Part shown: positions 1 through 64,000 of the stretch, piece after piece
Position numbering within the stretch: position 1 is the stretch's first letter
How the letters are laid out: the number at the start of each line of letters is the position of its first letter
Source of the DNA: Bacteroidota bacterium
GTDB taxonomy: Bacteria; Bacteroidota; Bacteroidia; UKL13-3
Reading direction: 5' to 3'
Length of the DNA: 64,000 nt
NCBI GenBank assembly: GCA_040388375.1
Contig: JAZKBU010000004.1
Coordinates: 248,001 to 312,000, forward strand
Notes under the pieces: model-generated
What the model was told of the DNA's origin: nothing
The model's input: only the letters and a program-made list of their open reading frames with translations
The model's database searches: none
Made by a program: the position numbers and the translations under genes

Positions 1-328
1 CTTCGGTAGTTTCGGCAAAAGGTACATGAATACCAATGCCTGCATTGTTTACTAAATAGTTGAATTTGTTGGTGTTGAAAGTCTGGCTTAATACTTTTTG
101 TACCTCGGTAAAAAAGGGTTCAAAGCTTTTGGTATCAGCTACGTTTAGCTGCAGGGCTACCGCTTTTTGCCCCATGCTTTCCATTTGTTTTACAACAGCT
201 TCGGCTTCTTCTTTTTTGCTGTTGTAGGTAAGTATTACATCTATTCCTTTTTTGGCCAGGTTTAAAGCCATGTCTTTACCTAAGCCGCGGCTTCCACCTG
301 TAACTATTGCAATTTTATTTTGTATCAT
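1..328 (-). CDS. SDR-family NAD(P)-dependent oxidoreductase, partial (C-terminus outside window)
   Basis: The first 109 residues of a short-chain dehydrogenase/reductase are visible. The Rossmann nucleotide-binding motif TGGSRGLG lies at about residues 10-17 and the NNAG motif at about 95-98. The catalytic YxxxK region lies beyond the left edge, so the substrate cannot be inferred. The ATG at 328 is preceded by a good Bacteroidota -7 box. It follows the VOC and AraC-family genes on the same strand with a 67-bp gap, and that gap holds direct repeats that look like an AraC-type operator, so it is the likely target of the neighbouring regulator. The family assignment is secure; the exact function is unknown. 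Confidence 0.85.
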   Translation of the reverse strand, partial: MIQNKIAIVTGGSRGLGKDMALNLAKKGIDVILTYNSKKEEAEAVVKQMESMGQKAVALQLNVADTKSFEPFFTEVQKVLSQTFNTNKFNYLVNNAGIGIHVPFAETTE

Positions 329-349
329 TTTTGTATTGAATTAATGATA

Positions 350-357
350 CAAACGTA
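350..357 (-). promoter_or_regulatory. -7 promoter box for the SDR gene
   Basis: On the minus strand the sequence reads TACGTTTG, a perfect match to the Bacteroidota -7 consensus TAnnTTTG, about 22 nt before the SDR start codon. There is no good -33 box at the usual distance; the direct repeats at 379-409 occupy that position, which fits an activator-dependent promoter. Confidence 0.55.
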
Positions 358-378
358 GTCTGGATATTTAGTTAAATT

Positions 379-409
379 ATGGTGACAGTTTCAGTTTAAA
401 TGGTGACAG
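379..409. promoter_or_regulatory. Direct repeat, candidate AraC-type operator
   Basis: The decamer ATGGTGACAG occurs at 379-388 and again at 400-409, in the same orientation and 21 bp apart, which is two helical turns. Direct half-sites about 21 bp apart are the classic binding geometry of AraC-family regulators. The distal copy overlaps the last codons of the AraC-family gene itself and the proximal copy abuts the -33 position of the SDR promoter. Confidence 0.5.
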
Positions 410-809
410 CTTCCGATTTTTTAAGTAAAAACAATTCCCGGTATTGTTTTGGTGTTTGGTTGGTGAATCGTTTAAAAAACTTGGTAAAGTTGGAAGGGTC
501 GTAGGTAAGTGAAGTGGCAATGTTTCCTATTGATTCTTCATTTTTTTCTATCATTGATTTGGCAATGGTCAGAATTTTTTCTTCAAAAAAGTAACAAGGT
601 GCTTTGCCCGTGGTAAGTTTAATGGTATTGCTTAAATGGGTTGGATGAATATGCATGATATCGGCAATGTCCCTTATTTCAAACATTTCGAGGGTGCGCC
701 CATCGGTAATATCCAATAAATGCTTGTCTATCTCCTTTAAAAAAGTAGCCGTTATTTCGTGTTGGCGCGATAGTATTTTTTTAGGTATGGTCATTTGTTT
801 GGTTAACAA
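396..809 (-). CDS. AraC-family transcriptional regulator (DNA-binding domain only)
   Basis: This 137-residue protein is essentially one AraC/XylS double helix-turn-helix domain. The first HTH is around residues 45-65 (IRDIADIMHIHPTHLSNTIK) and the second around 88-108, followed by the family signature FKRFTNQTPKQYRE near residues 112-125. There is no separate effector domain, unlike the usual 250-300 residue members. It starts 10 bp after the VOC gene and is probably cotranscribed with it. An ATG six codons in is an alternative start. It probably controls the adjacent SDR gene through the direct repeats at 379-409; that link is inference. Confidence 0.85.
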   Translation of the reverse strand: MLTKQMTIPKKILSRQHEITATFLKEIDKHLLDITDGRTLEMFEIRDIADIMHIHPTHLSNTIKLTTGKAPCYFFEEKILTIAKSMIEKNEESIGNIATSLTYDPSNFTKFFKRFTNQTPKQYRELFLLKKSEAVTI

Positions 810-819
810 GCAATGGGTT

Positions 820-1242
820 TTATAGTTTCAGGTTGTCGTTTTCGTCAAGTTCCCAAAACGGATTAAAAGCTACTTCAAACAAATACCCGTCAAGGTCTTT
901 AAAATAGCCACTGTAACCACCCCAATATACTTGCTGGGCGGGTTTTATAATGGTAGCACCTAATTGTTTTACTTTTAATAAAACATCGTCTACTTCTTTT
1001 TCTGACTTAGCATTGTACGAAATAGTTAAACCATTGAATGCTGAAGGTGTATAAGGCAAGGTAGTATCTTCGGCTAATTCTGCCCGTGGGTGCAAGGCCA
1101 ATGTTATTCCACCTAAAGGAAATAAAGCTAAGCCATCCATGCTTTTATCGGACTTTTTCCATCCAAGCCCTGTTTCATAAAAATGAAGCGACTTTTCAAA
1201 ATCGTCAACGCCAAGCGTTATTAAGTTTAGTTTTTGTCTCAT
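820..1242 (-). CDS. VOC (glyoxalase/bleomycin resistance/dioxygenase) family protein
   Basis: The 140-residue protein has the paired beta-alpha-beta-beta-beta modules of the vicinal oxygen chelate fold. It begins with LNLITLGVDDFEKSLHFYETGLGW and ends with the typical GYSGYFKDLDGYLFEVAFNPFW segment, where the Glu in LFEVA is the usual metal ligand. The length is normal for a single-domain member. Substrates in this superfamily vary widely, so no reaction is assigned. It is the first gene of a minus-strand run with the AraC-family regulator (10-bp gap) and the SDR gene. Confidence 0.85.
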   Translation of the reverse strand: MRQKLNLITLGVDDFEKSLHFYETGLGWKKSDKSMDGLALFPLGGITLALHPRAELAEDTTLPYTPSAFNGLTISYNAKSEKEVDDVLLKVKQLGATIIKPAQQVYWGGYSGYFKDLDGYLFEVAFNPFWELDENDNLKL

Positions 1243-1383
1243 TTTGTAGTTCGAATATAGTTATTGAACTAAAAAATGCAAATACCGCTTATTCCGTTTT
1301 GCCTTTAAAAGCAGTGTAAATAGCCATGGCATGACACCCGTATTTTATAGAAACAAGTATAAAACCAAAGTACTTGCTTAAAT

Positions 1384-1418
1384 AAAAAGCCACATCTACT
1401 TAACAGATGCGGCTTTTT
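1384..1418. terminator. Rho-independent terminator, probably bidirectional
   Basis: The inverted repeat AAAAAGCC-a-CATCT ... AGATG-c-GGCTTTTT forms a 13-bp stem with one mismatch and a 7-nt loop, with T-runs on both strands. It lies just downstream of the lipase stop at 1435 on the minus strand. Confidence 0.75.
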
Positions 1419-1434
1419 GATGGCTGTATATGAT

Positions 1435-2619
1435 TTAAGCGGGCATAAAGCTTTGGTATACCATTTGGTAATAAGTGCTTGCATGGTGTTGGTACAAAGC
1501 CTGCGTTGCCCATGGAGCAACAAGTGGAATATGTGTAAGTGCGGGTTGGTAAGTACCATTAATAGGGTTGATACCAAAACTTGGTTGAAGATAAAAATTT
1601 AATCCGGGAGGGTTTGTGCCTGTAGTAGCATTGGCTTTGGAAAAAAGGTCCATTAATAGCGCGTATGACCCCGGGTCTATACTCAATTCACTGTAAATAT
1701 TGGTAATGTCTGAAGGCACAGGCGCTTGGTTTATATTGGCAGGACCCACTAAAAAGGGTGCTATATCTAAAGTGTTTGGTATGCGCCAATTAAAAGCAGC
1801 ATTTGGATTCAAATGATCAACGTAATCGTTAAAATTGGTACCTCCGGCTGTTAAACCTGCAAACGACCACATAGCCATATTACAATAGGTATTTCCATTA
1901 AACAATATAGCATTTAAGTAGCTAAACATTACGGGTGTAAGTGTACCGCCTAAACTATGCCCTGTAACATAAATATAAGCATCGCTGTTATTGGCTATTG
2001 TATTTTGTAGAAAGGTAAGGGCTGATTGGTTTGTATTGGGGTCTGTAAGGCCCAATAAATCACTCATACCATTAAAAGCCGCTAATGATATGGTTATGTC
2101 GTCATATATTATAGAGGAGGGAACGTTTGGCAAGGTATTAAGCGGAACAATGGTATCTACCTTCAGGTCTTCATTAATCCAGGAGCTCAGGCTAATAGGG
2201 TCGGTACCCCTAATAACCACAAAATATTCGCTGCTGCTTTTTACTTGTGCTATAAACATTAAACTGTTTGTAGCAAAGCCATTAACGGGCGAAAAGGCCG
2301 GTCCCCACACAATGCTTGTTTCTAAGGGTGTATTGGGTTGAATGGGTGGATTGTTAGGGTCGTAATTGTTGGGGTTGTAAGGGGTATTATAAGCATTGGT
2401 TACTGCATTGGCTATAGCCGGACCGCTTACGGAACCTCCGTTATTAAGGTACGATATTTCGCATAGTCCTATGGCAGTTACCGGATAGGCATTGTAGTTG
2501 TTTTCGTTAAATACTTGCATTGGTGTAATGATTAGTTTTTTACCTACTCTATTATCGCTTTTCGGTTTGGGCGTTTTGGCAGAGCAAACTAAAGGGAGTA
2601 AAAGCGCCTTTTTGAACAT
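1435..2619 (-). CDS. Lipase class 3 family protein
   Basis: This 394-residue alpha/beta-hydrolase carries the lipase nucleophile elbow GHSLGG, with Ser at about residue 221, in the context YIYVTGHSLGGTLTPVMF. An earlier FIAQVKSSSEYFVVIRGTDP segment resembles the oxyanion region of class 3 lipases, which cleave acylglycerol or phospholipid esters. The N-terminus has a short hydrophobic stretch ending in Cys (LLLPLVCS), which could be a weak lipoprotein signal but is not a clean lipobox. The protein is rich in Asn, Pro and Thr. It is a single gene with its own terminator, and lies 76 bp downstream of the serine hydrolase. Confidence 0.75.
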   Translation of the reverse strand: MFKKALLLPLVCSAKTPKPKSDNRVGKKLIITPMQVFNENNYNAYPVTAIGLCEISYLNNGGSVSGPAIANAVTNAYNTPYNPNNYDPNNPPIQPNTPLETSIVWGPAFSPVNGFATNSLMFIAQVKSSSEYFVVIRGTDPISLSSWINEDLKVDTIVPLNTLPNVPSSIIYDDITISLAAFNGMSDLLGLTDPNTNQSALTFLQNTIANNSDAYIYVTGHSLGGTLTPVMFSYLNAILFNGNTYCNMAMWSFAGLTAGGTNFNDYVDHLNPNAAFNWRIPNTLDIAPFLVGPANINQAPVPSDITNIYSELSIDPGSYALLMDLFSKANATTGTNPPGLNFYLQPSFGINPINGTYQPALTHIPLVAPWATQALYQHHASTYYQMVYQSFMPA

Positions 2620-2694
2620 ATAAATAACCGATTATAAAAACGGGTATTTATACCTATAAGAGAATAGGCAAGGGTATAATGGCAAAAAATATGG

Positions 2695-3777
2695 CTACTG
2701 ATGGTATATTTTTTTAAGTTGGGTATACAATACGTCCAAGCCCTCATCGGTCTCATCGGTTTGGGCATTGGTAAGGAGTATATAAGCCCTGTTGGTGTTT
2801 TTGTAAATATATACTTTGCTTAAAAAAGTACCGGGGTTGCCTATATTGTAACTGTATGTTTGTTGGTTTTCATCGGTAGCCCAAAACCAGCCTACTGAAA
2901 AGGTTTGCAAGCCAAAGTGTAAAAACTCAAACTCTTTTTTGCTCAGCAAGCTTGATTTGCCTGCTAAACCCGCCAGTTGCAGTTGAATAAACCGGGCGTA
3001 ATCGTTTATGCTCATGTGTATATTTCCGGCAGCCAGCAACCAGTTCAGCTTTTGGTTTTCCTGAGGTGGCTCGGGTTTCAGGTTACTGTCATGTCCCCAC
3101 GGTTGTAATGTATCGGTTAAGTTTGGTGGTCCAAAGCCTATGTGTATATTCAGTTGTTTGGCTAAATCTGTTACCAGCTCTTTATAAGGTTTGCCCGAAA
3201 CCTTTTCCAGCATAAGGGCTGCGGCTATGTATCCTAAGTTAGAAAAATGAATGCTATCCCCGCTCATTACGGGTTTTTGCTGAAAAAACCATTCGGTAAA
3301 CTGGTAACGTTGTTGGGCTTCGTTGCCTGTAAATTGGTTGGGTGCTGGTTTACTATAGGTATAGGTATAGGGGAAAAGACGTGTTCTGAAACTAAGCAAT
3401 TGAAGCAAGGTAAGCTGATGGTAAGCGGGCTTGCTTTTGGCTTTCAGCTCGGGGTATAAATCGAAAAACCGGGTGTGCCAGCTAATTTTGCCTTGCTTAA
3501 CCAATAAAGCAGCAATAAAACCTGTAATGGCTTTGGTGTTAGAGCCTATTCTGAATAAATCCGTTGCCTGTGCTTTATAAGGGGTGTTTACCCTTTGCAC
3601 GCCCAGTGTTTGCATTTCCAAAATATGATCGGCAGAAACAACTGCATAGGCCAATTCGGGTATATGGTAATGTATACGAACGCTATCGGCAAAATGCGAG
3701 CGTGTTTGTGCAAAGGAAGCTGTGGTGAGTAGTAGCAACAAGCTTGCGCCTGTAAATGCTTTGGTAAATGGGTTCAA
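2695..3777 (-). CDS. Beta-lactamase/serine hydrolase family protein with altered active-site motifs
   Basis: This 360-residue exported protein has a clear signal peptide (about residues 1-23, ending SFAQ) and the class C beta-lactamase/penicillin-binding fold. The SxxK motif is intact as S79-N-T-K82 in FRIGSNTKAITG. The second motif, normally YSN or YAN, reads FSN near residue 178, so the catalytic Tyr is Phe. The third motif, normally HxG or KTG, reads NIG in YNIGNPGTF. It therefore resembles the EstB/Pbp-type hydrolases but may be weakly active or a pseudoenzyme. Its start codon directly abuts the stop of the upstream YdeI-family gene, so the two are probably cotranscribed. Confidence 0.8.
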   Translation of the reverse strand: MNPFTKAFTGASLLLLLTTASFAQTRSHFADSVRIHYHIPELAYAVVSADHILEMQTLGVQRVNTPYKAQATDLFRIGSNTKAITGFIAALLVKQGKISWHTRFFDLYPELKAKSKPAYHQLTLLQLLSFRTRLFPYTYTYSKPAPNQFTGNEAQQRYQFTEWFFQQKPVMSGDSIHFSNLGYIAAALMLEKVSGKPYKELVTDLAKQLNIHIGFGPPNLTDTLQPWGHDSNLKPEPPQENQKLNWLLAAGNIHMSINDYARFIQLQLAGLAGKSSLLSKKEFEFLHFGLQTFSVGWFWATDENQQTYSYNIGNPGTFLSKVYIYKNTNRAYILLTNAQTDETDEGLDVLYTQLKKIYHQ

Positions 3778-4403
3778 TTATTCTTTTGGTTTTAAATATT
3801 TCCAGTTTCTTATTTTGCCTTCGCTTATCCACTCTATAGCGGTGTCTAAACGTTTTTGTTGGGTGCTTTCTGTTTTAGCTTCTTTAGCCCATTCTACATA
3901 TTCTTTCTTATTACTGTAGCTAAAGTTTTCAAATACGGTCCATGCCTTTTTGTTTTTGCTTAAAGCTTTGGTAAAGTAATCAGGTATTACCAATTCGGTT
4001 TTTTCTTTAACAGGTTTAGCAGGTAATTTTATACCATCGTCATTTAGTTTTTTAGCCTGTTTTATAAAATCAATAATTACCTTATCTGGCGGAAGGTCTT
4101 TTAATCCGTTATTCTTCCCAGGTTTCCCATGGCTTCACCGCCCTGGTTGGAGCGTTCCTGTAAATAACCTTCAGGGTCATTCAGTAAAGAAGGTTTCCAG
4201 AATCCAAAAGCAACATGTTGCTTAAACGATGCCATGCTGCAAAAAGGGCCCTTGTAATCAAAGCTGGGCATACCCCATTTAATGGTTTCCTGCACCTCCG
4301 GATTGGCCTGGTGTATGAGTTTTCGTAAATGTTTTAATATGGGTTGTGCAAAAGGTTGTGCCTTTGCTATGTATGCATCTATGCGTTGGTCGGGTTGTTC
4401 CAT
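3778..4403 (-). pseudogene. YdeI/OmpD-associated family protein, interrupted by a frameshift
   Basis: The N-terminal piece (4403-4101) is a DUF1801-type domain (DAYIAKAQPFAQPILKHLR, then TIKWGMPSFDYKG). The C-terminal piece is a YdeI-family tail (EFVEWAKEAKTE-like, rich in Lys and Trp). Around 4101-4104 the minus strand reads GGATTAAAAGAC. Adding one T restores an open frame that continues as LKDLPPDKVIIDFIKQAKK into the second piece without further stops. The intact protein would be about 208 residues, the normal family length. A single missing T in a TT(T) run suggests either a recent frameshift or an assembly error. Confidence 0.75.
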
Positions 4404-4544
4404 AGGGGCGTATGTTATTTATTATGAGTAAGCCATTGCAAGGAAATAAATAGTGTGTACGTTTCCTAAAAAATTTATGCTTTTTATGCTGTTAGTTTAA
4501 GTACGTTTATGATAAAAGCCATATTACGTAATTGTAAAAACACA

Positions 4545-4575
4545 TTGGTTTAATAGCATATAAAAGCTAAACTTG
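4545..4575 (+). promoter_or_regulatory. Candidate promoter of the E1-tsaB operon
   Basis: TTGG at 4545-4548, a 19-bp spacer and TAAACTTG at 4568-4575 resemble the Bacteroidota TTTG-N19-TAnnTTTG promoter. The 5' leader would be very short, with the ATG at 4584. Confidence 0.4.
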
Positions 4576-4583
4576 CAGCCCTT

Positions 4584-6641
4584 ATGAGTATAGAAAACAG
4601 TGTACTTTTAAAAGCGTATCAATTAATGTGTACGGCAAGGGCTATGGCTGATATTTATGATGCCAACCGTGCTATTACCAAATACGTTCACTCCACCAGC
4701 AAAGGCCACGAAGCAGTGCAATTGGCATTGGCTTTTCAGCTACAGGCTTTTGATTTTGTGGCTCCTTATTACCGCGATGAAAGTTTGTTATTGGGCTTGG
4801 GTTTAACACCTTACGAACTCATGTTACAACTTTTAGCCAAGGCCGATGATCCATTTTCTGGCGGACGTACCTATTATGCGCATCCATCATTGCGCAGAGA
4901 AGGTATCCCGGTTATGCCGCACCAAAGCAGCGCTACAGGTATGCAAGCTATTCCGGCAACGGGTATGGCACATGGCGTAGCTTATAAAGAAAGTCAAGGG
5001 TTAAACAACCCGAACGAAAAACCCGTAGTGGTTTGTAGTTTAGGCGATGGTTCGGTAACCGAAGGCGAAATAGCTGAAGCATTGCAAATGGCTGTTTTGA
5101 AAAAGTTACCGATGGTTTATTTTGTGCAGGACAACGACTGGGGCATTAGTGCCAGTGGCGAAGAAATGCGTGCCATGGATGCTTACGAGTATGCCGCAGG
5201 TTTTAAAGGATTGGAAAGACGCAGGGTTGACGGAAGCGATTTTGTGGCTTCGTATCAGGCCATTAAAGAGTGTTTGGCTTATGTACGTATTCACCGTGCG
5301 CCTATTTTGTTACATGCCAAAGTACCTTTGTTAGGTCACCATACTTCAGGGGTGCGCAAAGAGTGGTACAGAACGGATGATGATATGGCTAAACACACAG
5401 CCATTGACCCGTTTGATAAATTAAAAATGTATTTGCTGGACAATGGCATTGCCAATGCACAGGAAATAGAAAAAATTAATACAGAAGCTACTGCTTATGT
5501 AGCTACCCAGTTTAACGATGCTGTAAATGCACCGGAGCCTACTTTAGCCAGTTTGGAAAACCATGTGTTTGCGCCTTCGCAAGCCGCAACGGAAGTAGGT
5601 AACAGAACACCCGAAGGCAAAGAACCCAGTGTAATGGTTGATGCTGCTTTACATGCCGTTGATGAAATTATGCGCAAACATCCGGAAGCTATATTTTACG
5701 GACAGGATGTGGGAGCAAGGTTAGGAGGCGTATTTCGCGAAGCAGCTACTTTAGCCGGAAAATATGGCGATAACCGGGTATTCAATACGCCTATTCAGGA
5801 AGCCTATATTGTAGGCTCAACCGTGGGTATGAGTGCAGTAGGTGTTAAACCTATTGTTGAAATTCAGTTTGCCGATTATGTATGGAGCGGTGTGAATCAG
5901 TTGGTATGTGAAATTACCAAATCGAGTTACCTAACCATGGGTAAGTTTCCCGTAAGTTGTGTTATACGTATTCCTATAGGTGCTTATGGTGGGGGAGGTC
6001 CTTACCACAGTGGCAGTATAGAGTCAACTTTATTAACCTTAAAAGGTATAAAAATAGCTTACCCAAGCAATGCAGCCGATATGAAAGGCTTAATGAAAGC
6101 GGCTTACTACGATGGCAATCCGTGTATTATGTTGGAGCATAAAGGTTTGTACTGGAGTAAAAACCCGGGTACTGAATTAGCCCGTTGCATTGAGCCAGAT
6201 GAAGATTATATATTGCCATTTGGCAAAGCCAATATAGTTTTACAAGCCAGCGATGAAGCCATAGAAAATGGCGAAAGCTGTACCATTATTACCTGGGGTA
6301 TGGGCGTATACTGGAGCTTAACCGCTGCCAAGCAGTTTGCAGGCAGGGTTGAAATAGTTGACTTACGCTCGTTACAACCATTAGACGAAGAAACCATTAT
6401 GGCGAGTGTAGCCAAGCATGGTAAATGTTTGGTGGTAACGGAAGAGCCTTTGCTTAACTCGTTTGCCGAAAGTTTGGCTGCACGTATTATGCAAAACTGT
6501 TTTACCAAGCTAGATGCTCCTGTAATGACCATTGGTGCTAAAAACTTACCGGCAGTGCCTTTAAACATGGGTTTGGAAGCAGAAATGTTGCCTAATGCCG
6601 ATAAGGTAGCTGCTAAGTTGGGTGAACTGCTAAATTACTAA
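4584..6641 (+). CDS. 2-oxoacid dehydrogenase E1, fused alpha and beta subunits
   Basis: This 685-residue protein fuses the two halves of a thiamine-diphosphate-dependent E1. The alpha half (about 1-320) contains the ThDP-binding motif GDGSVTEGE ... NDWGIS around residues 154-190. The beta half (about 345-685) begins near MVDAALHAVDEIMRKHP and has the transketolase-like pyrimidine-binding and C-terminal domains (IPIGAYGGGGPYHSGS, LRSLQPLDEETI). Fused E1 of this length is typical of Bacteroidota and is usually the branched-chain 2-oxoacid (isovalerate) or pyruvate enzyme, which feeds an E2/E3 complex; those subunits are not in the window. tsaB follows after 3 bp. Confidence 0.88.
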   Translation: MSIENSVLLKAYQLMCTARAMADIYDANRAITKYVHSTSKGHEAVQLALAFQLQAFDFVAPYYRDESLLLGLGLTPYELMLQLLAKADDPFSGGRTYYAHPSLRREGIPVMPHQSSATGMQAIPATGMAHGVAYKESQGLNNPNEKPVVVCSLGDGSVTEGEIAEALQMAVLKKLPMVYFVQDNDWGISASGEEMRAMDAYEYAAGFKGLERRRVDGSDFVASYQAIKECLAYVRIHRAPILLHAKVPLLGHHTSGVRKEWYRTDDDMAKHTAIDPFDKLKMYLLDNGIANAQEIEKINTEATAYVATQFNDAVNAPEPTLASLENHVFAPSQAATEVGNRTPEGKEPSVMVDAALHAVDEIMRKHPEAIFYGQDVGARLGGVFREAATLAGKYGDNRVFNTPIQEAYIVGSTVGMSAVGVKPIVEIQFADYVWSGVNQLVCEITKSSYLTMGKFPVSCVIRIPIGAYGGGGPYHSGSIESTLLTLKGIKIAYPSNAADMKGLMKAAYYDGNPCIMLEHKGLYWSKNPGTELARCIEPDEDYILPFGKANIVLQASDEAIENGESCTIITWGMGVYWSLTAAKQFAGRVEIVDLRSLQPLDEETIMASVAKHGKCLVVTEEPLLNSFAESLAARIMQNCFTKLDAPVMTIGAKNLPAVPLNMGLEAEMLPNADKVAAKLGELLNY

Positions 6642-6644
6642 TAC

Positions 6645-7340
6645 ATGGCTTTTATTTTATGTATTGAAACCGCCACGGAGATTTGCTCGGTAGCCATTGC
6701 CCGCAATGGGGAAACCATTGCGTTGGCAGAGGATGCTTTGGGCAATAGCCATGCGGCTCAATTACATATATTGGTAGGTAAAGCTTTGCACGCAGCAGGC
6801 ATTACTTTACAACAACTGGAGGCTATAGCCGTAAGCAAAGGCCCCGGCAGCTATACCGGTTTACGGGTAGGTATTTCGGCTGCTAAAGGTTATTGTTATG
6901 CCTTACAAATTCCATTGATAGCCATTAATACGTTGCAGAGTTTAGCCAATGGTTATTGGTTAAAAAATCCTCATTTTTCAGGCTTGGTTTGCCCTATGAT
7001 AGATGCACGCAGAATGGAAGTGTATTGTGCTTTATACAATGCAAAGCTGCAAGAGGTAATGCCTACACAAGCCAAAATAATAGACCAAGAATCATTTAAA
7101 GCAGACTTACTACAAAACGAAATTGTTTTTACAGGCAATGGCGCAGCTAAATGTGAAAGCACTATTAACACCCCTCATACACCCAATGCTCTATTTGATG
7201 TTTCTGTGGTGTGTAATGCCTCTTATTTAAGCAACCTGGCCCAACAGGCCTTTACCCAAAAACAATTTGAAGACGTAGCTTATTTTGAGCCTTTTTATTT
7301 AAAGGACTTTGTAGGTACGGTGGCTAAGAAGTTGGTGTAA
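6645..7340 (+). CDS. tsaB: tRNA threonylcarbamoyladenosine biosynthesis protein TsaB
   Basis: This 231-residue ASKHA-fold protein has the TsaB signatures ILCIETATEICSVAI at the N-terminus and SKGPGSYTGLRVGISAAKG around residues 62-80. TsaB partners with TsaD and TsaE to install the t6A modification at position 37 of ANN-decoding tRNAs. The length matches the family, and no zinc site is expected, unlike TsaD. It is cotranscribed with the E1 gene (3-bp gap). This is a housekeeping assignment with little ambiguity. Confidence 0.93.
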   Translation: MAFILCIETATEICSVAIARNGETIALAEDALGNSHAAQLHILVGKALHAAGITLQQLEAIAVSKGPGSYTGLRVGISAAKGYCYALQIPLIAINTLQSLANGYWLKNPHFSGLVCPMIDARRMEVYCALYNAKLQEVMPTQAKIIDQESFKADLLQNEIVFTGNGAAKCESTINTPHTPNALFDVSVVCNASYLSNLAQQAFTQKQFEDVAYFEPFYLKDFVGTVAKKLV

Positions 7341-7620
7341 GTAACTACTTCGGAAATACAGACATATTGAACGTAGTCTAAACATATAATTGCTTGGTTC
7401 CTCTCTGCTTAGCATAGCATTGTCTGAAATGTTCTATTGCATACACTTTTATAAATTATCCGGGCAACCCATACTACTATTTTGTAGCATGGGAACAGCT
7501 TTTGGGAAACTCTCTCCAAAAATTATAAGTGTTGCACCTAAGTTTGGATTTATGCCTGCAAAGGTATAGTGTATGCCGAAAAGCTAATAGAGTAGGCTTA
7601 TCCATTATCAAAATAAAACT
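7341..7620. other. 280-bp intergenic region with a -7 box and an imperfect hairpin
   Basis: No gene is seen. TAAGTTTG at 7539-7546 matches the -7 consensus TAnnTTTG and would give a leader of about 70 nt for the secreted-protein gene at 7621, although no matching -33 box is present. An imperfect hairpin CCCATaCTAC / GTAGcATGGG at 7468-7493 has no T-run and is not an obvious terminator. Confidence 0.4.
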
Positions 7621-9141
7621 ATGAAACAATTTTTTATTTGCTTAGCATTTTTAGCAATGCTGTTTGCTCCAATGAGTAGTTCGTCACAAGTAATCGACCT
7701 TAGGACGGGGGTCAATTCAGGAGGTATTATGTCTACCGGTTCAGCCGATGATACATGGACAGTCTTGGTTCCCGGATCCTCCACTTATCAAGCTGCATTA
7801 TGTGGTACTGGCGTGTCTACTGGTCCAGTAATTCCATATGCATATTTAGCAGGACTTAGTTCGAGTGTAAAATGGATTACTCCTTATATAGACGGCATAG
7901 GTAACCATCTTTATACCGCACCAATGGGCTATTATTATTACAAAATGACTTTTGATTATCAGGAAGGTTGTTTGGCCAAGGAAGCCACATTTAATTTTGA
8001 TTTGATAGGTGCAGATGACCAGATTAACCAGATTAGCGTGAATGGTCATCCTTATGTTGTTGCATACGGTTTCAATGCCTTTTCTACAAATGTTAGTCTC
8101 TCTATTAATCCCAACGATATTCAGCCGGGTATCAATGAGATTGTTTTTGCCGTTTATAACTATGGTAATATTGTAGAGCCTTATTCCCAAACAGGAATGG
8201 AGGTTGATGGCAATCTTACTATTATATCAGGTCCTGATGCTTCTTTCTGTATAAACACCGCTACAAGTTCAGGTCTGTCTGTTACGGCCAATAGTTCGGG
8301 TGGAACCCACGAATGGAAGATATACAGCAGTCCTACAGGTAATGTTGGTTCTTATACATACTTAGGTAACTCAACAGATCCTTCTTGCTATTACACAGGT
8401 GGCCCATGTTGGCTAATTAAACACACGTTAACAAATGACTGCGGTACAGCTTGTGTAGCGCAAAGCGCTTGCTACCAATTATGTGAAAGTTCTGTAACGG
8501 AAGGCTGTTCAGAATTAACACCCCCCACTAACCTCGTATACGATGGATCAACAAATGTGCTTTCTTGGGCGCCTGTTTCCGGAGCTGTTTCCTATACCAT
8601 ACAATTAATTATCAATGACCCCGCTTGTTGTAATGATGGTAATGGAAGTCCTGGTATTTTATTCACAGTTAGTGTAACCGGTAATTCCTTTGTAGTCAAT
8701 GTTGCTGCCCTTGCTGCACTCGGTGTAATAGGAGACCCTTCTTGTTTCTCGTGGAGTGTTACTGCTGTATGTGCAGATGGGATTACTGCAAAATCTGAAA
8801 AGAAATGTGCATTTCCTAGAGCTGTTAAAGGACCGAGATCGCCAGTTGCTCCAACAGGTGTATTAGATACAAAAACAGATATTACTAATATGGTTAAAAT
8901 GTATCCTAATCCTACCAAAGGATCAGTAATGATTGACTTTTCTGCAAAAAGTGAGGTAGCATTCAGCGTTACCATTAACGATATGAGTGGCAAAACCATG
9001 AAAACCTTTGAAAATCTTAAAACCAAAGATGCCAAGCACAGCGTAAAATGGAATACTGAATCTGTAAGCAAAGGAACGTATATTATTAGGATTCAAACTT
9101 CAGATGGCCAGGTTGTTTTCAAAAAACTGATAGTAGAATAA
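7621..9141 (+). CDS. Secreted protein with T9SS type A C-terminal sorting domain
   Basis: This 506-residue protein has a signal peptide (residues 1-22, MKQFFICLAFLAMLF...SSSQ). The middle is Gly/Ser/Thr-rich and contains several Cys residues. An FN3-like segment sits at about 300-395 (PPTNLVYDGSTNVLSW). The last 75 residues are a type IX secretion sorting domain: MYPNPTKG, then a MSGKTMKTF strand, then SKGTYIIRI and VFKKLIVE. It should be exported through the Sec system and then across the outer membrane by the T9SS, to be released or anchored at the surface. The function of the N-terminal 300 residues is not recognised. It is a single gene ending in a strong terminator. Confidence 0.85.
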   Translation: MKQFFICLAFLAMLFAPMSSSSQVIDLRTGVNSGGIMSTGSADDTWTVLVPGSSTYQAALCGTGVSTGPVIPYAYLAGLSSSVKWITPYIDGIGNHLYTAPMGYYYYKMTFDYQEGCLAKEATFNFDLIGADDQINQISVNGHPYVVAYGFNAFSTNVSLSINPNDIQPGINEIVFAVYNYGNIVEPYSQTGMEVDGNLTIISGPDASFCINTATSSGLSVTANSSGGTHEWKIYSSPTGNVGSYTYLGNSTDPSCYYTGGPCWLIKHTLTNDCGTACVAQSACYQLCESSVTEGCSELTPPTNLVYDGSTNVLSWAPVSGAVSYTIQLIINDPACCNDGNGSPGILFTVSVTGNSFVVNVAALAALGVIGDPSCFSWSVTAVCADGITAKSEKKCAFPRAVKGPRSPVAPTGVLDTKTDITNMVKMYPNPTKGSVMIDFSAKSEVAFSVTINDMSGKTMKTFENLKTKDAKHSVKWNTESVSKGTYIIRIQTSDGQVVFKKLIVE

Positions 9142-9160
9142 AAAGCATTAGCTTTAAATA

Positions 9161-9195
9161 AAAAAGACTGGTAACTTCTGTTATCAGTCTTTTTT
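9161..9195 (+). terminator. Rho-independent terminator
   Basis: The arm AAAAAGACTGGTAAC, the loop TTCT and the arm GTTATCAGTCTTTTT form a 15-bp stem with one G-U pair, ending in a T-run, 20 bp after the stop of the secreted-protein gene. Confidence 0.9.
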
Positions 9196-9205
9196 CTATT
9201 ATTGT

Positions 9206-9820
9206 ATGATGCAATCAGTAAATAAAAACATGAAAGAAATTGATACCACTTTGTTTTTAGAAGAGCTGCAAAAAAGAGTGGTTGTTCCGGAAGGGCAGTA
9301 TGAAGAGTTTCTTAGCTTATGGGAGTTTAAAAAGTTTAAACGAAATGAGTACATTTTGCAGGAAGGCGAAGTTCCTAAGTTTTCCATTTTTGTGTTAAAG
9401 GGCTGCCTGCGCCAGTATATTGTAAATGAAAAAGGCGAAGAGTCCATTGTGTATTTTGCAGAAGAAAGACACTGGATTGGCGACTTGCCCGCCATGCGAA
9501 GCAAAGTAGCTTCCGCGTTTATTTTCCAAGCCATAGAAGAATGTGAATTGCTTACCATTAGTGCAGCGAATTGGGAAGAGGCTTTTATCAGGTTTCCTTG
9601 GTGGACACAAGCACATTTAACAGGCTACCAGAAATGGGCTGCAAAAATGCAACAGCAAATGGCCGATTTAAATACCCAAACAGGTGAAACAAGATATTTA
9701 ACTTTACTGAAGGAGAAGCCGGGCTTATTTCAACGTGTACCCCAACATTATATTGCTTCTTATTTGGGCATAAGCCCCGAAACGTTGAGCCGCATTCGCA
9801 AAAAAATATTCAACCTTTAA
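9206..9820 (+). CDS. Crp/Fnr-family transcriptional regulator
   Basis: This 204-residue protein has an N-terminal cyclic-nucleotide-binding-like beta-roll (about 25-125, EFKKFKRNEYILQEGEVPKF ... GCLRQYIVNEKGEE) and a C-terminal winged helix. The recognition helix HYIASYLGISPETLSRIRKK carries the E..SR pattern that in FNR contacts TTGA half-sites. There is no N-terminal Cys cluster, so it is not an iron-sulfur FNR. Two later ATGs (9209 and 9230) are possible starts; the one at 9230 has an A-rich leader. A perfect TTGAC-N4-GTCAA palindrome lies 7 bp after its stop, in front of the next operon, suggesting local regulation. Confidence 0.88.
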   Translation: MMQSVNKNMKEIDTTLFLEELQKRVVVPEGQYEEFLSLWEFKKFKRNEYILQEGEVPKFSIFVLKGCLRQYIVNEKGEESIVYFAEERHWIGDLPAMRSKVASAFIFQAIEECELLTISAANWEEAFIRFPWWTQAHLTGYQKWAAKMQQQMADLNTQTGETRYLTLLKEKPGLFQRVPQHYIASYLGISPETLSRIRKKIFNL

Positions 9821-9826
9821 AATTTC

Positions 9827-9840
9827 TTGACAATAGTCAA
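9827..9840. promoter_or_regulatory. FNR-like palindromic operator
   Basis: TTGAC-AATA-GTCAA is a perfect inverted repeat that closely matches the FNR box TTGAT-N4-ATCAA. Its centre is about 43 bp upstream of the start point predicted from the -7 box at 9864-9871, close to a class II activator position. Confidence 0.6.
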
Positions 9841-9863
9841 CGTTCCGAGGCTATTGCTGCCAG

Positions 9864-9871
9864 TAGGTTTG
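9864..9871 (+). promoter_or_regulatory. -7 promoter box of the small-protein operon
   Basis: TAGGTTTG matches TAnnTTTG exactly and lies 37 nt before the ATG at 9909. No clear -33 box is seen, in keeping with dependence on an activator bound at 9827-9840. Confidence 0.5.
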
Positions 9872-9908
9872 TGCCATCATTATTTTTTAAACCAATAAAA
9901 AACAAACT

Positions 9909-10184
9909 ATGGCAACAACAATTATTAACACGCAACAAGTAGAAAACTTTGCTAAATGGAAACAAGGTTTTGAAGCAGGCGAAGCAATGCGCGCGCAAGC
10001 AGGAATTATTATCAAAGGCATTTACCAGGCAGTAGATGACGAGAATTCAGTTACTATTATTTCAGAAGTACCAAACCCCGATGTGGCAAAGGCCTTGTTC
10101 TCTTCGGCAGCTATGAAAGAAGTAATGGCAAAAAGTGGTGTTATTTCAGCTCCTGAAATAAAAGTATTAACTCAAATGTTTTAA
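9909..10184 (+). CDS. Small cytoplasmic protein, dimeric alpha-beta barrel-like, paralogue of next gene
   Basis: This 91-residue protein has no signal peptide. It contains a VENFAKWKQGFEAGEAMRAQAG helix, then an IYQAVDDENSVTIISEVPNPDVAKALF pattern, which resembles the ferredoxin-like fold of antibiotic-biosynthesis-monooxygenase or DUF3764-type proteins. The same pattern recurs in the next gene (YTDWKKAFDAGAPVREKAGIK, then VTNENQLVVVEEAENAEAAHNFL), so the two are tandem paralogues. Placement behind an FNR-like box suggests induction by the Crp/Fnr protein. The biochemical role is unknown. Confidence 0.75.
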   Translation: MATTIINTQQVENFAKWKQGFEAGEAMRAQAGIIIKGIYQAVDDENSVTIISEVPNPDVAKALFSSAAMKEVMAKSGVISAPEIKVLTQMF

Positions 10185-10194
10185 GCCCGTTGTT

Positions 10195-10545
10195 ATGAAA
10201 CATACAAAAAAAGTATTAAGCATAGTAATATTATTGATAGCAATGGCAACAGCACAAGCATTTTCAGGTTTTAACAACAGTAAAGTTGTAATGATGGTTA
10301 CGTTGGAAGTAAACAACTATACCGATTGGAAAAAAGCATTTGATGCAGGCGCACCTGTTCGTGAAAAAGCAGGCATAAAAGTATTATGTATTTGCCGTTC
10401 TGTAACCAATGAAAACCAATTGGTAGTAGTAGAAGAGGCAGAAAATGCAGAAGCAGCCCATAACTTCTTAAAAGTATTGCAAACAAGGCAAAAGTCAGGC
10501 GACTTATCTAAGCTTGATGTTAAACTATTTGATAAAGCTGAATAA
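10195..10545 (+). CDS. Exported paralogue of the preceding small protein
   Basis: This 116-residue protein has an N-terminal signal or membrane segment (KVLSIVILLIAMATAQAFS, residues 6-24), followed by a domain homologous in pattern to the gene 10 bp upstream. A Trp-Lys-Lys-Ala-Phe-Asp motif after a VNNYTDW stretch and the NFLKVL helix align with WKQGFE and ALFSSA in its neighbour. It is cotranscribed with that gene and ends before a strong terminator. One cytoplasmic and one exported version of the same fold in a single operon is unusual. The function is unknown. Confidence 0.75.
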   Translation: MKHTKKVLSIVILLIAMATAQAFSGFNNSKVVMMVTLEVNNYTDWKKAFDAGAPVREKAGIKVLCICRSVTNENQLVVVEEAENAEAAHNFLKVLQTRQKSGDLSKLDVKLFDKAE

Positions 10546-10564
10546 TTAGTAGACAATTAAAGCA

Positions 10565-10604
10565 AAAACCCTAAAAACTGTATAAGAAAAGTTTTTAGGG
10601 TTTT
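10565..10604 (+). terminator. Rho-independent terminator
   Basis: AAAACCCTAAAAACT and AGTTTTTAGGGTTTT are perfect 15-nt inverted repeats around a 10-nt loop, 20 bp after the stop at 10545. Confidence 0.88.
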
Positions 10605-10765
10605 AATAGTCTTGACTTCGCTTTTCTTTTATTTCCCAATGCAAAACGTACTAAAATATTAGCTAATAAATGATTTGCAATTTATTCCTCATAATGAGGC
10701 TTTTTTTTCACGAGCATTTGTATGTTATTTTCTGGAAACCCTTGAAAACAAAGAGAAAATTGTAA

Positions 10766-10780
10766 TGGCATGATTTTGTA
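10766..10780 (+). promoter_or_regulatory. TGGCAT-type promoter-like element
   Basis: TGGCATGATTTTGTA lies 48 nt before the ATG at 10828. It is one of about ten such elements in the island (see findings). It resembles a sigma-54 -24/-12 promoter, but the TG(T/C) step sits one base closer than in the canonical spacing. Confidence 0.4.
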
Positions 10781-10827
10781 ACTATACAGTATATCATTTA
10801 TCATTCAACGTTTAAAATATAAAAATC

Positions 10828-11184
10828 ATGAAAACCGAAGACAACAAAAACATTAATCCGCAAAGCACGAATCGCAATGAGGATACCAAAAGAACGAATC
10901 CTACTGTAACAACCGGCACAAATAATCGTAACGAGGAACCAACCAAAACTCCTAAAAAAGAAGAGCCATGGAAAAATCCTGATCCTACTTCTCCTGAGAG
11001 AAAACACGAAATATATGCCAGTAAAAAAGATTCATCTATCAATCATGAAGATGATAGGGAAGATTCAAACGATGACCAGATTAATCAACGTCCTGAATCA
11101 AGAAATACTAACACTCCTACCAATACTTCGCGTAGAGAAGACAGTGATATTGACAGACAAGATGATGACCAAATCAATCCTTAA
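10828..11184 (+). CDS. Small, highly hydrophilic, probably disordered protein
   Basis: This 118-residue protein is composed almost entirely of Asn, Asp, Glu, Lys, Arg, Ser, Thr and Pro, with one conserved-looking KKEEPWKNPDPTSPERKHE core near residues 50-70. It has no signal peptide, membrane segment or recognisable domain. Similar disordered small proteins sit at 15370 and 45467, and the first two of the three have the same TGGCAT promoter element close upstream. It probably belongs to a stress-induced set; no molecular function can be assigned. A palindrome across its stop codon and a strong terminator follow. Confidence 0.65.
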   Translation: MKTEDNKNINPQSTNRNEDTKRTNPTVTTGTNNRNEEPTKTPKKEEPWKNPDPTSPERKHEIYASKKDSSINHEDDREDSNDDQINQRPESRNTNTPTNTSRREDSDIDRQDDDQINP

Positions 11185-11205
11185 TCAAATAAAAGGATTG
11201 ATTTG
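11170..11205. repeat. Inverted repeat across the stop codon
   Basis: CAAATCAATCCTT (11170-11182) and AAGGATTGATTTG (11193-11205) are perfect 13-nt inverted repeats with a 10-nt loop containing the end of the gene. A second hairpin, the terminator at 11212-11240, follows directly, so the 3' end of this mRNA carries two stacked stems. Confidence 0.7.
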
Positions 11206-11211
11206 AGTAAT

Positions 11212-11240
11212 AAAAAAGCAGCTTAACGGCTGCTTTTTTT
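11212..11240. terminator. Rho-independent terminator, bidirectional
   Basis: AAAAAAGCAGC ... GCTGCTTTTTTT forms a short GC stem flanked by A and T runs, so it can serve both the plus-strand gene ending at 11184 and the convergent minus-strand oxidoreductase ending at 11252. Confidence 0.85.
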
Positions 11241-11251
11241 ATGTTACGTAT

Positions 11252-12460
11252 TTAAACACGATCGAATTTGAAAAGTGCCAAATCCCTGTTCCTGGTTCCT
11301 TTTATCTGCTCGCAAATAAGTTGTGCAGCAATGGTACTAAATGTAATTCCGTTGCCCCCAAACCCCAGTGCAAAGTAGGTATGAGGATATTTTTTGTATA
11401 CCCCAATAAAAGGCAATGCATCTTTTGTAATACCAAATGTTCCTGTCCAGCTAAATTCGGGAATCATTGGCTGGTGAGGAAATAATTGTTGAAAGTCTTT
11501 GGTAAGTTGTTTGGTTTTTTGTTTCAATAATTTGTCCCGTCTGGCAGGGTTGTAAAAAGGTTCATCTCTTCCTCCAACCATAATTCTTCTGTCACTTGTT
11601 GTGCGCATATACAAGTACGGATCTGCAGTATTCCATATCATGGCATTCTCTTTCCAAAATGCATCAGCACCGCCAATATTTTCAGAGGCTAGTGCATAGG
11701 TAGCATGTAGCGTAACAATTTTTTTCTGTATAAAATGTTCAATTTCGTAACCGCTGGCATTAATTACCTTTTTTGCGCTGATGGTAAAACCATCAGTAGT
11801 CAGTAATTTTACACTGCGGGGCAGATAGGTTATTTCAGAAACAGTTGTTCTATCGTACACCCCACACCCTTTATTTATATTGTATTGATGAATATTATGT
11901 GCAAGTAAGTATGCATTTACACAGGCACCTTTATGAGAAAGCAGTGCAAGGGGTGCTTTAAATCCGTAACCCTCTTTAATATCTTTTTCGTTTAATAAAT
12001 CAAGCGTAAAACCCGCACTTTTTCTGGCTTTATATTCCTGCTGCAATAGCGCAGTATCTTTTTTAAAAGCGGCATAGTACAGGCTTTTTTTCAATTCAAA
12101 ATCCTTGTAATTAACAGTGGTACTTATTTCGTTTAATCGGTCAATGGCGTTTCCACATAAAATATAAGCGCGCTCTGCACTTCGTTTTCCAATTAAAGCA
12201 CTCAGTTCATGTAATGGTTTATCCAATTCGTACTGTAGTAATGATGTGCTGGCACAAGTGCTTCCCAGCCCTATAGTTCGTCCATCAACTACTATGCAGT
12301 TTATTCCGGCATTGATGAGTTCATGCGCACATAAAGCGCCTGTAATTCCTCCTCCTATTATAACCACATCTGCTTGTATGTTTTGTGCAAGCTTTGGATA
12401 ATTATAAGGTAATCCGTTTTTAATAAGCCAATAGGGATAGCCACTTTTTAAATTCATCAT
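11252..12460 (-). CDS. FAD-dependent oxidoreductase (DAO/glycine oxidase-like family)
   Basis: This 402-residue protein begins with a Rossmann dinucleotide motif, DVVIIGGGITGALCAHELI (about residues 31-50), followed by a GLGSTCASTSLL segment typical of DAO-family amine oxidases. The C-terminus has the second FAD contact in GFGGNGITFSTIAAQLI (about residues 370-387). These enzymes oxidise the amine of amino acids or related substrates. The substrate is not predictable here, and the gene is not next to a Rieske partner. A Met-Met start is used. It is convergent with the preceding small gene and shares its terminator. Confidence 0.82.
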   Translation of the reverse strand: MMNLKSGYPYWLIKNGLPYNYPKLAQNIQADVVIIGGGITGALCAHELINAGINCIVVDGRTIGLGSTCASTSLLQYELDKPLHELSALIGKRSAERAYILCGNAIDRLNEISTTVNYKDFELKKSLYYAAFKKDTALLQQEYKARKSAGFTLDLLNEKDIKEGYGFKAPLALLSHKGACVNAYLLAHNIHQYNINKGCGVYDRTTVSEITYLPRSVKLLTTDGFTISAKKVINASGYEIEHFIQKKIVTLHATYALASENIGGADAFWKENAMIWNTADPYLYMRTTSDRRIMVGGRDEPFYNPARRDKLLKQKTKQLTKDFQQLFPHQPMIPEFSWTGTFGITKDALPFIGVYKKYPHTYFALGFGGNGITFSTIAAQLICEQIKGTRNRDLALFKFDRV

Positions 12461-12542
12461 GCTTTATTAAATGCAAAAAGCCAGGCATCTTTACAGACAC
12501 CCGACTTAATGCTTTTTCCTATGAAAGAAAGATTTTTATTAT

Positions 12543-13139
12543 TTACATTTTATCTTTTATTGCCATTGCCATTTCCAAGTGATGTCTTAATGCCGGCAAA
12601 GAGCTGCTGAAAAGATTTCTAATTTCCGGATCGTGTGCTTTCTCAGCTGCTGCCTCTGATAATTTAATTGCTTTCTCATGATCGCTTACTATTTTTTCAA
12701 TATAGGCTTTATCATATTCTGCTCCTTTTTTATCGCTGCAGTCTTTAATTTCCTTCATTTGGTCGTCAGTTAATTTTACAGGTACTGAAACTTGTTTTTT
12801 GTCGGCCAATGATTTTAATGACACATTCATTTTAGCATGTGCTTCAACCATTTCAGAAGCAAGGGTTTTTACATTATTGCTTACTGCTTTTTGTTTTGCA
12901 TGTTGCGATGCTTCCAGTTCGTATATACCTATACTGTATGCATCAACTAAATATTGCGCATCGTTTTCTGCATCGTTGCTTGCAAATTTTGCATCGTTAT
13001 GGTCTTCGGCTACCTCTTTTGTATCTTTTGTTTGCGGACTATCTCCACATGAAGTAAGAACTAATAACAGGGCTAAAAGAAGAATCCAGCCAAGGGCTAT
13101 TATTTTAATGGTGCGGTTCATTGTTACATGGTTGCTCAT
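12543..13139 (-). CDS. DUF4142 domain lipoprotein
   Basis: This 198-residue protein has a signal segment with a lipobox, LLLVLTSC (Cys about residue 31), so it should be a lipoprotein. The mature part is the helical DUF4142/ferritin-like domain: AQYLVDAYSIGIYELEASQHA, then LASEMVEAHAKMN, and a C-terminal HHLEMAMAI helix. DUF4142 proteins are four-helix bundles often induced by stress in Bacteroidota; their chemistry is not established. A second ATG at residue 7 is an alternative start. A TGGCAC element (13217-13203) precedes it and it faces away from the gene at 13531 across a shared 390-bp control region. Confidence 0.82.
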   Translation of the reverse strand: MSNHVTMNRTIKIIALGWILLLALLLVLTSCGDSPQTKDTKEVAEDHNDAKFASNDAENDAQYLVDAYSIGIYELEASQHAKQKAVSNNVKTLASEMVEAHAKMNVSLKSLADKKQVSVPVKLTDDQMKEIKDCSDKKGAEYDKAYIEKIVSDHEKAIKLSEAAAEKAHDPEIRNLFSSSLPALRHHLEMAMAIKDKM

Positions 13140-13530
13140 AGTATTGTTTGTTTAGAGTGTGTATAAAACTTCCATATACTAAATGAAAGTACTTCATCAT
13201 TTCAAAAAACTGTGCCAATACGATTTAAATGAAAATAATTTAATAGTATAAAAACAATTGAAATAGATTGGAAATGCCTGTTAACATTAGCATTTCATTT
13301 TTTTTCAAAAACATTTCAGCATTGTAATACACCTGTTTTATGGGTAAAAAAACGGGTAAAAATATCCTCATTTTTTTAAGCTGATTCCACACTTTTTTAT
13401 AATTCCACAGTGTTTATTGTTGGTACAGTTTTTACACCTTGTTACTTATATATCCAAAGCAAAGAACGGTAAAGCCTTTGCTAAACACGATTCAAGAAAC
13501 TTTATATCAAAAACTTTAATACTTAATAAT
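13140..13530. promoter_or_regulatory. Divergent control region with TGGCAC element and TTCCACA repeats
   Basis: No gene is seen in these 391 bp. On the minus strand, TGGCACAGTTTTTTG at 13217-13203 lies about 65 nt before the DUF4142 start. On the plus strand, the related TGGTACAGTTTTTAC is at 13421-13435, 96 nt before the ATG at 13531. Between them are an imperfect palindrome GGGTA-AAAA-TATCC (13354-13367) and two direct copies of ATTCCACA (around 13384 and 13402), half-sites of the palindrome described in the findings. Confidence 0.45.
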
Positions 13531-13890
13531 ATGATACCAGAACAACCATTTGAAAAACGCGAACACGGGCTTACCGGTTATGCAGCATTAGACTTTCACA
13601 AGCAGGAAGATTTTAATGTATTGGCAGCAAATATTACAGACTATAACCCCGACAGGTTTGATCCGGTTGCTTTGAAAATAATGGCCAGCGAATCAGGCAT
13701 TATAGCTACGCTGTATGCGTTGGATAAATCGGCTCGTGAGAAAGATGGTTACCCGGATAATAAATTACCCGTGAAAAAATTTAAGCTTGAAATGGAGTGG
13801 AAACAGTTTATGGGTTATATCAAACATTTTGATTTGATTGTTTCGAACGAAGCCTACTCCATTGCGGATATGGTGGTGATTAATAAATAA
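13531..13890 (+). CDS. Conserved hypothetical protein
   Basis: The ATG at 13531 follows an AT-rich leader ending in AATAAT and gives 119 residues; an upstream ATG in frame at 13417 would add a basic 38-residue stretch with no domain character and is not favoured. The protein starts MIPEQPFEKREHG and contains PDRFDPVALKIMASESGIIATLYALDK and a C-terminal MEWKQFMGYIKHFDLIVSNEAY. It looks soluble and folded, without signal peptide or membrane segment. I do not recognise the family. Its location among small stress genes and its shared upstream region with DUF4142 suggest coregulation. Confidence 0.6.
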   Translation: MIPEQPFEKREHGLTGYAALDFHKQEDFNVLAANITDYNPDRFDPVALKIMASESGIIATLYALDKSAREKDGYPDNKLPVKKFKLEMEWKQFMGYIKHFDLIVSNEAYSIADMVVINK

Positions 13891-13902
13891 GTTGGGGAAT
13901 AA

Positions 13903-14121
13903 TTACCTCAACTTTATTTTAAGCATTAAATCGTGTATTGTTTTCCCCATCGGGAAAAGGTATAAACCTTTACTCTTCAGGTTTTCTTTGAGTACGGTTA
14001 TATTATTAGTGCCCGTTTCCAGAATGGCGTTGTTTAATTCTCTTGGGGTTATATCCCATTTCCTGGTCCAGTATTGAACATCGTTTGCTTCAAGCGGGTT
14101 AATGTAATAAGTGGGTTTCAT
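13903..14121 (-). CDS. DUF3606 domain protein
   Basis: The 72-residue product from the ATG at 14121 (nine codons inside the longest frame) matches DUF3606: an N-terminal INPLEANDVQYWTRKWDITPRELNNAI segment, in which a predicted helix-turn-helix-like pair follows a Tyr-Trp step. Such small proteins are common next to stress genes in Bacteroidota and Proteobacteria and have no known function. It lies 12 bp from the end of the convergent gene at 13890 and 44 bp downstream of the AI-2E-family transporter stop in the opposite reading sense order. Confidence 0.7.
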   Translation of the reverse strand: MKPTYYINPLEANDVQYWTRKWDITPRELNNAILETGTNNITVLKENLKSKGLYLFPMGKTIHDLMLKIKLR

Positions 14122-14164
14122 TTGAAAGGTTTTTTGTATAAAAAGCAAATTCTGTTCCGAAGCG

Positions 14165-15277
14165 TTATTTTTGTAACTCAGTTACTTTTGCAACCTTGTT
14201 GTTTTTGTGTCGTTTAAAAAAGGTTGCTTTGTGTGGCATAATATCTCCTATTAAATAACCGTAAGGTTTTAAGTAAGGAATTCTGTCAAAAATAATTTTT
14301 ATTACAGCTACCAGTGGAATGGATAAGAACATGCCTGATATGCCCCAGATACTTCCACCCACTATTACAATAATAACAGATACCAGGGCATTAATTTTAA
14401 CGCGTGATGCTACCACTTTTGGAATAATAATATTGTTATCAATAAATTGAATACAGGCATACAACAGCAGTACAAAAAGCGCATAAGAAGGTTCTTTGGT
14501 TACAAGCGCAATGGCAACCGGGAAAACCATGGCTATAATAATTCCGATGTAAGGAATAATATTTAAGAGCGCGCCAATAATGGCCCACAGTATAGCGTAA
14601 TCTATTCCCAATAATAAAAGCCCTACAGCATTCATCACGGCAACAATCAATGCTTCTATCATTAAACCTGTAAGATAATTTTGCATCACTGTTTTTGATT
14701 CTATAATAATATCTTTGGTCATGGCTTGTTTTTGCTCCGGAACTACTTTTTGAATAAAAGCAACAAACAAAGGTTCATAATACAGCATCATAACGGTATA
14801 AATAGGAAGTAATATGAGAAGTGCAAGCACACCTGTTAAAGTAGTTAAAGTAGTGCCGATATAAGTTTTGCTATCCTCCATAAAATCATTTTTTAAATCA
14901 GTAAGCCAATGCTGAATGTTTCCGGTTTTAATATGAAAAGTTTGTGAAAACCACTGAACACTTTTAGCGAGCAATGCTTCAATTTTTTTTTCAAGCTCGG
15001 GTAGCGACTCTGAAAAGGAAGCGAGCTGCAGCGATATAGAATATACCAAACCTGCAATTACTATAACTGCAAGCAACATGGTAATGGTCAGAGCTAAAAC
15101 ACGAGGTACTTTCCTGTCTTCAAAAAATACAACAATAGGGCTTAGCGAGATAGCAAAAAATGCAGCAAATATTAACGGAATAATAATATCCTGACCGATG
15201 TACATGATAAATGTAAAAAGGGTAACTGCAACAAGAATACAGGATATATTGAATAGTTTTGGTTTAGGCGCTTCCAT
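14165..15277 (-). CDS. AI-2E family transporter (PerM-like)
   Basis: This 370-residue inner-membrane protein has about eight hydrophobic segments and the family hallmarks: an N-terminal pair of helices, the PxYxxMMLYY stretch (LPIYTVMMLYYEPLF), a large central loop and the C-terminal IIPYIGIIIAMVFPV and NNIIIPKVVASRVKINALV segments (about residues 240-310). Members include autoinducer-2 exporters and Na+/H+ antiporters, so the substrate is open. The length is normal. The gene sits in the stress-gene island, downstream of a bidirectional terminator. Confidence 0.87.
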   Translation of the reverse strand: MEAPKPKLFNISCILVAVTLFTFIMYIGQDIIIPLIFAAFFAISLSPIVVFFEDRKVPRVLALTITMLLAVIVIAGLVYSISLQLASFSESLPELEKKIEALLAKSVQWFSQTFHIKTGNIQHWLTDLKNDFMEDSKTYIGTTLTTLTGVLALLILLPIYTVMMLYYEPLFVAFIQKVVPEQKQAMTKDIIIESKTVMQNYLTGLMIEALIVAVMNAVGLLLLGIDYAILWAIIGALLNIIPYIGIIIAMVFPVAIALVTKEPSYALFVLLLYACIQFIDNNIIIPKVVASRVKINALVSVIIVIVGGSIWGISGMFLSIPLVAVIKIIFDRIPYLKPYGYLIGDIMPHKATFFKRHKNNKVAKVTELQK

Positions 15278-15317
15278 AGGTTTAAGGTAATTTATATTGT
15301 AGAGTAGGAGGTAAAAT

Positions 15318-15344
15318 AAAAATCCGCTGCAGAGGCGGATTTTT
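15318..15344. terminator. Rho-independent terminator
   Basis: AAAAATCCGC and GCGGATTTTT form a perfect 10-bp stem with a 7-nt loop. It lies downstream of the small minus-strand gene ending at 15370 and upstream of the AI-2E-family gene. Confidence 0.85.
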
Positions 15345-15369
15345 ATTACAACAAAATAGAGTAGATAGA

Positions 15370-15564
15370 TTATCTGTCTCTGTGTGTAGGTGAAGATTTT
15401 GAAGGATTTTTAGTTGAAGCGTTTTTGTCAACTTTAGAATCAACTTCTGCATCTTTTTTCAAACCTGACTCATTTTTAGTATTCAAGTTTTTAGATTGAC
15501 CTGAAACATCTCTGTCGTTTTGTTTACGTTGGTCGTCTTTTTGATTTGGTTTTTGCGTTTGCAT
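15370..15564 (-). CDS. Small hydrophilic, probably disordered protein
   Basis: This 64-residue protein is made almost wholly of Lys, Asp, Asn, Gln, Ser and Thr (for example NQKDDQRKQNDRD near residues 7-19) with no hydrophobic core. The reading frame is supported by a TGGCATG element at the right distance upstream (15613-15597), a terminator directly after it and an A-rich leader. Its composition resembles the disordered proteins at 10828 and 45467. Hydrophilin-like stress protection is a guess from composition only. Confidence 0.55.
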   Translation of the reverse strand: MQTQKPNQKDDQRKQNDRDVSGQSKNLNTKNESGLKKDAEVDSKVDKNASTKNPSKSSPTHRDR

Positions 15565-15930
15565 AATTCTTTTTATTAAAGGTTGTGTTTAAACTTAAAG
15601 CAAAAGCATGCCATTTTTTAAAAGAACAACTTACTATCCTCCAGTTCCCTTTATTAATGGGCTTTTATACCTTTTCTAAGTATTATTAATCAATATACAG
15701 TAACTATTTTATGTGGCATTTTATCCCGCATTTGTAATTTCATTCGGGAAATTTTTTCCATATATTTTATTAAAGCCATTTATATTGTTTACACTGCATT
15801 AGCCTGTAAGTATTCAAACAACTATTCAGAGCCCGTATAAAGCACAAAAAGCACATAATATTATATTGTCTGCTTTTGTGAGTGGCCTGAAGTGCTAATG
15901 ATACAAGGTGTAAACCTGTACCTACGGTTA
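15565..15930. promoter_or_regulatory. 366-bp gene-free control region
   Basis: No gene is seen. TGGCATGCTTTTGCT at 15613-15599 (minus strand) is a strong copy of the island promoter element for the 64-residue gene. Farther upstream of that gene is a CGGGAA ... TTTCC palindrome at 15745-15759. A long AT-rich hairpin, roughly CACAAAAAGCA / TGCTTTTGTG at 15847-15882, lies just after the gene ending at 15931 and may act as its terminator. Confidence 0.4.
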
Positions 15931-16269
15931 TCAGGTATCTATATGTTTTGAATCAGGGCCGTCTTGGTCCATTTTTTTATTGATTTCTTTAACGTTTACA
16001 ATAAACTTACCGGTATCGCCATCTGAATACATACCATAAGCATTGATTAGTAAACCTTTTTGGCCATCCTCCGTTTGGAGCGCATATAATATAGCATTAT
16101 CGCTTGGATCGCTATCGCCTTCAAAGCGATAAAAGTTTACAATTTTAACATCGTCCGAAGTATAGCGCTGTCCTGAGTCAGCAGATTCTAATAAATTGCC
16201 TTTAACAGTATACTCTTCTTTAAAACCGTCTCCTTTTAGCTTATTCATGCATGAAGAGAGGGTTTTCAT
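15931..16269 (-). CDS. Conserved small protein of the family often mislabelled phosphoribosylpyrophosphate synthetase
   Basis: The product contains VKIVNFYRFEGDSDPSDNAILYALQ and GQKGLLINAYGMYSD, the hallmark core of a roughly 100-residue Bacteroidota family that databases sometimes call phosphoribosylpyrophosphate synthetase, although it lacks any PRPP-synthetase motif. I chose the ATG at 16269 (112 residues, MKTLSSCMNKLK) because family members start at this point and because the promoter-like element TGGCATGGTTTTGTA at 16330-16316 leaves no leader for the longest frame, which would start at 16308. An ATG at 16293 is also possible. The function is unknown. Confidence 0.65.
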   Translation of the reverse strand: MKTLSSCMNKLKGDGFKEEYTVKGNLLESADSGQRYTSDDVKIVNFYRFEGDSDPSDNAILYALQTEDGQKGLLINAYGMYSDGDTGKFIVNVKEINKKMDQDGPDSKHIDT

Positions 16270-16315
16270 CTCAGTTTTTTCTGTGTTTTCCATGTTAGTT
16301 TTTTCCATAACATAT

Positions 16316-16330
16316 TACAAAACCATGCCA
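16316..16330 (-). promoter_or_regulatory. TGGCAT-type promoter-like element
   Basis: The minus strand reads TGGCATGGTTTTGTA, nearly identical to the copy at 10766-10780. It serves the small gene ending at 15931. A palindrome at 16373-16392 lies 43 bp further upstream. Confidence 0.45.
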
Positions 16331-16372
16331 ACGCCCTTTTTATTCGTTTTGCTTGGGCTCCCAAACAAAAAG

Positions 16373-16392
16373 TGTGGCAAAGAATTCCCACA
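16373..16392. promoter_or_regulatory. Palindrome TGTGGCAA-N4-TTCCCACA, candidate activator site
   Basis: TGTGGCAA-AGAA-TTCCCACA is an 8-4-8 inverted repeat with a single mismatch. It sits in the gap between divergent genes and just upstream of a TGGCAT promoter element, as expected for an enhancer-binding-protein site. It is the best match to the shared motif described in the findings. Confidence 0.5.
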
Positions 16393-16536
16393 TGAGTAAA
16401 AAATCACCACATATCCTATTTACCCATTTATCTTTAATAATTGTTGAATAAGTAGCAATGGCGGTATTCTTCACCGTTTGTATAAATGAGGGTACGATTT
16501 TGAAAGAGTAGAAGTACAAATTAAAAATAATCAATT

Positions 16537-18231
16537 ATGAAAACAATCGTACTTAAAACAAAACAGGCAGTGCAGCATGTGAAAAATATTTCTCTTCTTA
16601 TCATTGCAATTAGTGTAACATTTTCTTTAAACGCTCAAACATGGGGAACTCAAAGTTCTTTAATTACCGATGATATCAACGGGCTTACTTTTTCTAAATC
16701 GGTTAATACCGGATTTGCCGTTGCTTCAGGTGGAAGAATTATTAAAACAACCAACAGTGGAAACACTTGGGTTTTACAAAACTCAGGAACAGTAAATAAC
16801 CTTTCGGCTGTTAGCTTCTCTAACAATATTATTGATACAGGTTATATTGTAGGTGATAGCGGTCTTGTATTGATGACCATTAATGGCGGGTCAAGCTGGT
16901 CAATGATTCCAAGCGGAACCACTGCTCAATTAAATGATATCTCTATAAAAAACGGAGAAGGCTTTATAGTTGGTGATGGCGGAGTAATTTTACGTGTTTC
17001 AGGAACAAGTATTACCCCACTTACTTCAAATACAACCAACAATTTGTACAGTGTGTTTATGATGAACAGCACCAGCGCAGTAGTAGCAGGAGGAGGCGTT
17101 CTTACAGCCACTTTACTTATTACCTACAACTCAGGAACCGTATGGACTCCTGTTTCAACCGGAGCCAGCTCACAATTAAATGATGTGTTTTTTATAAACG
17201 ATTCAACTGCTTATGTAGTTGGAAACATTGGAACCATTCTTAAAACAACTAACTATGGTGCTAATTGGACCACTCAAACAGGAGGAGGATTAAATAACTT
17301 AAATGCAGCTTATTTTGTAAGTAAAGACAGCGGTTATATAGCAGGTGCAGCAGGTACTCTTTTAAGAACTATAAATGGAGGAACCACATGGACAACTGCC
17401 GTAAGCGGAACTACCAACGAGTTAAAAGATATTGCTTTTACAGATCAGTACAGAGGTTATGCAGCCGGTGTTGCCGGAACAGTTATCAGAACTTGCCCTA
17501 CCGTAATGTTTGATGCTTCGCCTAACGACAGTATCTGTATTCATAGCTCTGCAAACTTTACCAATCAAAGTAAAAATGCTACCAGCTATATATGGTTACA
17601 AGATGGAGATACTGTTAGTTTAAATACAGATTATAGCTATCAGTTTGACACAGTAGGAAACTATTCTATCAGATTGATTGCAGATAACGGAACTTGCCAA
17701 AGCAGTTTAACACAAGTTGTAAATGTAGGAGCAGCACCAGTAGTTAATTTAGGTAATGATACAACTATTTGCTCTACCTGTACTATTACCTTGAATGCAG
17801 GTAATGTGGGTTCAACCTATAAATGGTTCAGAGATGGTGTTGCTACTGGAGTTGTTTCAAGAACAAATACAGTTGGTGTTGCCGGTACTTATAGAGTTGA
17901 CGTAGAAAACGCCAATGGTTGCGTTACGTCAGATTCAATAAAAGTAAGCCTTTCTACAGGAGTAGAAACACTTTCAGGAAACCTAGTGGATTTGGTTATC
18001 TATCCTAATCCTAATAACAAAGTATTTGCCCTTGACTTTTCAGTTAAACAAAAACAAGAAACTGTAATTACCATTACCAATATTATTGGTGATGTAGTTT
18101 ATTCTGAATACATAGCCCAAGCGGGTAAATATGCTAATAAAATTTCTTTGGAAGCATTTTCATCAGGTGTTTATTTTGTAAACATTAAAAGTGGTGATAG
18201 CAGCCAAACAATGAAAGTAGTTACCTTTTAA
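16537..18231 (+). CDS. YCF48/BNR-repeat secreted protein with PKD domain and T9SS sorting domain
   Basis: This 564-residue protein has a signal peptide (cleavage after SLNAQ, about residue 33). Residues 40-330 are repeated YCF48/Ycf48-like beta-propeller blades, visible as recurrent GNTWxxQxSG / GYIVGDSG / LRTINGGTTW motifs. A PKD-like segment follows (about 335-400, ANFTNQSKNATSYIWLQDGD), then a region with GCVTSDSIKVS, and finally a type A sorting domain starting at LVIYPNPNNKVF (about residue 487). It should be delivered to the cell surface or medium by the type IX system. Its ligand is unknown. It is monocistronic with a strong terminator. Confidence 0.85.
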   Translation: MKTIVLKTKQAVQHVKNISLLIIAISVTFSLNAQTWGTQSSLITDDINGLTFSKSVNTGFAVASGGRIIKTTNSGNTWVLQNSGTVNNLSAVSFSNNIIDTGYIVGDSGLVLMTINGGSSWSMIPSGTTAQLNDISIKNGEGFIVGDGGVILRVSGTSITPLTSNTTNNLYSVFMMNSTSAVVAGGGVLTATLLITYNSGTVWTPVSTGASSQLNDVFFINDSTAYVVGNIGTILKTTNYGANWTTQTGGGLNNLNAAYFVSKDSGYIAGAAGTLLRTINGGTTWTTAVSGTTNELKDIAFTDQYRGYAAGVAGTVIRTCPTVMFDASPNDSICIHSSANFTNQSKNATSYIWLQDGDTVSLNTDYSYQFDTVGNYSIRLIADNGTCQSSLTQVVNVGAAPVVNLGNDTTICSTCTITLNAGNVGSTYKWFRDGVATGVVSRTNTVGVAGTYRVDVENANGCVTSDSIKVSLSTGVETLSGNLVDLVIYPNPNNKVFALDFSVKQKQETVITITNIIGDVVYSEYIAQAGKYANKISLEAFSSGVYFVNIKSGDSSQTMKVVTF

Positions 18232-18255
18232 GGTATACCAAATTCAATAATTTAG

Positions 18256-18290
18256 GAGGGCGTAACAGGTAAAACTGTTACGCCCTCTTT
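18256..18290 (+). terminator. Rho-independent terminator
   Basis: GAGGGCGTAACAG and CTGTTACGCCCTC are perfect 13-nt inverted repeats with a 6-nt loop, followed by TTT, 25 bp after the stop at 18231. Confidence 0.9.
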
Positions 18291-18332
18291 GCATTTCGTA
18301 TAAATAAAACCACTGCTTATATAAACAAAATG

Positions 18333-18363
18333 TTTGTACAGGCTTGGTTTTTAATTATATTTC
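18333..18363 (+). promoter_or_regulatory. Housekeeping-type promoter
   Basis: TTTG at 18333-18336, an exact 19-bp spacer and TATATTTC at 18356-18363 match the Bacteroidota promoter TTTG-N19-TAnnTTTG with one mismatch. The ATG of the response regulator is 43 nt further on. A weak stem ATATTTC / GAAATAT overlaps the start region. Confidence 0.55.
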
Positions 18364-18405
18364 GCTATTATTGAGTGAAATATAAATTACCTCTATAAAT
18401 TTAAG

Positions 18406-18900
18406 ATGAGCCCTGTTCAAAAAAATATTATTAAGAAATTAATAATTGCAGATGATGATCATGACGACCAGATTCTGTTAAAAGAAGCTCTGGAAGACTT
18501 TGAAAATCCCCCAGCCACCCAAATGGTTTCAGATGGATGCCAACTAATCAAGGTACTTGAAAATTCACCACTTCCGAGTCTTGTTTTAATGGATTTAAAT
18601 ATGCCTAATAAAAACGGAATTGAATGTTTACTTGAAATCCGTTCCAATACTAAATTCGACAGGCTTCCTATAGTAGTATTATCTACTTCAAAAGATCCGC
18701 ATGATATAGAAGCGTGTTATAACAGTGGAGCAAATCTTTTCTTTTCTAAGCCTTATACGTTTAAAGAACTTAAAACATTGGTACACTCCGTACTAAATGT
18801 AGACTGGCAATCATTTGTTGGACACAGGCTTAACAGGCAGGAATTTATAGGCATAGCTTTAAAAGGACAATTTCCTTCCCATCTTCTTGTAACAGCTTAA
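18406..18900 (+). CDS. Single-domain response regulator (Rcp1-like receiver)
   Basis: This 164-residue protein is one receiver domain. The acidic pocket is ADDDHDD (residues about 12-18), the phosphorylation site is Asp in VLMDLNMPNKNG (about 65), the conserved Ser/Thr is in VLSTSKD and the Lys is in FFSKPYT (about 112). The long alpha4-alpha5 form with no output domain resembles Rcp1-type regulators that pair with phytochrome-like or HDLQEPLR-class kinases, several of which lie in this window. A 40-residue C-terminal tail has no recognised domain. It probably relays phosphate to another protein instead of binding DNA. Confidence 0.88.
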   Translation: MSPVQKNIIKKLIIADDDHDDQILLKEALEDFENPPATQMVSDGCQLIKVLENSPLPSLVLMDLNMPNKNGIECLLEIRSNTKFDRLPIVVLSTSKDPHDIEACYNSGANLFFSKPYTFKELKTLVHSVLNVDWQSFVGHRLNRQEFIGIALKGQFPSHLLVTA

Positions 18901-19082
18901 TTCTTTCAGTAGGTAGTTAAAGGACGGAGAGTTATTGATAGCTCAAGCAGCATATCAATACATTGCTGTGCAATACCCTTTAATAACATCTTACACTAAA
19001 TCGGAGCCACTTTATTTCTGCAACCTGTTTACTAATTGGGTGGTATAATTCTTGAATTACTTTCTGCTGAAAACTTAATAGT

Positions 19083-19559
19083 ATGAAAGCAGGAAATGAC
19101 GACTTCTCATCAGACAAAATGAGTATTGATGAGACCACAAAAGAAAATATCCAAAAATATATAGACCAAGGTGAGGGTGCTATTGACAGGCGGGTTCGTG
19201 AACTTGATAACAAATGGGATATGGAAAAAACAATTCGTTTTAATATATCAGTATTAGCTCTTGCAGGTGTTTTGTTTGGCACTTTTAAAAAAAGAAGATG
19301 GTCCGTTTTATCGGTAGCCATTACTGCTTTTATTGCACAACACCTTATTTCAAAATGGTGTCCTTCGCTCCCTTTATTAAAAAAACTCGGTATGCAAACG
19401 CATAAGGAAATTGAGCGAGAAAAGTATGCATTAAAAGCTTTGCGTGGAGATTTTAAAAGTATTAAAAGTAACGTTGATAAAGCATGGGAAGCAGTTAACA
19501 AAGAAAAAATGCGCAAAACGATTGGCTTTATGAAAGGTGATGATTATAAACCCGAATAA
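19083..19559 (+). CDS. Membrane protein with DUF2892-like segment
   Basis: This 158-residue protein has a charged N-terminus. Then comes EGAIDRRVRELDNKWDMEKTIRFNISVLALAGVLFGTF, which resembles the DUF2892 pattern of a motif followed by two transmembrane helices (about residues 55-95), and a Lys-rich cytoplasmic tail (DFKSIKSNVDKAWEAVNKEKM). DUF2892-type proteins are small inner-membrane proteins of unknown function. The gene is monocistronic, lies between a response regulator and an outer membrane protein, and uses the ATG at 19083. Confidence 0.6.
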   Translation: MKAGNDDFSSDKMSIDETTKENIQKYIDQGEGAIDRRVRELDNKWDMEKTIRFNISVLALAGVLFGTFKKRRWSVLSVAITAFIAQHLISKWCPSLPLLKKLGMQTHKEIEREKYALKALRGDFKSIKSNVDKAWEAVNKEKMRKTIGFMKGDDYKPE

Positions 19560-19652
19560 TTGTTTTTAATAATTGTAGAATAAAGTTCTCATAACTACTT
19601 TATTTATTCCACACTAAAATGCTATAGTGCCTGATACAGTAGGTTTTTTATT

Positions 19653-19667
19653 TGGCACTGTTTTTCT
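19653..19667 (+). promoter_or_regulatory. TGGCAC-type promoter-like element
   Basis: TGGCACTGTTTTTCT lies 31 nt before the ATG at 19698 and matches the island element in the TGGCAC block and T-rich spacer. A TTCCACAC half-site is about 50 bp upstream. Confidence 0.35.
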
Positions 19668-19697
19668 ATTGATGTTTACATTATTAAAACAATATTT

Positions 19698-20405
19698 ATG
19701 AAAACAGTACTAACATACTTATTCCTTGCAGCTATATGTATTCAGGCAAATGCGCAGGATGACAAACGCGGATATTTAACTCTTGGATTTGGTCCATCTA
19801 TTCCTTTTTCAGATTTCTCAAGCACCAGTACAGGAAACGATGATGCCGGCTATGCAATGGCAGGAGGTAATTTAAATATAACTTTTGCATACAGGCTTGG
19901 TAACAATCTAGGCCTTACAGCAATGCTTACTGGTACAAGTAATGTAGTTGATGAAGATGCAATCGCAGCAGATTTCAATGAAAATTATCCGGGTGCCACT
20001 TGGACTATTGGTGCAGACCGATGGAGAATTGGTGGATTAATGGTTGGTGGCTTTGCCACATTTCCGGCCAGCGAAAATTTATCATTTGATGTACGCTTAT
20101 TAGGTGGCGTACTAAATTCTACTATGCCTCAAATAAGGGCAACTGCTGTATCCGGTATTGCCGGTGCAACAGCCACACGCGAAGAGAAAACAGCAGCAGC
20201 ACCTACCTTCGATTTAGGTTTTATGTTTCGCTATAAAGTCGGAGGCTCGTTATGTTTATTAGCCGGAGCCGATTTTATCGGAGCTAATCCTACATTTAAT
20301 GATGTAAAAACTACTACTTCTTTTGGATCCTCATCTACTGCTGATATCGATCAGAGTTATAGCACAATGAACATTAATATTGGAATTGGTATTTTATTAA
20401 AATAA
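19698..20405 (+). CDS. Outer membrane beta-barrel protein
   Basis: This 235-residue protein has a signal peptide (residues 1-20, ending IQANAQ) and alternating amphipathic strands with Gly and aromatic residues (RGYLTLGFGPSIPFSDFSS, NLNITFAYRLG, FDLGFMFRYKVG). It ends INIGIGILLK, the short C-terminal strand usual for such barrels. It is probably a small barrel of eight to ten strands in the outer membrane; no substrate can be inferred. It is followed after 34 bp by a pyridoxamine-phosphate-oxidase-like gene on the same strand. Confidence 0.78.
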   Translation: MKTVLTYLFLAAICIQANAQDDKRGYLTLGFGPSIPFSDFSSTSTGNDDAGYAMAGGNLNITFAYRLGNNLGLTAMLTGTSNVVDEDAIAADFNENYPGATWTIGADRWRIGGLMVGGFATFPASENLSFDVRLLGGVLNSTMPQIRATAVSGIAGATATREEKTAAAPTFDLGFMFRYKVGGSLCLLAGADFIGANPTFNDVKTTTSFGSSSTADIDQSYSTMNINIGIGILLK

Positions 20406-20439
20406 AGCATTCCTAAATAAAATTTATAATCTAACTATC

Positions 20440-20880
20440 ATGGCAGACACTAAAAATATGAACCGTTCCGATGCAATCAAAAAAATAAAAGATGTAGCAG
20501 AAGATATTAGTATATGTATGTTTTGCACACATACCGAGGGAATACCTTTTGAAACAAGACCAATGGGAACGCGAAAAGTAGACGAAGATGGGAGTATCTG
20601 GTTTCTAAGCTCGGATAATTTTTCTAAAAAAATAGAAAATATGCATGACGATAAAGTGCAGCTTATTTATTCAAAACCTTCACAAACCTATTTCTTAAGC
20701 ATATTTGGGCACGCGGAAGTAATAAAGGATTTTCTCAAAATAGAAAAGCTTGGTAACAATTTAATTAAAGCATTGCTTCCCGAGGAGAAAAGAAATCCCA
20801 ACCTTACGTTTATAAGAATTACACCTGAGCATGCAAATTTTTGGGATACAAAAAACGGAAAAATGCTTTCGCTGTTGTAA
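20440..20880 (+). CDS. Pyridoxamine 5'-phosphate oxidase-like family protein (general stress protein 26 type)
   Basis: This 146-residue split-barrel flavin-binding protein has the order typical of the general stress FMN-binding family: an N-terminal helix (AIKKIKDVAEDISICMFCT), a strand pair with TRPMGTRKVDEDGSIWFLSS, the VQLIYSKPSQTYFLSIFGHAEVI segment and a C-terminal ITPEHANFWDTKNGKM. Members bind FMN or related flavins; the reaction is rarely known. The general-stress relationship fits the surrounding genes. It is probably cotranscribed with the genes on either side. Confidence 0.85.
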   Translation: MADTKNMNRSDAIKKIKDVAEDISICMFCTHTEGIPFETRPMGTRKVDEDGSIWFLSSDNFSKKIENMHDDKVQLIYSKPSQTYFLSIFGHAEVIKDFLKIEKLGNNLIKALLPEEKRNPNLTFIRITPEHANFWDTKNGKMLSLL

Positions 20881-20913
20881 ACAAAAAATGCTTTCGTTTA
20901 ATAAACCTTGTTT

Positions 20914-21681
20914 ATGGATACATTAACTGCAAAACCCACTCTTAGAATGGCTGTGTTTTTAGCTATAATACTCAATGTATTTTTCAACCTGTTTTATAAT
21001 AAGCTATTTTCTGAACTCCTGACCATTCAGGAAGTATCACAATTGCATTATAACTTCTTTACTCCGGCACCATATACCTTTATAATTTGGGGTGTTATTT
21101 ACATAACTTTTATTGATTATGGCTTTTACCAATTGCTTGCCGCACAAAGAAATTTAGCAGTATTAAACCTATTGGCTTGGCCAATGATTATTGCCAATAT
21201 ATTGTGTTCAGTATGGCTTGTTTTATTTGCTTCTAATCAAATTACCGGAAGCTTAGTGCTTATCATTATGATTCTGGTTTGTGCTATGTTTTTGTTTTTC
21301 ATAGCAGAAAAATACCGGGCTTCATATACGTGGTTTCTTTTTCCCTTTAGTCTTTTCTTTGGTTGGATATCAGTTGCTACTATTGCAAATTTTTCAACCT
21401 GGTTAGCAGCAATGAATTGGGACGGGGGCACGCTAGGCCTTTCTACTTGGACAATAATAATGATGGTACTTGCTGTTGTGGCAGCACTTGTAATAAGCAT
21501 CCGTTTTAAAAACTGGGTGTATCCATTGGTAATTACTTGGGCTATTACTGGTATATCAATAGCTAACATTTCTATCAATCCTATTGTATCCTATTCAGCA
21601 GTTCTATTAGTTGTTATATTATTGGCTTGGCTTGTTGCCTATTTTAGTTTAGAGGCATTCAGAAAAAGCAATATCACATAA
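20914..21681 (+). CDS. TspO/MBR-related tryptophan-rich membrane protein
   Basis: This 255-residue protein, taken from the ATG at 20914, has about eight hydrophobic helices. An N-terminal FFTPAPYTFIIWGVIYITF segment resembles the conserved P-x-x-x-F-x-x-W-x-x-x-Y motif of the TspO/MBR family, although the protein is longer than the usual 160 residues, as are the YoaI/extended members in Bacteroidota. TspO proteins bind porphyrins and related ligands in the membrane. A TTG codon at 20908 is a less likely start. It lies 33 bp after the flavin-binding gene and probably shares its transcript. Confidence 0.6.
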   Translation: MDTLTAKPTLRMAVFLAIILNVFFNLFYNKLFSELLTIQEVSQLHYNFFTPAPYTFIIWGVIYITFIDYGFYQLLAAQRNLAVLNLLAWPMIIANILCSVWLVLFASNQITGSLVLIIMILVCAMFLFFIAEKYRASYTWFLFPFSLFFGWISVATIANFSTWLAAMNWDGGTLGLSTWTIIMMVLAVVAALVISIRFKNWVYPLVITWAITGISIANISINPIVSYSAVLLVVILLAWLVAYFSLEAFRKSNIT

Positions 21682-21740
21682 GAACAACATACTATAATAA
21701 ATCAAAAGTTTTATTAGTGCTTACTTTACTTAAAAAGAGT

Positions 21741-21831
21741 AAGGAGGAGTAAGGTTTACATGAGTTACTTATTCTATAAAACAAGCACAACAATTGAAGC
21801 AAAAACGCTTCGGTAAACTTTACTCCTCCTT
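21741..21831. other. Long imperfect hairpin in an intergenic region
   Basis: AAGGAGGAGTAAGGTTTAC (21741-21759) and GTAAACTTTACTCCTCCTT (21813-21831) are 19-nt inverted repeats with one G-U pair. They enclose a 53-nt loop that contains its own GAAGC / GCTTC stem near 21795. It lies 60 bp after the TspO-like gene in a 380-bp gap that is otherwise gene-free. It may be a terminator or a structured RNA end. Confidence 0.55.
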
Positions 21832-22008
21832 TATATATATATACTTTATAAGAGAATTGATACTTAAACTATATAAAAAACATGCCAATCGTTTTTTGCA
21901 ATATTTTTGGGTATTCTTTACAAAGGAATGTGTATTATTTTCCTCTGCTGTGGGATAAATTCAACACAAGCTAAGCTGATATATGGGGAATAAGCACTCT
22001 TTACCCGA

Positions 22009-22024
22009 TGGCATATTAGTTGTA
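22009..22024 (+). promoter_or_regulatory. TGGCAT-type promoter-like element
   Basis: TGGCAT-ATTAG-TTGTA has the exact 12-bp GG-to-G(T/C) spacing of a sigma-54 promoter and lies 38 nt before the ATG at 22062. A TGTGGGAT ... CAACACA half-palindrome is 41-60 bp upstream (21949-21968). Confidence 0.45.
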
Positions 22025-22061
22025 TTTCTGTAGGTATATATAAACCTTAATTCAAACAATT

Positions 22062-22508
22062 ATGAGCACAATAACAGATAAAGCAGTAAGGGTTATTAAA
22101 GACCTTATTATCATAAACAACGATAGATATGAAGGTTATAACACTGCAGCTACAGAAACAAACGACTTGGACTTGAAAACAATGTTTGAGCGTTTCAGTA
22201 ATCAAAGCAATCAGTTTAACTCGGAACTACGCAGTTTTATTCCCAGAGAAGAATCACCAGATGGAGAAACAACAACTTCGGGAAAGTTATATCGTGTATG
22301 GATGGACGTTCGTGCAGCGATTACTGCTAATGACAGAAAAGCGGTTCTCTCTTCATGTGAATTTGGCGAAGATGTAGCATTGGCTTCTTACAAATCAGCA
22401 CTGAAGGAAGAAGAACTGTCGGAAGATATTATAGATACTATTTCAAAACATAAGAATGCATTGCAAGAAGCACACAATACTGTGAAAGCAATGAGAGATA
22501 GTGCTTAG
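22062..22508 (+). CDS. PA2169-family (DUF2383) four-helix-bundle protein
   Basis: This 148-residue helical protein matches the PA2169/DUF2383 ferritin-like family: ITDKAVRVIKDLIIINNDRYEGYNTAATET, then a FERFSNQSNQFNSELRSFI helix and a central WMDVRAAITANDRKAVLSSCEFGEDVALASYKSAL stretch, ending in QEAHNTVKAMRD. Such proteins are four-helix bundles linked to stress responses, but no activity is established. It has a strong sigma-54-like element upstream and a shared terminator downstream, so it is probably a single-gene stress-induced unit. Confidence 0.85.
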   Translation: MSTITDKAVRVIKDLIIINNDRYEGYNTAATETNDLDLKTMFERFSNQSNQFNSELRSFIPREESPDGETTTSGKLYRVWMDVRAAITANDRKAVLSSCEFGEDVALASYKSALKEEELSEDIIDTISKHKNALQEAHNTVKAMRDSA

Positions 22509-22529
22509 CAATATTCCTTACTAAAACGT

Positions 22530-22564
22530 AAAAGGTTACAGAATATATTTCTGCCACCTTTTTT
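22530..22564. terminator. Bidirectional terminator
   Basis: AAAAGGT-ta-CAGAA ... TTCTG-cc-ACCTTTT forms an interrupted stem with T-runs on both strands, placed between the convergent genes ending at 22508 and 22563, and overlaps the stop codon of the latter. Confidence 0.75.
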
Positions 22565-23651
22565 ATGTTAAAAATGAAATAATAAACTCTGATCCTTTTT
22601 GTTCAGAGCTTACCTCTATTTTTCCCTTATGTCCTAAAATAATATTTTGGGCAGATGCCAGACCAAGTCCCGATCCTTTTTCTTTAGAAGTAAAAAAAGG
22701 CTCAAATAATTTGTCCATGATTTCAGGAGGAATACCCGTCCCGTTATCTTTTATCCGCACCCTTATATGATTAGGTAGCTTTTCTGTTTTTATGGTAATG
22801 GTTGCTTCCGGGTTTTCTTCTAAAACCTCAATGGCATTGATAATAATATTTACGAAAGCAATTTTTAATTTCTCTGCATCAACAGGAAGCTGAATAACAG
22901 GATGTGAATATTCTTCAATAATTTTAACCGATTGCAGGCTCAATCTATCTTCCACCAGTTTTAACGTATCCTTTACAATGTCTATCAGGTTGCATTCTTC
23001 TAATACTATATCGCCAAACCTTGTGGAATCCATTAAGTTTACAACCAATTGGTTAATGCGTTTACTGTTTCTTGTAATAATTTCCAGATACGAGTTAAAC
23101 TCTTCGTTTTCCGGAAGAAGTTCTTTCATTTGTTCTGCACATAATAAAATATTGGTAAGCGGATTTTTTACTTCGTGCGCTATCATTCTTGCTATTCTAT
23201 CCGTACTTACAATTTTGTTAATGGTGTTCTGGTAGTTTTCATTCTCTTTGATGATACGCGTATTATTAGCGCTTTCAATGGTATACCTTACTGCTCTTTC
23301 AATGGTTGATGCATCAAAAGTACCTTTAACAAGATAATCCGAAGCGCCCAGTTTCATGGCCTCCATATCAATGCTTGTACTGCCTTTACCGGTAAGTAAT
23401 ATAACAGGTATAAAAGCATCTTTTTCCTTTACTCTTTTCAATACTTCAATACCACTCGTAGTGCCCAGTAAATAATCTGTAATTACTAAATCAAAAGTAC
23501 CTTCACTAATGTGCGTAAGAAAATTATTATAGTTAACGGCCCAGGTAATTTCATAAGGTAAAAAAGTATCCGACAAGTAATCTTTGATAATCATGTAATC
23601 ATCTTCATCATCCTCAACCAGCAATATTTTTATTAGTTCTTTCGCATCCAT
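22563..23651 (-). CDS. Receiver-histidine kinase hybrid
   Basis: From the ATG at 23651 this is a 362-residue soluble protein. A receiver domain comes first (acidic pocket VEDDEDD, phosphoryl Asp in LVITDYLLGTTSG, Thr in LLTGKGS, Lys in YLVKGTFD). It is followed by a HisKA domain with the H-box MIAHEVKNPLTNI (about residue 170) and an HATPase with the N-box NIIINAIEVLEE, DNGTGIP and GSGLGLASAQNII motifs. The receiver precedes the kinase, so it may be switched by phosphorylation from another kinase. The longest frame (start 23684) runs into the upstream gene, and the ATG chosen lies one base after that gene's stop, so the two are cotranscribed. Confidence 0.9.
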   Translation of the reverse strand: MDAKELIKILLVEDDEDDYMIIKDYLSDTFLPYEITWAVNYNNFLTHISEGTFDLVITDYLLGTTSGIEVLKRVKEKDAFIPVILLTGKGSTSIDMEAMKLGASDYLVKGTFDASTIERAVRYTIESANNTRIIKENENYQNTINKIVSTDRIARMIAHEVKNPLTNILLCAEQMKELLPENEEFNSYLEIITRNSKRINQLVVNLMDSTRFGDIVLEECNLIDIVKDTLKLVEDRLSLQSVKIIEEYSHPVIQLPVDAEKLKIAFVNIIINAIEVLEENPEATITIKTEKLPNHIRVRIKDNGTGIPPEIMDKLFEPFFTSKEKGSGLGLASAQNIILGHKGKIEVSSEQKGSEFIISFLT

Positions 23652-23652
23652 G

Positions 23653-25059
23653 CTATACAATGTTTGTTTTTGGCAAATACACATTAAACTCCGAACCCTT
23701 ACCTACTTCGCTGTTTACAGTTATATATCCCTGGTGGTTTTCTACAATTTTTTTGCAAATACTTAATCCTATTCCTGTTCCTTCATACTCGCTTCGTCCA
23801 TGTAAGCGTTGAAAAATAATAAATATTTTCTCACTAAACTCTTCGCTGAAACCTATCCCATTATCACGAATGGTAATTTTATAGTAAATGGAGTAATCAG
23901 GCATTCCTGGTAATTCCTGTCTGCTTTTTTCATCGGCAATTGTGCAAAATATTTCTATTATCGGTATCTTACTTGATTCAGTAAATTTGATTGCATTGCT
24001 TATCAGGTTTTGGAATAGTCTTACCAGTTGTGTTTGATCGCCATATATGTCAGGAAGCCCATTGTGCTGAATTATTTTTGCATGACTTTTTTTAATCTGA
24101 ACCTCCAGATTCTCTTTCGTCATATCCATTACTTTTTTGAGCGAAACCGGAACCATTTCTATATCTCCTTTGGTAATCCTCGAAAAATTTAACAAATCAT
24201 CAATCAATATGCGCATTCTTTCAGCAGCATGAATAGTTCTGCCTAAATAATCTTTTACCGAAGGATCAATAATGGAAGAAAACTTATGTGCAATACGCTC
24301 ATTAAAAGTAATAATTTTTCGTAATGGTTCCTGCAAATCGTGTGAGGCTATGTATGCAAACTGTTCCAATTCTTTATTGCTTGCATCCAGCTTATTTACT
24401 TTATCCCTCAACATTTTTTGAGAGAGCAATAATTCCTGCTCTATTTTAGATTTTAGTTTGTATTCCTGTATTAAGATTAAGGAGGCCGAAAAAATAAAAA
24501 TACTTGAAAGTATAATGGAAATAATAATTGCCATTGTTGTTTTATCATCTAAAAGTCTGGATTGTACCAGTCGCTGTTTCATCAGTACTTCCTCTACCTC
24601 TTTCATCTGCCTTATTTTTGATAGGATTTCCGTCATCATCAACTTCCCCACCATTAAATTTTCTGTTTGGGCGTTTACTAAGTTCTGTTCCAGTGTTTTT
24701 AGCCTTTTGTCAATGAGGCTGCGTAAATTCTGAGCATTGATTAATTGTTGGTTATAATCACAAACCAACATTTCCAACTGGCGTACATATAAATGGAGTT
24801 CTGTATTAAGTCTTTCATAAGGTTCCAAAAAAGCCTTTTCCTTAGTAATAATGTATCCGCGTTGTGCACTCTCCAATTCGTTTGTACGTGAATAAATCTG
24901 CTCTAGCTTAACAATAACTTCAGCCGAGTGTGTTACGCTTTGAAAAGCCTTTTGGTTTCGCTTATTGATATAAAATACAAAATAGAGAATAACGAATAAA
25001 ATGGTAACTGAAACAGTTAAACTGAATTTGACTTGTTGAAGTTTTTTAAGTTTTAACAT
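23653..25059 (-). CDS. CHASE3-type membrane histidine kinase
   Basis: This 468-residue kinase has an N-terminal transmembrane helix (about residues 11-29), a periplasmic CHASE3-like helical sensor (about 35-175, with TNELESAQRGYIITKEKAFLEPY) and a second helix (about 178-200). The cytoplasmic part has a coiled coil, a HisKA domain of the HDLQEPLRK class (His about residue 240) and an HATPase domain with DNGIGF and GTGIGLSICKKIV. It senses an unknown extracytoplasmic signal. It is the first gene of a two-gene operon with the receiver-kinase hybrid and follows the DUF748 gene by 27 bp, so a three-gene transcript is possible. Confidence 0.9.
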   Translation of the reverse strand: MLKLKKLQQVKFSLTVSVTILFVILYFVFYINKRNQKAFQSVTHSAEVIVKLEQIYSRTNELESAQRGYIITKEKAFLEPYERLNTELHLYVRQLEMLVCDYNQQLINAQNLRSLIDKRLKTLEQNLVNAQTENLMVGKLMMTEILSKIRQMKEVEEVLMKQRLVQSRLLDDKTTMAIIISIILSSIFIFSASLILIQEYKLKSKIEQELLLSQKMLRDKVNKLDASNKELEQFAYIASHDLQEPLRKIITFNERIAHKFSSIIDPSVKDYLGRTIHAAERMRILIDDLLNFSRITKGDIEMVPVSLKKVMDMTKENLEVQIKKSHAKIIQHNGLPDIYGDQTQLVRLFQNLISNAIKFTESSKIPIIEIFCTIADEKSRQELPGMPDYSIYYKITIRDNGIGFSEEFSEKIFIIFQRLHGRSEYEGTGIGLSICKKIVENHQGYITVNSEVGKGSEFNVYLPKTNIV

Positions 25060-25086
25060 CTTTAGTTGATTAATAGCAGTAACATA

Positions 25087-26214
25087 CTAATTCTTTTTCT
25101 TACGAAATATACCTAAAATAAATTTCTTCTCAGGTTGTTTAACGTTATAAATATTAACAGTGTGGTCAATAGACGGTTTCAATGCTTCGATAAAAGCATT
25201 TTTGAGTATAGATATAATGGCATCCCAGACTTGTACTTCAGGTTTTGTAAATTTTCCTTCAACAGGAATTTTTGTAGCAAACACTTCTTTAGGTTGGTTC
25301 TGAAGAATTTCTGCAGTACTTCCAACAAATGCTTCCCATGCTATTTGTAAAACGCCTCCTTCTTCTTTGTTAAACTGAACAATATCCAGGTCTTTGATTA
25401 AAGGTTTTACATATCCTTTAAAGCCATTGTCTTTAGCAGCAAACTCCGTATAAACAGACATGTTTCCTTGTTTAAGGTCAAAGTTTGCATAGGCAGTAAA
25501 AAACGGATTAAAGTTAACCAGATTTGTTTTGGTTAACGTTCCATCCAAATCAAAAGTAGGAACTTTGTTTAATGGATCTAGCCTTACATGTATATCCATA
25601 TTACCGTTATATAAGTTTCCACTCATATCAATAGAAGCAGGTAATTGATTTTTTTGTTGCGATTCATTGGTGAGTCCTATACCTAAAATATGTACTTGGG
25701 TAAGCGGAATATCTACCAACGGTTTACTGTTTATATCTACATAATGAATCTGGCCTTTTTCAACCAAAAAACGATTGATACGTAAGGGCATAAAATCCTT
25801 TAGCAAGTTTATAAAATTAGTAGTGTCTTTATCAGCTTTTTTACCAATGGTTTTATTTAAAGTATATTTAATAATTGGTCCCTCAAACTCTACTTCTCCT
25901 ACAATTTTCTGTTTAAAAAGGGCTTTCCACTCAACAGAAAGATCAATTCTGGAGCAGCTAAAAAAATCAATGCGCTCTTTTCTCGAAGGGTCTATTTTGT
26001 CAATATAAATATCTTTCATAACATAGGCACCCCTATACAAAGCTATGTCTATATCTTGTATATGGCCATAATATCCATCCAACCGGGCTAATTTCTTATT
26101 GGCAAAATGCAATACTATATATGGCAAAGCAATGCGTACCAATACCAATAAAACGAGTACTCCCAAAAATATTTTGAGCGTAATTTTCTTCTTACGTGTT
26201 TTTTGTTCCCACAT
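25087..26214 (-). CDS. DUF748 / AsmA-like envelope protein
   Basis: This 375-residue protein has one N-terminal transmembrane helix (VLVLLVLVRIALPYIVL, about residues 17-33) and a long beta-rich periplasmic part typical of DUF748/AsmA-family proteins, including DIDIALYRGAYVMKDIYIDKI and the later VPTFDLDGTLTKTNLV. It ends in a Lys-rich tail. Relatives are thought to bridge the envelope and affect lipid transport or outer membrane stability. A TGGCATG element (26256-26242) lies upstream, in the short divergent gap with the BrkB-family gene. Confidence 0.75.
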   Translation of the reverse strand: MWEQKTRKKKITLKIFLGVLVLLVLVRIALPYIVLHFANKKLARLDGYYGHIQDIDIALYRGAYVMKDIYIDKIDPSRKERIDFFSCSRIDLSVEWKALFKQKIVGEVEFEGPIIKYTLNKTIGKKADKDTTNFINLLKDFMPLRINRFLVEKGQIHYVDINSKPLVDIPLTQVHILGIGLTNESQQKNQLPASIDMSGNLYNGNMDIHVRLDPLNKVPTFDLDGTLTKTNLVNFNPFFTAYANFDLKQGNMSVYTEFAAKDNGFKGYVKPLIKDLDIVQFNKEEGGVLQIAWEAFVGSTAEILQNQPKEVFATKIPVEGKFTKPEVQVWDAIISILKNAFIEALKPSIDHTVNIYNVKQPEKKFILGIFRKKKN

Positions 26215-26241
26215 AACTTTTATTTTTTATTCCTTCTATGG

Positions 26242-26256
26242 GTAACAATCATGCCA
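26242..26256 (-). promoter_or_regulatory. TGGCAT-type promoter-like element
   Basis: The minus strand reads TGGCATGATTGTTAC, 28 nt before the DUF748 start. Its first nine bases are the same as those of the copy at 10766-10780. Confidence 0.4.
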
Positions 26257-26292
26257 TATCAAAAGCAGGAATGTTTTTTGTAAATAATAGGT

Positions 26293-27240
26293 ATGAAATT
26301 AAAAGAAAATACGCTTACTTTTTTTAAACTGATGAAGACTGTTGTGGTCGAATCAATAGACGATAATATTCTGAAACTTTCAGCAGCACTGGCCTATTAC
26401 ACCATATTTTCTTTGGTTCCTATGTTAATCATTATCATTTGGATTTCAGGAATATTTTATGACCCCTCGCTGGTTCAGGGAGAAGTACTTACACGCATGA
26501 ACCAGCTATTAGGTCCGGAAGCTGTTAAGCAAATACAGGAAGTAATAATAAATACAAAATTTGATCAGGGTTCCGCTTGGGCAAAGACCTTAAGCATTGT
26601 AACACTTATTCTTACAGCTACAGGTATTTTTACAGAAATTCAGGATTCCATCAACACCATTTGGGGATTGAAAGCAAAGCCCAATAAAGGATTTCTTAAA
26701 TTAATTTTTAACAGGCTCACATCATTCTCATTGCTTATTTCAGTAGGTTTTGTGTTGATAGTGTCCTTGCTTATCAATGCTTTAATTTCCGAGTTTACCA
26801 ATAGAGTACAATACTATTTTCCTGATATTCCCGTAGTCCTTTTTTATATAATCAATCAGGTTATAATCTTTTCCGTGTTAACCTTTTTGTTTGGTACTAT
26901 TTTCAAAGTATTACCCGATGCAAAAATTAGGTGGAAAGATGTATTAGGAGGGGCTATTATTACTTCCATTTTTTTTATGGGAGGCAAATATTTAATCGGA
27001 TTTTATTTAGAAGAAAATGCAACAATAACAGCATATGGTTCAGCAGGATCCGTTATTGTTATTCTTTTATGGGTTTATTTTTCAGCAGTCATTTTATTCT
27101 TTGGAGCAGAGTTTACACAGGTGTATCTTAAACTAAAAGGCCAAAATATTGAGCCCGATAAATATGCTATTTGGGTAAATGAAACGGCCATTCCAATCAG
27201 TTCCAATACAGAAGTGGCTAAGGAAAAAATTCCCCACTAA
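26293..27240 (+). CDS. YihY/BrkB family inner membrane protein
   Basis: This 315-residue protein has six or seven transmembrane helices and the family signatures LSAALAYYTIFSLVPMLIIII (about residues 29-49), TEIQDSINTIWG (about 115-127) and YGSAGSVIVILLWVYFSAVILFFGAEFTQVY near the end. YihY/BrkB proteins resemble RNase BN in old annotations but are not ribonucleases; their transport role is unclear. The protein ends in a short soluble tail. It is divergent from the DUF748 gene, and the perfect palindrome at 27241 begins right at its stop codon. Confidence 0.87.
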   Translation: MKLKENTLTFFKLMKTVVVESIDDNILKLSAALAYYTIFSLVPMLIIIIWISGIFYDPSLVQGEVLTRMNQLLGPEAVKQIQEVIINTKFDQGSAWAKTLSIVTLILTATGIFTEIQDSINTIWGLKAKPNKGFLKLIFNRLTSFSLLISVGFVLIVSLLINALISEFTNRVQYYFPDIPVVLFYIINQVIIFSVLTFLFGTIFKVLPDAKIRWKDVLGGAIITSIFFMGGKYLIGFYLEENATITAYGSAGSVIVILLWVYFSAVILFFGAEFTQVYLKLKGQNIEPDKYAIWVNETAIPISSNTEVAKEKIPH

Positions 27241-27260
27241 TTGTGGAAGTATTTCCACAA
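27241..27260. promoter_or_regulatory. Perfect palindrome TTGTGGAA-N4-TTCCACAA
   Basis: TTGTGGAA-GTAT-TTCCACAA is a perfect 8-4-8 inverted repeat that begins directly after the BrkB stop. It has no T-run, so it is not a terminator. A TGGCAC promoter-like element follows at 27312, 52 bp downstream. Confidence 0.55.
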
Positions 27261-27311
27261 ATTTTAATCAGGCCCTCCGTAAAGCGTAGTTATTATTATA
27301 TAAAAGCTTAA

Positions 27312-27327
27312 TGGCACAATAATTTCA
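27312..27327 (+). promoter_or_regulatory. TGGCAC-type promoter-like element
   Basis: TGGCAC-AATAA-TTTCA has the canonical sigma-54 spacing with one mismatch in the -12 element (TTTC for TTGC). It lies 28 nt before the ATG at 27355. Confidence 0.45.
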
Positions 27328-27354
27328 ATTATGCTTTCCATAAAACAAACTATT

Positions 27355-27510
27355 ATGAGTAATCTACTTTATATTATTGCCGTAATCTTAGTATTGGCTT
27401 GGGCAGTCGGCTTCTTCGCTTATAGTGTAGGAAGCATCATTCATCTTCTTCTTGTGATTGCTGTAATAGCAGTCTTATTACGCTTAATAAGAGGTAAGGA
27501 TGTTTTGTAA
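27355..27510 (+). CDS. lmo0937-family small membrane protein (DUF5670)
   Basis: This 51-residue protein is too short for most gene callers but its reading frame is clear: MSNLLYIIAVILVLAWAVG, then FFAYSVGSIIHLLLVIAVIAVLL and a basic end RLIRGKDVL. It has two transmembrane helices separated by a Ser-Val-Gly turn, which is the pattern of the lmo0937/DUF5670 family of stress-associated membrane peptides. The function is unknown. It lies downstream of a palindrome and a sigma-54-like element, and 46 bp upstream of the YtxH gene. Confidence 0.8.
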   Translation: MSNLLYIIAVILVLAWAVGFFAYSVGSIIHLLLVIAVIAVLLRLIRGKDVL

Positions 27511-27556
27511 ACTAAATAATCAACCAGTTAAATTTACTTACTAAATACTAAACATC

Positions 27557-27799
27557 ATGAACGATTCATTTAAAACCACACTTGCATTTATTGGCGGAGC
27601 CGCCATAGGTGCTGCCTTGGGAATTTTATTAGCTCCCGAAAAAGGATCAGACACCCGCAAAAGAATCCTTTCACGTGCTCAGGGTTTTGCGGATGATATA
27701 ACAGAAGCAGTAAAAGAAAAATACGCTAGTCTTATCAATAAAACAGATGAGTTAATGGCACAAGCAGAAGATGAATTATCATCTGCAACAAAAATGTAA
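27557..27799 (+). CDS. YtxH domain-containing protein
   Basis: This 80-residue protein has the YtxH pattern: a Gly/Ala-rich membrane segment, TLAFIGGAAIGAALGILLAPEKGSDTRK (about residues 8-35), followed by an amphipathic helix (KEKYASLINKTDELMAQAEDEL). YtxH proteins are small membrane-associated stress proteins, first known from Bacillus. It is probably cotranscribed with the lmo0937-type gene and followed by a terminator. Confidence 0.85.
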   Translation: MNDSFKTTLAFIGGAAIGAALGILLAPEKGSDTRKRILSRAQGFADDITEAVKEKYASLINKTDELMAQAEDELSSATKM

Positions 27800-27833
27800 G
27801 CTTAACACGTTATCTAATTACATTGATAAATGA

Positions 27834-27864
27834 AAGAATACCTTCTTTTTGGAGGGTATTCTTA
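27834..27864 (+). terminator. Rho-independent terminator
   Basis: AAGAATACCTTC and its partner GGAGGGTATTCTT form an 11-12 bp stem with a T-rich 5-nt loop, ending in CTTATT, about 35 bp after the YtxH stop. Confidence 0.7.
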
Positions 27865-27958
27865 TTGCTATTTACAAGTGTAGGTATAGTGCTTTTGGCC
27901 CATATAAAATATTGGTAATACGTAATGTAAAATAAGTATTTGTTATTTTTAATTAATT

Positions 27959-27966
27959 TAGTTTTG
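27959..27966 (+). promoter_or_regulatory. -7 promoter box of the response regulator pair
   Basis: TAGTTTTG matches TAnnTTTG, 20 nt before the ATG at 27986. A TTTG lies 16 bp upstream instead of the usual 19. Confidence 0.4.
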
Positions 27967-27985
27967 TTTAAATGAAATAAACCCA

Positions 27986-28345
27986 ATGACCGGAATAAAA
28001 AAAATACTCGTTATAAATGATGAAAGTGATACCAATATGTTGATGTCAATAGCATTAAAAAATAAAGGGTATAAGATTGAAAATGCTAAGGGTTTAGGAG
28101 AAGGGAAGGCTATATTTGAAGAGTTGAAACCGGAACTCCTTTTTTTAGACATTAATCTTCCTGATGGAAACGGGTTAAACCATATTTGTTATTTTAAAGA
28201 AAACTTACCCCTTGTAAAAATTTGCGTTATAAGTGCCAATGATGATATTTACAAAGCATATGATTATCATGCGGATGGAATTTTAATTAAGCCTTTTTCG
28301 CTGGCACAAATTATTGAAAAAACAAAAGAGTTAATAGGTGAATAA
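27986..28345 (+). CDS. Single-domain response regulator
   Basis: This 119-residue receiver domain starts KKILVINDESDTNML, where one of the two acidic-pocket residues is Asn (NDE instead of DDE). The phosphoryl-acceptor Asp lies in LLFLDINLPDGNG (about residue 54), the Ser in VISAND and the Lys in ILIKPFS. There is no output domain. It lies 2 bp upstream of the NtrC-type regulator, and so is in the same transcript; it may feed that regulator or buffer its phosphate. Confidence 0.88.
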   Translation: MTGIKKILVINDESDTNMLMSIALKNKGYKIENAKGLGEGKAIFEELKPELLFLDINLPDGNGLNHICYFKENLPLVKICVISANDDIYKAYDYHADGILIKPFSLAQIIEKTKELIGE

Positions 28346-28347
28346 TT

Positions 28348-29760
28348 ATGCAGAATATACTAGTAATTGATGATGATATTGACATGTGTCATTTGCTTGA
28401 CAGATTCCTTACCAAGAACGGATTTTCTGTTCAGGCAGCATACTCCAGAGAAAATGCTTTTTCATTAATTGAAAAAAACAATTATGATGTGGTATTATCA
28501 GATTTCCGTTTAGGAAATACAGATGGAAGGGAGATTCTTCACAAAGTAAAAGAGAAAGATCCCTCTACTCAGGTAATTATTATTACCGGGTATTCTGATA
28601 TAAAAGTGGCAGTAGATGTAATTAAACAAGGAGCGTTTGACTATATCACTAAACCACTTCTTCCCGATGAGATTTTATTGCTCGTTAAAAAGGCTATTGC
28701 TAAAAAAGAAAATGGAGGCGATAGTCCCGATCAGGATTCATCAGAAAACAAAAAGAAGAAAAAAAGAGAGCTTACTGATGGTAACTTTATAAAGGGTGTA
28801 AGTCCTGAAGCAAAAGAGATTGAAAAACAAATTGCACTGGTAGCACCGACAAATTACAGCGTTATTATTTATGGCGAAAGTGGAACAGGAAAAGAATCTG
28901 TAGCGCAGGCAATTCATAACAATAGCCAAAGGAAAAACATGCCTTTTGTAAGCATTGATTGTGGAGCTTTGACCAAAGAACTTGCCGGCAGCGAATTGTT
29001 TGGTCACGAAAAGGGAGCATTTACAGGAGCTTTGTCTCAAAAAATTGGTCACTTTGAAATGGCCAATGGAGGAACCGTATTTTTGGATGAGATTTCCAAT
29101 CTTCCATACGATACACAAATTGCTTTATTGCGTGTAGTACAGGAAAGAAAACTACGCCATGTAGGAGGCACAAGGGAAATAGATATAGATGTAAGAATAC
29201 TTGTTGCTTCCAATGAAAAACTAACAGAGATGAGTTCTCGTGGAAAGTTTAGAGAAGATCTTTACCATAGATTTAACGAATTTAGCATTCATCTTTATCC
29301 GTTACGTGAACGAGGCAAAGACATTGAGTTATTTGCAAACCATTTTCTGAAACTAGCCGCAGCCGATTTAGGAAAAGAGATAAAAGGCTTTTCTGCGGAA
29401 GTAGTAGATGTTTTCAGGAACTACCGATGGCCGGGTAACTTAAGAGAAATGCACAATGTAATTAAACGTGTGGCCTTGCTAACAGACGGGAACGAAGTTC
29501 AATTGAACTCTTTACCGCATGAAATATCTTTTCAGGATAAATTTTCTTTTAACCTGGAAGCTACTAATCAGGATGACCAACTTGGGAGTGCTGAAAGGCC
29601 TGCAAAAAGCGATTTAAAATCAATTGCATTGAGTGCAGAATACAAAACAATTGTAGAAGTACTGAAGCAAGTAAATTATAACAAATCAAAAGCAGCAAAG
29701 GCTTTAGATATTGATAGGAAAACCTTGTACAATAAATTAAAACAATACCAGTTATTATAA
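28348..29760 (+). CDS. NtrC-family sigma-54-dependent response regulator
   Basis: This 470-residue bacterial enhancer-binding protein has a receiver domain (1-120; acidic pocket DDDID, phosphoryl Asp in VVLSDFRLGNTDG, Lys in ITKPLLPDE), a linker, and an AAA+ domain (about 145-385). The AAA+ part has Walker A GESGTGKES, the sigma-54-contact loop GAFTGA in HEKGAFTGALSQ, Walker B GGTVFLDEISNL and an arginine finger region. A C-terminal Fis-type HTH follows (YNKSKAAKALDIDRKTLYNKLKQY). All parts needed for sigma-54 activation are intact. Its likely targets are the TGGCAY-type promoters nearby, but that is inference. The terminator at 29764 follows. Confidence 0.93.
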   Translation: MQNILVIDDDIDMCHLLDRFLTKNGFSVQAAYSRENAFSLIEKNNYDVVLSDFRLGNTDGREILHKVKEKDPSTQVIIITGYSDIKVAVDVIKQGAFDYITKPLLPDEILLLVKKAIAKKENGGDSPDQDSSENKKKKKRELTDGNFIKGVSPEAKEIEKQIALVAPTNYSVIIYGESGTGKESVAQAIHNNSQRKNMPFVSIDCGALTKELAGSELFGHEKGAFTGALSQKIGHFEMANGGTVFLDEISNLPYDTQIALLRVVQERKLRHVGGTREIDIDVRILVASNEKLTEMSSRGKFREDLYHRFNEFSIHLYPLRERGKDIELFANHFLKLAAADLGKEIKGFSAEVVDVFRNYRWPGNLREMHNVIKRVALLTDGNEVQLNSLPHEISFQDKFSFNLEATNQDDQLGSAERPAKSDLKSIALSAEYKTIVEVLKQVNYNKSKAAKALDIDRKTLYNKLKQYQLL

Positions 29761-29763
29761 AGC

Positions 29764-29796
29764 AAAACGCGGGCCTTTAAAAGGTTCGCGTTTTTT
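29764..29796 (+). terminator. Rho-independent terminator
   Basis: AAAACGCGggCCTTT and its partner AAGGttCGCGTTTTTT form a stem with two G-U pairs and a T-run, directly after the stop of the NtrC-type gene. Confidence 0.85.
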
Positions 29797-29797
29797 G

Positions 29798-30068
29798 TTA
29801 TAGCGTTTTATTAAGTTTGTAATAAACACTGAAACCAATAACCAGTAAGTTAATAATAAGTGAAGCCAGGTTCGTTGCTATGATAGGTAAATCTTCTTTT
29901 ATTACTCCATACCATATCCATAATCCAATGCCTATAAAAAGTACCAGCAACATGGTAATAGAAATATCATTTGCTTTTTCTCTTTAATAATTTTTACCAA
30001 TTGAGGCACTAATGAAAAGCGGTAAATACTCCTGCAACTATCCCAATGTATTCAGCTTTTATATCCAT
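29798..30068 (-). pseudogene. SemiSWEET-type sugar transporter, two frameshifts
   Basis: Read on the minus strand from the ATG at 30068, the protein begins MDIKAEYIGIVAGVFTA. It then needs one added T (GCTTTTCATTAG has four T where AFSLVPQ needs five) to continue SLVPQLVKIIKEKK. A second added A after GAGAAAAA gives ANDISITMLLVLFIGIGLW and IWYGVIKEDLPIIATNLAS, ending at 29798. With both bases restored the length is 273 nt, a 90-residue SemiSWEET (PQ-loop, three helices). Both missing bases lie in homopolymer runs, so assembly error is as likely as a true pseudogene. Confidence 0.7.
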
Positions 30069-30420
30069 CAGTTTTTAAACTTTATATAACCAATTTTTGT
30101 TGTATTATTTATATAAAGATTCTCAAATACCACACCTCGTTTTTATAGAATAAACGAGGATACCATCGGTTTTTAATTTTGCTGAAAATCGTGAAGAATG
30201 TAATTAAAACAGATGCGAGCAGGCGCTTAAACGCTTTTTGCAAAAATCATTCCAGTTGAATATAAGGCGTATTTGGGGAATTGATTCCACAATTTTTGTT
30301 AAAAAAGAGTCATCATTTGTATAATAGCAAATCTTCCTATTGCTTTGTGTGTAACAGTTCAAAATAGCATCAAATTCCATTTATACTTTATCACTGTTTT
30401 CATCCTAATCATTTAAAAAA
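30069..30420. promoter_or_regulatory. Upstream region of the giant kinase, with palindrome at 30273-30292
   Basis: No gene is seen in 352 bp. TTGGGGAA-TTGA-TTCCACAA at 30273-30292 is an 8-4-8 palindrome with one mismatch, closely matching the one at 27241-27260. It lies 128 bp before the ATG of the giant hybrid kinase. No TGGCAY element was found between it and the gene. Confidence 0.45.
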
Positions 30421-33400
30421 ATGGCTACCAAAAAAGAAGAATCTAGCAGTTCAACAAACGGACATGTTGAAGTTGTAACCCCGGCAAAAGGGAAACGAAA
30501 TAGTAAGCTGACAAAAGATATTTTTACAGATAAAGAATTGGTTGACTTACCCGATGCGATGATAAACGATAGAGAGTTACTTCGTATACTTACCGAAGTA
30601 AAAAATGGAAACTTTAGTGTACGACTACCTATTGACCAAACAGGCTTAAGTGGTAAAATTTGTGATACGCTGAATGAAATTATTTCGCTCAACGAAAAGA
30701 TGATGGATGAGTTTACCTATGCCGGTAATACAATTGGTAAACAAGGTAAGCTTACACAACGTATACAATTGCCCGCAGCCAAAGGTTCATGGACAAAAGG
30801 TATTGAGTCACTCAATACACTTATTTCCGATTTGGTGCATCCTACTATTGAAATTGCGCACGTAATCAGTTCGGTGGCAAAGGGAAATCTTTCACAAGAA
30901 ATGCCGCAGGAAATTGGCGGACATACACTACAAGGAGAGTTTGCCAGAATTGCCAAAGAGGTAAATGACATGGTAAAACAGTTAAACTTATTCTCGATGG
31001 AGGTAACGCGTGTGGCAAGGGAAGTAGGTTCGGAAGGAAAACTCGGAGGACAGGCAAAAGTAAAAGGGGTTGCGGGTGTATGGAAAGATTTAACAGACTC
31101 GGTAAACCAAATGGGAAGTAACCTTACTGCACAAGTAAGGAATATTGCGGAGGTAACAACAGCGGTAGCGAAAGGCGATTTATCTAAAAAAATTACGGTG
31201 GATGTAAAAGGAGAAATCCTTGAACTAAAAAATACCATCAATACGATGGTGGATCAGCTGAACTCTTTTTCTTCGGAGGTAACACGTGTGGCGTTGGAAG
31301 TAGGAACAGAAGGAAAACTAGGTGGGCAAGCACAAGTAAAAGGAGTTGCGGGAACTTGGAAGGATTTAACAGATTCGGTAAACCAAATGGCTTCGAACTT
31401 AACGGGTCAGGTAAGGAATATTGCGGAGGTAACAACGGCTGTGGCCAAAGGCGATTTATCACGACAAATTACGGTGGATGTAAAAGGAGAAATCCTTGAG
31501 TTAAAAAACACAATTAACACGATGGTGGATCAGCTGAATTCATTCTCTTCAGAGGTAACACGTGTGGCAAGGGAAGTAGGTTCGGAAGGAAAACTCGGAG
31601 GGCAGGCAAAAGTAAAAGGTGTGGGTGGGGTATGGAAAGACTTAACAGATTCAGTAAACCAAATGGGAAGTAACCTTACTGCACAGGTAAGGAATATTGC
31701 AGAGGTAACAACAGCCGTAGCGAAGGGTGACTTATCGCGTAAAATAACGGTGGATGTAAAAGGAGAAATTTTAGAGTTGAAAAACACCATTAATACGATG
31801 GTGGATCAGTTGAACTCATTTTCATCGGAGGTAACACGTGTGGCGCTGGAGGTAGGAACAGAAGGAAAACTCGGAGGGCAGGCACATGTAAAAGGTGTTG
31901 CGGGAACATGGAAAGATTTAACAGACAGTGTGAATGGTATGGCCTCGAACTTAACGGGCCAGGTAAGGAATATTGCGGAAGTAACAACGGCCGTAGCGAA
32001 AGGAGATTTGTCGCGTAAAATTACAGTGGATGTAAAAGGAGAAATCCTTGAGTTAAAAAATACGATTAACACGATGGTGGATCAGTTGAACTCATTTGGT
32101 TCAGAGGTAACGCGTGTGGCACGTGAGGTAGGTTCGGAAGGGAAATTGGGTGGACAAGCAGATGTACCAGGTGTTGCCGGAACATGGAAAGATTTAACGG
32201 ATTCAGTAAATAAAATGGCTTCCAATTTAACGGGCCAGGTAAGGAACATTGCAGAGGTAACAACAGCCGTAGCGAGGGGTGACTTATCGCGTAAAATTAC
32301 AGTGGATGTTCAGGGCGAAATTTTGGAGTTGAAAATTACCATTAATACCATGGTGGATCAGTTGAACTCATTTGGTTCGGAGGTAACACGTGTGGCACGT
32401 GAGGTAGGTTCAGAAGGAAAATTAGGTGGACAGGCTACGGTGGAAGGAGTTGGTGGTGTATGGAAAGATTTAACAGACTCTGTAAACCAAATGGGAAGTA
32501 ACTTAACTTCTCAGGTAAGGAATATTGCCGAAGTAACAACTGCTGTGGCAAAAGGAGATTTATCGCGTAAAATTACGGTGGATGTTCGCGGGGAAATTTT
32601 GGAGTTGAAAAATACCATCAACACAATGGTGGATCAGTTAAATGCATTTGGTTCGGAGGTAACGCGTGTGGCACGTGAGGTAGGTTCGGAAGGAAAGTTA
32701 GGTGGGCAGGCAGACGTACCGGGTGTAGCAGGAACCTGGAAAGATTTAACGGACTCCGTAAATAAAATGGCATCCAATCTTACCTCACAGGTAAGGAATA
32801 TTGCAGAGGTAACAACAGCTGTGGCAAACGGAGATTTGTCGCGTAAAATTACGGTGGATGTTCAGGGCGAAATTTTGGAGTTGAAAAACACCATTAACAC
32901 CATGGTGGATCAGCTTCGTGGTTTTGCATCAGAAGTAACGCGTGTTGCTCGTGAGGTAGGAACAGATGGAAAACTGGGAGGACAAGCAAACGTGCCAGGA
33001 GTAGCAGGAACCTGGAAAGATTTAACGGATTCGGTAAACCAAATGGCGGGTAACCTTACCGATCAGGTGAGGAATATTGCCGAGGTGGCCATTGCGGTGG
33101 CGAAAGGTGATATGTCGAAAAAAATTACAGTGGATGTACGCGGAGAAATTCTCCAGTTAAAAGAAACACTGAATACCATGGTGGATCAGTTGCGGGCATT
33201 TGCATCAGAGGTAACCAAGGTGGCCCGAGAGGTAGGAACAGATGGTAAGTTAGGAGGATATGCATTTGTACCGGGAGTAGCAGGAACCTGGAAAGATTTA
33301 ACGGATGGTGTAAACCAAATGACAAGTAATCTTACTGCACAGGTAAGGAATATTGCAGAGGTAACAAAAGCGGTAGCGGGAGGTGACCTTTCAAAAACGG

Positions 33401-36400
33401 TAACCATTGACGTAAAAGGAGAAATCCTGGATTTGAAAAACACGATTAACACGATGGTGGAGCAGTTAAACTCTTTTGCTTTCGAGGTAACGCGTGTAGC
33501 TCGTGAGGTGGGTACAGAAGGAAAATTAGGGGGTCAGGCAGAAGTAAAAGGAGTAGCGGGAACGTGGAAAGATTTAACGGATTCCGTGAACATGATGGCT
33601 TCCAATTTAACATCGCAGGTACGTGGTATTGCAAAAGTAGTAACCTCAGTGGCAACCGGAAATCTTCGCCAAAAATTATCGATTAACGCAAAAGGGGAGG
33701 TTGCGCAATTAACGGATACAATCAATGAAATGATTGAAACACTTGCGGTATTTGCCGATCAGGTAACAAACGTGGCGCGTGAGGTGGGTGTAGAAGGAAA
33801 ACTGGGAGGACAAGCAAGTGTGCCGGGTGCTTCGGGCATCTGGAAAAACTTAACAGAAAACGTAAATCAGTTAGCACAAAATTTAACAACGCAGGTACGT
33901 GCCATTTCGGATGTGGCATCGGCTGTAACCAAAGGAGATTTAACACGAAACATTAGGGTGGATGCAAAAGGTGAGGTGGAGGCTTTGAAGGATACCATCA
34001 ACCAGATGATTACCAACTTACGTGAAACCACATTGATTAATCAGGATCAGGATTGGTTGAAATCCAATTTGGCGAAATTTGGTCAGATGTTACAAGGGCA
34101 ACGTGAGTTGGAAACCGTAACACAAAGGATTCTTTCAGAATTAGCCCAGGTTGTACATGCACATTATGGCGCGTTTTATTTGTTGAAACAAGATGAAGAT
34201 TTGCAAAGTGTAAGGCTAAAATTATTTGCAGCTTATGCATATAAAGCAGAGAAAAACATTGCCAAAGAATTTGCCATTGGTGAAGGATTAGTTGGTCAGT
34301 GTGCTTTGGAAAAAGAACGGATTATTCTTTCAAAAGTTCCTTCTGATTACATCAAAATAAACTCGGCACTGGGTAAAGCAAAACCGGCTAATCTTATTGT
34401 GCTTCCGGTATTATTTGAGAACAACGTGAAAGCGGTAATTGAGTTAGCTTCACTGGATGCATTCAGTGAAACACATTTGGACTTTTTAAGTCAGATGACG
34501 GAAAGTATCGGGATTGTATTGAACACCATTGAAACCAATTCGCGTACAGAGGAATTGCTTACACAATCACAATCATTGGCAGGGGAGTTAAAAATTCAGC
34601 AAGAAGAGTTACGCAGAACAAACGATGAGTTACAAGACAAAGCACTACTCCTTGTTAAACAAAAAAATGAGGTGGAGGCTAAAAACAAAGAGGTAGAAGA
34701 AGCAAGGCTTTCATTGGAAGAGAAAGCAGAACAGCTTACATTAACATCTAAATACAAATCAGAGTTCTTGGCAAACATGTCACATGAGTTGCGTACCCCT
34801 CTTAACAGTTTGCTCATTCTTGCACAGCAGTTGTACGAAAATGCTGAAGGTAACTTGAATGATAAACAGGTACGCTATGCCAAAACCATTCACTCTTGTG
34901 GTGACGATTTAATTCAATTGATTAACGATATTCTCGATTTATCTAAAATCGAATCAGGATTTATCACCACCAATTTCTCTGCTGTTCGCTTTAACGATAT
35001 TGCCGGATTTGTGGAAACAACCTTTAAGCCTATTGCAGAGGCCAAGCATTTAGGATTTAATATAGACATAGATGGAAACCTTCCAGACATTATGGAAACG
35101 GATTTACAGCGCTTGAATCAGATTTTGAAGAACCTATTGTCGAACTCTTTTAAATTTACAGAAAAAGGTGGCGTCAAACTAAAAATATACGAAGCGAAAA
35201 AATCATGGAAACCCGGAATACAAGCACTAGATACTGCCAAACAGGTAGTAGCATTTGCCATTAGCGATACCGGAATTGGTATTCCGCAGGAAAAACAAAA
35301 CATCATTTTCGAAGCTTTCCAGCAAGCAGAAGGTTCAACAAGTAGGAAATATGGCGGGACAGGTTTAGGGCTTTCCATCAGCCGTGGTCTTACCGAGTTA
35401 TTGGGTGGTACAATCGAATTGGAGAGCACATCAGGACAGGGTAGTATATTTACCTTGTATTTACCGGTCGAAAACACAACAGGTGCTGCGTTAAATGAAA
35501 GTACATTAAATACCTTTCAGCAACTGCAACAACTATCTAACGGCAATGGAGACATTGATAATTTATTAAACTCTATTCGTATTACTTCTGAAGGAATAGA
35601 ATCCAAAGGTTTGGTAAATGAAATGATTAACGATGCCGGTGATGATAGGAACAATATTCAACCCCACGATAAAGTAGTATTGATTGTGGAAGATGATTTA
35701 CGCTTTGGAAAAATATTGGTGGAGAAGGCACGTCAGGAAAAACTGAAAGCAATTGTTGCGGTGAGTTATATTGAGGTTTTTGATTTTGTGAATCGCTTTT
35801 CGCCTATTGCCATTACGCTGGATGTAAAACTTCCGGATACAAGTGGTTGGCGTGTACTTGATTTATTGAGAAACGATTTAAGCTACCGCCATATTCCTAT
35901 TCACCTTATTTCTGGCGAAGAAAATAGAATATTGGCTTTAAAACGTGGAGCACGCAGTTTCCAATTGAAGCCAATAGAGAATGATTCTTTGAATGAACTT
36001 TTTGATGACATCATTAAATTTAATGAGAAAGAAGTGAAGCAATTGCTTGTAGTGGAGGATAACCAATTGGAATCATCACAAATTGCTAAAATTTTAAGAG
36101 GAGAAAATATTTTGGTAACCATTGTTTCTTCCGCTAAAAAGGCACTTTCAACAATTAAAAAGCAAAGTTTTGATTGTATTATTTTAGACTATACTTTGCC
36201 TGATATGTCGGGTGCCGATTTGGTGAAACAGGTATATGACATCAAAGAAAAAAACACACCAATTATTGTTTACTCTGCCAAAGATTTTAACAAGGCAGAA
36301 GTGAACATGCTTAATCAAAATTCAAATACAGTGTTATTGAAAGGTGTAAACTCATTGGAGCATTTGCTGGAAGAAACCGTTTTGCATTTACACATCAACC

Positions 36401-36837
36401 ATAAAAATTTGGCAGCTGAAAAAAGAAAAGTAATTGAGAATATCCGAATGAAAGAAGATATTCTTACCGGCAAAAATATTTTGGTAGTGGATGATGATGT
36501 TAGAAATTTATTTGCACTAACAACCGTTTTCGAACGTTTCAATATCAATGTAATTACTGCCGAGAGTGGGAAAGAAGCCATTAATATTCTGAATGAAAAT
36601 CCTGCTATTAATATGGTGTTGATGGATATTATGATGCCTGAAATGGATGGGTATGAAACCACCCAAAAAATAAGGAGAGAGCATAAAAATACATCCTTAC
36701 CAATTATTGCTGTAACTGCAAAAGCAATGAAAGGCGATAGGCAAAAATGTATTGAAGCAGGAGCTTCAGATTATATTACCAAACCTTTAAAAATTGATCA
36801 GCTATTATCGCTTATGCGCGTATGGTTTTATAAATAA
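30421..36837 (+). CDS. Giant soluble hybrid histidine kinase with tandem HAMP array, GAF and three receivers
   Basis: This 2138-residue protein has no signal peptide or membrane helix. The N-terminal part (about 50-1210) is a HAMP-type signal-relay array; after a degenerate first block, eleven near-identical 92-residue units run from about residue 194 to 1205. Then come a GAF domain (about 1230-1370), a coiled coil, a HisKA domain (H-box [16 protein letters not shown], His about 1456) and an HATPase ([29 protein letters not shown]). Three receivers end the protein: about 1750-1865, 1870-1985 and 2017-2138. Each has the conserved Asp ([33 protein letters not shown]). The layout resembles fungal Nik1-type osmosensor kinases. 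It is followed 11 bp later by a receiver-kinase gene. Confidence 0.92.
31000..34035 (+). repeat. Tandem 276-bp coding repeat, eleven units
   Basis: The unit GAGGTAACnCGTGTGGC begins at 31000 and recurs every 276 bp (for example 31276), giving eleven in-frame copies of a 92-residue HAMP pair. Units 1 and 3, and 2 and 4, are more alike than neighbours (REVGSEG ... QMGSNLTAQ against LEVGTEG ... MASNLTGQ), and units 5 and 7 match each other, so the array probably grew by duplication of two-unit blocks. Copy number can vary by recombination or be misassembled. Confidence 0.9.
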
Positions 36838-36848
36838 AAATAAATTTG

Positions 36849-38114
36849 ATGCAACAACCCAAAATATTATTAGTTGACGACCGTGAAGACAATTTAATGT
36901 CTATTGAAACCCTTTTGGAAACAGAAGGGTATCAATTTACGAAAGCAAATTCGGGTAGGCAGGCATTAAAAATATTGCTTACCGAGTTTGATTTTGCATT
37001 GATATTAATGGATGTGAAAATGCCAAGTTTAAGTGGGCTTGAAACGGCTTCGTTGATTTATGAACGCGAAAAGCTGAAGCACATACCCATTATATTTATT
37101 ACAGCCAATAGTTATGGTGACGAGAATGTTTTTAAAGGATACAGAGCAGGCGCAGTTGATTATATTTATAAACCCATTAAACCTGAATTGCTTCGCGCTA
37201 AAGTAGGCGTTTTTATTGACCTGTACCGAAAGAACCATATACTATTGGCTCAGGAGCAAAAATTAATCACTACCAATAAAAACCTGGAAGCCGAAATTAA
37301 TGAGCGCAAAATTTCAGAAGAAAAAGTAAAAGCTTTAAACCAGCAGTTATTAGAAAGTATTGAACGTTTAGAAACGGCTAACAAAGAGTTGGATCGTTTT
37401 GCATTTATGGCATCACACGATTTGCAAGAGCCTTTGAGGAAAATACGAATGTTTAGTGATAGGTTGTTTTCAAAATATGAAGACACGTTTGATGATGAGG
37501 CTTTGATGTATATCGACCGCATTCAGAAAGCAGGGGAACGTATGCAAGCGCTTATCAAAGATATTCTTACCTTCTCTAAAATATCACTCGAAAAAGATGC
37601 TTTTGAAGACTGCGATTTAAACATAGTTATGGATGAAGTGCTTTCCGATTTGCAATCCATTTCAGAAGCAAAAGGAGCAACCATTCTGGTGGAGAACCTT
37701 CCCTCTTTATTTGTAAGCCCTGGATTAATGAGACCGCTTTTTAATAACTTAATAGGTAATGCGCTTAAATATTGTAAGAAAGATATAAACCCGCTTATTA
37801 AAATATACGCAGACACGATTACGTTTGAAAGTAAAAAAAGAAGCGGAACACCCGATAAATACTGGCGTATTTATGTGGAGGATAATGGAATTGGCTTTGA
37901 ACAAAAATATGCGGAACAGATTTTTGGAATGTTTAAAAGGCTGCATTCAGGTTCTGAGTTTGAAGGAACAGGTATTGGCCTAACGCTCTGTAAAAAAATT
38001 GTAGAAGAGCACAATGGTTTTATATCAGCTAAAAGCAAGTTCAATGAAGGGTCAACCTTTATCATTTCTTTGCCGTTTGCATTACCTCCCTCAACGGTAA
38101 AAAAAGGCGCTTAG
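36849..38114 (+). CDS. Receiver-histidine kinase hybrid, HDLQEPLRK class
   Basis: From the ATG at 36849 this is a 421-residue soluble protein (a TTG one codon earlier is not used). A receiver comes first (PKILLVDDREDN, phosphoryl Asp in LILMDVKMPSLSG, Lys in YIYKPIK), then a coiled coil, a HisKA domain with FMASHDLQEPLRKIRMF (about residue 195) and an HATPase domain (NLIGNALKYC, DNGIGF, GTGIGLTLCKKIV). The order resembles the receiver-kinase at 22563. It starts 11 bp after the giant kinase and so probably shares its mRNA, acting downstream or as its phosphorelay partner. Confidence 0.92.
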   Translation: MQQPKILLVDDREDNLMSIETLLETEGYQFTKANSGRQALKILLTEFDFALILMDVKMPSLSGLETASLIYEREKLKHIPIIFITANSYGDENVFKGYRAGAVDYIYKPIKPELLRAKVGVFIDLYRKNHILLAQEQKLITTNKNLEAEINERKISEEKVKALNQQLLESIERLETANKELDRFAFMASHDLQEPLRKIRMFSDRLFSKYEDTFDDEALMYIDRIQKAGERMQALIKDILTFSKISLEKDAFEDCDLNIVMDEVLSDLQSISEAKGATILVENLPSLFVSPGLMRPLFNNLIGNALKYCKKDINPLIKIYADTITFESKKRSGTPDKYWRIYVEDNGIGFEQKYAEQIFGMFKRLHSGSEFEGTGIGLTLCKKIVEEHNGFISAKSKFNEGSTFIISLPFALPPSTVKKGA

Positions 38115-38280
38115 GCCAATAAATCTCCTCCATCTATGTGGGAATTTAAATTACCATAAACGTAGATTTTTATCTACACAATATTTGCAAATCATTTATC
38201 TCTGATTATAAAAGAACAATTTTACCCCACTTTAAATAAGGAATATTATTTGTAACTGATATGGCAAAACCAATATCATT
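38115..38280. promoter_or_regulatory. Control region with palindromic half-sites
   Basis: Two imperfect repeats precede the outer membrane protein gene: TGTGGGAA-TTT-AAATTACCATA around 38137-38158, and GTAGAT-TTTT-ATCTAC at 38162-38177, a perfect 6-4-6 palindrome. Both have the 4-bp-spacer geometry of the island palindrome. No TGGCAY element with sensible spacing was found (the TGGCA at 38262 lies only 19 nt before the ATG). Confidence 0.3.
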
Positions 38281-38898
38281 ATGAAAACCAATATTAAAAA
38301 ATATGCCATTGCTATAGCCTTATTCTTTAGCATTAATGCATCAAATGCACAAGCCGGATTTAGCGGAGGACTAATGGGCGGATTAAGTATGGGAGCCGTT
38401 GAAATTAATGACCTTGACCAAGCTTTCTCCAATAATATAAAAGGCGATTTATATGGCTTTGAAGCCGGTTTGTATGCAAAGTTTATGTTAGATCCTTTCT
38501 ACATTAAACCAATGGCATTATATAATTTCCGCAGTGGCAGTGTAGATTACAATGATGCTTCCAACAACTCGCAACACTCAGATATTACCTTACACAAATT
38601 AGAAATTCCGGTATTGCTTGGGCTTCATCTTGTAGGGCCATTAAATATAGAGGCCGGGCCGGTATACAACTATCTTATTTCAGTAACCGACAGGTATAAT
38701 TCACAAACGGTAGATGTGGGAAGAAATGGTTTAGGTTATCGGTTTGGAGCAAATTTAGAATTAGGAGGGCTTACACTTGGACTTAGTTACCAAGGTGCTG
38801 CTTATACTTCCGGTTCAGGAAATGCTTCCTTTTATGAACCATATAAAGTTGTATTAGGTCTTGGAATACGTTTAGGTGGAGCAGGCAATGAGGAATAA
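38281..38898 (+). CDS. Outer membrane beta-barrel protein (PorT-like)
   Basis: This 205-residue protein has a signal peptide (about residues 1-23, ending SNAQ) and then repeated amphipathic strands: GFSGGLMGGLSMGAVE, DLYGFEAGLYAKFML, LEIPVLLGLHLVGPLNIEAGPVYNY and the C-terminal LTLGLSYQGAAY ... YKVVLGLGIRLG. It matches the outer-membrane beta-barrel/PorT-type domain of Bacteroidota. No ligand can be inferred. It is monocistronic with a strong terminator. Confidence 0.8.
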   Translation: MKTNIKKYAIAIALFFSINASNAQAGFSGGLMGGLSMGAVEINDLDQAFSNNIKGDLYGFEAGLYAKFMLDPFYIKPMALYNFRSGSVDYNDASNNSQHSDITLHKLEIPVLLGLHLVGPLNIEAGPVYNYLISVTDRYNSQTVDVGRNGLGYRFGANLELGGLTLGLSYQGAAYTSGSGNASFYEPYKVVLGLGIRLGGAGNEE

Positions 38899-38919
38899 AT
38901 AGCTTAACGACAAATAAAT

Positions 38920-38952
38920 AAAAAGGCCGCTTCATTTGAAGCGGCCTTTTTT
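38920..38952. terminator. Rho-independent terminator, bidirectional
   Basis: AAAAAGGCCGCTTCA and TGAAGCGGCCTTTTT are perfect 15-nt inverted repeats. It separates the convergent beta-barrel gene (ending 38898) and the DUF1328 gene (ending 38969). Confidence 0.92.
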
Positions 38953-38968
38953 GTTTAACTGTAGAGGT

Positions 38969-39136
38969 TTATTTTTTAAAAATCATTCCTCCAAAAATCA
39001 CTACCAGTAGCATAAGCACTAGAAATATAAAGAATAATATTTTAGCAATTCCTGCTGCGCCTGCTGCGATATCTGTGAATCCGAATATTGCCGCCACTAT
39101 GGCGATCAATAAAAATGTTGCTGCCCATTTTAACAT
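38969..39136 (-). CDS. DUF1328 (YtjA-like) small membrane protein
   Basis: The 55-residue frame reads [40 protein letters not shown] and [15 protein letters not shown], the characteristic DUF1328 sequence with two transmembrane helices and a [16 protein letters not shown] core. Such proteins are stress-associated inner-membrane peptides of unknown function. It was too short for the gene-size filter but is well supported by the match. A TGGCATAATTTTTTA element at 39181-39167 lies upstream. Confidence 0.88.
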
Positions 39137-39166
39137 AATCGTGAGTATTTAGTTACCCAACTATAT

Positions 39167-39181
39167 TAAAAAATTATGCCA
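39167..39181 (-). promoter_or_regulatory. TGGCAT-type promoter-like element
   Basis: The minus strand reads TGGCATAATTTTTTA, 30 nt before the DUF1328 start, in the gap after the kinase gene ending at 39194. Confidence 0.35.
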
Positions 39182-39193
39182 AAAACAGATTTG

Positions 39194-41266
39194 TTAAACC
39201 GGAAGATAAATATCAAAAGAGGTACCACTGTTTATTTTGCTTAAAGCAGTAATATAACCACCATGGTTATCTACTATTTTTTTGCAAATGGCTAAGCCAA
39301 TTCCATTACCATTGTATTTTTGATAATTGTTTAACCTTTGAAAAATAGTGAAAATTTGAGATGCGAAGGCTTGGTCAAAACCAATTCCGTTGTCTTTAAA
39401 ATTTAAGTGTAAGTAGCTTTTTGATGCATCCAGTTGTGGTATAGCAGAGATAAGTTCCCCATCAATTATTTTCCCGCTAATAGAAATAACAGGGTCCTTT
39501 TCAGAAAATTTCAAGGCATTGCTTATCATATTATAAAAAAGCTGATTCATCTGAATAGGGATAGCTTCTATAATAGGAAGAGCTGATTTTTTAATCACCG
39601 CGTTTTTTTGTTTGATGAGTAATTCAAAGTCATCCGTTATCTGATCCAATACCTCTTCAAGGTCTACTTTTTCATGCAAATCATCAGCTTTGCTCAAACG
39701 TGAAAAGTTTAGCAGGTCGTTAATCAATAAGGACATACGATTTGCTGAAGCATTAATTTTAGTCAGGTATTCATCCGGTTTAAAACCAGGCTCATTTATC
39801 CTTGTCATGATAAGATCAGAAAAGGTTTGAATTTTTCTCAAAGGTTCTTGTAAATCATGGCTCGATACGTAGGCAAATTGTTCAAGACTATCGTTGCTGC
39901 GCTCCAACTCTTTGTTTTTTTTCTCTAATTCAGCATTGGCAATTTTTACCTTTTCGGCTGCTTCTAGTATGGTTGAGTTATCATGCCCAATGGCAAGCAC
40001 GCCATATATTTCCTGAAAATCATTTTTTAACGGGATATAATAGTTTTCAAAATACTTGTTTAACACTTTTGACTGGTAAGAAAAATTTTGAATAGTTTCT
40101 CCCTCAAGGGCTTTAAGCAAATCAGCATACATACCTGACTCTATTACTTGAGGAAATGCATCGTTTACCTTTTTACCTACAAGGTCGTTTCTTTTATAAA
40201 CATCTATTGCTTGTTTATTGAGCGAAACATATCTTAATTCTTTATCAAACACAGCAATAATATCAACAGAAGAATTTAGAATAACTTCTACAAATTCTTT
40301 CTGCGATTTAAGTTCTGCATTTTTTCTGAATAACTCAGCAGCTTGGGCATTCAAATGTTCTTCCGCGTTTTTTCGTTCAGTCAAATCGCGGGTTACTTTG
40401 GTATAGCCAATAACCTCATTTTCGTTGTTGTGTAAAGCGGTAATAGTAATACTTCCCCAAAAAAAAGTTCCGTCTTTTCGTACACGCCAACCTTCATGTA
40501 ATGCTCTTCCGTTTTCTCTTGCTTCCTTTAATAATCTATTGGGTAGTCCGCTTATCTGATCCTCTTCTTTGTAAAAAATAGAAAAGTTTTTCCCTACAAT
40601 TTCGTTTGCAGCGTATCCTTTTATTTTTTGAACACCTTTATTCCAGTTAATAATAACTCCAGTTTGGTCTAACATAAGTATAGCATAGTCCTGAACCTCA
40701 TCAATCATTTTATGATAACGTTCTTCACTTTCTATAAGGTCAACTGTTTTCTTCTTTAATGCTGTAGTACGTTCTGTTACTCTTTTTTCAAGCTTATCTT
40801 CCAGTGCTATGCCCAGTTGTTTTTGGGTGGTAATATCAATTAAAGTGTTTACTGCACCGGTAACATTTCCCTCATTATCAAAAATAGGTTCTGGGTGAGG
40901 TACCACAAATCTTCTATCCCCATCCGGACGTTCAATAATAATTTCAACCCCGCTTACTTTTCTTCCTTCTTTTAAAGCAATGGCCATGGGGCACTCATCT
41001 GCTGGCATTGATGAACCATCCGGACGAAATATTTTCCATGAACCGCACCAATAGTCTTTTCCTATTTCAGGCTCACGTCCCCATAATTCCACAGCCGCAT
41101 CGTTATACATATCAATCATCCCATCTCTGTTACAGGTATATACAGCAATAGGCAAACTTGATAACAAGTGTTTGTGTTTTATTTCACTTCTCTGTAATAG
41201 CGATCCACTTAATATATCGGAGGCTGGTTCCTTAATGGGCCTTGGTTTCTTTTGCTCCTGGTTCAT
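39194..41266 (-). CDS. PAS-domain histidine kinase
   Basis: This 690-residue soluble kinase has three PAS domains: about 30-145 (LPIAVYTCNRDGMIDMYNDAAVELWG, ending in a PAC), about 185-305 (YAILMLDQTGVIINWNKGVQKIKGY) and about 330-445 (DIIAVFDKELRYVSLNKQAIDVY). A coiled coil precedes the HisKA domain with FAYVSSHDLQEPLRKIQTFSD (His about residue 475), and the HATPase has SNALKFSEKD, DNGIGF and NGIGLAICKKIV. The HDLQEPLR H-box class often pairs with Rcp1-like receivers such as the one at 18406. It is a single gene on the minus strand. Confidence 0.9.
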   Translation of the reverse strand: MNQEQKKPRPIKEPASDILSGSLLQRSEIKHKHLLSSLPIAVYTCNRDGMIDMYNDAAVELWGREPEIGKDYWCGSWKIFRPDGSSMPADECPMAIALKEGRKVSGVEIIIERPDGDRRFVVPHPEPIFDNEGNVTGAVNTLIDITTQKQLGIALEDKLEKRVTERTTALKKKTVDLIESEERYHKMIDEVQDYAILMLDQTGVIINWNKGVQKIKGYAANEIVGKNFSIFYKEEDQISGLPNRLLKEARENGRALHEGWRVRKDGTFFWGSITITALHNNENEVIGYTKVTRDLTERKNAEEHLNAQAAELFRKNAELKSQKEFVEVILNSSVDIIAVFDKELRYVSLNKQAIDVYKRNDLVGKKVNDAFPQVIESGMYADLLKALEGETIQNFSYQSKVLNKYFENYYIPLKNDFQEIYGVLAIGHDNSTILEAAEKVKIANAELEKKNKELERSNDSLEQFAYVSSHDLQEPLRKIQTFSDLIMTRINEPGFKPDEYLTKINASANRMSLLINDLLNFSRLSKADDLHEKVDLEEVLDQITDDFELLIKQKNAVIKKSALPIIEAIPIQMNQLFYNMISNALKFSEKDPVISISGKIIDGELISAIPQLDASKSYLHLNFKDNGIGFDQAFASQIFTIFQRLNNYQKYNGNGIGLAICKKIVDNHGGYITALSKINSGTSFDIYLPV

Positions 41267-41384
41267 GTTTGCTGTGCAATGTTCCGTATAATATCAACTG
41301 ATATTCCGATAGTGAAAATTTAAAATAAAAATTTGAATATAGCTTAAATAATAATGCAAGGCAATCAGGAAAAATAAACACATC

Positions 41385-41975
41385 CTATTTGTTTGGAGCG
41401 TGTGTTTTAACTGATTGGGTCTCGGCTTTTTTTATAATTTTATCAGGCGAAATAACTTCAGGTTTTGGCTTATGCTTTTTGTATGCTGAATTTGCTGTTT
41501 TTTTAAGTGGGCTGAAACTTGCCTTCTTCATCTTCATCTCATGCTTACTTCTGGCTTCTTCTACAGAGTGAGAGCTTCTTATATCAGTTGCTTTTTTTGT
41601 CATCTCTGCCAGTTCCCGGTAATACTGATGCAGTATGTTTAACTCTTGTTCGGTAAGGTCTTCTACATCAATAATGCGGTTGCTTGCAAAACCATCAGCG
41701 GCAACTAATTCATTTAGTTTAACCTGAATTACAATAGAGTCTTTGTTTTGTGTTTTCTGAATAAGAAATACCATCAGAAAAGTAATAATGGTTGTACCTG
41801 TATTAATAACAAGTTGCCATGTATCAGAGAAACCAAATAAAGGCCCACTAATTAGCCATGCCAATATAAGGCCTGCCGCACATGCAAATGCAGCGGTACT
41901 TCCTGCTGCTTTAGTTGCCACAAAAGCAAACTGCTCAAATGCGTTTTTTTTGAAAACTGTTTTCTGTTTTTTCAT
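41385..41975 (-). CDS. Low-affinity iron permease family protein
   Basis: This 196-residue protein matches the Iron_permease family: FEQFAFVATKAAGSTAAFACAAGLILAWLISGPLFGFSDTWQLVINTGTTIITFLMVFLIQ covers two or three helices (about residues 12-75), followed by QNKDSIVIQVKLNELV. The family is named after fungal Fet4-type low-affinity iron transport, but bacterial members are short and untested. The C-terminal 90 residues are basic and extended (KKTANSAYKKHKPKPEV), which is not usual for the family. It is monocistronic. Confidence 0.8.
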   Translation of the reverse strand: MKKQKTVFKKNAFEQFAFVATKAAGSTAAFACAAGLILAWLISGPLFGFSDTWQLVINTGTTIITFLMVFLIQKTQNKDSIVIQVKLNELVAADGFASNRIIDVEDLTEQELNILHQYYRELAEMTKKATDIRSSHSVEEARSKHEMKMKKASFSPLKKTANSAYKKHKPKPEVISPDKIIKKAETQSVKTHAPNK

Positions 41976-42004
41976 AGGATAAGCTCAAAAGGGGATTCAG
42001 TAAA

Positions 42005-42047
42005 AATTCAAAACAGCCTTTATAATTTATAAAAGCCGTTTTGAATT
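42005..42047 (-). terminator. Terminator-like long hairpin
   Basis: AATTCAAAACAGCCTTTATA (42005-42024) and TATAAAAGCCGTTTTGAATT (42028-42047) pair over 20 bp with two G-U steps, leaving a 3-nt loop. On the minus strand it is followed by a T-run and lies downstream of the gene ending at 42080. Confidence 0.75.
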
Positions 42048-42079
42048 GATTGCTATTTGTATGTACTGTTTGTGGTAGG

Positions 42080-42742
42080 TTATTTATAGTTTTCTGAGCC
42101 GGCAAATGGTTTATTCATTGTTTTAATAGCCATGTATTTTATTTTAAGTCCGGTCAATTTTCTGTTATCCTCTTTTGATATTTTTTTTGCATCATCCAAA
42201 CGTGAAGCTAAATCTTTTAAGCTTTTCCAGTAGTCATTAATAAGTACCCATTCTTCTTTGCTATAAATTTCTTTTTGGCTGTCTACTGTATTTACAAAGT
42301 GTTCAAAAACGCTAACAATATTTGATCCGTTCACATTTGAAAAGTCAGTATGAATATCTGCCGGAACAATAGCGGATTTTAAGGTTTCCACTTTAGCCAT
42401 CTCTTCTTTTTCTTTACGTTTTATTTGGTAATCGGCTTTAAAAGCTTGCCATTCTGCAACAGTTTCATCATAATTGTTTTTCATTTCCTGGTCCATTTTG
42501 TCGGCATGTTTATCCAGTTCAGCTTTTTTTAAGTCGTACTCTTTTTCCATGTCCTCCCATTTTTGGTCCATATATTTTTCAGATGCATCTTTATGTTCTT
42601 TTACATAAACTTTAAATTCGGCAATTGATTTTTGGGTTTTTTCTTTTCCGCGATCACTACAGTAAGATAGTGTGAAAAAAGTGGCTAGCATGGCGAATAT
42701 AAATAATCCATCTTTTGCTTTTTGTAGAAATGCTGTTTTCAT
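42080..42742 (-). CDS. Helical lipoprotein, unknown function
   Basis: From the ATG at 42742 (eleven codons inside the longest frame) this is a 220-residue protein. An N-terminal hydrophobic segment ends in a lipobox-like TLSYCSD (Cys about residue 28), and is followed by a long, highly charged helical region with heptad-like spacing (AEFKVYVKEHKDASEKYM, WEDMEKEYDLKKAELDKHADKMDQ). It should be a coiled-coil lipoprotein. I do not recognise a named family. The upstream region has degenerate repeats near 42926-42966 but only a weak TGGTGC variant of the island promoter. Confidence 0.6.
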   Translation of the reverse strand: MKTAFLQKAKDGLFIFAMLATFFTLSYCSDRGKEKTQKSIAEFKVYVKEHKDASEKYMDQKWEDMEKEYDLKKAELDKHADKMDQEMKNNYDETVAEWQAFKADYQIKRKEKEEMAKVETLKSAIVPADIHTDFSNVNGSNIVSVFEHFVNTVDSQKEIYSKEEWVLINDYWKSLKDLASRLDDAKKISKEDNRKLTGLKIKYMAIKTMNKPFAGSENYK

Positions 42743-42985
42743 GATGTTTTGGTTTAGTGTTAATATTTTCAGCATGGGTACAATCTGTGTGCCCGTACAG
42801 TGTTGACTGATTATATAAACATAAAATTTAGCACCAAATCAAGGGAAAGCCCTGTGGGTATTGATTAAATAAATAACTTAATTATAATAAAGGTTTTAAG
42901 AGTGCATGATTGCAGCAACAAGAAATGGGTATTTTATCCCTATTATGGGTATTTTTTTCTACAGGGTAGAGAGGCGGTTTACAGT

Positions 42986-43027
42986 AAAAAGAGCACGTAT
43001 TAATCAATTTAATACGTGCTCTTTTTT
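42986..43027 (-). terminator. Rho-independent terminator
   Basis: AAAAAGAGCACGTATTA and TAATACGTGCTCTTTTT are perfect 17-nt inverted repeats with a 7-nt loop, downstream of the beta-barrel gene that ends at 43045 on the minus strand. Confidence 0.9.
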
Positions 43028-43044
43028 ATTAGTTTGCTTTTTAT

Positions 43045-43554
43045 TTAGAAGGCAAATTTTAATCCTAATCCAGGGTCAAGCGCAAAGAAAGCTCCACCAT
43101 TGGTGTTAATCTCTAAAAAGGGTTTTAAGTCAAAGCTTATAGCAAATGGAATGGGTGTTATTTTATACTCAAGTCCCACAATACCATCTATACCAAGTCC
43201 AACTCCACCATCAGAGTAATAATCCCTGTAGTAATAACGGCTTGGGCCGCGGTAACGATCAGATGCTGCTATGTGGCCACCACCACCGTAGTACCAGTTT
43301 AAGCCAATGGCCCCTGAGTTTGCGTGTTTTTCGTACAAGCCGGTTATACTAAAAGCATTGCCCCATAATCCTATAATTCCTTCCAGCGCTGCGCCACTGC
43401 TGGTAAAATGCTTAATAGTAAGTCCTGAAGTTCCTCCTGCACGTAAGCCAATGGCTGTGCTGTAAGTACTACTATTAATTGATTGTGCACGGCTTATAAA
43501 AGGGAACATTAGGGAAATCCATAACCCTAATATTAAAAGATGTTTAGTTTTCAT
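43045..43554 (-). CDS. Outer membrane beta-barrel protein
   Basis: This 169-residue protein has a signal peptide (about residues 1-22, ending SRAQ) followed by short amphipathic strands (STAIGLRAGGTSGLTIKHF, GAIGLNWYYGGGG, GLGIDGIVGLEYKI and the C-terminal FALDPGLGLKFAF ending in Phe). It is a small outer-membrane barrel without a recognised ligand. A TGGCATG element (43596-43582) lies 28 nt upstream, so it may be in the same regulon as the other island genes. Confidence 0.75.
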   Translation of the reverse strand: MKTKHLLILGLWISLMFPFISRAQSINSSTYSTAIGLRAGGTSGLTIKHFTSSGAALEGIIGLWGNAFSITGLYEKHANSGAIGLNWYYGGGGHIAASDRYRGPSRYYYRDYYSDGGVGLGIDGIVGLEYKITPIPFAISFDLKPFLEINTNGGAFFALDPGLGLKFAF

Positions 43555-43581
43555 AATAGTTTTATTTTATTGGGTAATTAA

Positions 43582-43596
43582 CCAAAGTACATGCCA
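43582..43596 (-). promoter_or_regulatory. TGGCAT-type promoter-like element
   Basis: The minus strand reads TGGCATGTACTTTGG, 28 nt before the ATG of the beta-barrel gene. It lies inside a short palindrome GTACtATGGCATGTAC. Confidence 0.35.
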
Positions 43597-43622
43597 TAGT
43601 ACTTTGTATATTTTTTTTTGTA

Positions 43623-43652
43623 AAAATGCCTCTTCCGTAGAAGAAGCATTTT
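43623..43652 (-). terminator. Terminator-like hairpin
   Basis: AAAATGC-c-TCTTC-CGTA-GAAGA-a-GCATTTT is a 12-bp stem with one mismatch and a 4-nt loop, followed on the minus strand by TTTTTAC. It lies downstream of the small broken gene at 43798-44016. Confidence 0.7.
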
Positions 43653-43797
43653 AAATACCCAGGATTGTTTTCAGCTCCAATTTTGTATTTCAACATTGAA
43701 TTGAAAAATTGCCTTTGGTATTGTTGTTCTTTTCGCAGAGAAAAGGTCTTTATTTAATAGTGCATTCGATTTTAATCGTAACACCATTTGCTTTAAT

Positions 43798-44016
43798 TTA
43801 AATAACATTATCTATGGAATTAGCCAATGGACGTAAGGCTCCTGAAGCAAACATTTCACCACCTATTAAATCAACATCAACCAATTCAAATTTTCATTCT
43901 TCGCTGGTATAAGTAATATCCGAAGTAGGTATCAATGTAGCAGAAGTAGTGGCATCGGTTGCGGTAACCAACAGCATTGTACTTAAAAGGCCCATTAATA
44001 TAATTCCTGATTTCAT
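43798..44016 (-). pseudogene. Small exported protein gene with an in-frame TGA
   Basis: From the ATG at 44016 the frame reads MKSGIILMGLLSTMLLVTA (a signal peptide), then TDATTSATLIPTSDITYTSEE and a TGA at 43896-43894. The same frame then stays open for another 31 codons, KFELVDVDLIGGEMFASGA and LRPLANSIDNVI, to a TAA at 43798. That extension looks like protein, and replacing TGA by TGG would give a smooth 72-residue product. It could be a nonsense mutation, an assembly error, or only a 40-residue peptide with chance extension. The longer upstream start at 44106 has no good leader. Confidence 0.4.
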
Positions 44017-44273
44017 AGTGTTTTGTAAGTACAAAAAACGAACCAGCCCAACTTTGCTGTTAAAACAAGTTGTTTGTACTATTTTATGTGGAAGGATTTT
44101 CAGCATTTGAGTAAAATAGGTGCCACTTTTAAATGGGGAACTACTTAATTTTTTATAACGGATGAGTATAAAAATGTTGTTGCAGTAAACCTGAAAGAGG
44201 TAATGAGGTAAGATTGTATAAATGGAATGTGGAATAAAGTTTGTTTTATATTATTTAATAAATAACAACTGAT

Positions 44274-45059
44274 ATGAAAAATTTAAGATTAGCCGGGCTA
44301 CTTATTATGGTAGCAGTCATCCTTGCAGGGCTGGGATGTACAAAAGATTCAAGTGGTTCGTCAGAACAAGGCACTATGGATGTACGCATGACAGACGATG
44401 TAGGCTTTTATGATAAAGTGTATATAGATGTTCAGGGGATTAAAGTCAACATAGAAGGAAGAGGATGGGTAGATGTTACCCCAACCCGTACAGGTATTTA
44501 TAATATTCTGGAACTTAATAATGGTATTGATACACTAATTGCATCTTCTTCTGTTCCTGTTGGAAACGTAACCGAAGTAAGACTAATATTAGGCCCTAAT
44601 AATACCGTGGTAGTAAACGGAACTACTTGGCCTATGGATGCTCCTTCAGCAGAAGAGTCAGGGTTAAAAATTAAGATTAATCAAGCAGTTACTGCTGGTG
44701 CAAAATGTACCATCTGGCTTGATTTCAATGTTCATAAATCTATTGTGGTAAAAGGCAATGGAGGTTTTTCTTTAAAACCGGTTATACGTTGTTTTATTCA
44801 TAGTTTTACAGGAGCTATTATTGGTGATGTAAACCCGGACAATGTAGCTTATTTTGCTTACGCTGTCCCTGTAAACAATGTAAACGATACCTTCATGACT
44901 TTCTTAAGATCGGATGGAACATTTAAATTATGGGGCTTATTACCACGAACCTATAATGTTGGATTAATGACTAAAGAAAAAGCGGATGTAAAAACCATTA
45001 ATAATGTTTCTGTATCGGCAGGGCAAGAAACAAACCTAGGCCAGATTTCTATTCCTTAA
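44274..45059 (+). CDS. DUF4382 domain lipoprotein
   Basis: This 261-residue protein has a lipoprotein signal (ILAGLGCTKD, Cys at about residue 22) followed by a DUF4382 domain (GTMDVRMTDDVGFYDKVYIDVQGIKVNIEGRGWVDV) and a C-terminal carboxypeptidase-regulatory-like beta sandwich (GAIIGDVNPDNVAYFAYAVPV, ending TINNVSVSAGQETNLGQISI). DUF4382 proteins are surface or periplasmic lipoproteins of unknown role. The leader has a GGAATGTGGAATAAAGTTTG stretch that is a weak variant of the island motif. Confidence 0.8.
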   Translation: MKNLRLAGLLIMVAVILAGLGCTKDSSGSSEQGTMDVRMTDDVGFYDKVYIDVQGIKVNIEGRGWVDVTPTRTGIYNILELNNGIDTLIASSSVPVGNVTEVRLILGPNNTVVVNGTTWPMDAPSAEESGLKIKINQAVTAGAKCTIWLDFNVHKSIVVKGNGGFSLKPVIRCFIHSFTGAIIGDVNPDNVAYFAYAVPVNNVNDTFMTFLRSDGTFKLWGLLPRTYNVGLMTKEKADVKTINNVSVSAGQETNLGQISIP

Positions 45060-45077
45060 AACATCAAATTTATTTAA

Positions 45078-45113
45078 AACAAAAAAGGAAGCTATTAGCT
45101 TCCTTTTTTGTTT
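45078..45113 (+). terminator. Rho-independent terminator
   Basis: AAAAAAGGAAGC and GCTTCCTTTTTT are perfect 12-nt inverted repeats with a 5-nt loop, extended by AAC/GTT, just after the stop of the DUF4382 gene. Confidence 0.9.
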
Positions 45114-45130
45114 ATGCAAGTTGTTATAAA

Positions 45131-45175
45131 TGCGGAATTGTTTCCCCATATAAAGTGGGGAATATTTTTCCTACA
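45131..45175. promoter_or_regulatory. Two tandem palindromes, candidate enhancer sites
   Basis: TGCGGAA-TTGT-TTCCCCA at 45131-45148 is a 7-4-7 inverted repeat with one mismatch. It is followed directly by GTGGGGAA-TATT-TTTCCTAC at 45155-45174, a looser copy. They match the island palindrome and lie 72-116 bp upstream of the promoter-like element at 45247, the distance typical of NtrC-type enhancer sites. Confidence 0.5.
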
Positions 45176-45246
45176 GGTATTTGTAATATTAATTAAACCT
45201 GTTAAGAAGCGCATAAATACAAAGACATACAGGCCATAAATAAAAC

Positions 45247-45261
45247 TGGCATTATTTTGCA
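45247..45261 (+). promoter_or_regulatory. TGGCAT-type promoter-like element
   Basis: TGGCATTATTTTGCA is the closest of all copies to the sigma-54 elements TGGCA and TTGCA, but with 4 rather than 5 bases between. Predicted transcription would begin near 45272, directly in front of a hairpin. Confidence 0.45.
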
Positions 45262-45271
45262 TTGTATATAA

Positions 45272-45440
45272 GTAGTATTTGATAACAGTACTACTAAAAA
45301 AGAATTTTCAGAAAACGCTGTTTTTAGTCAGAATATTCCGAACAATCTCTTTCTTTTCTTCGGCTAATCGAAGAAAAACAAATAGTACAAACATCAAAAA
45401 CCTAAGCCCTCCTTTTAACGGGAGGGCTTTGTATTTTTAA
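45272..45440 (+). ncRNA. Candidate small RNA between a sigma-54-like promoter and a terminator
   Basis: This 169-bp stretch has no plausible reading frame. It begins with a 7-bp hairpin AGTAGTA / TACTACT (45271-45295). It then has an alternative CTAAAAA / TTTTTAG stem (45294-45327), a perfect 9-bp hairpin TTTTCTTCG-GCTAAT-CGAAGAAAA (45354-45377) and a terminator AAGCCCTCC / GGGAGGGCTT with a T-rich tail (45404-45440). Together with the promoter-like element and tandem palindromes upstream it looks like a regulated small RNA. A riboregulated leader for the gene at 45467 is an alternative reading. Confidence 0.4.
45404..45440 (+). terminator. Rho-independent terminator
   Basis: AAGCCCTCC ... 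GGGAGGGCTTTGTATTTTT forms a strong GC stem with a T-rich tail. It lies upstream of the start of the next gene (45467), so it ends a transcript that begins farther left. Confidence 0.85.
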
Positions 45441-45466
45441 TATACCAATGCTTAAATAACAATATT

Positions 45467-45715
45467 ATGGACCTCAGTTTAACAATGCTTTCCTTTGGAA
45501 TACTTTACCAGGAAAGCCCGGAAAAAAATCCTGAACCACCAGACCCGGAAAAGCAAATCCCTAACAAGCAACCGGAAAGACATATACCTGACGTACCGCA
45601 GGAAAATCCTGACCCTACTAAACAACCGGATGAAGATGACCCGGCTAAAATACAACCGCCACCCATTAAAGACCCTGAAAAGGTTTTGCCTTTAACGCTT
45701 ATTGGGTGGGTGTAA
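45467..45715 (+). CDS. Small proline-rich acidic protein
   Basis: This 82-residue protein, after a short hydrophobic start (LSLTMLSFGILY), is extended and Pro-, Asp-, Glu- and Lys-rich, with repeated N/D-P-D/E-P-like blocks (NPEPPDPEKQIPNKQPE, KQPDEDDPAKIQPPPIKDPEK). It has no recognisable domain and is probably disordered. It resembles in composition the proteins at 10828 and 15370. Its promoter may lie between the terminator at 45440 and the ATG, or transcription may read through from 45272. Confidence that it is expressed is moderate. Confidence 0.5.
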   Translation: MDLSLTMLSFGILYQESPEKNPEPPDPEKQIPNKQPERHIPDVPQENPDPTKQPDEDDPAKIQPPPIKDPEKVLPLTLIGWV

Positions 45716-45733
45716 GTTGAAACGGGTATTACA

Positions 45734-45979
45734 TTAGGCAACTTGTATTAACCCCTCACCAACAATAGCAACCACCCTATCGCTTTCAGCAGGCCTAATT
45801 ACATAGCCTCCGGTAAACAAACCGAATGAAGGAAGGATACATTGTTGTGCTCCGAAATAATGATAAATGCCAATGCTTACAGAATGGGACAAACCAACTA
45901 TACAGGTTGTTTTGATTTTTATAATTGTTTGGAGTGCTGCAATGAGTTGAATTTTTTTAACAGGAGGCTTTCTTAGTTT
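45734..45979 (-). pseudogene. C-terminal remnant of a PdeM-like metallophosphoesterase
   Basis: On the minus strand, directly after the McrC stop and in the same frame, an 82-codon open stretch without a start ends in a plausible protein tail. It contains YHYFGAQQCILPSFGLFTGG and YVIRPAESDRVVAIVG, which match the C-terminal end of the ligase-associated DNA-repair endonuclease PdeM family (pattern FG..xxILPxFGxFTG...RP...D). The N-terminal phosphoesterase part is absent. It is best read as a gene fragment left at the edge of the McrBC module. The family match is from memory of the motif, so it is moderate. Confidence 0.5.
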
Positions 45980-45982
45980 TTA

Positions 45983-47353
45983 TCAGCCTACCAAAGGGAG
46001 ATCAATTTCCTGAAGATACATCTCCTTGTACATAGTAGAATTTCTGAATTTGCCATTGAGCAGTCTCTTAGAGTATAATTTAGAATCTTCCTTAAAATCC
46101 TCCTCATTCTCACTTTTGATTTCAGTTTCAGCAATAACAATATTACCTGGATAAACAAAATAGGCCGGAATCACTCTTGAATCATTGATTCCCAGCTCCT
46201 CATAAATTTTATTCAGCCTTGTATAACCCGCCAATTGTCGGGCATCAGCAATACTTGGATTACCATTTTGATATCGGGGTTTGTACTTGGCATCCACTAT
46301 CGCTTTTAAACCCGTGGATGTATTGATAATAAAATCCGGCTCTTGTCCATAAAATTTTTGATGATACTTTACTTCTCCTTCTCCTGAAAACTCTTCTTTC
46401 AACTTCTTAAAAACAAACAACTCAAACAGCTTACTCATATCTATCCAGAAAGGTGGGTGCAAACACTTTTCCGCAGAAACACTTCTGGCAATGTTATAAT
46501 CTCTCAGAGCTAACAACTGATTCCCCAACTGAACAACTCGATTATAGTTCTTGTAAAAAGGGTTGTTTTCTTTATAGATTAAATGTGAAAAAGACTGTTT
46601 TCCTACTTGTTGAAATCCACCCTGACAGTAACGCCATATATCAGAGAGACTTTTTCTAATCTCATGTTGGGCCGGAAATTCATCTAGTTCCCGAGGAATT
46701 ACAGATAAAATATGCTTAATAAACCTGTTTGCTTCAGTATCTACACCAAACTCTTGATATTGGCATACAGTGCTTGTAAGCCTATTCCTAAATACATTTT
46801 GTCTGATCTGATGCCCTACTAAGATTTTACCTTTAATTCGGCCCGATAAGTTTTCTTGCCTTTGATAATAAGACTTTTTCAATCCTCGTTTCAGCAAGTC
46901 CTTCACTGCAGATAAAAATTGTGCAATGAGAAATGGAGTTAAAAGAGGCTGCATTTTATTCTCGATTTCTATCCAATCATCTTCAAATTTTGTAACAACC
47001 AATCCATCCAAATGATCAAAATTTTCTGATTCCTTTAATGCTTCCAAGAGCATTTCAATATAGTTAACTTGGTATTGATCCGTATTGAGTTTTGGTGCCA
47101 CATATATTGATAAACCTAATCTCGGTAAGCGGTCTAGGCCAATATAATAGGATGTTGAAATCCCACAAGAATAAACGCCCTCTTGTTTACCTAACTGGAT
47201 GGATACACAATTTTTTTCCAAGTCTCCATTAATACAAATCTGATCCTCCAATATATCGGATGTAAAATAAGTATCCCAATCTGTCAGCTGTTGAAAAACC
47301 TTCAGATGATTCTGCTGATAATAATATTCAAAATGTTCAGAGATATTTAGCAT
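45983..47353 (-). CDS. mcrC: McrC subunit of a 5-methylcytosine-specific McrBC restriction system
   Basis: This 456-residue protein has the McrC layout: an N-terminal half with a YSCGISTSYYIGLDRLPRLGLSIYVAPKL-type domain and a C-terminal PD-(D/E)xK nuclease domain. The catalytic motif is visible as GQEPDFIINTSTGLKAIVDAKYKPR (about residues 345-368), where the Asp of PDF and the DAK of VDAKYK are the nuclease residues. McrC stimulates McrB GTP hydrolysis and cleaves DNA carrying modified cytosine. It begins 13 bp after the McrB stop, so the two form one operon. Confidence 0.9.
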   Translation of the reverse strand: MLNISEHFEYYYQQNHLKVFQQLTDWDTYFTSDILEDQICINGDLEKNCVSIQLGKQEGVYSCGISTSYYIGLDRLPRLGLSIYVAPKLNTDQYQVNYIEMLLEALKESENFDHLDGLVVTKFEDDWIEIENKMQPLLTPFLIAQFLSAVKDLLKRGLKKSYYQRQENLSGRIKGKILVGHQIRQNVFRNRLTSTVCQYQEFGVDTEANRFIKHILSVIPRELDEFPAQHEIRKSLSDIWRYCQGGFQQVGKQSFSHLIYKENNPFYKNYNRVVQLGNQLLALRDYNIARSVSAEKCLHPPFWIDMSKLFELFVFKKLKEEFSGEGEVKYHQKFYGQEPDFIINTSTGLKAIVDAKYKPRYQNGNPSIADARQLAGYTRLNKIYEELGINDSRVIPAYFVYPGNIVIAETEIKSENEEDFKEDSKLYSKRLLNGKFRNSTMYKEMYLQEIDLPLVG

Positions 47354-47366
47354 TGGCCTACACCCA

Positions 47367-50003
47367 TTAACTTAGTTGGTCGATAATCGCTTTTGCGGAT
47401 TCTTTCAAAATACCGTCTTTGATATATTCTTCAAGAATGGGTTTGATTTCATATTGGATTCGCAAACTGAAATCGATTGGCTTTTCTTTTATATTATTTC
47501 CATTCTCATCCTTTTCGTATTGCTGAATAAAATAAGAATGTCCTAACCAGACATCTTTAGGATCAAAGTCGGTGTTTAAATAATCAGACTTTTCAATTGC
47601 GATGGCATTCGCAGAATAATCCATTTCGGGATTAAAGTTCTTGACGAATAAACCTGCAACCACATTAAAGATTTCCGATTTAAAATCATCACCTAACTCT
47701 TGTTGTAAATTTTTTGGTAATACCTCCACAAAGGCAAAACGTCTTCTAATGGCATAATCAATATGTCCTACGCTACGGTCCGCAGTATTCATTGTACCAA
47801 TAATGTAAAGATTGGGAGGTAATACCAATTTATTGGATCCATCAACCTCATATACAGCCTCTACTTCTTCTCCGCGATATTCAAGAGCGTAAATTAACTC
47901 ACCCAGCACAGATGAAAGATTAGCCCGGTTAATTTCATCGATAATTAATGTGTAGCTTTTCAATGCTTGCCTTTCACCTATTGTTTTCGGGTCAAAAGAC
48001 TGCTTATTTTCCGTTAAGTGGCTCTTGAATTTCTCTATTAAATTTTGATATAAATAATACATCCCACTTCGCGCAGATTTCGAAAGAGCTTTGTTATCCT
48101 TAATCTTTATTGAAGGCGTGGAAAGATACAATCCTATATACCCGTTAATAATATCATTATCCTTAATCAGTACGGAATCCTTTTCGTTGCTATATCGGTT
48201 AACCCTTATTGATTTATCTTCTATCGCTATTATTTTAGGCTTAGTTTCACTTTTTATTAAAATCTCACCATGCTTTTCCAATTCCAACTCAAGGATTTCC
48301 TTGAATTTCTTGTATTCCGTCCCAACCCAAATTTCCTTAGAGATAAGCTCTGGTGTCTTCTTAAAGTCCAAGAAGCTCTTTAACGCTTCCTCTGCAAATA
48401 ATCCAATACATTTATTTACACTTTTATATTCAATTTTATCTCCTCTTGATTCAGCAACTATTCCTCTAACAAAATCCTCGTATGTGTAACTGGGATGAAA
48501 TTGGACAATTTTATATGCTGATTCTGCTAACCGCTTTTTTAGGAAAATAGCCATCCCATTCGCATAAGTATCTGGATTGGAAGACTTCTCTTTAACTACA
48601 GTTCTAATTTTATCAAATGTGACGCTATAGGGACCACCGGTATTTATTTGTACTTTGACCGTATTTGCCTCTATGTTTAAAATTTTGAAACTAGATGACC
48701 CATCAGGAGTAGGGATACTAAGACCAATCTGAAGATTTGCTGTGATAAATGCATCATCAAGAGATGAGTATTCCAACGTATCTTTTACAAGATCAACCGC
48801 CATTTCTTTAGCTAATCTTGTTTTCCCTGTTCCCGGAGGACCTTGGAGGATGATTTGCTTTTTGTAGCTAAGAAGGTTAATAATTTTATTCATCTGATTT
48901 TGATAGTTAACTTCTCTATAACATTTATATGAAACAACAGGTGATTGATTCCCTACACTTGGATAGCTAGATTTATAATATTTAAAATCTTGATAATCCT
49001 CTGGATTTACGCTTTCAATCTTCCTCGCTAAGTAAACCCAACTTGCCGACTTGTTTCCATCTGAATAGTCTGAGAACTTCTCTTGATACCAATTAATTTG
49101 TCCATATAGATTCGACCAGGTAGCCTTATCCAATTCTTGTTGATTTTCCGCAAAATCAATAATCTCAGCAATATACTTTACCTCGTGCTTTGAAGTATAA
49201 AACACTCTAAAAAAGCCATCTTCTTCAATACACTGTTTCAGAAGCTTTAGCGTACTTGAGGTGCCAACCGGCTTTTTGTGATTCCATAATACAATAGGTT
49301 TACCATTTTCAGAATCACTTATAGCATCTTCTTGCCAACCTGTTGAATCCGGACAGACCAAACCAATTACAGAATCTTTCCATTCTTTTTCGATAGCATA
49401 ACATATCCGAGTAAGAAAATGAGTGTAATTTTCAGTATTATTAACCGTCAATGTCAGTTCTGAGAAAAACTCTATGAAATCATTCTTAAATGTTACCCCA
49501 TTAAAAGGCTTCATAAACAAATTTTGAGAAATCTGACTTCTATGATTTTCACTCAACATGGTAAAATGGTCAATAGGGTTTAAAAGATACTCAACGGCAT
49601 TTTTAACCGAACCATCAACCAAAACTTTTTCAAACTTGTATGTAATGAGTTGTTCAACCCAATTATTCATTCTTACAAAGGCCAATGCTAGAACCCTTGT
49701 ATCCTCATATTCATTAAACTCATTTTTTCGGTGGGCTTTTGCGTCACAATAGGAAATAACACTAAATATTGCATTCCCAAATGAAAGAATATCTTGAGAG
49801 TTTTCAAGGAGTTTTTTTAACTCATGGTAATCCTTTTTCCTTGCAATGAGTAAATTCTTACTCTCATCGTTAACTTCTAACTGCAAAAAGTGCTGAAGGG
49901 CATCCTTTGCCTTTTGAAAATAGAATTCAGACGAGTTAGCAATCTTTAGTAAATTAGGATTGCTTATAGCCTCTTCTATTTTTTTTCTCAGAGCAAAATT
50001 CAT
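47367..50003 (-). CDS. mcrB: McrB-like GTPase subunit of an McrBC restriction system
   Basis: This 878-residue protein has an unusual N-terminal half (about 1-380) and a McrB-type AAA+ GTPase in the C-terminal half. Walker A is QGPPGTGKTRLAKEMA (about residue 398). A large insertion follows, and then Walker B in SYTLIIDEINRAN (about 685-697) and the McrB signature IGTMNTADRSVGHIDYAIRRRF (about 750-771). The N-terminal region about 265-355 (FRVFYTSKHEVKYIAEIIDF ... SASWVYLARKI) resembles an EVE/PUA-like modified-base reader. The ATG at 50003 overlaps the TGA of the upstream HsdS remnant in an ATGA arrangement. Confidence 0.9.
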   Translation of the reverse strand: MNFALRKKIEEAISNPNLLKIANSSEFYFQKAKDALQHFLQLEVNDESKNLLIARKKDYHELKKLLENSQDILSFGNAIFSVISYCDAKAHRKNEFNEYEDTRVLALAFVRMNNWVEQLITYKFEKVLVDGSVKNAVEYLLNPIDHFTMLSENHRSQISQNLFMKPFNGVTFKNDFIEFFSELTLTVNNTENYTHFLTRICYAIEKEWKDSVIGLVCPDSTGWQEDAISDSENGKPIVLWNHKKPVGTSSTLKLLKQCIEEDGFFRVFYTSKHEVKYIAEIIDFAENQQELDKATWSNLYGQINWYQEKFSDYSDGNKSASWVYLARKIESVNPEDYQDFKYYKSSYPSVGNQSPVVSYKCYREVNYQNQMNKIINLLSYKKQIILQGPPGTGKTRLAKEMAVDLVKDTLEYSSLDDAFITANLQIGLSIPTPDGSSSFKILNIEANTVKVQINTGGPYSVTFDKIRTVVKEKSSNPDTYANGMAIFLKKRLAESAYKIVQFHPSYTYEDFVRGIVAESRGDKIEYKSVNKCIGLFAEEALKSFLDFKKTPELISKEIWVGTEYKKFKEILELELEKHGEILIKSETKPKIIAIEDKSIRVNRYSNEKDSVLIKDNDIINGYIGLYLSTPSIKIKDNKALSKSARSGMYYLYQNLIEKFKSHLTENKQSFDPKTIGERQALKSYTLIIDEINRANLSSVLGELIYALEYRGEEVEAVYEVDGSNKLVLPPNLYIIGTMNTADRSVGHIDYAIRRRFAFVEVLPKNLQQELGDDFKSEIFNVVAGLFVKNFNPEMDYSANAIAIEKSDYLNTDFDPKDVWLGHSYFIQQYEKDENGNNIKEKPIDFSLRIQYEIKPILEEYIKDGILKESAKAIIDQLS

Positions 50004-50206
50004 TTAGTAGGCCTCCTACCTTTATACAATGCCCAGTCTTCTGTCACCATTCCGTATTGCTCCTCCACCATTTCCTCAGCCTCACCAACCGTCACCTGTC
50101 CATTAATCAACATAGGCAGCAACCAATCCCGTAAGGAAGAGAGTTGTTGGTTTTCTTGTTCATTTATCGAAGGAATTTTTACGCGTGAAATTTCATTAAA
50201 GGCCAT
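50000..50206 (-). pseudogene. C-terminal remnant of a type I restriction specificity subunit (HsdS)
   Basis: The 68-residue frame reads ISRVKIPSINEQENQQLSSL then RDWLLPMLINGQVTVGEAEE, which matches the C-terminal coiled tail of HsdS proteins (the LRDWLLPMLMNGQV motif). The two target-recognition domains (normally 300-350 residues) are missing. It overlaps the mcrB start by 4 bp and probably provides translational coupling for the operon. It is likely what remains of a type I system replaced by McrBC. Confidence 0.75.
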
Positions 50207-50432
50207 GATGCATTTGTTTCTATTATGAGCCAGCTAAAGCTCGATATTATTATCACATATTTTGGCGAATATAAAGAAATGGGTAATGTATTTACGCTTC
50301 TTTTCTAAACTAGGCTTTGACGAAAGTAAGCCTATACTATGACCCAGACATCTAAAAAGTCAGAATATAGCCCGTAAAAACAATCAGTATTTATGGTGCT
50401 TTCAAGAGATCTTGATAAGAAAATAAAACAAC
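50207..50432. other. Intergenic region at the McrBC boundary
   Basis: 226 bp without a gene. It separates the restriction module from the housekeeping gene mnmE. No IS ends, tRNA or direct repeats were seen that would mark an integration site. Confidence 0.5.
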
Positions 50433-51851
50433 CTACTTCCCAATACAAAACTTACTGAAGATATTCTCCAATAAATCATCGGTGGTAATATCGCCTACAA
50501 TTTCGCCTAAGTGAAATATGGCTTTGCGTATATCAAAAGCCAACAAGTCGCCTGTTTGTTGCATGTCCATACCTGTTAATACATCTTGCAGTGCGGTGGC
50601 AGTATTTAACAAAGCTTCGTAGTGACGCATATTGGTAATAATTACATCGTTTTTTACTTCATCGCCACGCACTATTTCTATTAGCTTTTGGTTAAGTGCT
50701 GCTAAATTGTTTTTCTGTAAAGTGCTTACAAATATCGGTTTGGCCTGGGTGCCGGTAGCTGTAAAAGTATTTAAAATGGCCTCTTTGTTGCTTTCGCTGA
50801 GTAAATCAATTTTATTGGCTACGGGAATAATCACTGCATGGTTGCTAGCCAAAGCGGCTAATTCAGCTTGCAGCTCTTCACAGGTGGTAGTGCTGGAATC
50901 GAACAGGTAAATAACTATACCGGCTTTGTTAATGCTTTCAAAGGTGCGTTCTATGCCTATGGTTTCAATGGCATCGTTGGTATGTTTTCTTATACCGGCT
51001 GTATCTATCAGCCTGAACAAAATACCATCTATCACAAATGTTTCTTCAATAGTATCGCGCGTGGTCCCTGCTATATCGCTAACAATGGCTCTTTCTTCAT
51101 TCACCAGCGCATTCAGCAAGGTTGATTTACCGGCATTGGGTTTACCCACAATAACCGTTGGAATACCGTTTTTAATGGCATTGCCATATTTAAACGATTG
51201 CAATAATGATTGGACCAGGTGCAAAATATTCTCCACCAGTTCTTTGAGCTGTGGCCTGCTGGCAAACTCTACATCTTCTTCGCCAAAATCTAACTCCAAT
51301 TCTATTAAAGAAGCAAAGTTGACCAAGCGTTCGCGTAAATCAATTATCTGGCTGGAGAAACCTCCGCGCATCTGGCTCATGGCCGTTTGGTGGCTGGCTT
51401 CGCTGTTACTGGCTATTAAATCGGCAACGGCTTCAGCTTGTGTTAAATCAAGCTTTTTATTTAAAAAAGCACGCATGGTAAACTCACCGGGCTTGGCTGA
51501 GCGAGCTCCTTTTTTTATTAAGGTTTGTAGTATTTGTTGTTGAATATAAGCGGAACCATGGCAACTAATTTCTACCGTGTTTTCGCCTGTGTACGATTTG
51601 GGAGCTACAAATAAGGTGGCCAATACCTCATCTATAATATGTGGTTTTTCGGTATTGCTTTTATCAACTATGCGGCCAAAATGAGCGGTGTGTGTAGCTT
51701 GCTTGCTCAGGTTTTTGCCTTCAAAAACTTCATTAACCAAAGTAATGGCATTAGCGCCACTTATACGTATAACACCAATGGCACCAATGCCTTCAGGCGT
51801 AGCTAAGGCACAAATGGTATCGTTTAAATCACTTCTTAAATAATTTGTCAT
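50433..51851 (-). CDS. mnmE: tRNA uridine-5-carboxymethylaminomethyl modification GTPase MnmE
   Basis: This 472-residue protein is full length. It has the formyl-THF-binding N-domain (EVLATLFVAPKSYTGENTVEISCHG, about 65-90), an all-helical middle domain, and a G domain inserted at about 225-380 with GKPNAGKSTLLNAL, DIAGTTRDTIEE, DTAG and NKID motifs. It ends in the required C-terminal ENIFSKFCIGK, whose Cys is essential for activity. With MnmG it modifies the wobble uridine of several tRNAs. It is a housekeeping gene that marks the right edge of the restriction module. Confidence 0.95.
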   Translation of the reverse strand: MTNYLRSDLNDTICALATPEGIGAIGVIRISGANAITLVNEVFEGKNLSKQATHTAHFGRIVDKSNTEKPHIIDEVLATLFVAPKSYTGENTVEISCHGSAYIQQQILQTLIKKGARSAKPGEFTMRAFLNKKLDLTQAEAVADLIASNSEASHQTAMSQMRGGFSSQIIDLRERLVNFASLIELELDFGEEDVEFASRPQLKELVENILHLVQSLLQSFKYGNAIKNGIPTVIVGKPNAGKSTLLNALVNEERAIVSDIAGTTRDTIEETFVIDGILFRLIDTAGIRKHTNDAIETIGIERTFESINKAGIVIYLFDSSTTTCEELQAELAALASNHAVIIPVANKIDLLSESNKEAILNTFTATGTQAKPIFVSTLQKNNLAALNQKLIEIVRGDEVKNDVIITNMRHYEALLNTATALQDVLTGMDMQQTGDLLAFDIRKAIFHLGEIVGDITTDDLLENIFSKFCIGK

Positions 51852-51946
51852 GAGGGGGCAAAAATAGCTTTTTTTAGCCAGAGGCTATTAGCCAAAACAA
51901 TTTAACAATAAAGCCATTCAACAATACTAACCATCCAACACAACCG

Positions 51947-54900
51947 CTACTTAAACTTCCGGTCCTTAATAACGCCTTTTTGTTTGAGGTAATTAAAGTT
52001 ACTGCGTAAGCGTATATACCAGAATATCTTTTCTTCAATATAATACTCGCTCGTATTGGGAATTTGCGTTTTGGTTTTTTGGTATATGTTTAAGCAATAA
52101 GCTTTGTAGTAATCGCCATTTTTAGACTGCTGTACGTTGTATAACGGGAACAACCCCCTCTCAGTACTGCTATCTTTTTTTACATTGGCATATAGCTTAT
52201 AAAGCAATCGTGTTTCGTAATCGCCATTAACATATTGGTCTTTGTAAAAAGTTCTCCATAAAAAGCTATTGGTGGTTTTTACATTAAAAGTATTCCGGTA
52301 GCTATATAGTTGCCATAACAATTGAAAACGTTTGCTGGTATTGGTGCGCTGGCTAAAAAACAAAGGCTGAACGGAAAAGTAATTCATACTATCGGACTTT
52401 TTATACCAAACCAATGGTGCTGCATGGAAATAACTGTAGTTGTTTCCTTTTATACGTTGTACCAGCGGCCATAAAAAACTCCACGATTTTACCTTGTCGG
52501 TTTTTTGGTAACGGTACAAAAAGTAAGCTATATTAAAGCGCGTATTGGTATTATCCTTTAAGCGGTTATAGTTGTATAAAGGCCATAAAAAATGCTGCTC
52601 TTTTTTTAGGTTTTTAATGGACCAGAACAGCGGAGTAATGGCCAGGTTTTGTGAAACTGCATCTTTGTTGAAATGGTAAACCGGAAATAGGGTTAACCAT
52701 TTTTTATCATTGTTCTTAAAGCTCCAAACTATTGGGAATACAACACGTTTGCGTTTTGTTGGGTAGTTCGCATATCGTTCAACTACATCAAAATAAATTG
52801 GAAACAAGGTATTACTCGTTTTTGTTTGCCCTCCTCCGTATTCGTATTTGTGCCAATAAATAGGCAAAATTCTAAAACGATTGAGTGATGTATTACTCGA
52901 ATCCTTATTAATCCAAACCAATGGGGTTAACATGGTTCTTCTTTGCGTGCTTGTTTTATTAAACCGGGTATCGTGAAAATAAAGCGGAATAAACAGGAAC
53001 GATTTTTTAGCAGGTGTTTTATTGGCAAACACCAACGGATAAACATGAAGCGTGGTTTTATTTGTACTTTGGTAACTGTAAACCAAAGGGAATATAAAGT
53101 TTGACTGGTAAGCGTATTTGCCCGTATCTTTTTTATTAAACCAGAGCGGGAACAATGTTTTGCTGGTATACGAGCCATCTTTAAAATACCAATACAAAGG
53201 CGTTATGCCAATAAGCTTGTGTAAATTATCGGTGCTGCTTTGGTAATGGAACAAAGGAAACAGCGTACGCGATTTTTGAAAACTATCCATTTTGCTCCAC
53301 CAGATTGGAAACAGTACATGGCTTTTCATTTCAGGCGATTTGGTCTTCCAGAATAAAGGTGTAATAGCTGTTATGGTTGTTTTGTCTGCCAGCTTTTCCC
53401 TATAATAAAGAGGGAATAAACACCTGTAAGTCCTGTTGCTGTCCGTTCCACTCCACCAAATAGGGAACAATACAGTTCTACTATAACCCAGGGCTTTTAT
53501 ACTCCAAAATAAAGGAGTAACAGCCGTTGTGGTTAAGCCGGAGTATTCCTTGTTTCTGTAGTAAAAAGGAATCAATAAGCTTGATTGATGAAAACTATCT
53601 TTTGTACTCCACCACAAAGGAAACAAAACGGTGTTTTTTTCGTCTTTGGTTTGTTTACTAAAGTATATAGGAAGTAATGTTGTTTTATTTAAGCTCTTGC
53701 TTCGTGTTTTGTAAAACAAAGGAAAAATAGATAGTTGTTTGATGGCATTGCTGTCGAATCCATTTTGTTCAAAGTGTACAAAAGGTAAAACAGTAACTGA
53801 TTTGTGCTGCTGGTCTTTGTATTTCCAATACAAAGGAAACAGTGTTGTATTGTTGTGTGAATTGTTTTTATAGTGCCAGTAAAATGGGAAAATAACAGTG
53901 TTGTCGGTAGTATCGTTTTTACTGACACGCTTATCGCTCCACACAAAAGGAAATATAAAATACCGACTTTGGCTGTCGCCTTTTACGCGCCATACAAAAG
54001 GGGTATAAGCGCTTAGCTGATAGCTTTTATTGGTTAAAGCATAGTTTTGATAAAATGGAAATACCGTTAGGTTTTTATAAGCTGCATCCTGGTATTTCCA
54101 TACAATAGGAAACAATACTTTGTGTTGGTATTGCTTCTTGGTTTTTGAAAACCAAACAGGAAAAATAGTATTGCTTTTTAAGTAGGGCAGGCTATCAACC
54201 AAAATGTTTCTATACCACCAAACGGGGAACAGCGTTTTGGAAGTACGGTTAATTTTTAAATTTTTATCGTAGCTGTCGTGAGCCCAGTACAATGGAGTAA
54301 TACCAATGGTTTTGGAATTGTTGTTGCTTTCGTTTTTAAAGTAAAACGGAAACAAGGCAAATGTTTTTTCGTGCCAGTCAACTTTTCGTGACTTATAGCT
54401 ATACTCGTTTTTATAAAGAATGGGCACAATTAAACGGGTGTTTTCCCATTTGCTTTTGTAGCTATAATAAACAGGTAAAATCAAATTCGTTTTGATGGTA
54501 TCGTCCCCGAGGTATCGTTTTTTATTATACCATATTGGCAATAAAAGGTGAAACTTGGCTTGCGTGTTTTTATTATAGAAGTATAGGGGAAGTAAGGATT
54601 TAAAAGAACTGTTATTGTCTTTCTCGGCATAATAAACAGGGAATATATATTTGCTTGATGAGCCATAACCATTGGCTTCTTTATAATAAAATGGAAATAC
54701 AGCTAAGCTTTTTTCCTTATTCCATGTTTTATAAAATACAAAGGGAATAAAATACTGTTTGTATATAGTATCATACCTGGTAACTTGTTTAAACCTGTAC
54801 CAAACCGGAAACAGTAAATGACTGCTTTGGTTAGCCCCACGCGATTGCCAATACAACGGAAATACCGTTAATGAAGTATCAACAATAGAGCGCTTATACC

Positions 54901-55927
54901 ACACGATGGGTATATATGATTTGTTCGTGTATGCTTTGCTTTTATAAGTATAATATAAAGGGAATACAAAAGTCCTTCGCGAAGTATCATTTTTCCAATA
55001 TTCATTCTTTTGCCAATAGATGGGAAACAATATGTTTCGGTTAAACTCAGTGGTGCGTTTATGCCAAAAAAGAGGCGTTACCACAAGGTTTGTTTTTGGA
55101 TTTAACCAATCAAATGTTTTGTCGTAATGCACCAATGGAAACAATGTAAAGCGGGTAAAGTCTTTATTGGTATGGGTAAATAACAAAGGGAACAAAACTG
55201 TTTTATGAGCTAAGTGTACAGAATCGTTTTGTTCATATTTTTTAGAGTAAAATAACAATAAGGCTGAGTGTCGTACCGTTCGGTTTTCTTTCTTGTAAAA
55301 ATACAAGCCCGGGTAAAAGGAAAAGTTTTTTTCGTTTAAGTCGTTTATTTTTACATACCTGTAAATGGGAAATAAAGTATTGGTAGTTCTATATTCATTG
55401 CGGTAATACCAGTAAATAGGGAAGGCCACAAAATTACTTTTGTTGTTTATCACATCGTTTTTACTCCATATAAAAAAGAAAAAATTGTTTTGCGTTAATA
55501 AGCCTGTTTTTGATTTAGTAATGTTTAAAAAATTGATTTCAGGAGCCAACTCTAAAAAGCGGTACGACTTACTTTTAGAGGTAGTATCGCTGATGATGCG
55601 GAACAAGCTTGGATAATAAAGCGTACCAATTCGGATGTCTTTTAAAGCAGCGCTGCTATCGTACCAGTAAAAGGGTAAAAAATGATTGTGCTTGTAAGGT
55701 GTTGTATACGATTTATAACTTCTGTAAATAGTAAAGAAAAGCTGTAAATCTTTATAGTCTTTTGTTTTGTGTTTGTAAATCAGTGGCCACATGTGCCTGT
55801 TCTTATCGCGCACCAAACCAAAATCAAACTTTAACTGGTTATTGGTGGAGTCAACCTGGCTTTTAACAATTTTAGAAGCACTAAACCATAAAACAAACAG
55901 CAGTATATATTTCCATTTATAACCCAT
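51947..55927 (-). CDS. Giant exported protein with about 55-60 aromatic LFP-type repeats
   Basis: This 1326-residue protein has a signal peptide (about residues 1-23, LLFVLWFSASKIVKSQ). Almost the whole mature chain is a short tandem repeat of about 20-25 residues. Each repeat has a hydrophobic-Phe/Thr-Pro-hydrophobic-aromatic-aromatic core such as LFPLYW, ITPLFW, VFPIVW or LLPIYF, followed by a basic or polar stretch (KSR, SKTK, NKDS). Examples are HNNTTLFPLYWKYKDQQHKS and EMKSHVLFPIWWSKMDSFQK. I counted about 55-60 cores. The pattern suggests a repeated beta-hairpin forming a solenoid, a propeller or an outer-membrane barrel. No family is recognised. It is followed 17 bp upstream by a WG-repeat gene in the same operon. 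Confidence 0.75.
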   Translation of the reverse strand: MGYKWKYILLFVLWFSASKIVKSQVDSTNNQLKFDFGLVRDKNRHMWPLIYKHKTKDYKDLQLFFTIYRSYKSYTTPYKHNHFLPFYWYDSSAALKDIRIGTLYYPSLFRIISDTTSKSKSYRFLELAPEINFLNITKSKTGLLTQNNFFFFIWSKNDVINNKSNFVAFPIYWYYRNEYRTTNTLFPIYRYVKINDLNEKNFSFYPGLYFYKKENRTVRHSALLLFYSKKYEQNDSVHLAHKTVLFPLLFTHTNKDFTRFTLFPLVHYDKTFDWLNPKTNLVVTPLFWHKRTTEFNRNILFPIYWQKNEYWKNDTSRRTFVFPLYYTYKSKAYTNKSYIPIVWYKRSIVDTSLTVFPLYWQSRGANQSSHLLFPVWYRFKQVTRYDTIYKQYFIPFVFYKTWNKEKSLAVFPFYYKEANGYGSSSKYIFPVYYAEKDNNSSFKSLLPLYFYNKNTQAKFHLLLPIWYNKKRYLGDDTIKTNLILPVYYSYKSKWENTRLIVPILYKNEYSYKSRKVDWHEKTFALFPFYFKNESNNNSKTIGITPLYWAHDSYDKNLKINRTSKTLFPVWWYRNILVDSLPYLKSNTIFPVWFSKTKKQYQHKVLFPIVWKYQDAAYKNLTVFPFYQNYALTNKSYQLSAYTPFVWRVKGDSQSRYFIFPFVWSDKRVSKNDTTDNTVIFPFYWHYKNNSHNNTTLFPLYWKYKDQQHKSVTVLPFVHFEQNGFDSNAIKQLSIFPLFYKTRSKSLNKTTLLPIYFSKQTKDEKNTVLFPLWWSTKDSFHQSSLLIPFYYRNKEYSGLTTTAVTPLFWSIKALGYSRTVLFPIWWSGTDSNRTYRCLFPLYYREKLADKTTITAITPLFWKTKSPEMKSHVLFPIWWSKMDSFQKSRTLFPLFHYQSSTDNLHKLIGITPLYWYFKDGSYTSKTLFPLWFNKKDTGKYAYQSNFIFPLVYSYQSTNKTTLHVYPLVFANKTPAKKSFLFIPLYFHDTRFNKTSTQRRTMLTPLVWINKDSSNTSLNRFRILPIYWHKYEYGGGQTKTSNTLFPIYFDVVERYANYPTKRKRVVFPIVWSFKNNDKKWLTLFPVYHFNKDAVSQNLAITPLFWSIKNLKKEQHFLWPLYNYNRLKDNTNTRFNIAYFLYRYQKTDKVKSWSFLWPLVQRIKGNNYSYFHAAPLVWYKKSDSMNYFSVQPLFFSQRTNTSKRFQLLWQLYSYRNTFNVKTTNSFLWRTFYKDQYVNGDYETRLLYKLYANVKKDSSTERGLFPLYNVQQSKNGDYYKAYCLNIYQKTKTQIPNTSEYYIEEKIFWYIRLRSNFNYLKQKGVIKDRKFK

Positions 55928-55944
55928 ACTTTAATTAATACGGA

Positions 55945-57066
55945 TTATTGTTTATCCCAGATAGGTAATAAGTTTCCTCTGGTATCAGCATACAATGAAA
56001 CACCGCTGTATACAACCTCGGCAATACCATCGTCAAAAGTGCCAACAAAGTCGTATTCTAATTTTATAATTAGTTTGCCCTGTGCATTAATGGCTCCCCA
56101 TTTGCTTCCTTTTCTTACAGGACATAAGCCGTTGGCAAAATAGGCTACTTCATCGTAGTAAGGATTCATTTGTATTTGGCCTTTGGCATTGATAAAGCCT
56201 AGCTTGGCCCCTTGCTTAAAACCGGCAAAACCTTCGGCAAACGGGCGTAACTCTTCGTAAACAGGTTCAAATTGTTTCTCTCCCAATTTATTAATAAAGC
56301 ATGACTTACCATTCATAGATATTTCGGCAAAGCCGTTAAAAAACATGGTGGCAAAATCATATTGATTGGGAATAACAACAGTTCCGTTGGTGTTTATATA
56401 ACCAAACTTTCCTTCTTTGATACAGATGGCTAAGCTATCGCTAAAGTCGCTTATTTCGCTATACTCTTCCGATATTTTGGTACAACTTGTATTGATTAAA
56501 TAGGTTAAGCCATTTTCCCTTACCCGTGCTACATGGGTATTAAAGTTAACAGCATCGCGGTATTTAAAGTCCGATACATAAGCTCCGTTTTTATTAATAT
56601 AAGCAAAGCGATAAGAGAGATTACTAATATCGAAACCAAACTTTTGGGTTATATCATCTACCTTTTTACTCACACGTGCCAGGCCGTTGTAAAATGGGTT
56701 AGCCTCATATACAAAGCTATCGAGTTTTAGAACAGTTTTGCCTGTATTGTTTATATAGCACCAGTGTTTTTTGAAATCGCGAACGGCACACAAGCCTTCG
56801 CTAAAGGTGGAGATGTATTCATACAAACCCGTATCAATAATTCGTTTTTCCTGTACGTTAATTAAGCAAGGCTGGTTGCTTAAGGCAACTACAGCATGGC
56901 CTTCATTAAACTCTAAAGCAATATCGTATTTGGGTTGAATAATTACTTTTCCTTCGGTATTCATATAACCCCATTTGTTTTTAAGCAGTATAGGAAACAA
57001 CTGCTGTGCACTCACACTGAGTGAAACAAAAACAACAAGGCCAAAGGTTAATAAAGGGTGTTTCAT
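55945..57066 (-). CDS. WG-repeat protein
   Basis: This 373-residue protein has a signal peptide (about residues 1-20, ending SVSAQ) and then tandem WG repeats of about 45-50 residues: LLKNKWGYMNTEGKVIIQPKYD, EGKFGYINTNGTVVIPNQYD, GAKLGFINAKGQIQMNPYYD and GSKWGAINAQGKLIIKLEYD. WG repeats are beta-propeller-like modules found in exported Bacteroidota and other proteins; their ligands are unknown. It is the first gene of a two-gene operon (17-bp gap) with the giant LFP-repeat protein, so the two may form one envelope structure. Confidence 0.85.
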   Translation of the reverse strand: MKHPLLTFGLVVFVSLSVSAQQLFPILLKNKWGYMNTEGKVIIQPKYDIALEFNEGHAVVALSNQPCLINVQEKRIIDTGLYEYISTFSEGLCAVRDFKKHWCYINNTGKTVLKLDSFVYEANPFYNGLARVSKKVDDITQKFGFDISNLSYRFAYINKNGAYVSDFKYRDAVNFNTHVARVRENGLTYLINTSCTKISEEYSEISDFSDSLAICIKEGKFGYINTNGTVVIPNQYDFATMFFNGFAEISMNGKSCFINKLGEKQFEPVYEELRPFAEGFAGFKQGAKLGFINAKGQIQMNPYYDEVAYFANGLCPVRKGSKWGAINAQGKLIIKLEYDFVGTFDDGIAEVVYSGVSLYADTRGNLLPIWDKQ

Positions 57067-57108
57067 AACTACAATAGTAAGGTTTATAGGTTTTTTATAA
57101 TTAACATT

Positions 57109-58386
57109 TTATTGCAATACCTGCATAGTGGCTTGTGCTTTTAACAAACACTCTTCGTATTCCTGTTCGGCTATGCTATCGTAAGTAATGGCTCCACCTA
57201 CCATTATGTTTAAATATTGATTATTGGCATTGTATTGAATGGAGCGGATAACTACATTGAAATCGAAGTTTCCGTTAGGGGCAAAATAGCCCACTGCTCC
57301 ACTATACAAGCCGCGTTTGGTTTGCTCGTATTGTTCAATTAATTCCATGGCCATTACTTTGGGCGCACCTGTCATACTGCCCATGGGAAAAGCATGTTTA
57401 ATGGCATCTGTTACAGGCACATCGTCTTTTATCCGGCTCGATACGGTTGATATCATTTGATGTACTTGCTTAAATGAATAGATACCAAAAATTTCATTTA
57501 CCTGTACGCTTCCTGTTTTTGAAACTCTTGCTAAATCGTTACGCACCAAATCAACAATCATTAAATTTTCAGCACGTTCTTTCTCTGAATTCAGCAAATC
57601 GTTTTTAAGTTGTAAGTCGTTTGCTGCATTATTCAAATCACGTTTAATAGTGCCTTTAATGGGTTGTGAGTATAATACATTGTCTTGCTTGGTAATGAAT
57701 CTTTCCGGGCTTGCACAAAGTAAATATTGCTGCCCATGCTTTACATAACAGGCAAAAGGCACGGGCGATTTTTCAAGTAATTGTGTGTAAACTGTTGTTG
57801 GATTGATGACTGCTTTGTTATCAAAAAACTCCATACAATAATTCAGCTCATATACATCGCCTTCAATAATGTGCTGCTTTATTTTTTCTACATTGGCTAA
57901 GTAATCAGCTTTGTTTACACGAGCCTGTAAGTTTGTTTTTTGTGCAATGCTTTCACTAGTTGGGTTTATATTTCCAGCAGCATTTAACCATTCAGCAAAA
58001 CTATTGTATGTAATGCTTTCAAATATTATCTGGTGGTTCTTATCAATTAACAATAAATGCTCAGGCACAAAAAAGAACAAGCTTGGAAACTCTAAACCGT
58101 CAAAATGATTGGATTGTAAGGCTTCCACTTCATTTTTTAAATCGTAAGTAAAATACCCAAAACTATATTGGTTTGCATGCTCCGTTCTGAATTTTTTTAA
58201 AGCTTCAAAGTTGTTTTCATGCTTACCTATACAAGATGTTTTAACACCAACAGCCATGGCAAACTCTATATGATTTAAACCATAAGCATTCAAACTTTCA
58301 TTGTTATCCAACAGCACACATACATCATACTGGTTTGCCCAATGCAATGCCTTTTGTTTTATATGTTTTAATTCTTCGGTGTTCAA
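57109..58386 (-). CDS. pabB: Aminodeoxychorismate synthase component I / anthranilate synthase family (PabB)
   Basis: This 425-residue chorismate-binding enzyme has the conserved C-terminal domain with PIKGTIKRDLNN, ENLMIVDLVRNDLARVS and GSMTGAPKVMAMELI (about residues 340-354). The N-terminal half (about 1-175) is short and diverged. It condenses chorismate with ammonia to give aminodeoxychorismate for folate. A TrpE-type role is possible, but no TrpG partner is adjacent. It lies 48 bp downstream of the asparaginase gene on the same strand. Confidence 0.82.
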   Translation of the reverse strand: MNTEELKHIKQKALHWANQYDVCVLLDNNESLNAYGLNHIEFAMAVGVKTSCIGKHENNFEALKKFRTEHANQYSFGYFTYDLKNEVEALQSNHFDGLEFPSLFFFVPEHLLLIDKNHQIIFESITYNSFAEWLNAAGNINPTSESIAQKTNLQARVNKADYLANVEKIKQHIIEGDVYELNYCMEFFDNKAVINPTTVYTQLLEKSPVPFACYVKHGQQYLLCASPERFITKQDNVLYSQPIKGTIKRDLNNAANDLQLKNDLLNSEKERAENLMIVDLVRNDLARVSKTGSVQVNEIFGIYSFKQVHQMISTVSSRIKDDVPVTDAIKHAFPMGSMTGAPKVMAMELIEQYEQTKRGLYSGAVGYFAPNGNFDFNVVIRSIQYNANNQYLNIMVGGAITYDSIAEQEYEECLLKAQATMQVLQ

Positions 58387-58433
58387 GGTTTGTGCTAGTA
58401 TCTTTTAACAATTCAACAATAATAACAATCGAT

Positions 58434-59453
58434 TTATTGAATCGTTAACCCTTCAAATAAACCATCAACGGCTTTAATTTCACCGGTAGTAAATTTATTG
58501 AAATTGGTTAAATCGTTTTGCAAATAATGGTGCAATGGTTTGAGTGTTTCCTGATCAAACAAGCCTGTGGCCTCCACAAAAGCTTGGGCAACATTGTATT
58601 GAGGCAGCATTTTACCATCGTCTATTTTTATACAAACACCTATTTTTTGTTCCGGTAAACTGATACAAAAAATCCCTTCAGCACCCGTTTTGCCTATAAT
58701 TTGTGGGGCGCATATTTGCATTAAGTCAGTACAGTATCTTTTAGAACCCGCTACCATAAACGGATATTCACTCACTGCTTCTATTACTGTTTTACATGCC
58801 TGTGTCAGCTTTGTTTCATAATTATTGTGAACCAAATTTTTAAAAGCAATGGCTTGGTTAATAACAGGCATAGCATAAATAGGCGCTGAACAACCATCTA
58901 AAGCAGTTGTCATTTTCTGACGAGGATACTCGTAAAGCTTTTCTACATATTCTAAAATTAATTGCTGTATCGGATGCGCTGGATTGATATAATCTGTGGT
59001 TGGAACATTTAATAATTGGCACAAAGCCAACATGCCCGCATGTTTACCACTACAATTATTATGTATATGTTCCGGTTTTTTATTGTCTTTTATTAACTGA
59101 TCAGCATCGCGTTTCGATGATGGATATTGTGGTCCGCAAAACAGTTCGCTTTTGCTTAAACCTATTTTACTCAGTATAGATTCCACTACGCGCAAATGCT
59201 CTTGCTCAGCATTGTGCGAGCCACACATAATAGCAATTTCCTCTACCGTAAAACCAAATTTTTCTATTCCACCCAAAACTATTAAAGGTAAAACCTGAAT
59301 AAACTTCATAGCCGAACGCGGGTAGCAAATTTGGTTTACATCGCCTTTGCTAAAAATAACTTGGTTGTTTTCATCCACCACACAAACCGTTCCTCGGTGA
59401 AAACTTTCTAATACATTAGCTCTGTAAACTTCAACTAAAATGGGGTTTTGCAT
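58434..59453 (-). CDS. Asparaginase of the ReAV/thermolabile (Asparaginase_II) family
   Basis: From the ATG at 59453 (seven codons into the longest frame) this is a 339-residue protein with the Rhizobium etli ReAV-type fold, not the classical L-asparaginase I/II fold. Its signatures are CYPRSAMKFIQVLP (about residues 40-53), where the SxxK pair is catalytic, the later CGSHNAEQEHL and NNCSGKHAGML, and GCSAPIYAMP. It hydrolyses L-asparagine to aspartate and ammonia. It lies upstream of pabB on the same strand and divergent from riboflavin synthase. Confidence 0.82.
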   Translation of the reverse strand: MQNPILVEVYRANVLESFHRGTVCVVDENNQVIFSKGDVNQICYPRSAMKFIQVLPLIVLGGIEKFGFTVEEIAIMCGSHNAEQEHLRVVESILSKIGLSKSELFCGPQYPSSKRDADQLIKDNKKPEHIHNNCSGKHAGMLALCQLLNVPTTDYINPAHPIQQLILEYVEKLYEYPRQKMTTALDGCSAPIYAMPVINQAIAFKNLVHNNYETKLTQACKTVIEAVSEYPFMVAGSKRYCTDLMQICAPQIIGKTGAEGIFCISLPEQKIGVCIKIDDGKMLPQYNVAQAFVEATGLFDQETLKPLHHYLQNDLTNFNKFTTGEIKAVDGLFEGLTIQ

Positions 59454-59540
59454 ATTTATTATTTGGAGTTGCAAGCAAATAAAAAATATACAATAACAAA
59501 AGGATAAACTATGTATGTTTGCGCACTTTTTATCAATAAT

Positions 59541-60125
59541 ATGTTTACAGGAATTATAGAAACAATGGCTACTTTAGTAGAAAAAAGAGTAGTTAACACC
59601 AATATAGATTTTTATTTTCATAGCCCTATTACCAATGAATTAAAGGTTGATCAAAGTGTAGCACACAATGGAGTTTGCTTAACCGTAGTTGAAATAAACC
59701 ACTCTGTATACCGCGTTACCGCTGTTGATGAAACATTACAGAAAACCAATTTAAAACATTTACAGGTAGGGGAAAAAGTAAACCTGGAACGTTGCATGCC
59801 GGCACATGGCAGGTTTGACGGGCACATAGTACAAGGCCATGTGGACGACACGGCTATTTGTGCTAAAATAGAAGACATGAACGGCAGTTGGAATTTCTTT
59901 TTTAAAATCAATCCGATACATCAAAACTTATTGGTAAACAAAGGTTCGGTTTGTATTAACGGGGTAAGCTTAACGGTTGTAAATGCAATAGAAGATTGGT
60001 TTAGTGTAACCATTATTCCTTATACTTTTGAGCATACCGGTTTTCACCAGTTTAAAGAAGGCAGTGAAGTAAATATAGAGTTTGATGTAATCGGCAAATA
60101 CATCAATAAAATACACGCCAGATAG
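59541..60125 (+). CDS. ribE: Riboflavin synthase alpha chain
   Basis: From the ATG at 59541 the 194-residue protein starts with the canonical MFTGIIE; the longer frame starting at 59511 adds ten residues that no homologue has. The two lumazine-binding domains are repeats of each other: about 1-97 (with HNGVCLTVVEI and HGRFDGHIVQGHVD) and about 98-190 (SVCINGVSLTVVNA). It dismutates two molecules of 6,7-dimethyl-8-ribityllumazine to riboflavin in homotrimers. It is monocistronic and convergent with the DtxR-family gene, 17 bp away. Confidence 0.95.
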   Translation: MFTGIIETMATLVEKRVVNTNIDFYFHSPITNELKVDQSVAHNGVCLTVVEINHSVYRVTAVDETLQKTNLKHLQVGEKVNLERCMPAHGRFDGHIVQGHVDDTAICAKIEDMNGSWNFFFKINPIHQNLLVNKGSVCINGVSLTVVNAIEDWFSVTIIPYTFEHTGFHQFKEGSEVNIEFDVIGKYINKIHAR

Positions 60126-60142
60126 TTTTGTTCCTTAATAAA

Positions 60143-60790
60143 TTATTCAACTAAAATGCGTTCAGCAGCCTGTCCGCTTAGGCTAATGGTTTGTTTGCCC
60201 ATTTTTATTTTCAATAAACCGTCAAATACTTCGCGGTCTAGCACTTCAATGTTTTCATAAAGCTTCAATCCAATTCGACTTAAGTAGCTTAAAAAATCAG
60301 TCGAAGAATCGCTCACCGCAACAAACTTTGTTTTTTTTCCAACTTCAATATTTGACAATTGCTTAAGGGTACTTTTGGGTAGTTTTCCATTTTTATCAGG
60401 TATGGGCGTACCATGTGGATCAAACTTTGGATTACTCAAAATCAAATCCATTTTATCGAAAAAAGCAGGAATTTGGATGTGCTCAATTTCTTCAGCTATA
60501 TCATGTACTTCTTCCCAACCAAAGCCCATTACTTTTACCAAAAACAATTCAGTAAGTCGATGTTTTCTAATTACATCCAAAGCATACTTCTGACCCTTTT
60601 CAGTTAACACAAACCCTTTGTATTTTTGGTATTCAACCAACTCTTTTTCGGCCAGTTTATTTACCATGCTATTTATGGTAGGTAATTTCAATTTAAGCTT
60701 TTCCGATAATTTGCTGGCAGTTGCACCACTTGCCTGTTGGCTTAAATTATAAATGGCTTTGAGGTAGTTTTCTTCTGCTAAAGTGCGCAT
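60143..60790 (-). CDS. DtxR/MntR-family metal-dependent transcriptional regulator
   Basis: I chose the ATG at 60790, giving 215 residues that start MRTLAEENYLKAIYNLSQ, because the longest frame (60892) adds a hydrophobic tail lying over the photolyase end. A winged helix (about 1-60) is followed by a dimerisation domain with metal ligands in RHRLTELFLVKVMGFGWEEVHDIAEEIEHI, and a C-terminal FeoA/SH3-like domain. Such proteins repress or activate iron or manganese uptake genes when bound to Fe(II) or Mn(II). TACCTTTG at 60815-60808 (minus) is a -7 box with a short leader. Its targets are not visible. Confidence 0.88.
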   Translation of the reverse strand: MRTLAEENYLKAIYNLSQQASGATASKLSEKLKLKLPTINSMVNKLAEKELVEYQKYKGFVLTEKGQKYALDVIRKHRLTELFLVKVMGFGWEEVHDIAEEIEHIQIPAFFDKMDLILSNPKFDPHGTPIPDKNGKLPKSTLKQLSNIEVGKKTKFVAVSDSSTDFLSYLSRIGLKLYENIEVLDREVFDGLLKIKMGKQTISLSGQAAERILVE

Positions 60791-60807
60791 GGTTTTCTTA
60801 TTGCAAA

Positions 60808-60815
60808 CAAAGGTA
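60808..60815 (-). promoter_or_regulatory. -7 promoter box of the DtxR-family gene
   Basis: The minus strand reads TACCTTTG, a perfect TAnnTTTG match, about 18 nt before the ATG at 60790. It supports the shorter start and an own promoter, separate from the photolyase operon. Confidence 0.45.
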
Positions 60816-60855
60816 AAAATATTATTTACAAAATAGCTTCTTAGCCAAACGAGCT

Positions 60856-62166
60856 TTATTTGCTTAGTCCTTGTTTGTAAACTTCCAAACAACGCTTACG
60901 GGCAAACTCATGGTTAACTATAGGTTGCGGATAACCAAGAGTGAGTAATTCGGGAACCCATTTTTTTATGTATTCGCCTTGCTTGTCAAACTTTTCGGTT
61001 TGTAGTGTAGGGTTAAATACCCTGAAGTATGGAGCTGCATCAGTGCCACAACCTGCCGCCCATTGCCAACCTCCGTTGTTAGCACTTAAATCAAAATCGA
61101 GTAGTTTTTGGGCAAAGTATGCTTCACCCCAACGCCAATCAATAAGCAAGTGTTTGGTTAAAAAGCTGGCTACTATCATCCGTACACGGTTATGCATAAA
61201 GCCTGTTGTGTTGAGCTCACGCATGCCTGCATCTACTATTGGGTAGCCGGTTTGTCCATTGCACCAGTTTTCAAAATCACTTTCATTGTTTAGCCATTGT
61301 ATACGTTCGTATTCACTTCTAAAAGCACCATTTACTACATGCGGAAAATGATGTAAGATCATCATATAGAAATCGCGCCAAATCAATTCATTTAAATAAG
61401 TTTCACTTACTTTTTTACTTTTCCTTGCTTTTTCCCTAATGCTTATGGTGCCAAACCTAAAATGAATGCCCAGTTTGCTGGTACCTGCTATGGCCGGGAA
61501 GTTTCGCTGCTCCGCATAGTTTTTTATAATGCTTTGGGTAGTTTGTTTTGCAGGATAGTTGACTTGTACTTTTTCAAACCCTATACTTCGTAAGCTTATC
61601 AATGCCTGTATAGTATCGGGTTTATACAGTTGCGAAAAGTATTTTTTTGTTGGGTAAGCTTTTAAATAAAAATCGTTCAACCGGGCTTTCCATTTTTTTG
61701 AGTAGGGAGTAAACACCGTATAAGGTTTGCCATCATCTTTTACTACTTCCTCTTTCTCAAAAATGCATTGGTCCTTATAGCTGTTAAATGTTATTCTGGC
61801 TTTGCTTAACAGTTGCTTTACTTGGCTATCACGTTCAATGGCGCTAGGTTCATAATCGTGGTTAGTAAATACCTTTTGTACATTAAACTGACTAATTAGC
61901 TTTTGCCATACCGCTAAAGGAGAACCATATTCAACCCATAAGTCACCTTGCAATTGGTTAAGCTCCCGCTTTAATAATTCAATTTGCTCATAAATAAAGT
62001 TTACACGTTTATCCTGCTTATCTTCTAATTTATCCAATATATCCTTATCAAAAATAAACAACGGCAATACGGGTAAACCACTTTTTAAAGCATGGTATAA
62101 TCCGGCATTGTCTTCCAGTCTTAAATCTCTTCGGTACCAAAAAACAGCTATGGCAGGTTTGTTCAT
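60856..62166 (-). CDS. phr: Deoxyribodipyrimidine photolyase
   Basis: This 436-residue protein has the N-terminal alpha/beta photolyase domain (AVFWYRRDLRLEDNAGLY at residues 6-23) and a C-terminal FAD-binding helical domain. The FAD site includes ELIWRDFYMMILHHFP, GMRELNTTGFMHNRVRMIVASF and NNGGWQWAAGCGTDAAPYFRVF, with the conserved Trp residues for photoreduction. It repairs cyclobutane pyrimidine dimers in blue light and binds an antenna chromophore. It shares a one-base TAATG overlap with the upstream TIGR01777 gene, and a CarH-like regulator is divergently placed beyond that, pointing to light control. Confidence 0.92.
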   Translation of the reverse strand: MNKPAIAVFWYRRDLRLEDNAGLYHALKSGLPVLPLFIFDKDILDKLEDKQDKRVNFIYEQIELLKRELNQLQGDLWVEYGSPLAVWQKLISQFNVQKVFTNHDYEPSAIERDSQVKQLLSKARITFNSYKDQCIFEKEEVVKDDGKPYTVFTPYSKKWKARLNDFYLKAYPTKKYFSQLYKPDTIQALISLRSIGFEKVQVNYPAKQTTQSIIKNYAEQRNFPAIAGTSKLGIHFRFGTISIREKARKSKKVSETYLNELIWRDFYMMILHHFPHVVNGAFRSEYERIQWLNNESDFENWCNGQTGYPIVDAGMRELNTTGFMHNRVRMIVASFLTKHLLIDWRWGEAYFAQKLLDFDLSANNGGWQWAAGCGTDAAPYFRVFNPTLQTEKFDKQGEYIKKWVPELLTLGYPQPIVNHEFARKRCLEVYKQGLSK

Positions 62167-63071
62167 TATTTTGATGCTAATAAATGGTTTATAGCGGGTT
62201 CAATTTCATTAAATTGAAAAGTAAAACCGGCATTTGTTATTTTTTGCGAAGAAATATGCTGACTGCTTAATATAATAGAAGTCATTTCGCCAAAGACCAA
62301 GCGTAATGCAAAGGCCGGTACATTGGGCATAAAAAAAGGTTTATGCAAAGCTTTGGCAATTTGTTTTGTTATTTCATAATTAGAAACGGGGTGAGGTGCT
62401 ACCGCATTATAAGCCCCATTTATATTTTCATGGTGTGCGGCAAACAAAAACATATTGGCAAGGTCGTTTACATGAATCCAACTGGTTATCATTTTTCCAT
62501 TGCCTAAAGCTGCTCCCAAGCCCCATTTTGCAGGTGCTGCTACCTTTTTTAAAAAGCCACCTTCAGCCGCCAATACAATACCAATACGTAATTTCACTAC
62601 CCTTATACCTAATTGCTCAAACCAGTCTACTTCCTCTTCCCATTGTTGAGTGAGTTTGGCTAAAAAAGTATCACCTGCAGGTGCATTTTCCAATGTTAAG
62701 TCTTCCGTTATATTGCCATAAATACCAATAGCCGATGCAGAAACAATTACTTTAGGCTTTTGTGGTAAATCCTTTAAGCTGTTAAACAATAAACGGGTTG
62801 ATAGTATCCGGCTGTCTATCATTTCTTTTTTGTAGGCAGGTGTCCAATTGTGGTCAGTAACCCCCGCACCTGCTAAATGTATAATCGCATCTACCTCGTT
62901 AAAACAATCCGTATCTATTTTATTAGCTTTAATATCCCAGTGAAAAGATTCCACCCCATTTTGTTGTTTATGGCTGCTGCTTAACCAGTTTACCCTGTTG
63001 TTTTTTAACAGCATTTCTTGTGTTATCCTTTTGCCAATCAGTCCACTGCCACCAGTTATCAGGTATTTCAT
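62166..63071 (-). CDS. TIGR01777-family NAD-dependent epimerase-like protein
   Basis: This 301-residue SDR-type protein starts MKYLITGGSGLIGKRITQEML and contains VDAIIHLAGAGV, SASAIGIYG and GAALGNGKMITSWIHVNDLANMFLFA, the pattern of the TIGR01777/YfcH family, including a C-terminal DUF1731-like helix. Its reaction is unknown. It is the first gene of an operon with photolyase (TAATG overlap). Genes of this family recur in light-response clusters with CarH-type regulators, which fits the divergent MerR gene 38 bp away. Confidence 0.85.
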   Translation of the reverse strand: MKYLITGGSGLIGKRITQEMLLKNNRVNWLSSSHKQQNGVESFHWDIKANKIDTDCFNEVDAIIHLAGAGVTDHNWTPAYKKEMIDSRILSTRLLFNSLKDLPQKPKVIVSASAIGIYGNITEDLTLENAPAGDTFLAKLTQQWEEEVDWFEQLGIRVVKLRIGIVLAAEGGFLKKVAAPAKWGLGAALGNGKMITSWIHVNDLANMFLFAAHHENINGAYNAVAPHPVSNYEITKQIAKALHKPFFMPNVPAFALRLVFGEMTSIILSSQHISSQKITNAGFTFQFNEIEPAINHLLASK

Positions 63072-63109
63072 AAAATATAGTTTATTTTCGAAACAATCTG
63101 ATAGCTATA

Positions 63110-64000
63110 ATGTTTACAAGTAATAAAAATAATCAAAGTAAATTGGCCAGTTTTTCGATTAAAGATATAGAAACCTTAACCGGTATTAAGGGTCATACCT
63201 TACGTATTTGGGAGCAACGCTATGGTATTATAAAACCAAAGCGTACTGATACCAATATACGCTATTACGATGATTGCGATTTAAAGCTGCTGCTAAACAT
63301 TAGTGTTTTAAATAACCACAACTTTAAAATTTCAGAAATTGCCAAACTGAGCCATTGCGATATAGCCGCTTTGGTGGTAAAGCTAACTAGTCAAAACAAT
63401 GAATACTCCAACCAGATAACATCACTAATAACAGCCATGCTGAGTTTTGATGAATTGGATTTTCACCAAAAACTGAATCAGAATATTATACAATACGGCT
63501 TAGAGCAAACCTTTATTAAAATACTAATGCCGCTCTTGAATGAAATAGGCATTTTATGGCAAATAGGTTCTATTCAGCCGGTGCATGAGCACTTTGTTTC
63601 CAATATTATTAAGCAAAAACTATATGTAGCTATTGAGAGTCAGGTAGGGAAACTATGCCATTGTAAAAAGCGGTTTTTACTTTTTTTGCCCGAAAGTGAA
63701 AGCCATTCCATGGGCCTGTTATTTGCTAATTTTTTAATTCGTTCGCGAGGCCATGAAGTTGTTTTCTTGGGGCAAGATGTGCCTTTACGCGATTTGCAGG
63801 AAGCTTTTAAAGCAGAATCACCCGATTATATTTTTACCATTGCTACTTCGTGTAACTTAAAAATATCGATGCAGGAATTGGTTGATTTTTTAAGCCAGAA
63901 TTGGACGCAATCGCAAATATTAGTGACCGGTTATCAGTTTATGATTGCTGATTTAAACCTGCCAACCAATGTGCATTTAATTAAAAGAATGGAAGACTTT
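63110..64000 (+). CDS. MerR-family regulator with B12-binding domain (CarH/LitR-like), partial
   Basis: 297 residues are visible and the frame is open to the window edge. The N-terminus is a MerR winged helix (FSIKDIETLTGIKGHTLRIWEQRYGIIKPKRTD). After a linker come a B12-binding cap with LWQIGSIQPVHEHFVSNIIKQKL and the cobalamin motif ExHxxG as ESHSMG in FLPESESHSMGLLFANFLIRSRGHEVVFLGQDVP. CarH-type repressors use adenosylcobalamin as a light sensor: in the dark they bind DNA as tetramers and light breaks them. The divergent TIGR01777-photolyase operon is the likely target; carotenoid genes may follow outside the window. Confidence 0.85.
   Translation, partial: MFTSNKNNQSKLASFSIKDIETLTGIKGHTLRIWEQRYGIIKPKRTDTNIRYYDDCDLKLLLNISVLNNHNFKISEIAKLSHCDIAALVVKLTSQNNEYSNQITSLITAMLSFDELDFHQKLNQNIIQYGLEQTFIKILMPLLNEIGILWQIGSIQPVHEHFVSNIIKQKLYVAIESQVGKLCHCKKRFLLFLPESESHSMGLLFANFLIRSRGHEVVFLGQDVPLRDLQEAFKAESPDYIFTIATSCNLKISMQELVDFLSQNWTQSQILVTGYQFMIADLNLPTNVHLIKRMEDF

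What the first reader, a model, noticed from the sequence alone, without database searches (positions are those of the whole stretch)
51947..57066. Giant LFP-repeat protein next to a WG-repeat protein
The 1326-residue protein is built from about 55-60 copies of a 20-25-residue unit with the core hydrophobic-(F/T/L)-P-hydrophobic-aromatic-aromatic. It has a signal peptide and no known domain. The neighbour has WG propeller repeats. An envelope structure such as a very large beta-solenoid or barrel is possible. The unit is not one of the repeats I recognise (it is not PQQ, NHL or BNR).
Basis: partly seen in the sequence, partly recalled or inferred. Interest (0 to 1): 0.6.

Follow-up and report, generated by a model that had tools for sequence, protein, structure and literature searches.

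The report
Giant basic beta-hairpin ribbon, Bacteroidota envelope
A previously unclassified exported protein of some Bacteroidota bacteria is built almost entirely from about 60 copies of a 17-residue hairpin that are predicted to join into one very long, strongly positively charged beta-sheet ribbon; what it does is not known, but clinging to negatively charged membrane or polymer surfaces is the best guess.

Summary
Each unit is one beta-hairpin folded around F-P-L. No Pfam, NCBIfam, PHROGs or PDB sequence matches. Relatives of 760-1830 aa were found in about two dozen Bacteroidota MAGs. They share N- and C-terminal units and differ in the number of central units; one has about eleven near-identical 91-residue super-repeats of five units. 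AlphaFold2 on 23 window units (pLDDT 84, pTM 0.64) and, independently, coevolution among 753 adjacent unit pairs both support an antiparallel single-layer meander. The nearest solved folds are the ApoB100 belt and, for a second member, CPAP G-box, OspA and MORN sheets; it is neither a propeller nor an OmpA barrel. Every Bacteroidota member is very basic (pI 9.6-10.2; window net charge +111) and 17-23% aromatic. It follows the Bacteroidetes signal-peptidase Q-rule and has no T9SS tail. The WG gene next door is present in 10/10 genus genomes, the LFP gene in only 5/10: not an obligate pair. Verdict: a new repeat family of a known architectural class. Function is inferred: a polyvalent envelope ribbon for anionic surfaces (about 0.35).

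The parts
51947..55927 (-). LFP-repeat protein gene, 1326 aa, the finding
   Evidence: intact ORF; no family match; singleton in its genome; relatives under purifying selection, dN/dS 0.11-0.28
55859..55927 (-). signal peptide, residues 1-23, with Q24 after the predicted SPI site
   Evidence: sequence; Q24 invariant in the 6-member alignment; fits the Bacteroidetes Q-rule (PMC5837995); no lipobox cysteine
55214..55858 (-). conserved N-terminal region, residues 24-238, degenerate units (DFGxxRxxNxxxWP, YYPSxFR, NNxFFFxW)
   Evidence: conserved across all members
52607..55213 (-). central array, residues 239-1107, about 48 regular 17/19/21-residue hairpin units; number varies between species
   Evidence: unit spacing, shuffles, length variation 760-1830 aa
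52949..54184 (-). residues 582-993, 23 units modelled by AlphaFold2: two strands per unit, FPL turn
   Evidence: pLDDT 83.6, pTM 0.64; fold searches
51950..52606 (-). conserved C-terminal region, residues 1108-1326, degenerate units ending in FWxxRxRSNxxxLKxKG
   Evidence: invariant motif in family; no T9SS tail although 144 were found elsewhere in this genome
55945..57066 (-). WG-repeat protein, 373 aa, exported, 17 bp upstream; neighbour, not an obligate partner
   Evidence: PF14903 E 2.8e-61; present in 10/10 genus genomes while LFP is in 5/10

Best explanation
An exported, T9SS-independent envelope protein whose mature chain is one continuous antiparallel beta-meander of about 60 short hairpins. 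Each 17-residue unit is strand (-7..-2), F-P-L turn, strand (+2..+7). The result is a single-layer ribbon with one long hydrophobic-aromatic rim (L-F-P-L-Y-W) and one long polar, lysine-rich rim with variable loops. SHOWN: repeat, unit, family, end conservation, basic and aromatic make-up, purifying selection. SUPPORTED by model plus independent coevolution: hairpin meander. INFERRED: the ribbon works as a polyvalent adhesive belt. The uncompensated positive charge (+111) implies a polyanionic partner, and the FPL/Trp hairpin tips dip into, or pack on, a lipid leaflet (outer-membrane inner leaflet, inner-membrane outer leaflet, or LPS). Overall strength would then be tuned by unit number, in principle like the ApoB100 belt on LDL.
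For: Unit and chance test. AF2 of 23 imperfect units (mean pairwise identity 22%): pLDDT 83.6, pTM 0.64, two strands per unit. Coevolution on 753 adjacent unit pairs, not using AF2: within a unit, cells predicted only by antiparallel pairing (-k with +k) have mean z 3.1 and 3.6, cells predicted only by parallel pairing 0.4 and 0.8; between units the strongest cells are +2/-4 (16.9), +5/-5, +3/-3, +3/-5, +4/-4, with strict even/odd alternation. Length variants come in steps of two: spacings above 17 are odd in 257 and even in 57 distinct segments, and a 21-mer lengthens both flanking strands. Super-repeats of five units fit a unit with an even number of strands. Fold: ApoB100 Z 23.9 over 357 residues, rmsd 6.3, next unrelated Z about 14. 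A second, independent member gives CPAP G-box Z 10.1, OspA 8.4, MORN1 8.2. pI 9.6-10.2 in all 17 Bacteroidota members tabulated; the window protein is the most basic and most aromatic of the 38 window genes checked. Hydrophobic gradient away from the turn: |k| = 1-3 hydrophobic, |k| of 6 or more polar, Lys 53% at +6. Signal peptide with Q, no T9SS tail.
Against: No experiment and no neighbour supports a lipid or polyanion ligand. The hydrophobic residues lie along one edge on both faces rather than on one face, unlike a textbook amphipathic sheet, so the ApoB likeness may stop at the backbone. [quoted passage not shown] The whole-chain model of the smaller member was poor (pLDDT 56, pTM 0.32), so the overall shape is unknown. 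AF2 is known to over-predict confident beta-structures for perfect repeats (PMC11795689), though those were solenoids of identical units. Between-unit pairing is less clear-cut for antiparallel against parallel (2.1 against 1.7).
Confidence: 0.4

Rival explanations
1. A passive structural or adhesive ribbon or fibre of the envelope (scaffold like MORN or CPAP G-box sheets, or an adhesin whose reach scales with unit number); the aromatic rim is only the folding core or a ribbon-to-ribbon contact, and no lipid is bound.
For: The second member's best-ordered part matches free-standing single-layer sheets CPAP, OspA and MORN1. Unit number varies from about 27 to 86 by motif count between species, as in adhesins and scaffolds. 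The gene is dispensable in the genus.
Against: No T9SS tail for surface export although 144 such tails were found in this genome; extreme conserved basicity is not needed for a scaffold.
Confidence: 0.3
2. A matrix protein that binds polyanions: the lysine rim binds extracellular DNA, acidic capsule or exopolysaccharide, and the ribbon cross-links the matrix.
For: Net charge +111, pI 9.6-10.2 in every Bacteroidota member tabulated, lysine at fixed unit positions.
Against: No known export route beyond the outer membrane was found; does not explain the conserved aromatic rim.
Confidence: 0.15
3. A lipid conduit: the ribbon curls into a hydrophobic groove bridging the two membranes, as in TamB/AsmA-type and VPS13/BLTP proteins.
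For: LptD and the bridge-like LPD-3 appear among Foldseek hits; hydrophobic rim.
Against: LPD-3 match is weak (TMq 0.23). No TamB/AsmA Pfam match in any of 19 members. Length varies 2.4-fold between species, ill suited to a fixed periplasm width. Cleaved signal peptide, no membrane anchor.
Confidence: 0.08
4. A giant membrane-spanning beta-barrel or a beta-solenoid.
For: Porins, BtuB and LptD appear in the hit lists.
Against: Strands of about 6 residues; odd-numbered super-repeats; barrel hits at rmsd of roughly 13-29 A and far below ApoB100; antiparallel coevolution within units; C-terminus is a charged helix in the model, not an aromatic beta-signal.
Confidence: 0.07

Closest known systems
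Apolipoprotein B100 beta-belt (9coo, 9bde, 9ea7)
   Same: Very long continuous antiparallel sheet; VIA Z 23.9, 357 residues, rmsd 6.3; Foldseek prob 0.99; [quoted passage not shown]
   Different: 6% identity, no shared repeat; ApoB has a globular N-terminal domain; here hydrophobic residues line one edge on both faces and the units are short hairpins; bacterial
OspA single-layer beta-sheet (Borrelia)
   Same: Free-standing antiparallel single-layer sheet; Foldseek prob 0.98-0.99, VIA Z 8.4
   Different: OspA is a short lipoprotein (entries here about 315 aa); no LFP motif; far fewer strands
MORN repeats (TbMORN1, TgMORN1; junctophilin)
   Same: Tandem beta-hairpins forming an elongated sheet; VIA Z about 8; lipid role proposed for both
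   Different: Different motif, no Pfam match here; intracellular eukaryotic examples; here exported
CPAP/SAS-4 G-box (TCP10 domain)
   Same: Single-layer antiparallel sheet of tandem units, VIA Z 10.1
   Different: Eukaryotic centriole protein, chains of 136-183 residues, no LFP motif
WG_beta_rep (PF14903), the neighbouring gene
   Same: Exported repeat protein with aromatic motif
   Different: Model length 35, no match to LFP; conserved in the genus independently of LFP

Membership tests
Single-layer antiparallel beta-hairpin repeat class (what it works like) | Tandem hairpins giving an antiparallel meander | tested here: met
   AF2 two strands per unit, pLDDT 84; coevolution antiparallel within units; fold neighbours
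Single-layer antiparallel beta-hairpin repeat class (what it works like) | One layer, both faces without a second sheet | tested here: inconclusive
ApoB / large lipid transfer protein superfamily | Sequence homology and lipovitellin-like N-terminal domain | tested here: not met
   No Pfam match in the window protein and no LLTP-type domain among weak hits in 19 members; 6% identity
MORN repeat | Pfam MORN profile | tested here: not met
   No MORN hit at E up to 10 in the window protein or up to 1 in 19 members
OmpA-type or other outer-membrane beta-barrel | Membrane-spanning strands of about 9 or more residues with alternating lipid-facing residues and a C-terminal beta-signal | tested here: not met
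   Strands of 5-6 residues; hydrophobicity falls with distance from the turn instead of simply alternating; C-terminus RLRSNxxxLKxKG is helical in the model
Beta-propeller repeats (PQQ, NHL, BNR, WD) | Profile match or four-stranded blades | tested here: not met
   No profile match; two strands per 17-residue unit, no four-strand period
Type IX secretion substrate | C-terminal Por_Secre_tail domain (TIGR04183; other tail types not searched genome-wide) | tested here: not met
   144 matches in the genome, none at this gene; no NCBIfam hit
Bridge-like lipid transfer (TamB/AsmA/VPS13) | Pfam domain and membrane anchor | tested here: not met
   No domain hit; cleaved signal peptide

The most novel reading that the evidence does not exclude
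A new family of giant bacterial envelope ribbons, about 27 to more than 85 hairpins long, that lie on a membrane or LPS surface by inserting a continuous row of F-P-L/Trp hairpin tips into one leaflet while a lysine rim holds the phosphates: a bacterial analogue of the ApoB belt, with length evolving freely by gain and loss of whole hairpins.
Probability: 0.25. Interest if true: 0.8.

Novelty: new variant of a known kind. Interest (0 to 1): 0.5.

Why it matters
It defines an unclassified repeat family (17-residue LFP hairpin) in uncultured Bacteroidota, with independent model and coevolution support for its architecture. If the surface-binding idea holds, it would be a single-chain, length-tunable membrane belt in bacteria; in any case it offers a natural source of very long single-layer beta-sheets for biophysics and design.

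Tried and rejected
Beta-solenoid: rejected on antiparallel coevolution within units and the +2 length steps. Single strand per unit in a membrane barrel: rejected on odd super-repeats and short strands. WG/LFP functional pair: weakened, WG in 10/10 and LFP in 5/10 genus genomes with empty sites. Three-unit period in the window protein: weak only. Weak Pfam hits in other members (BglII, CcdB, FERM) look like chance. Teneurin/YD-shell likeness in the first fold search had TM under 0.12 and came from a low-confidence model; not pursued. Phage tail-fibre models in BFVD match the backbone (TMq 0.32-0.45) at 4-5% identity; not pursued. A first genome-contig scan with a single sequence found nothing; the profile scan found 24 loci. 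Viral contigs and plasmids: nothing. Literature: no description of such a repeat found. In pdb_via lists no propeller was among the rows shown; that absence is not used as a test.

Full report
What is there. The window (contig G000:C4 of a 4.0 Mb, 98% complete Bacteroidota genome) holds an intact 1326-residue ORF on the minus strand at 51947-55927, 17 bp downstream of a 373-residue WG-repeat ORF. The WG protein matches PF14903 nine times (E 2.8e-61); the large protein matches nothing in Pfam, NCBIfam, PHROGs or the PDB sequences, and a 19-member profile finds no convincing PDB relative either (best E 0.07). It is the only such gene in its genome.

The repeat. Forty-seven strict core motifs occur, against 0.7 on average (maximum 4) in 2000 shuffles; prolines at lag 17 number 30 against 3.2 (maximum 9). 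Across the family the distinct spacings are 17 (443), 21 (123), 19 (111), 18 (31); above 17, odd values outnumber even ones 257 to 57, which is what lengthening a hairpin one residue pair at a time would give. Positions relative to the proline: -2, +1, +2 and +3 are 94-100% hydrophobic in 17-mers, +3 is Trp in 67%, +6 is Lys in 53%, and polarity rises with distance from the proline on both sides. Window units share only 22% identity on average.

The family. Searches of related genomes and of one genome per species gave relatives in the same genus, in two other genera of the family, and in MAGs labelled Bacteroidales, Flavobacteriales/Flavobacteriia, Marinifilum and Bacteroidetes; a sample of 296 Bacteroidota genomes gave no match outside the window's own genome, so the family is rare. 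A more distant Victivallales protein with looser units (L059) suggests the unit reaches beyond Bacteroidota. Complete members run from about 760 to 1830 residues. They share the N-terminal ~200 and C-terminal ~210 residues, ending in FWxxRxRSNxxxLKxKG, and differ in the number of central units. L056 carries about eleven near-identical 91-residue blocks of five units (17+17+19+17+21), and L043 and L041 also have a five-unit period. Close pairs show dN/dS of 0.11, 0.12 and 0.28: the protein is under selection.

Structure. AlphaFold2 on a 763-residue member with a 19-row alignment was poor overall (pLDDT 56, pTM 0.32), but its best region already showed two short strands per unit. On 23 units of the window protein (residues 582-993) with 108 rows it gave pLDDT 83.6, pTM 0.64, no residue under 50, and 46 strands: strand -7..-2, turn F-P-(L), strand +2..+7. 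Because AF2 is known to give confident but unreal solenoids for perfect repeats (PMC11795689), I tested the pairing without it. Direct-coupling analysis of 753 adjacent unit pairs shows, within a unit, strong coupling of -k with +k (antiparallel-only cells mean z 3.1 and 3.6; parallel-only 0.4 and 0.8). Between units the strongest cells are +2/-4, +5/-5, +3/-3, +3/-5 and +4/-4, with strict even/odd alternation. Between units the contrast with parallel pairing is weaker (2.1 against 1.7). Taken together: an antiparallel hairpin meander. Five-unit duplications argue against one membrane strand per unit, since an odd number of strands would turn the block upside down.

Fold neighbours. For the 23-unit model, ApoB100 residues 2820-3376 stand out (VIA Z 23.9, rmsd 6.3, 357 aligned; next unrelated rows Z 14 with rmsd near 27), and ApoB100 is also Foldseek rank 1. 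For the other member the ordered part matches CPAP G-box (Z 10.1), OspA (8.4) and MORN1 (8.2), all antiparallel single-layer sheets (my knowledge of those folds). A shared fold shows no function.

Location and chemistry. The signal peptide ends in S/A-Q in the members aligned, as the Bacteroidetes Q-rule predicts for signal-peptidase I substrates (PMC5837995). There is no lipobox and no T9SS tail, although 144 such tails were found in this genome. A periplasmic or membrane-associated place is therefore most likely (inference). All 17 Bacteroidota members tabulated have pI 9.6-10.2, and the window protein carries +111 net charge and 21% F/W/Y; of the 38 window genes checked it is the most basic and the most aromatic. 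So much unpaired charge suggests a polyanionic partner (inference).

Neighbourhood. pabB-WG-LFP-mnmE is the local order in the window (gene names from sequence, not tested by profile). In the genus, WG is present in 10/10 genomes and LFP in 5/10. In two genomes without LFP, WG is followed by mnmE after 30 bp (L118) or about 67 bp (L116); a third has a small ORF that looks like a REP-type transposase there (L117). In other genera the neighbours differ. LFP thus looks self-contained and dispensable.

How it most likely works. Best guess: a long ribbon that holds on to an anionic surface, with the FPL/Trp rim in or on a lipid leaflet and the lysine rim on phosphates, strength set by unit number. 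The architecture is well supported (about 0.8); this function is inference (about 0.35). The main caution is MORN repeats, also hairpin sheets and long called lipid-binding, for which liposome pelleting did not confirm the binding (PMC7725318). Rivals: scaffold or adhesin ribbon, polyanion-binding matrix protein, lipid conduit, barrel or solenoid.

Novelty. A new repeat family without an entry in the databases searched here, in a known architectural class: new variant of a known kind.

Noticed in passing
L056:7956-12272: Relative with about eleven near-identical 91-residue blocks of five hairpin units, suggesting recent expansion by recombination.
   Followed up: partly
L059:7878-11351 (Victivallales): 1158-aa protein with looser LWP/LFP units and a C-terminal part that looks TPR-like, pI 7.4; suggests the unit extends to the PVC group without the basic character.
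   Followed up: partly
L117 and L118 (genus relatives without LFP): The WG-mnmE gap is 30 bp in one genome and holds a small ORF resembling a REP-type transposase in another; LFP is gained or lost at this site.
   Followed up: partly
L036:7414-7944: About 530 bp between WG and LFP in this relative, against 10-17 bp in the window, L037 and L038.
   Followed up: no
window 45983-50003: Two adjacent ORFs; the 878-aa one has a P-loop (LQGPPGTGKT) and looks like McrB of a McrBC restriction pair; not tested.
   Followed up: no
window 30421-36837: A 2138-aa ORF that may be a large hybrid sensor kinase, next to a response-regulator-like ORF; not tested.
   Followed up: no
BFVD hits to the 23-unit model: Predicted phage tail-fibre proteins (for example phiPMW A0A1S5R1M4) share the long hairpin-array backbone at 4-5% identity.
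   Followed up: no
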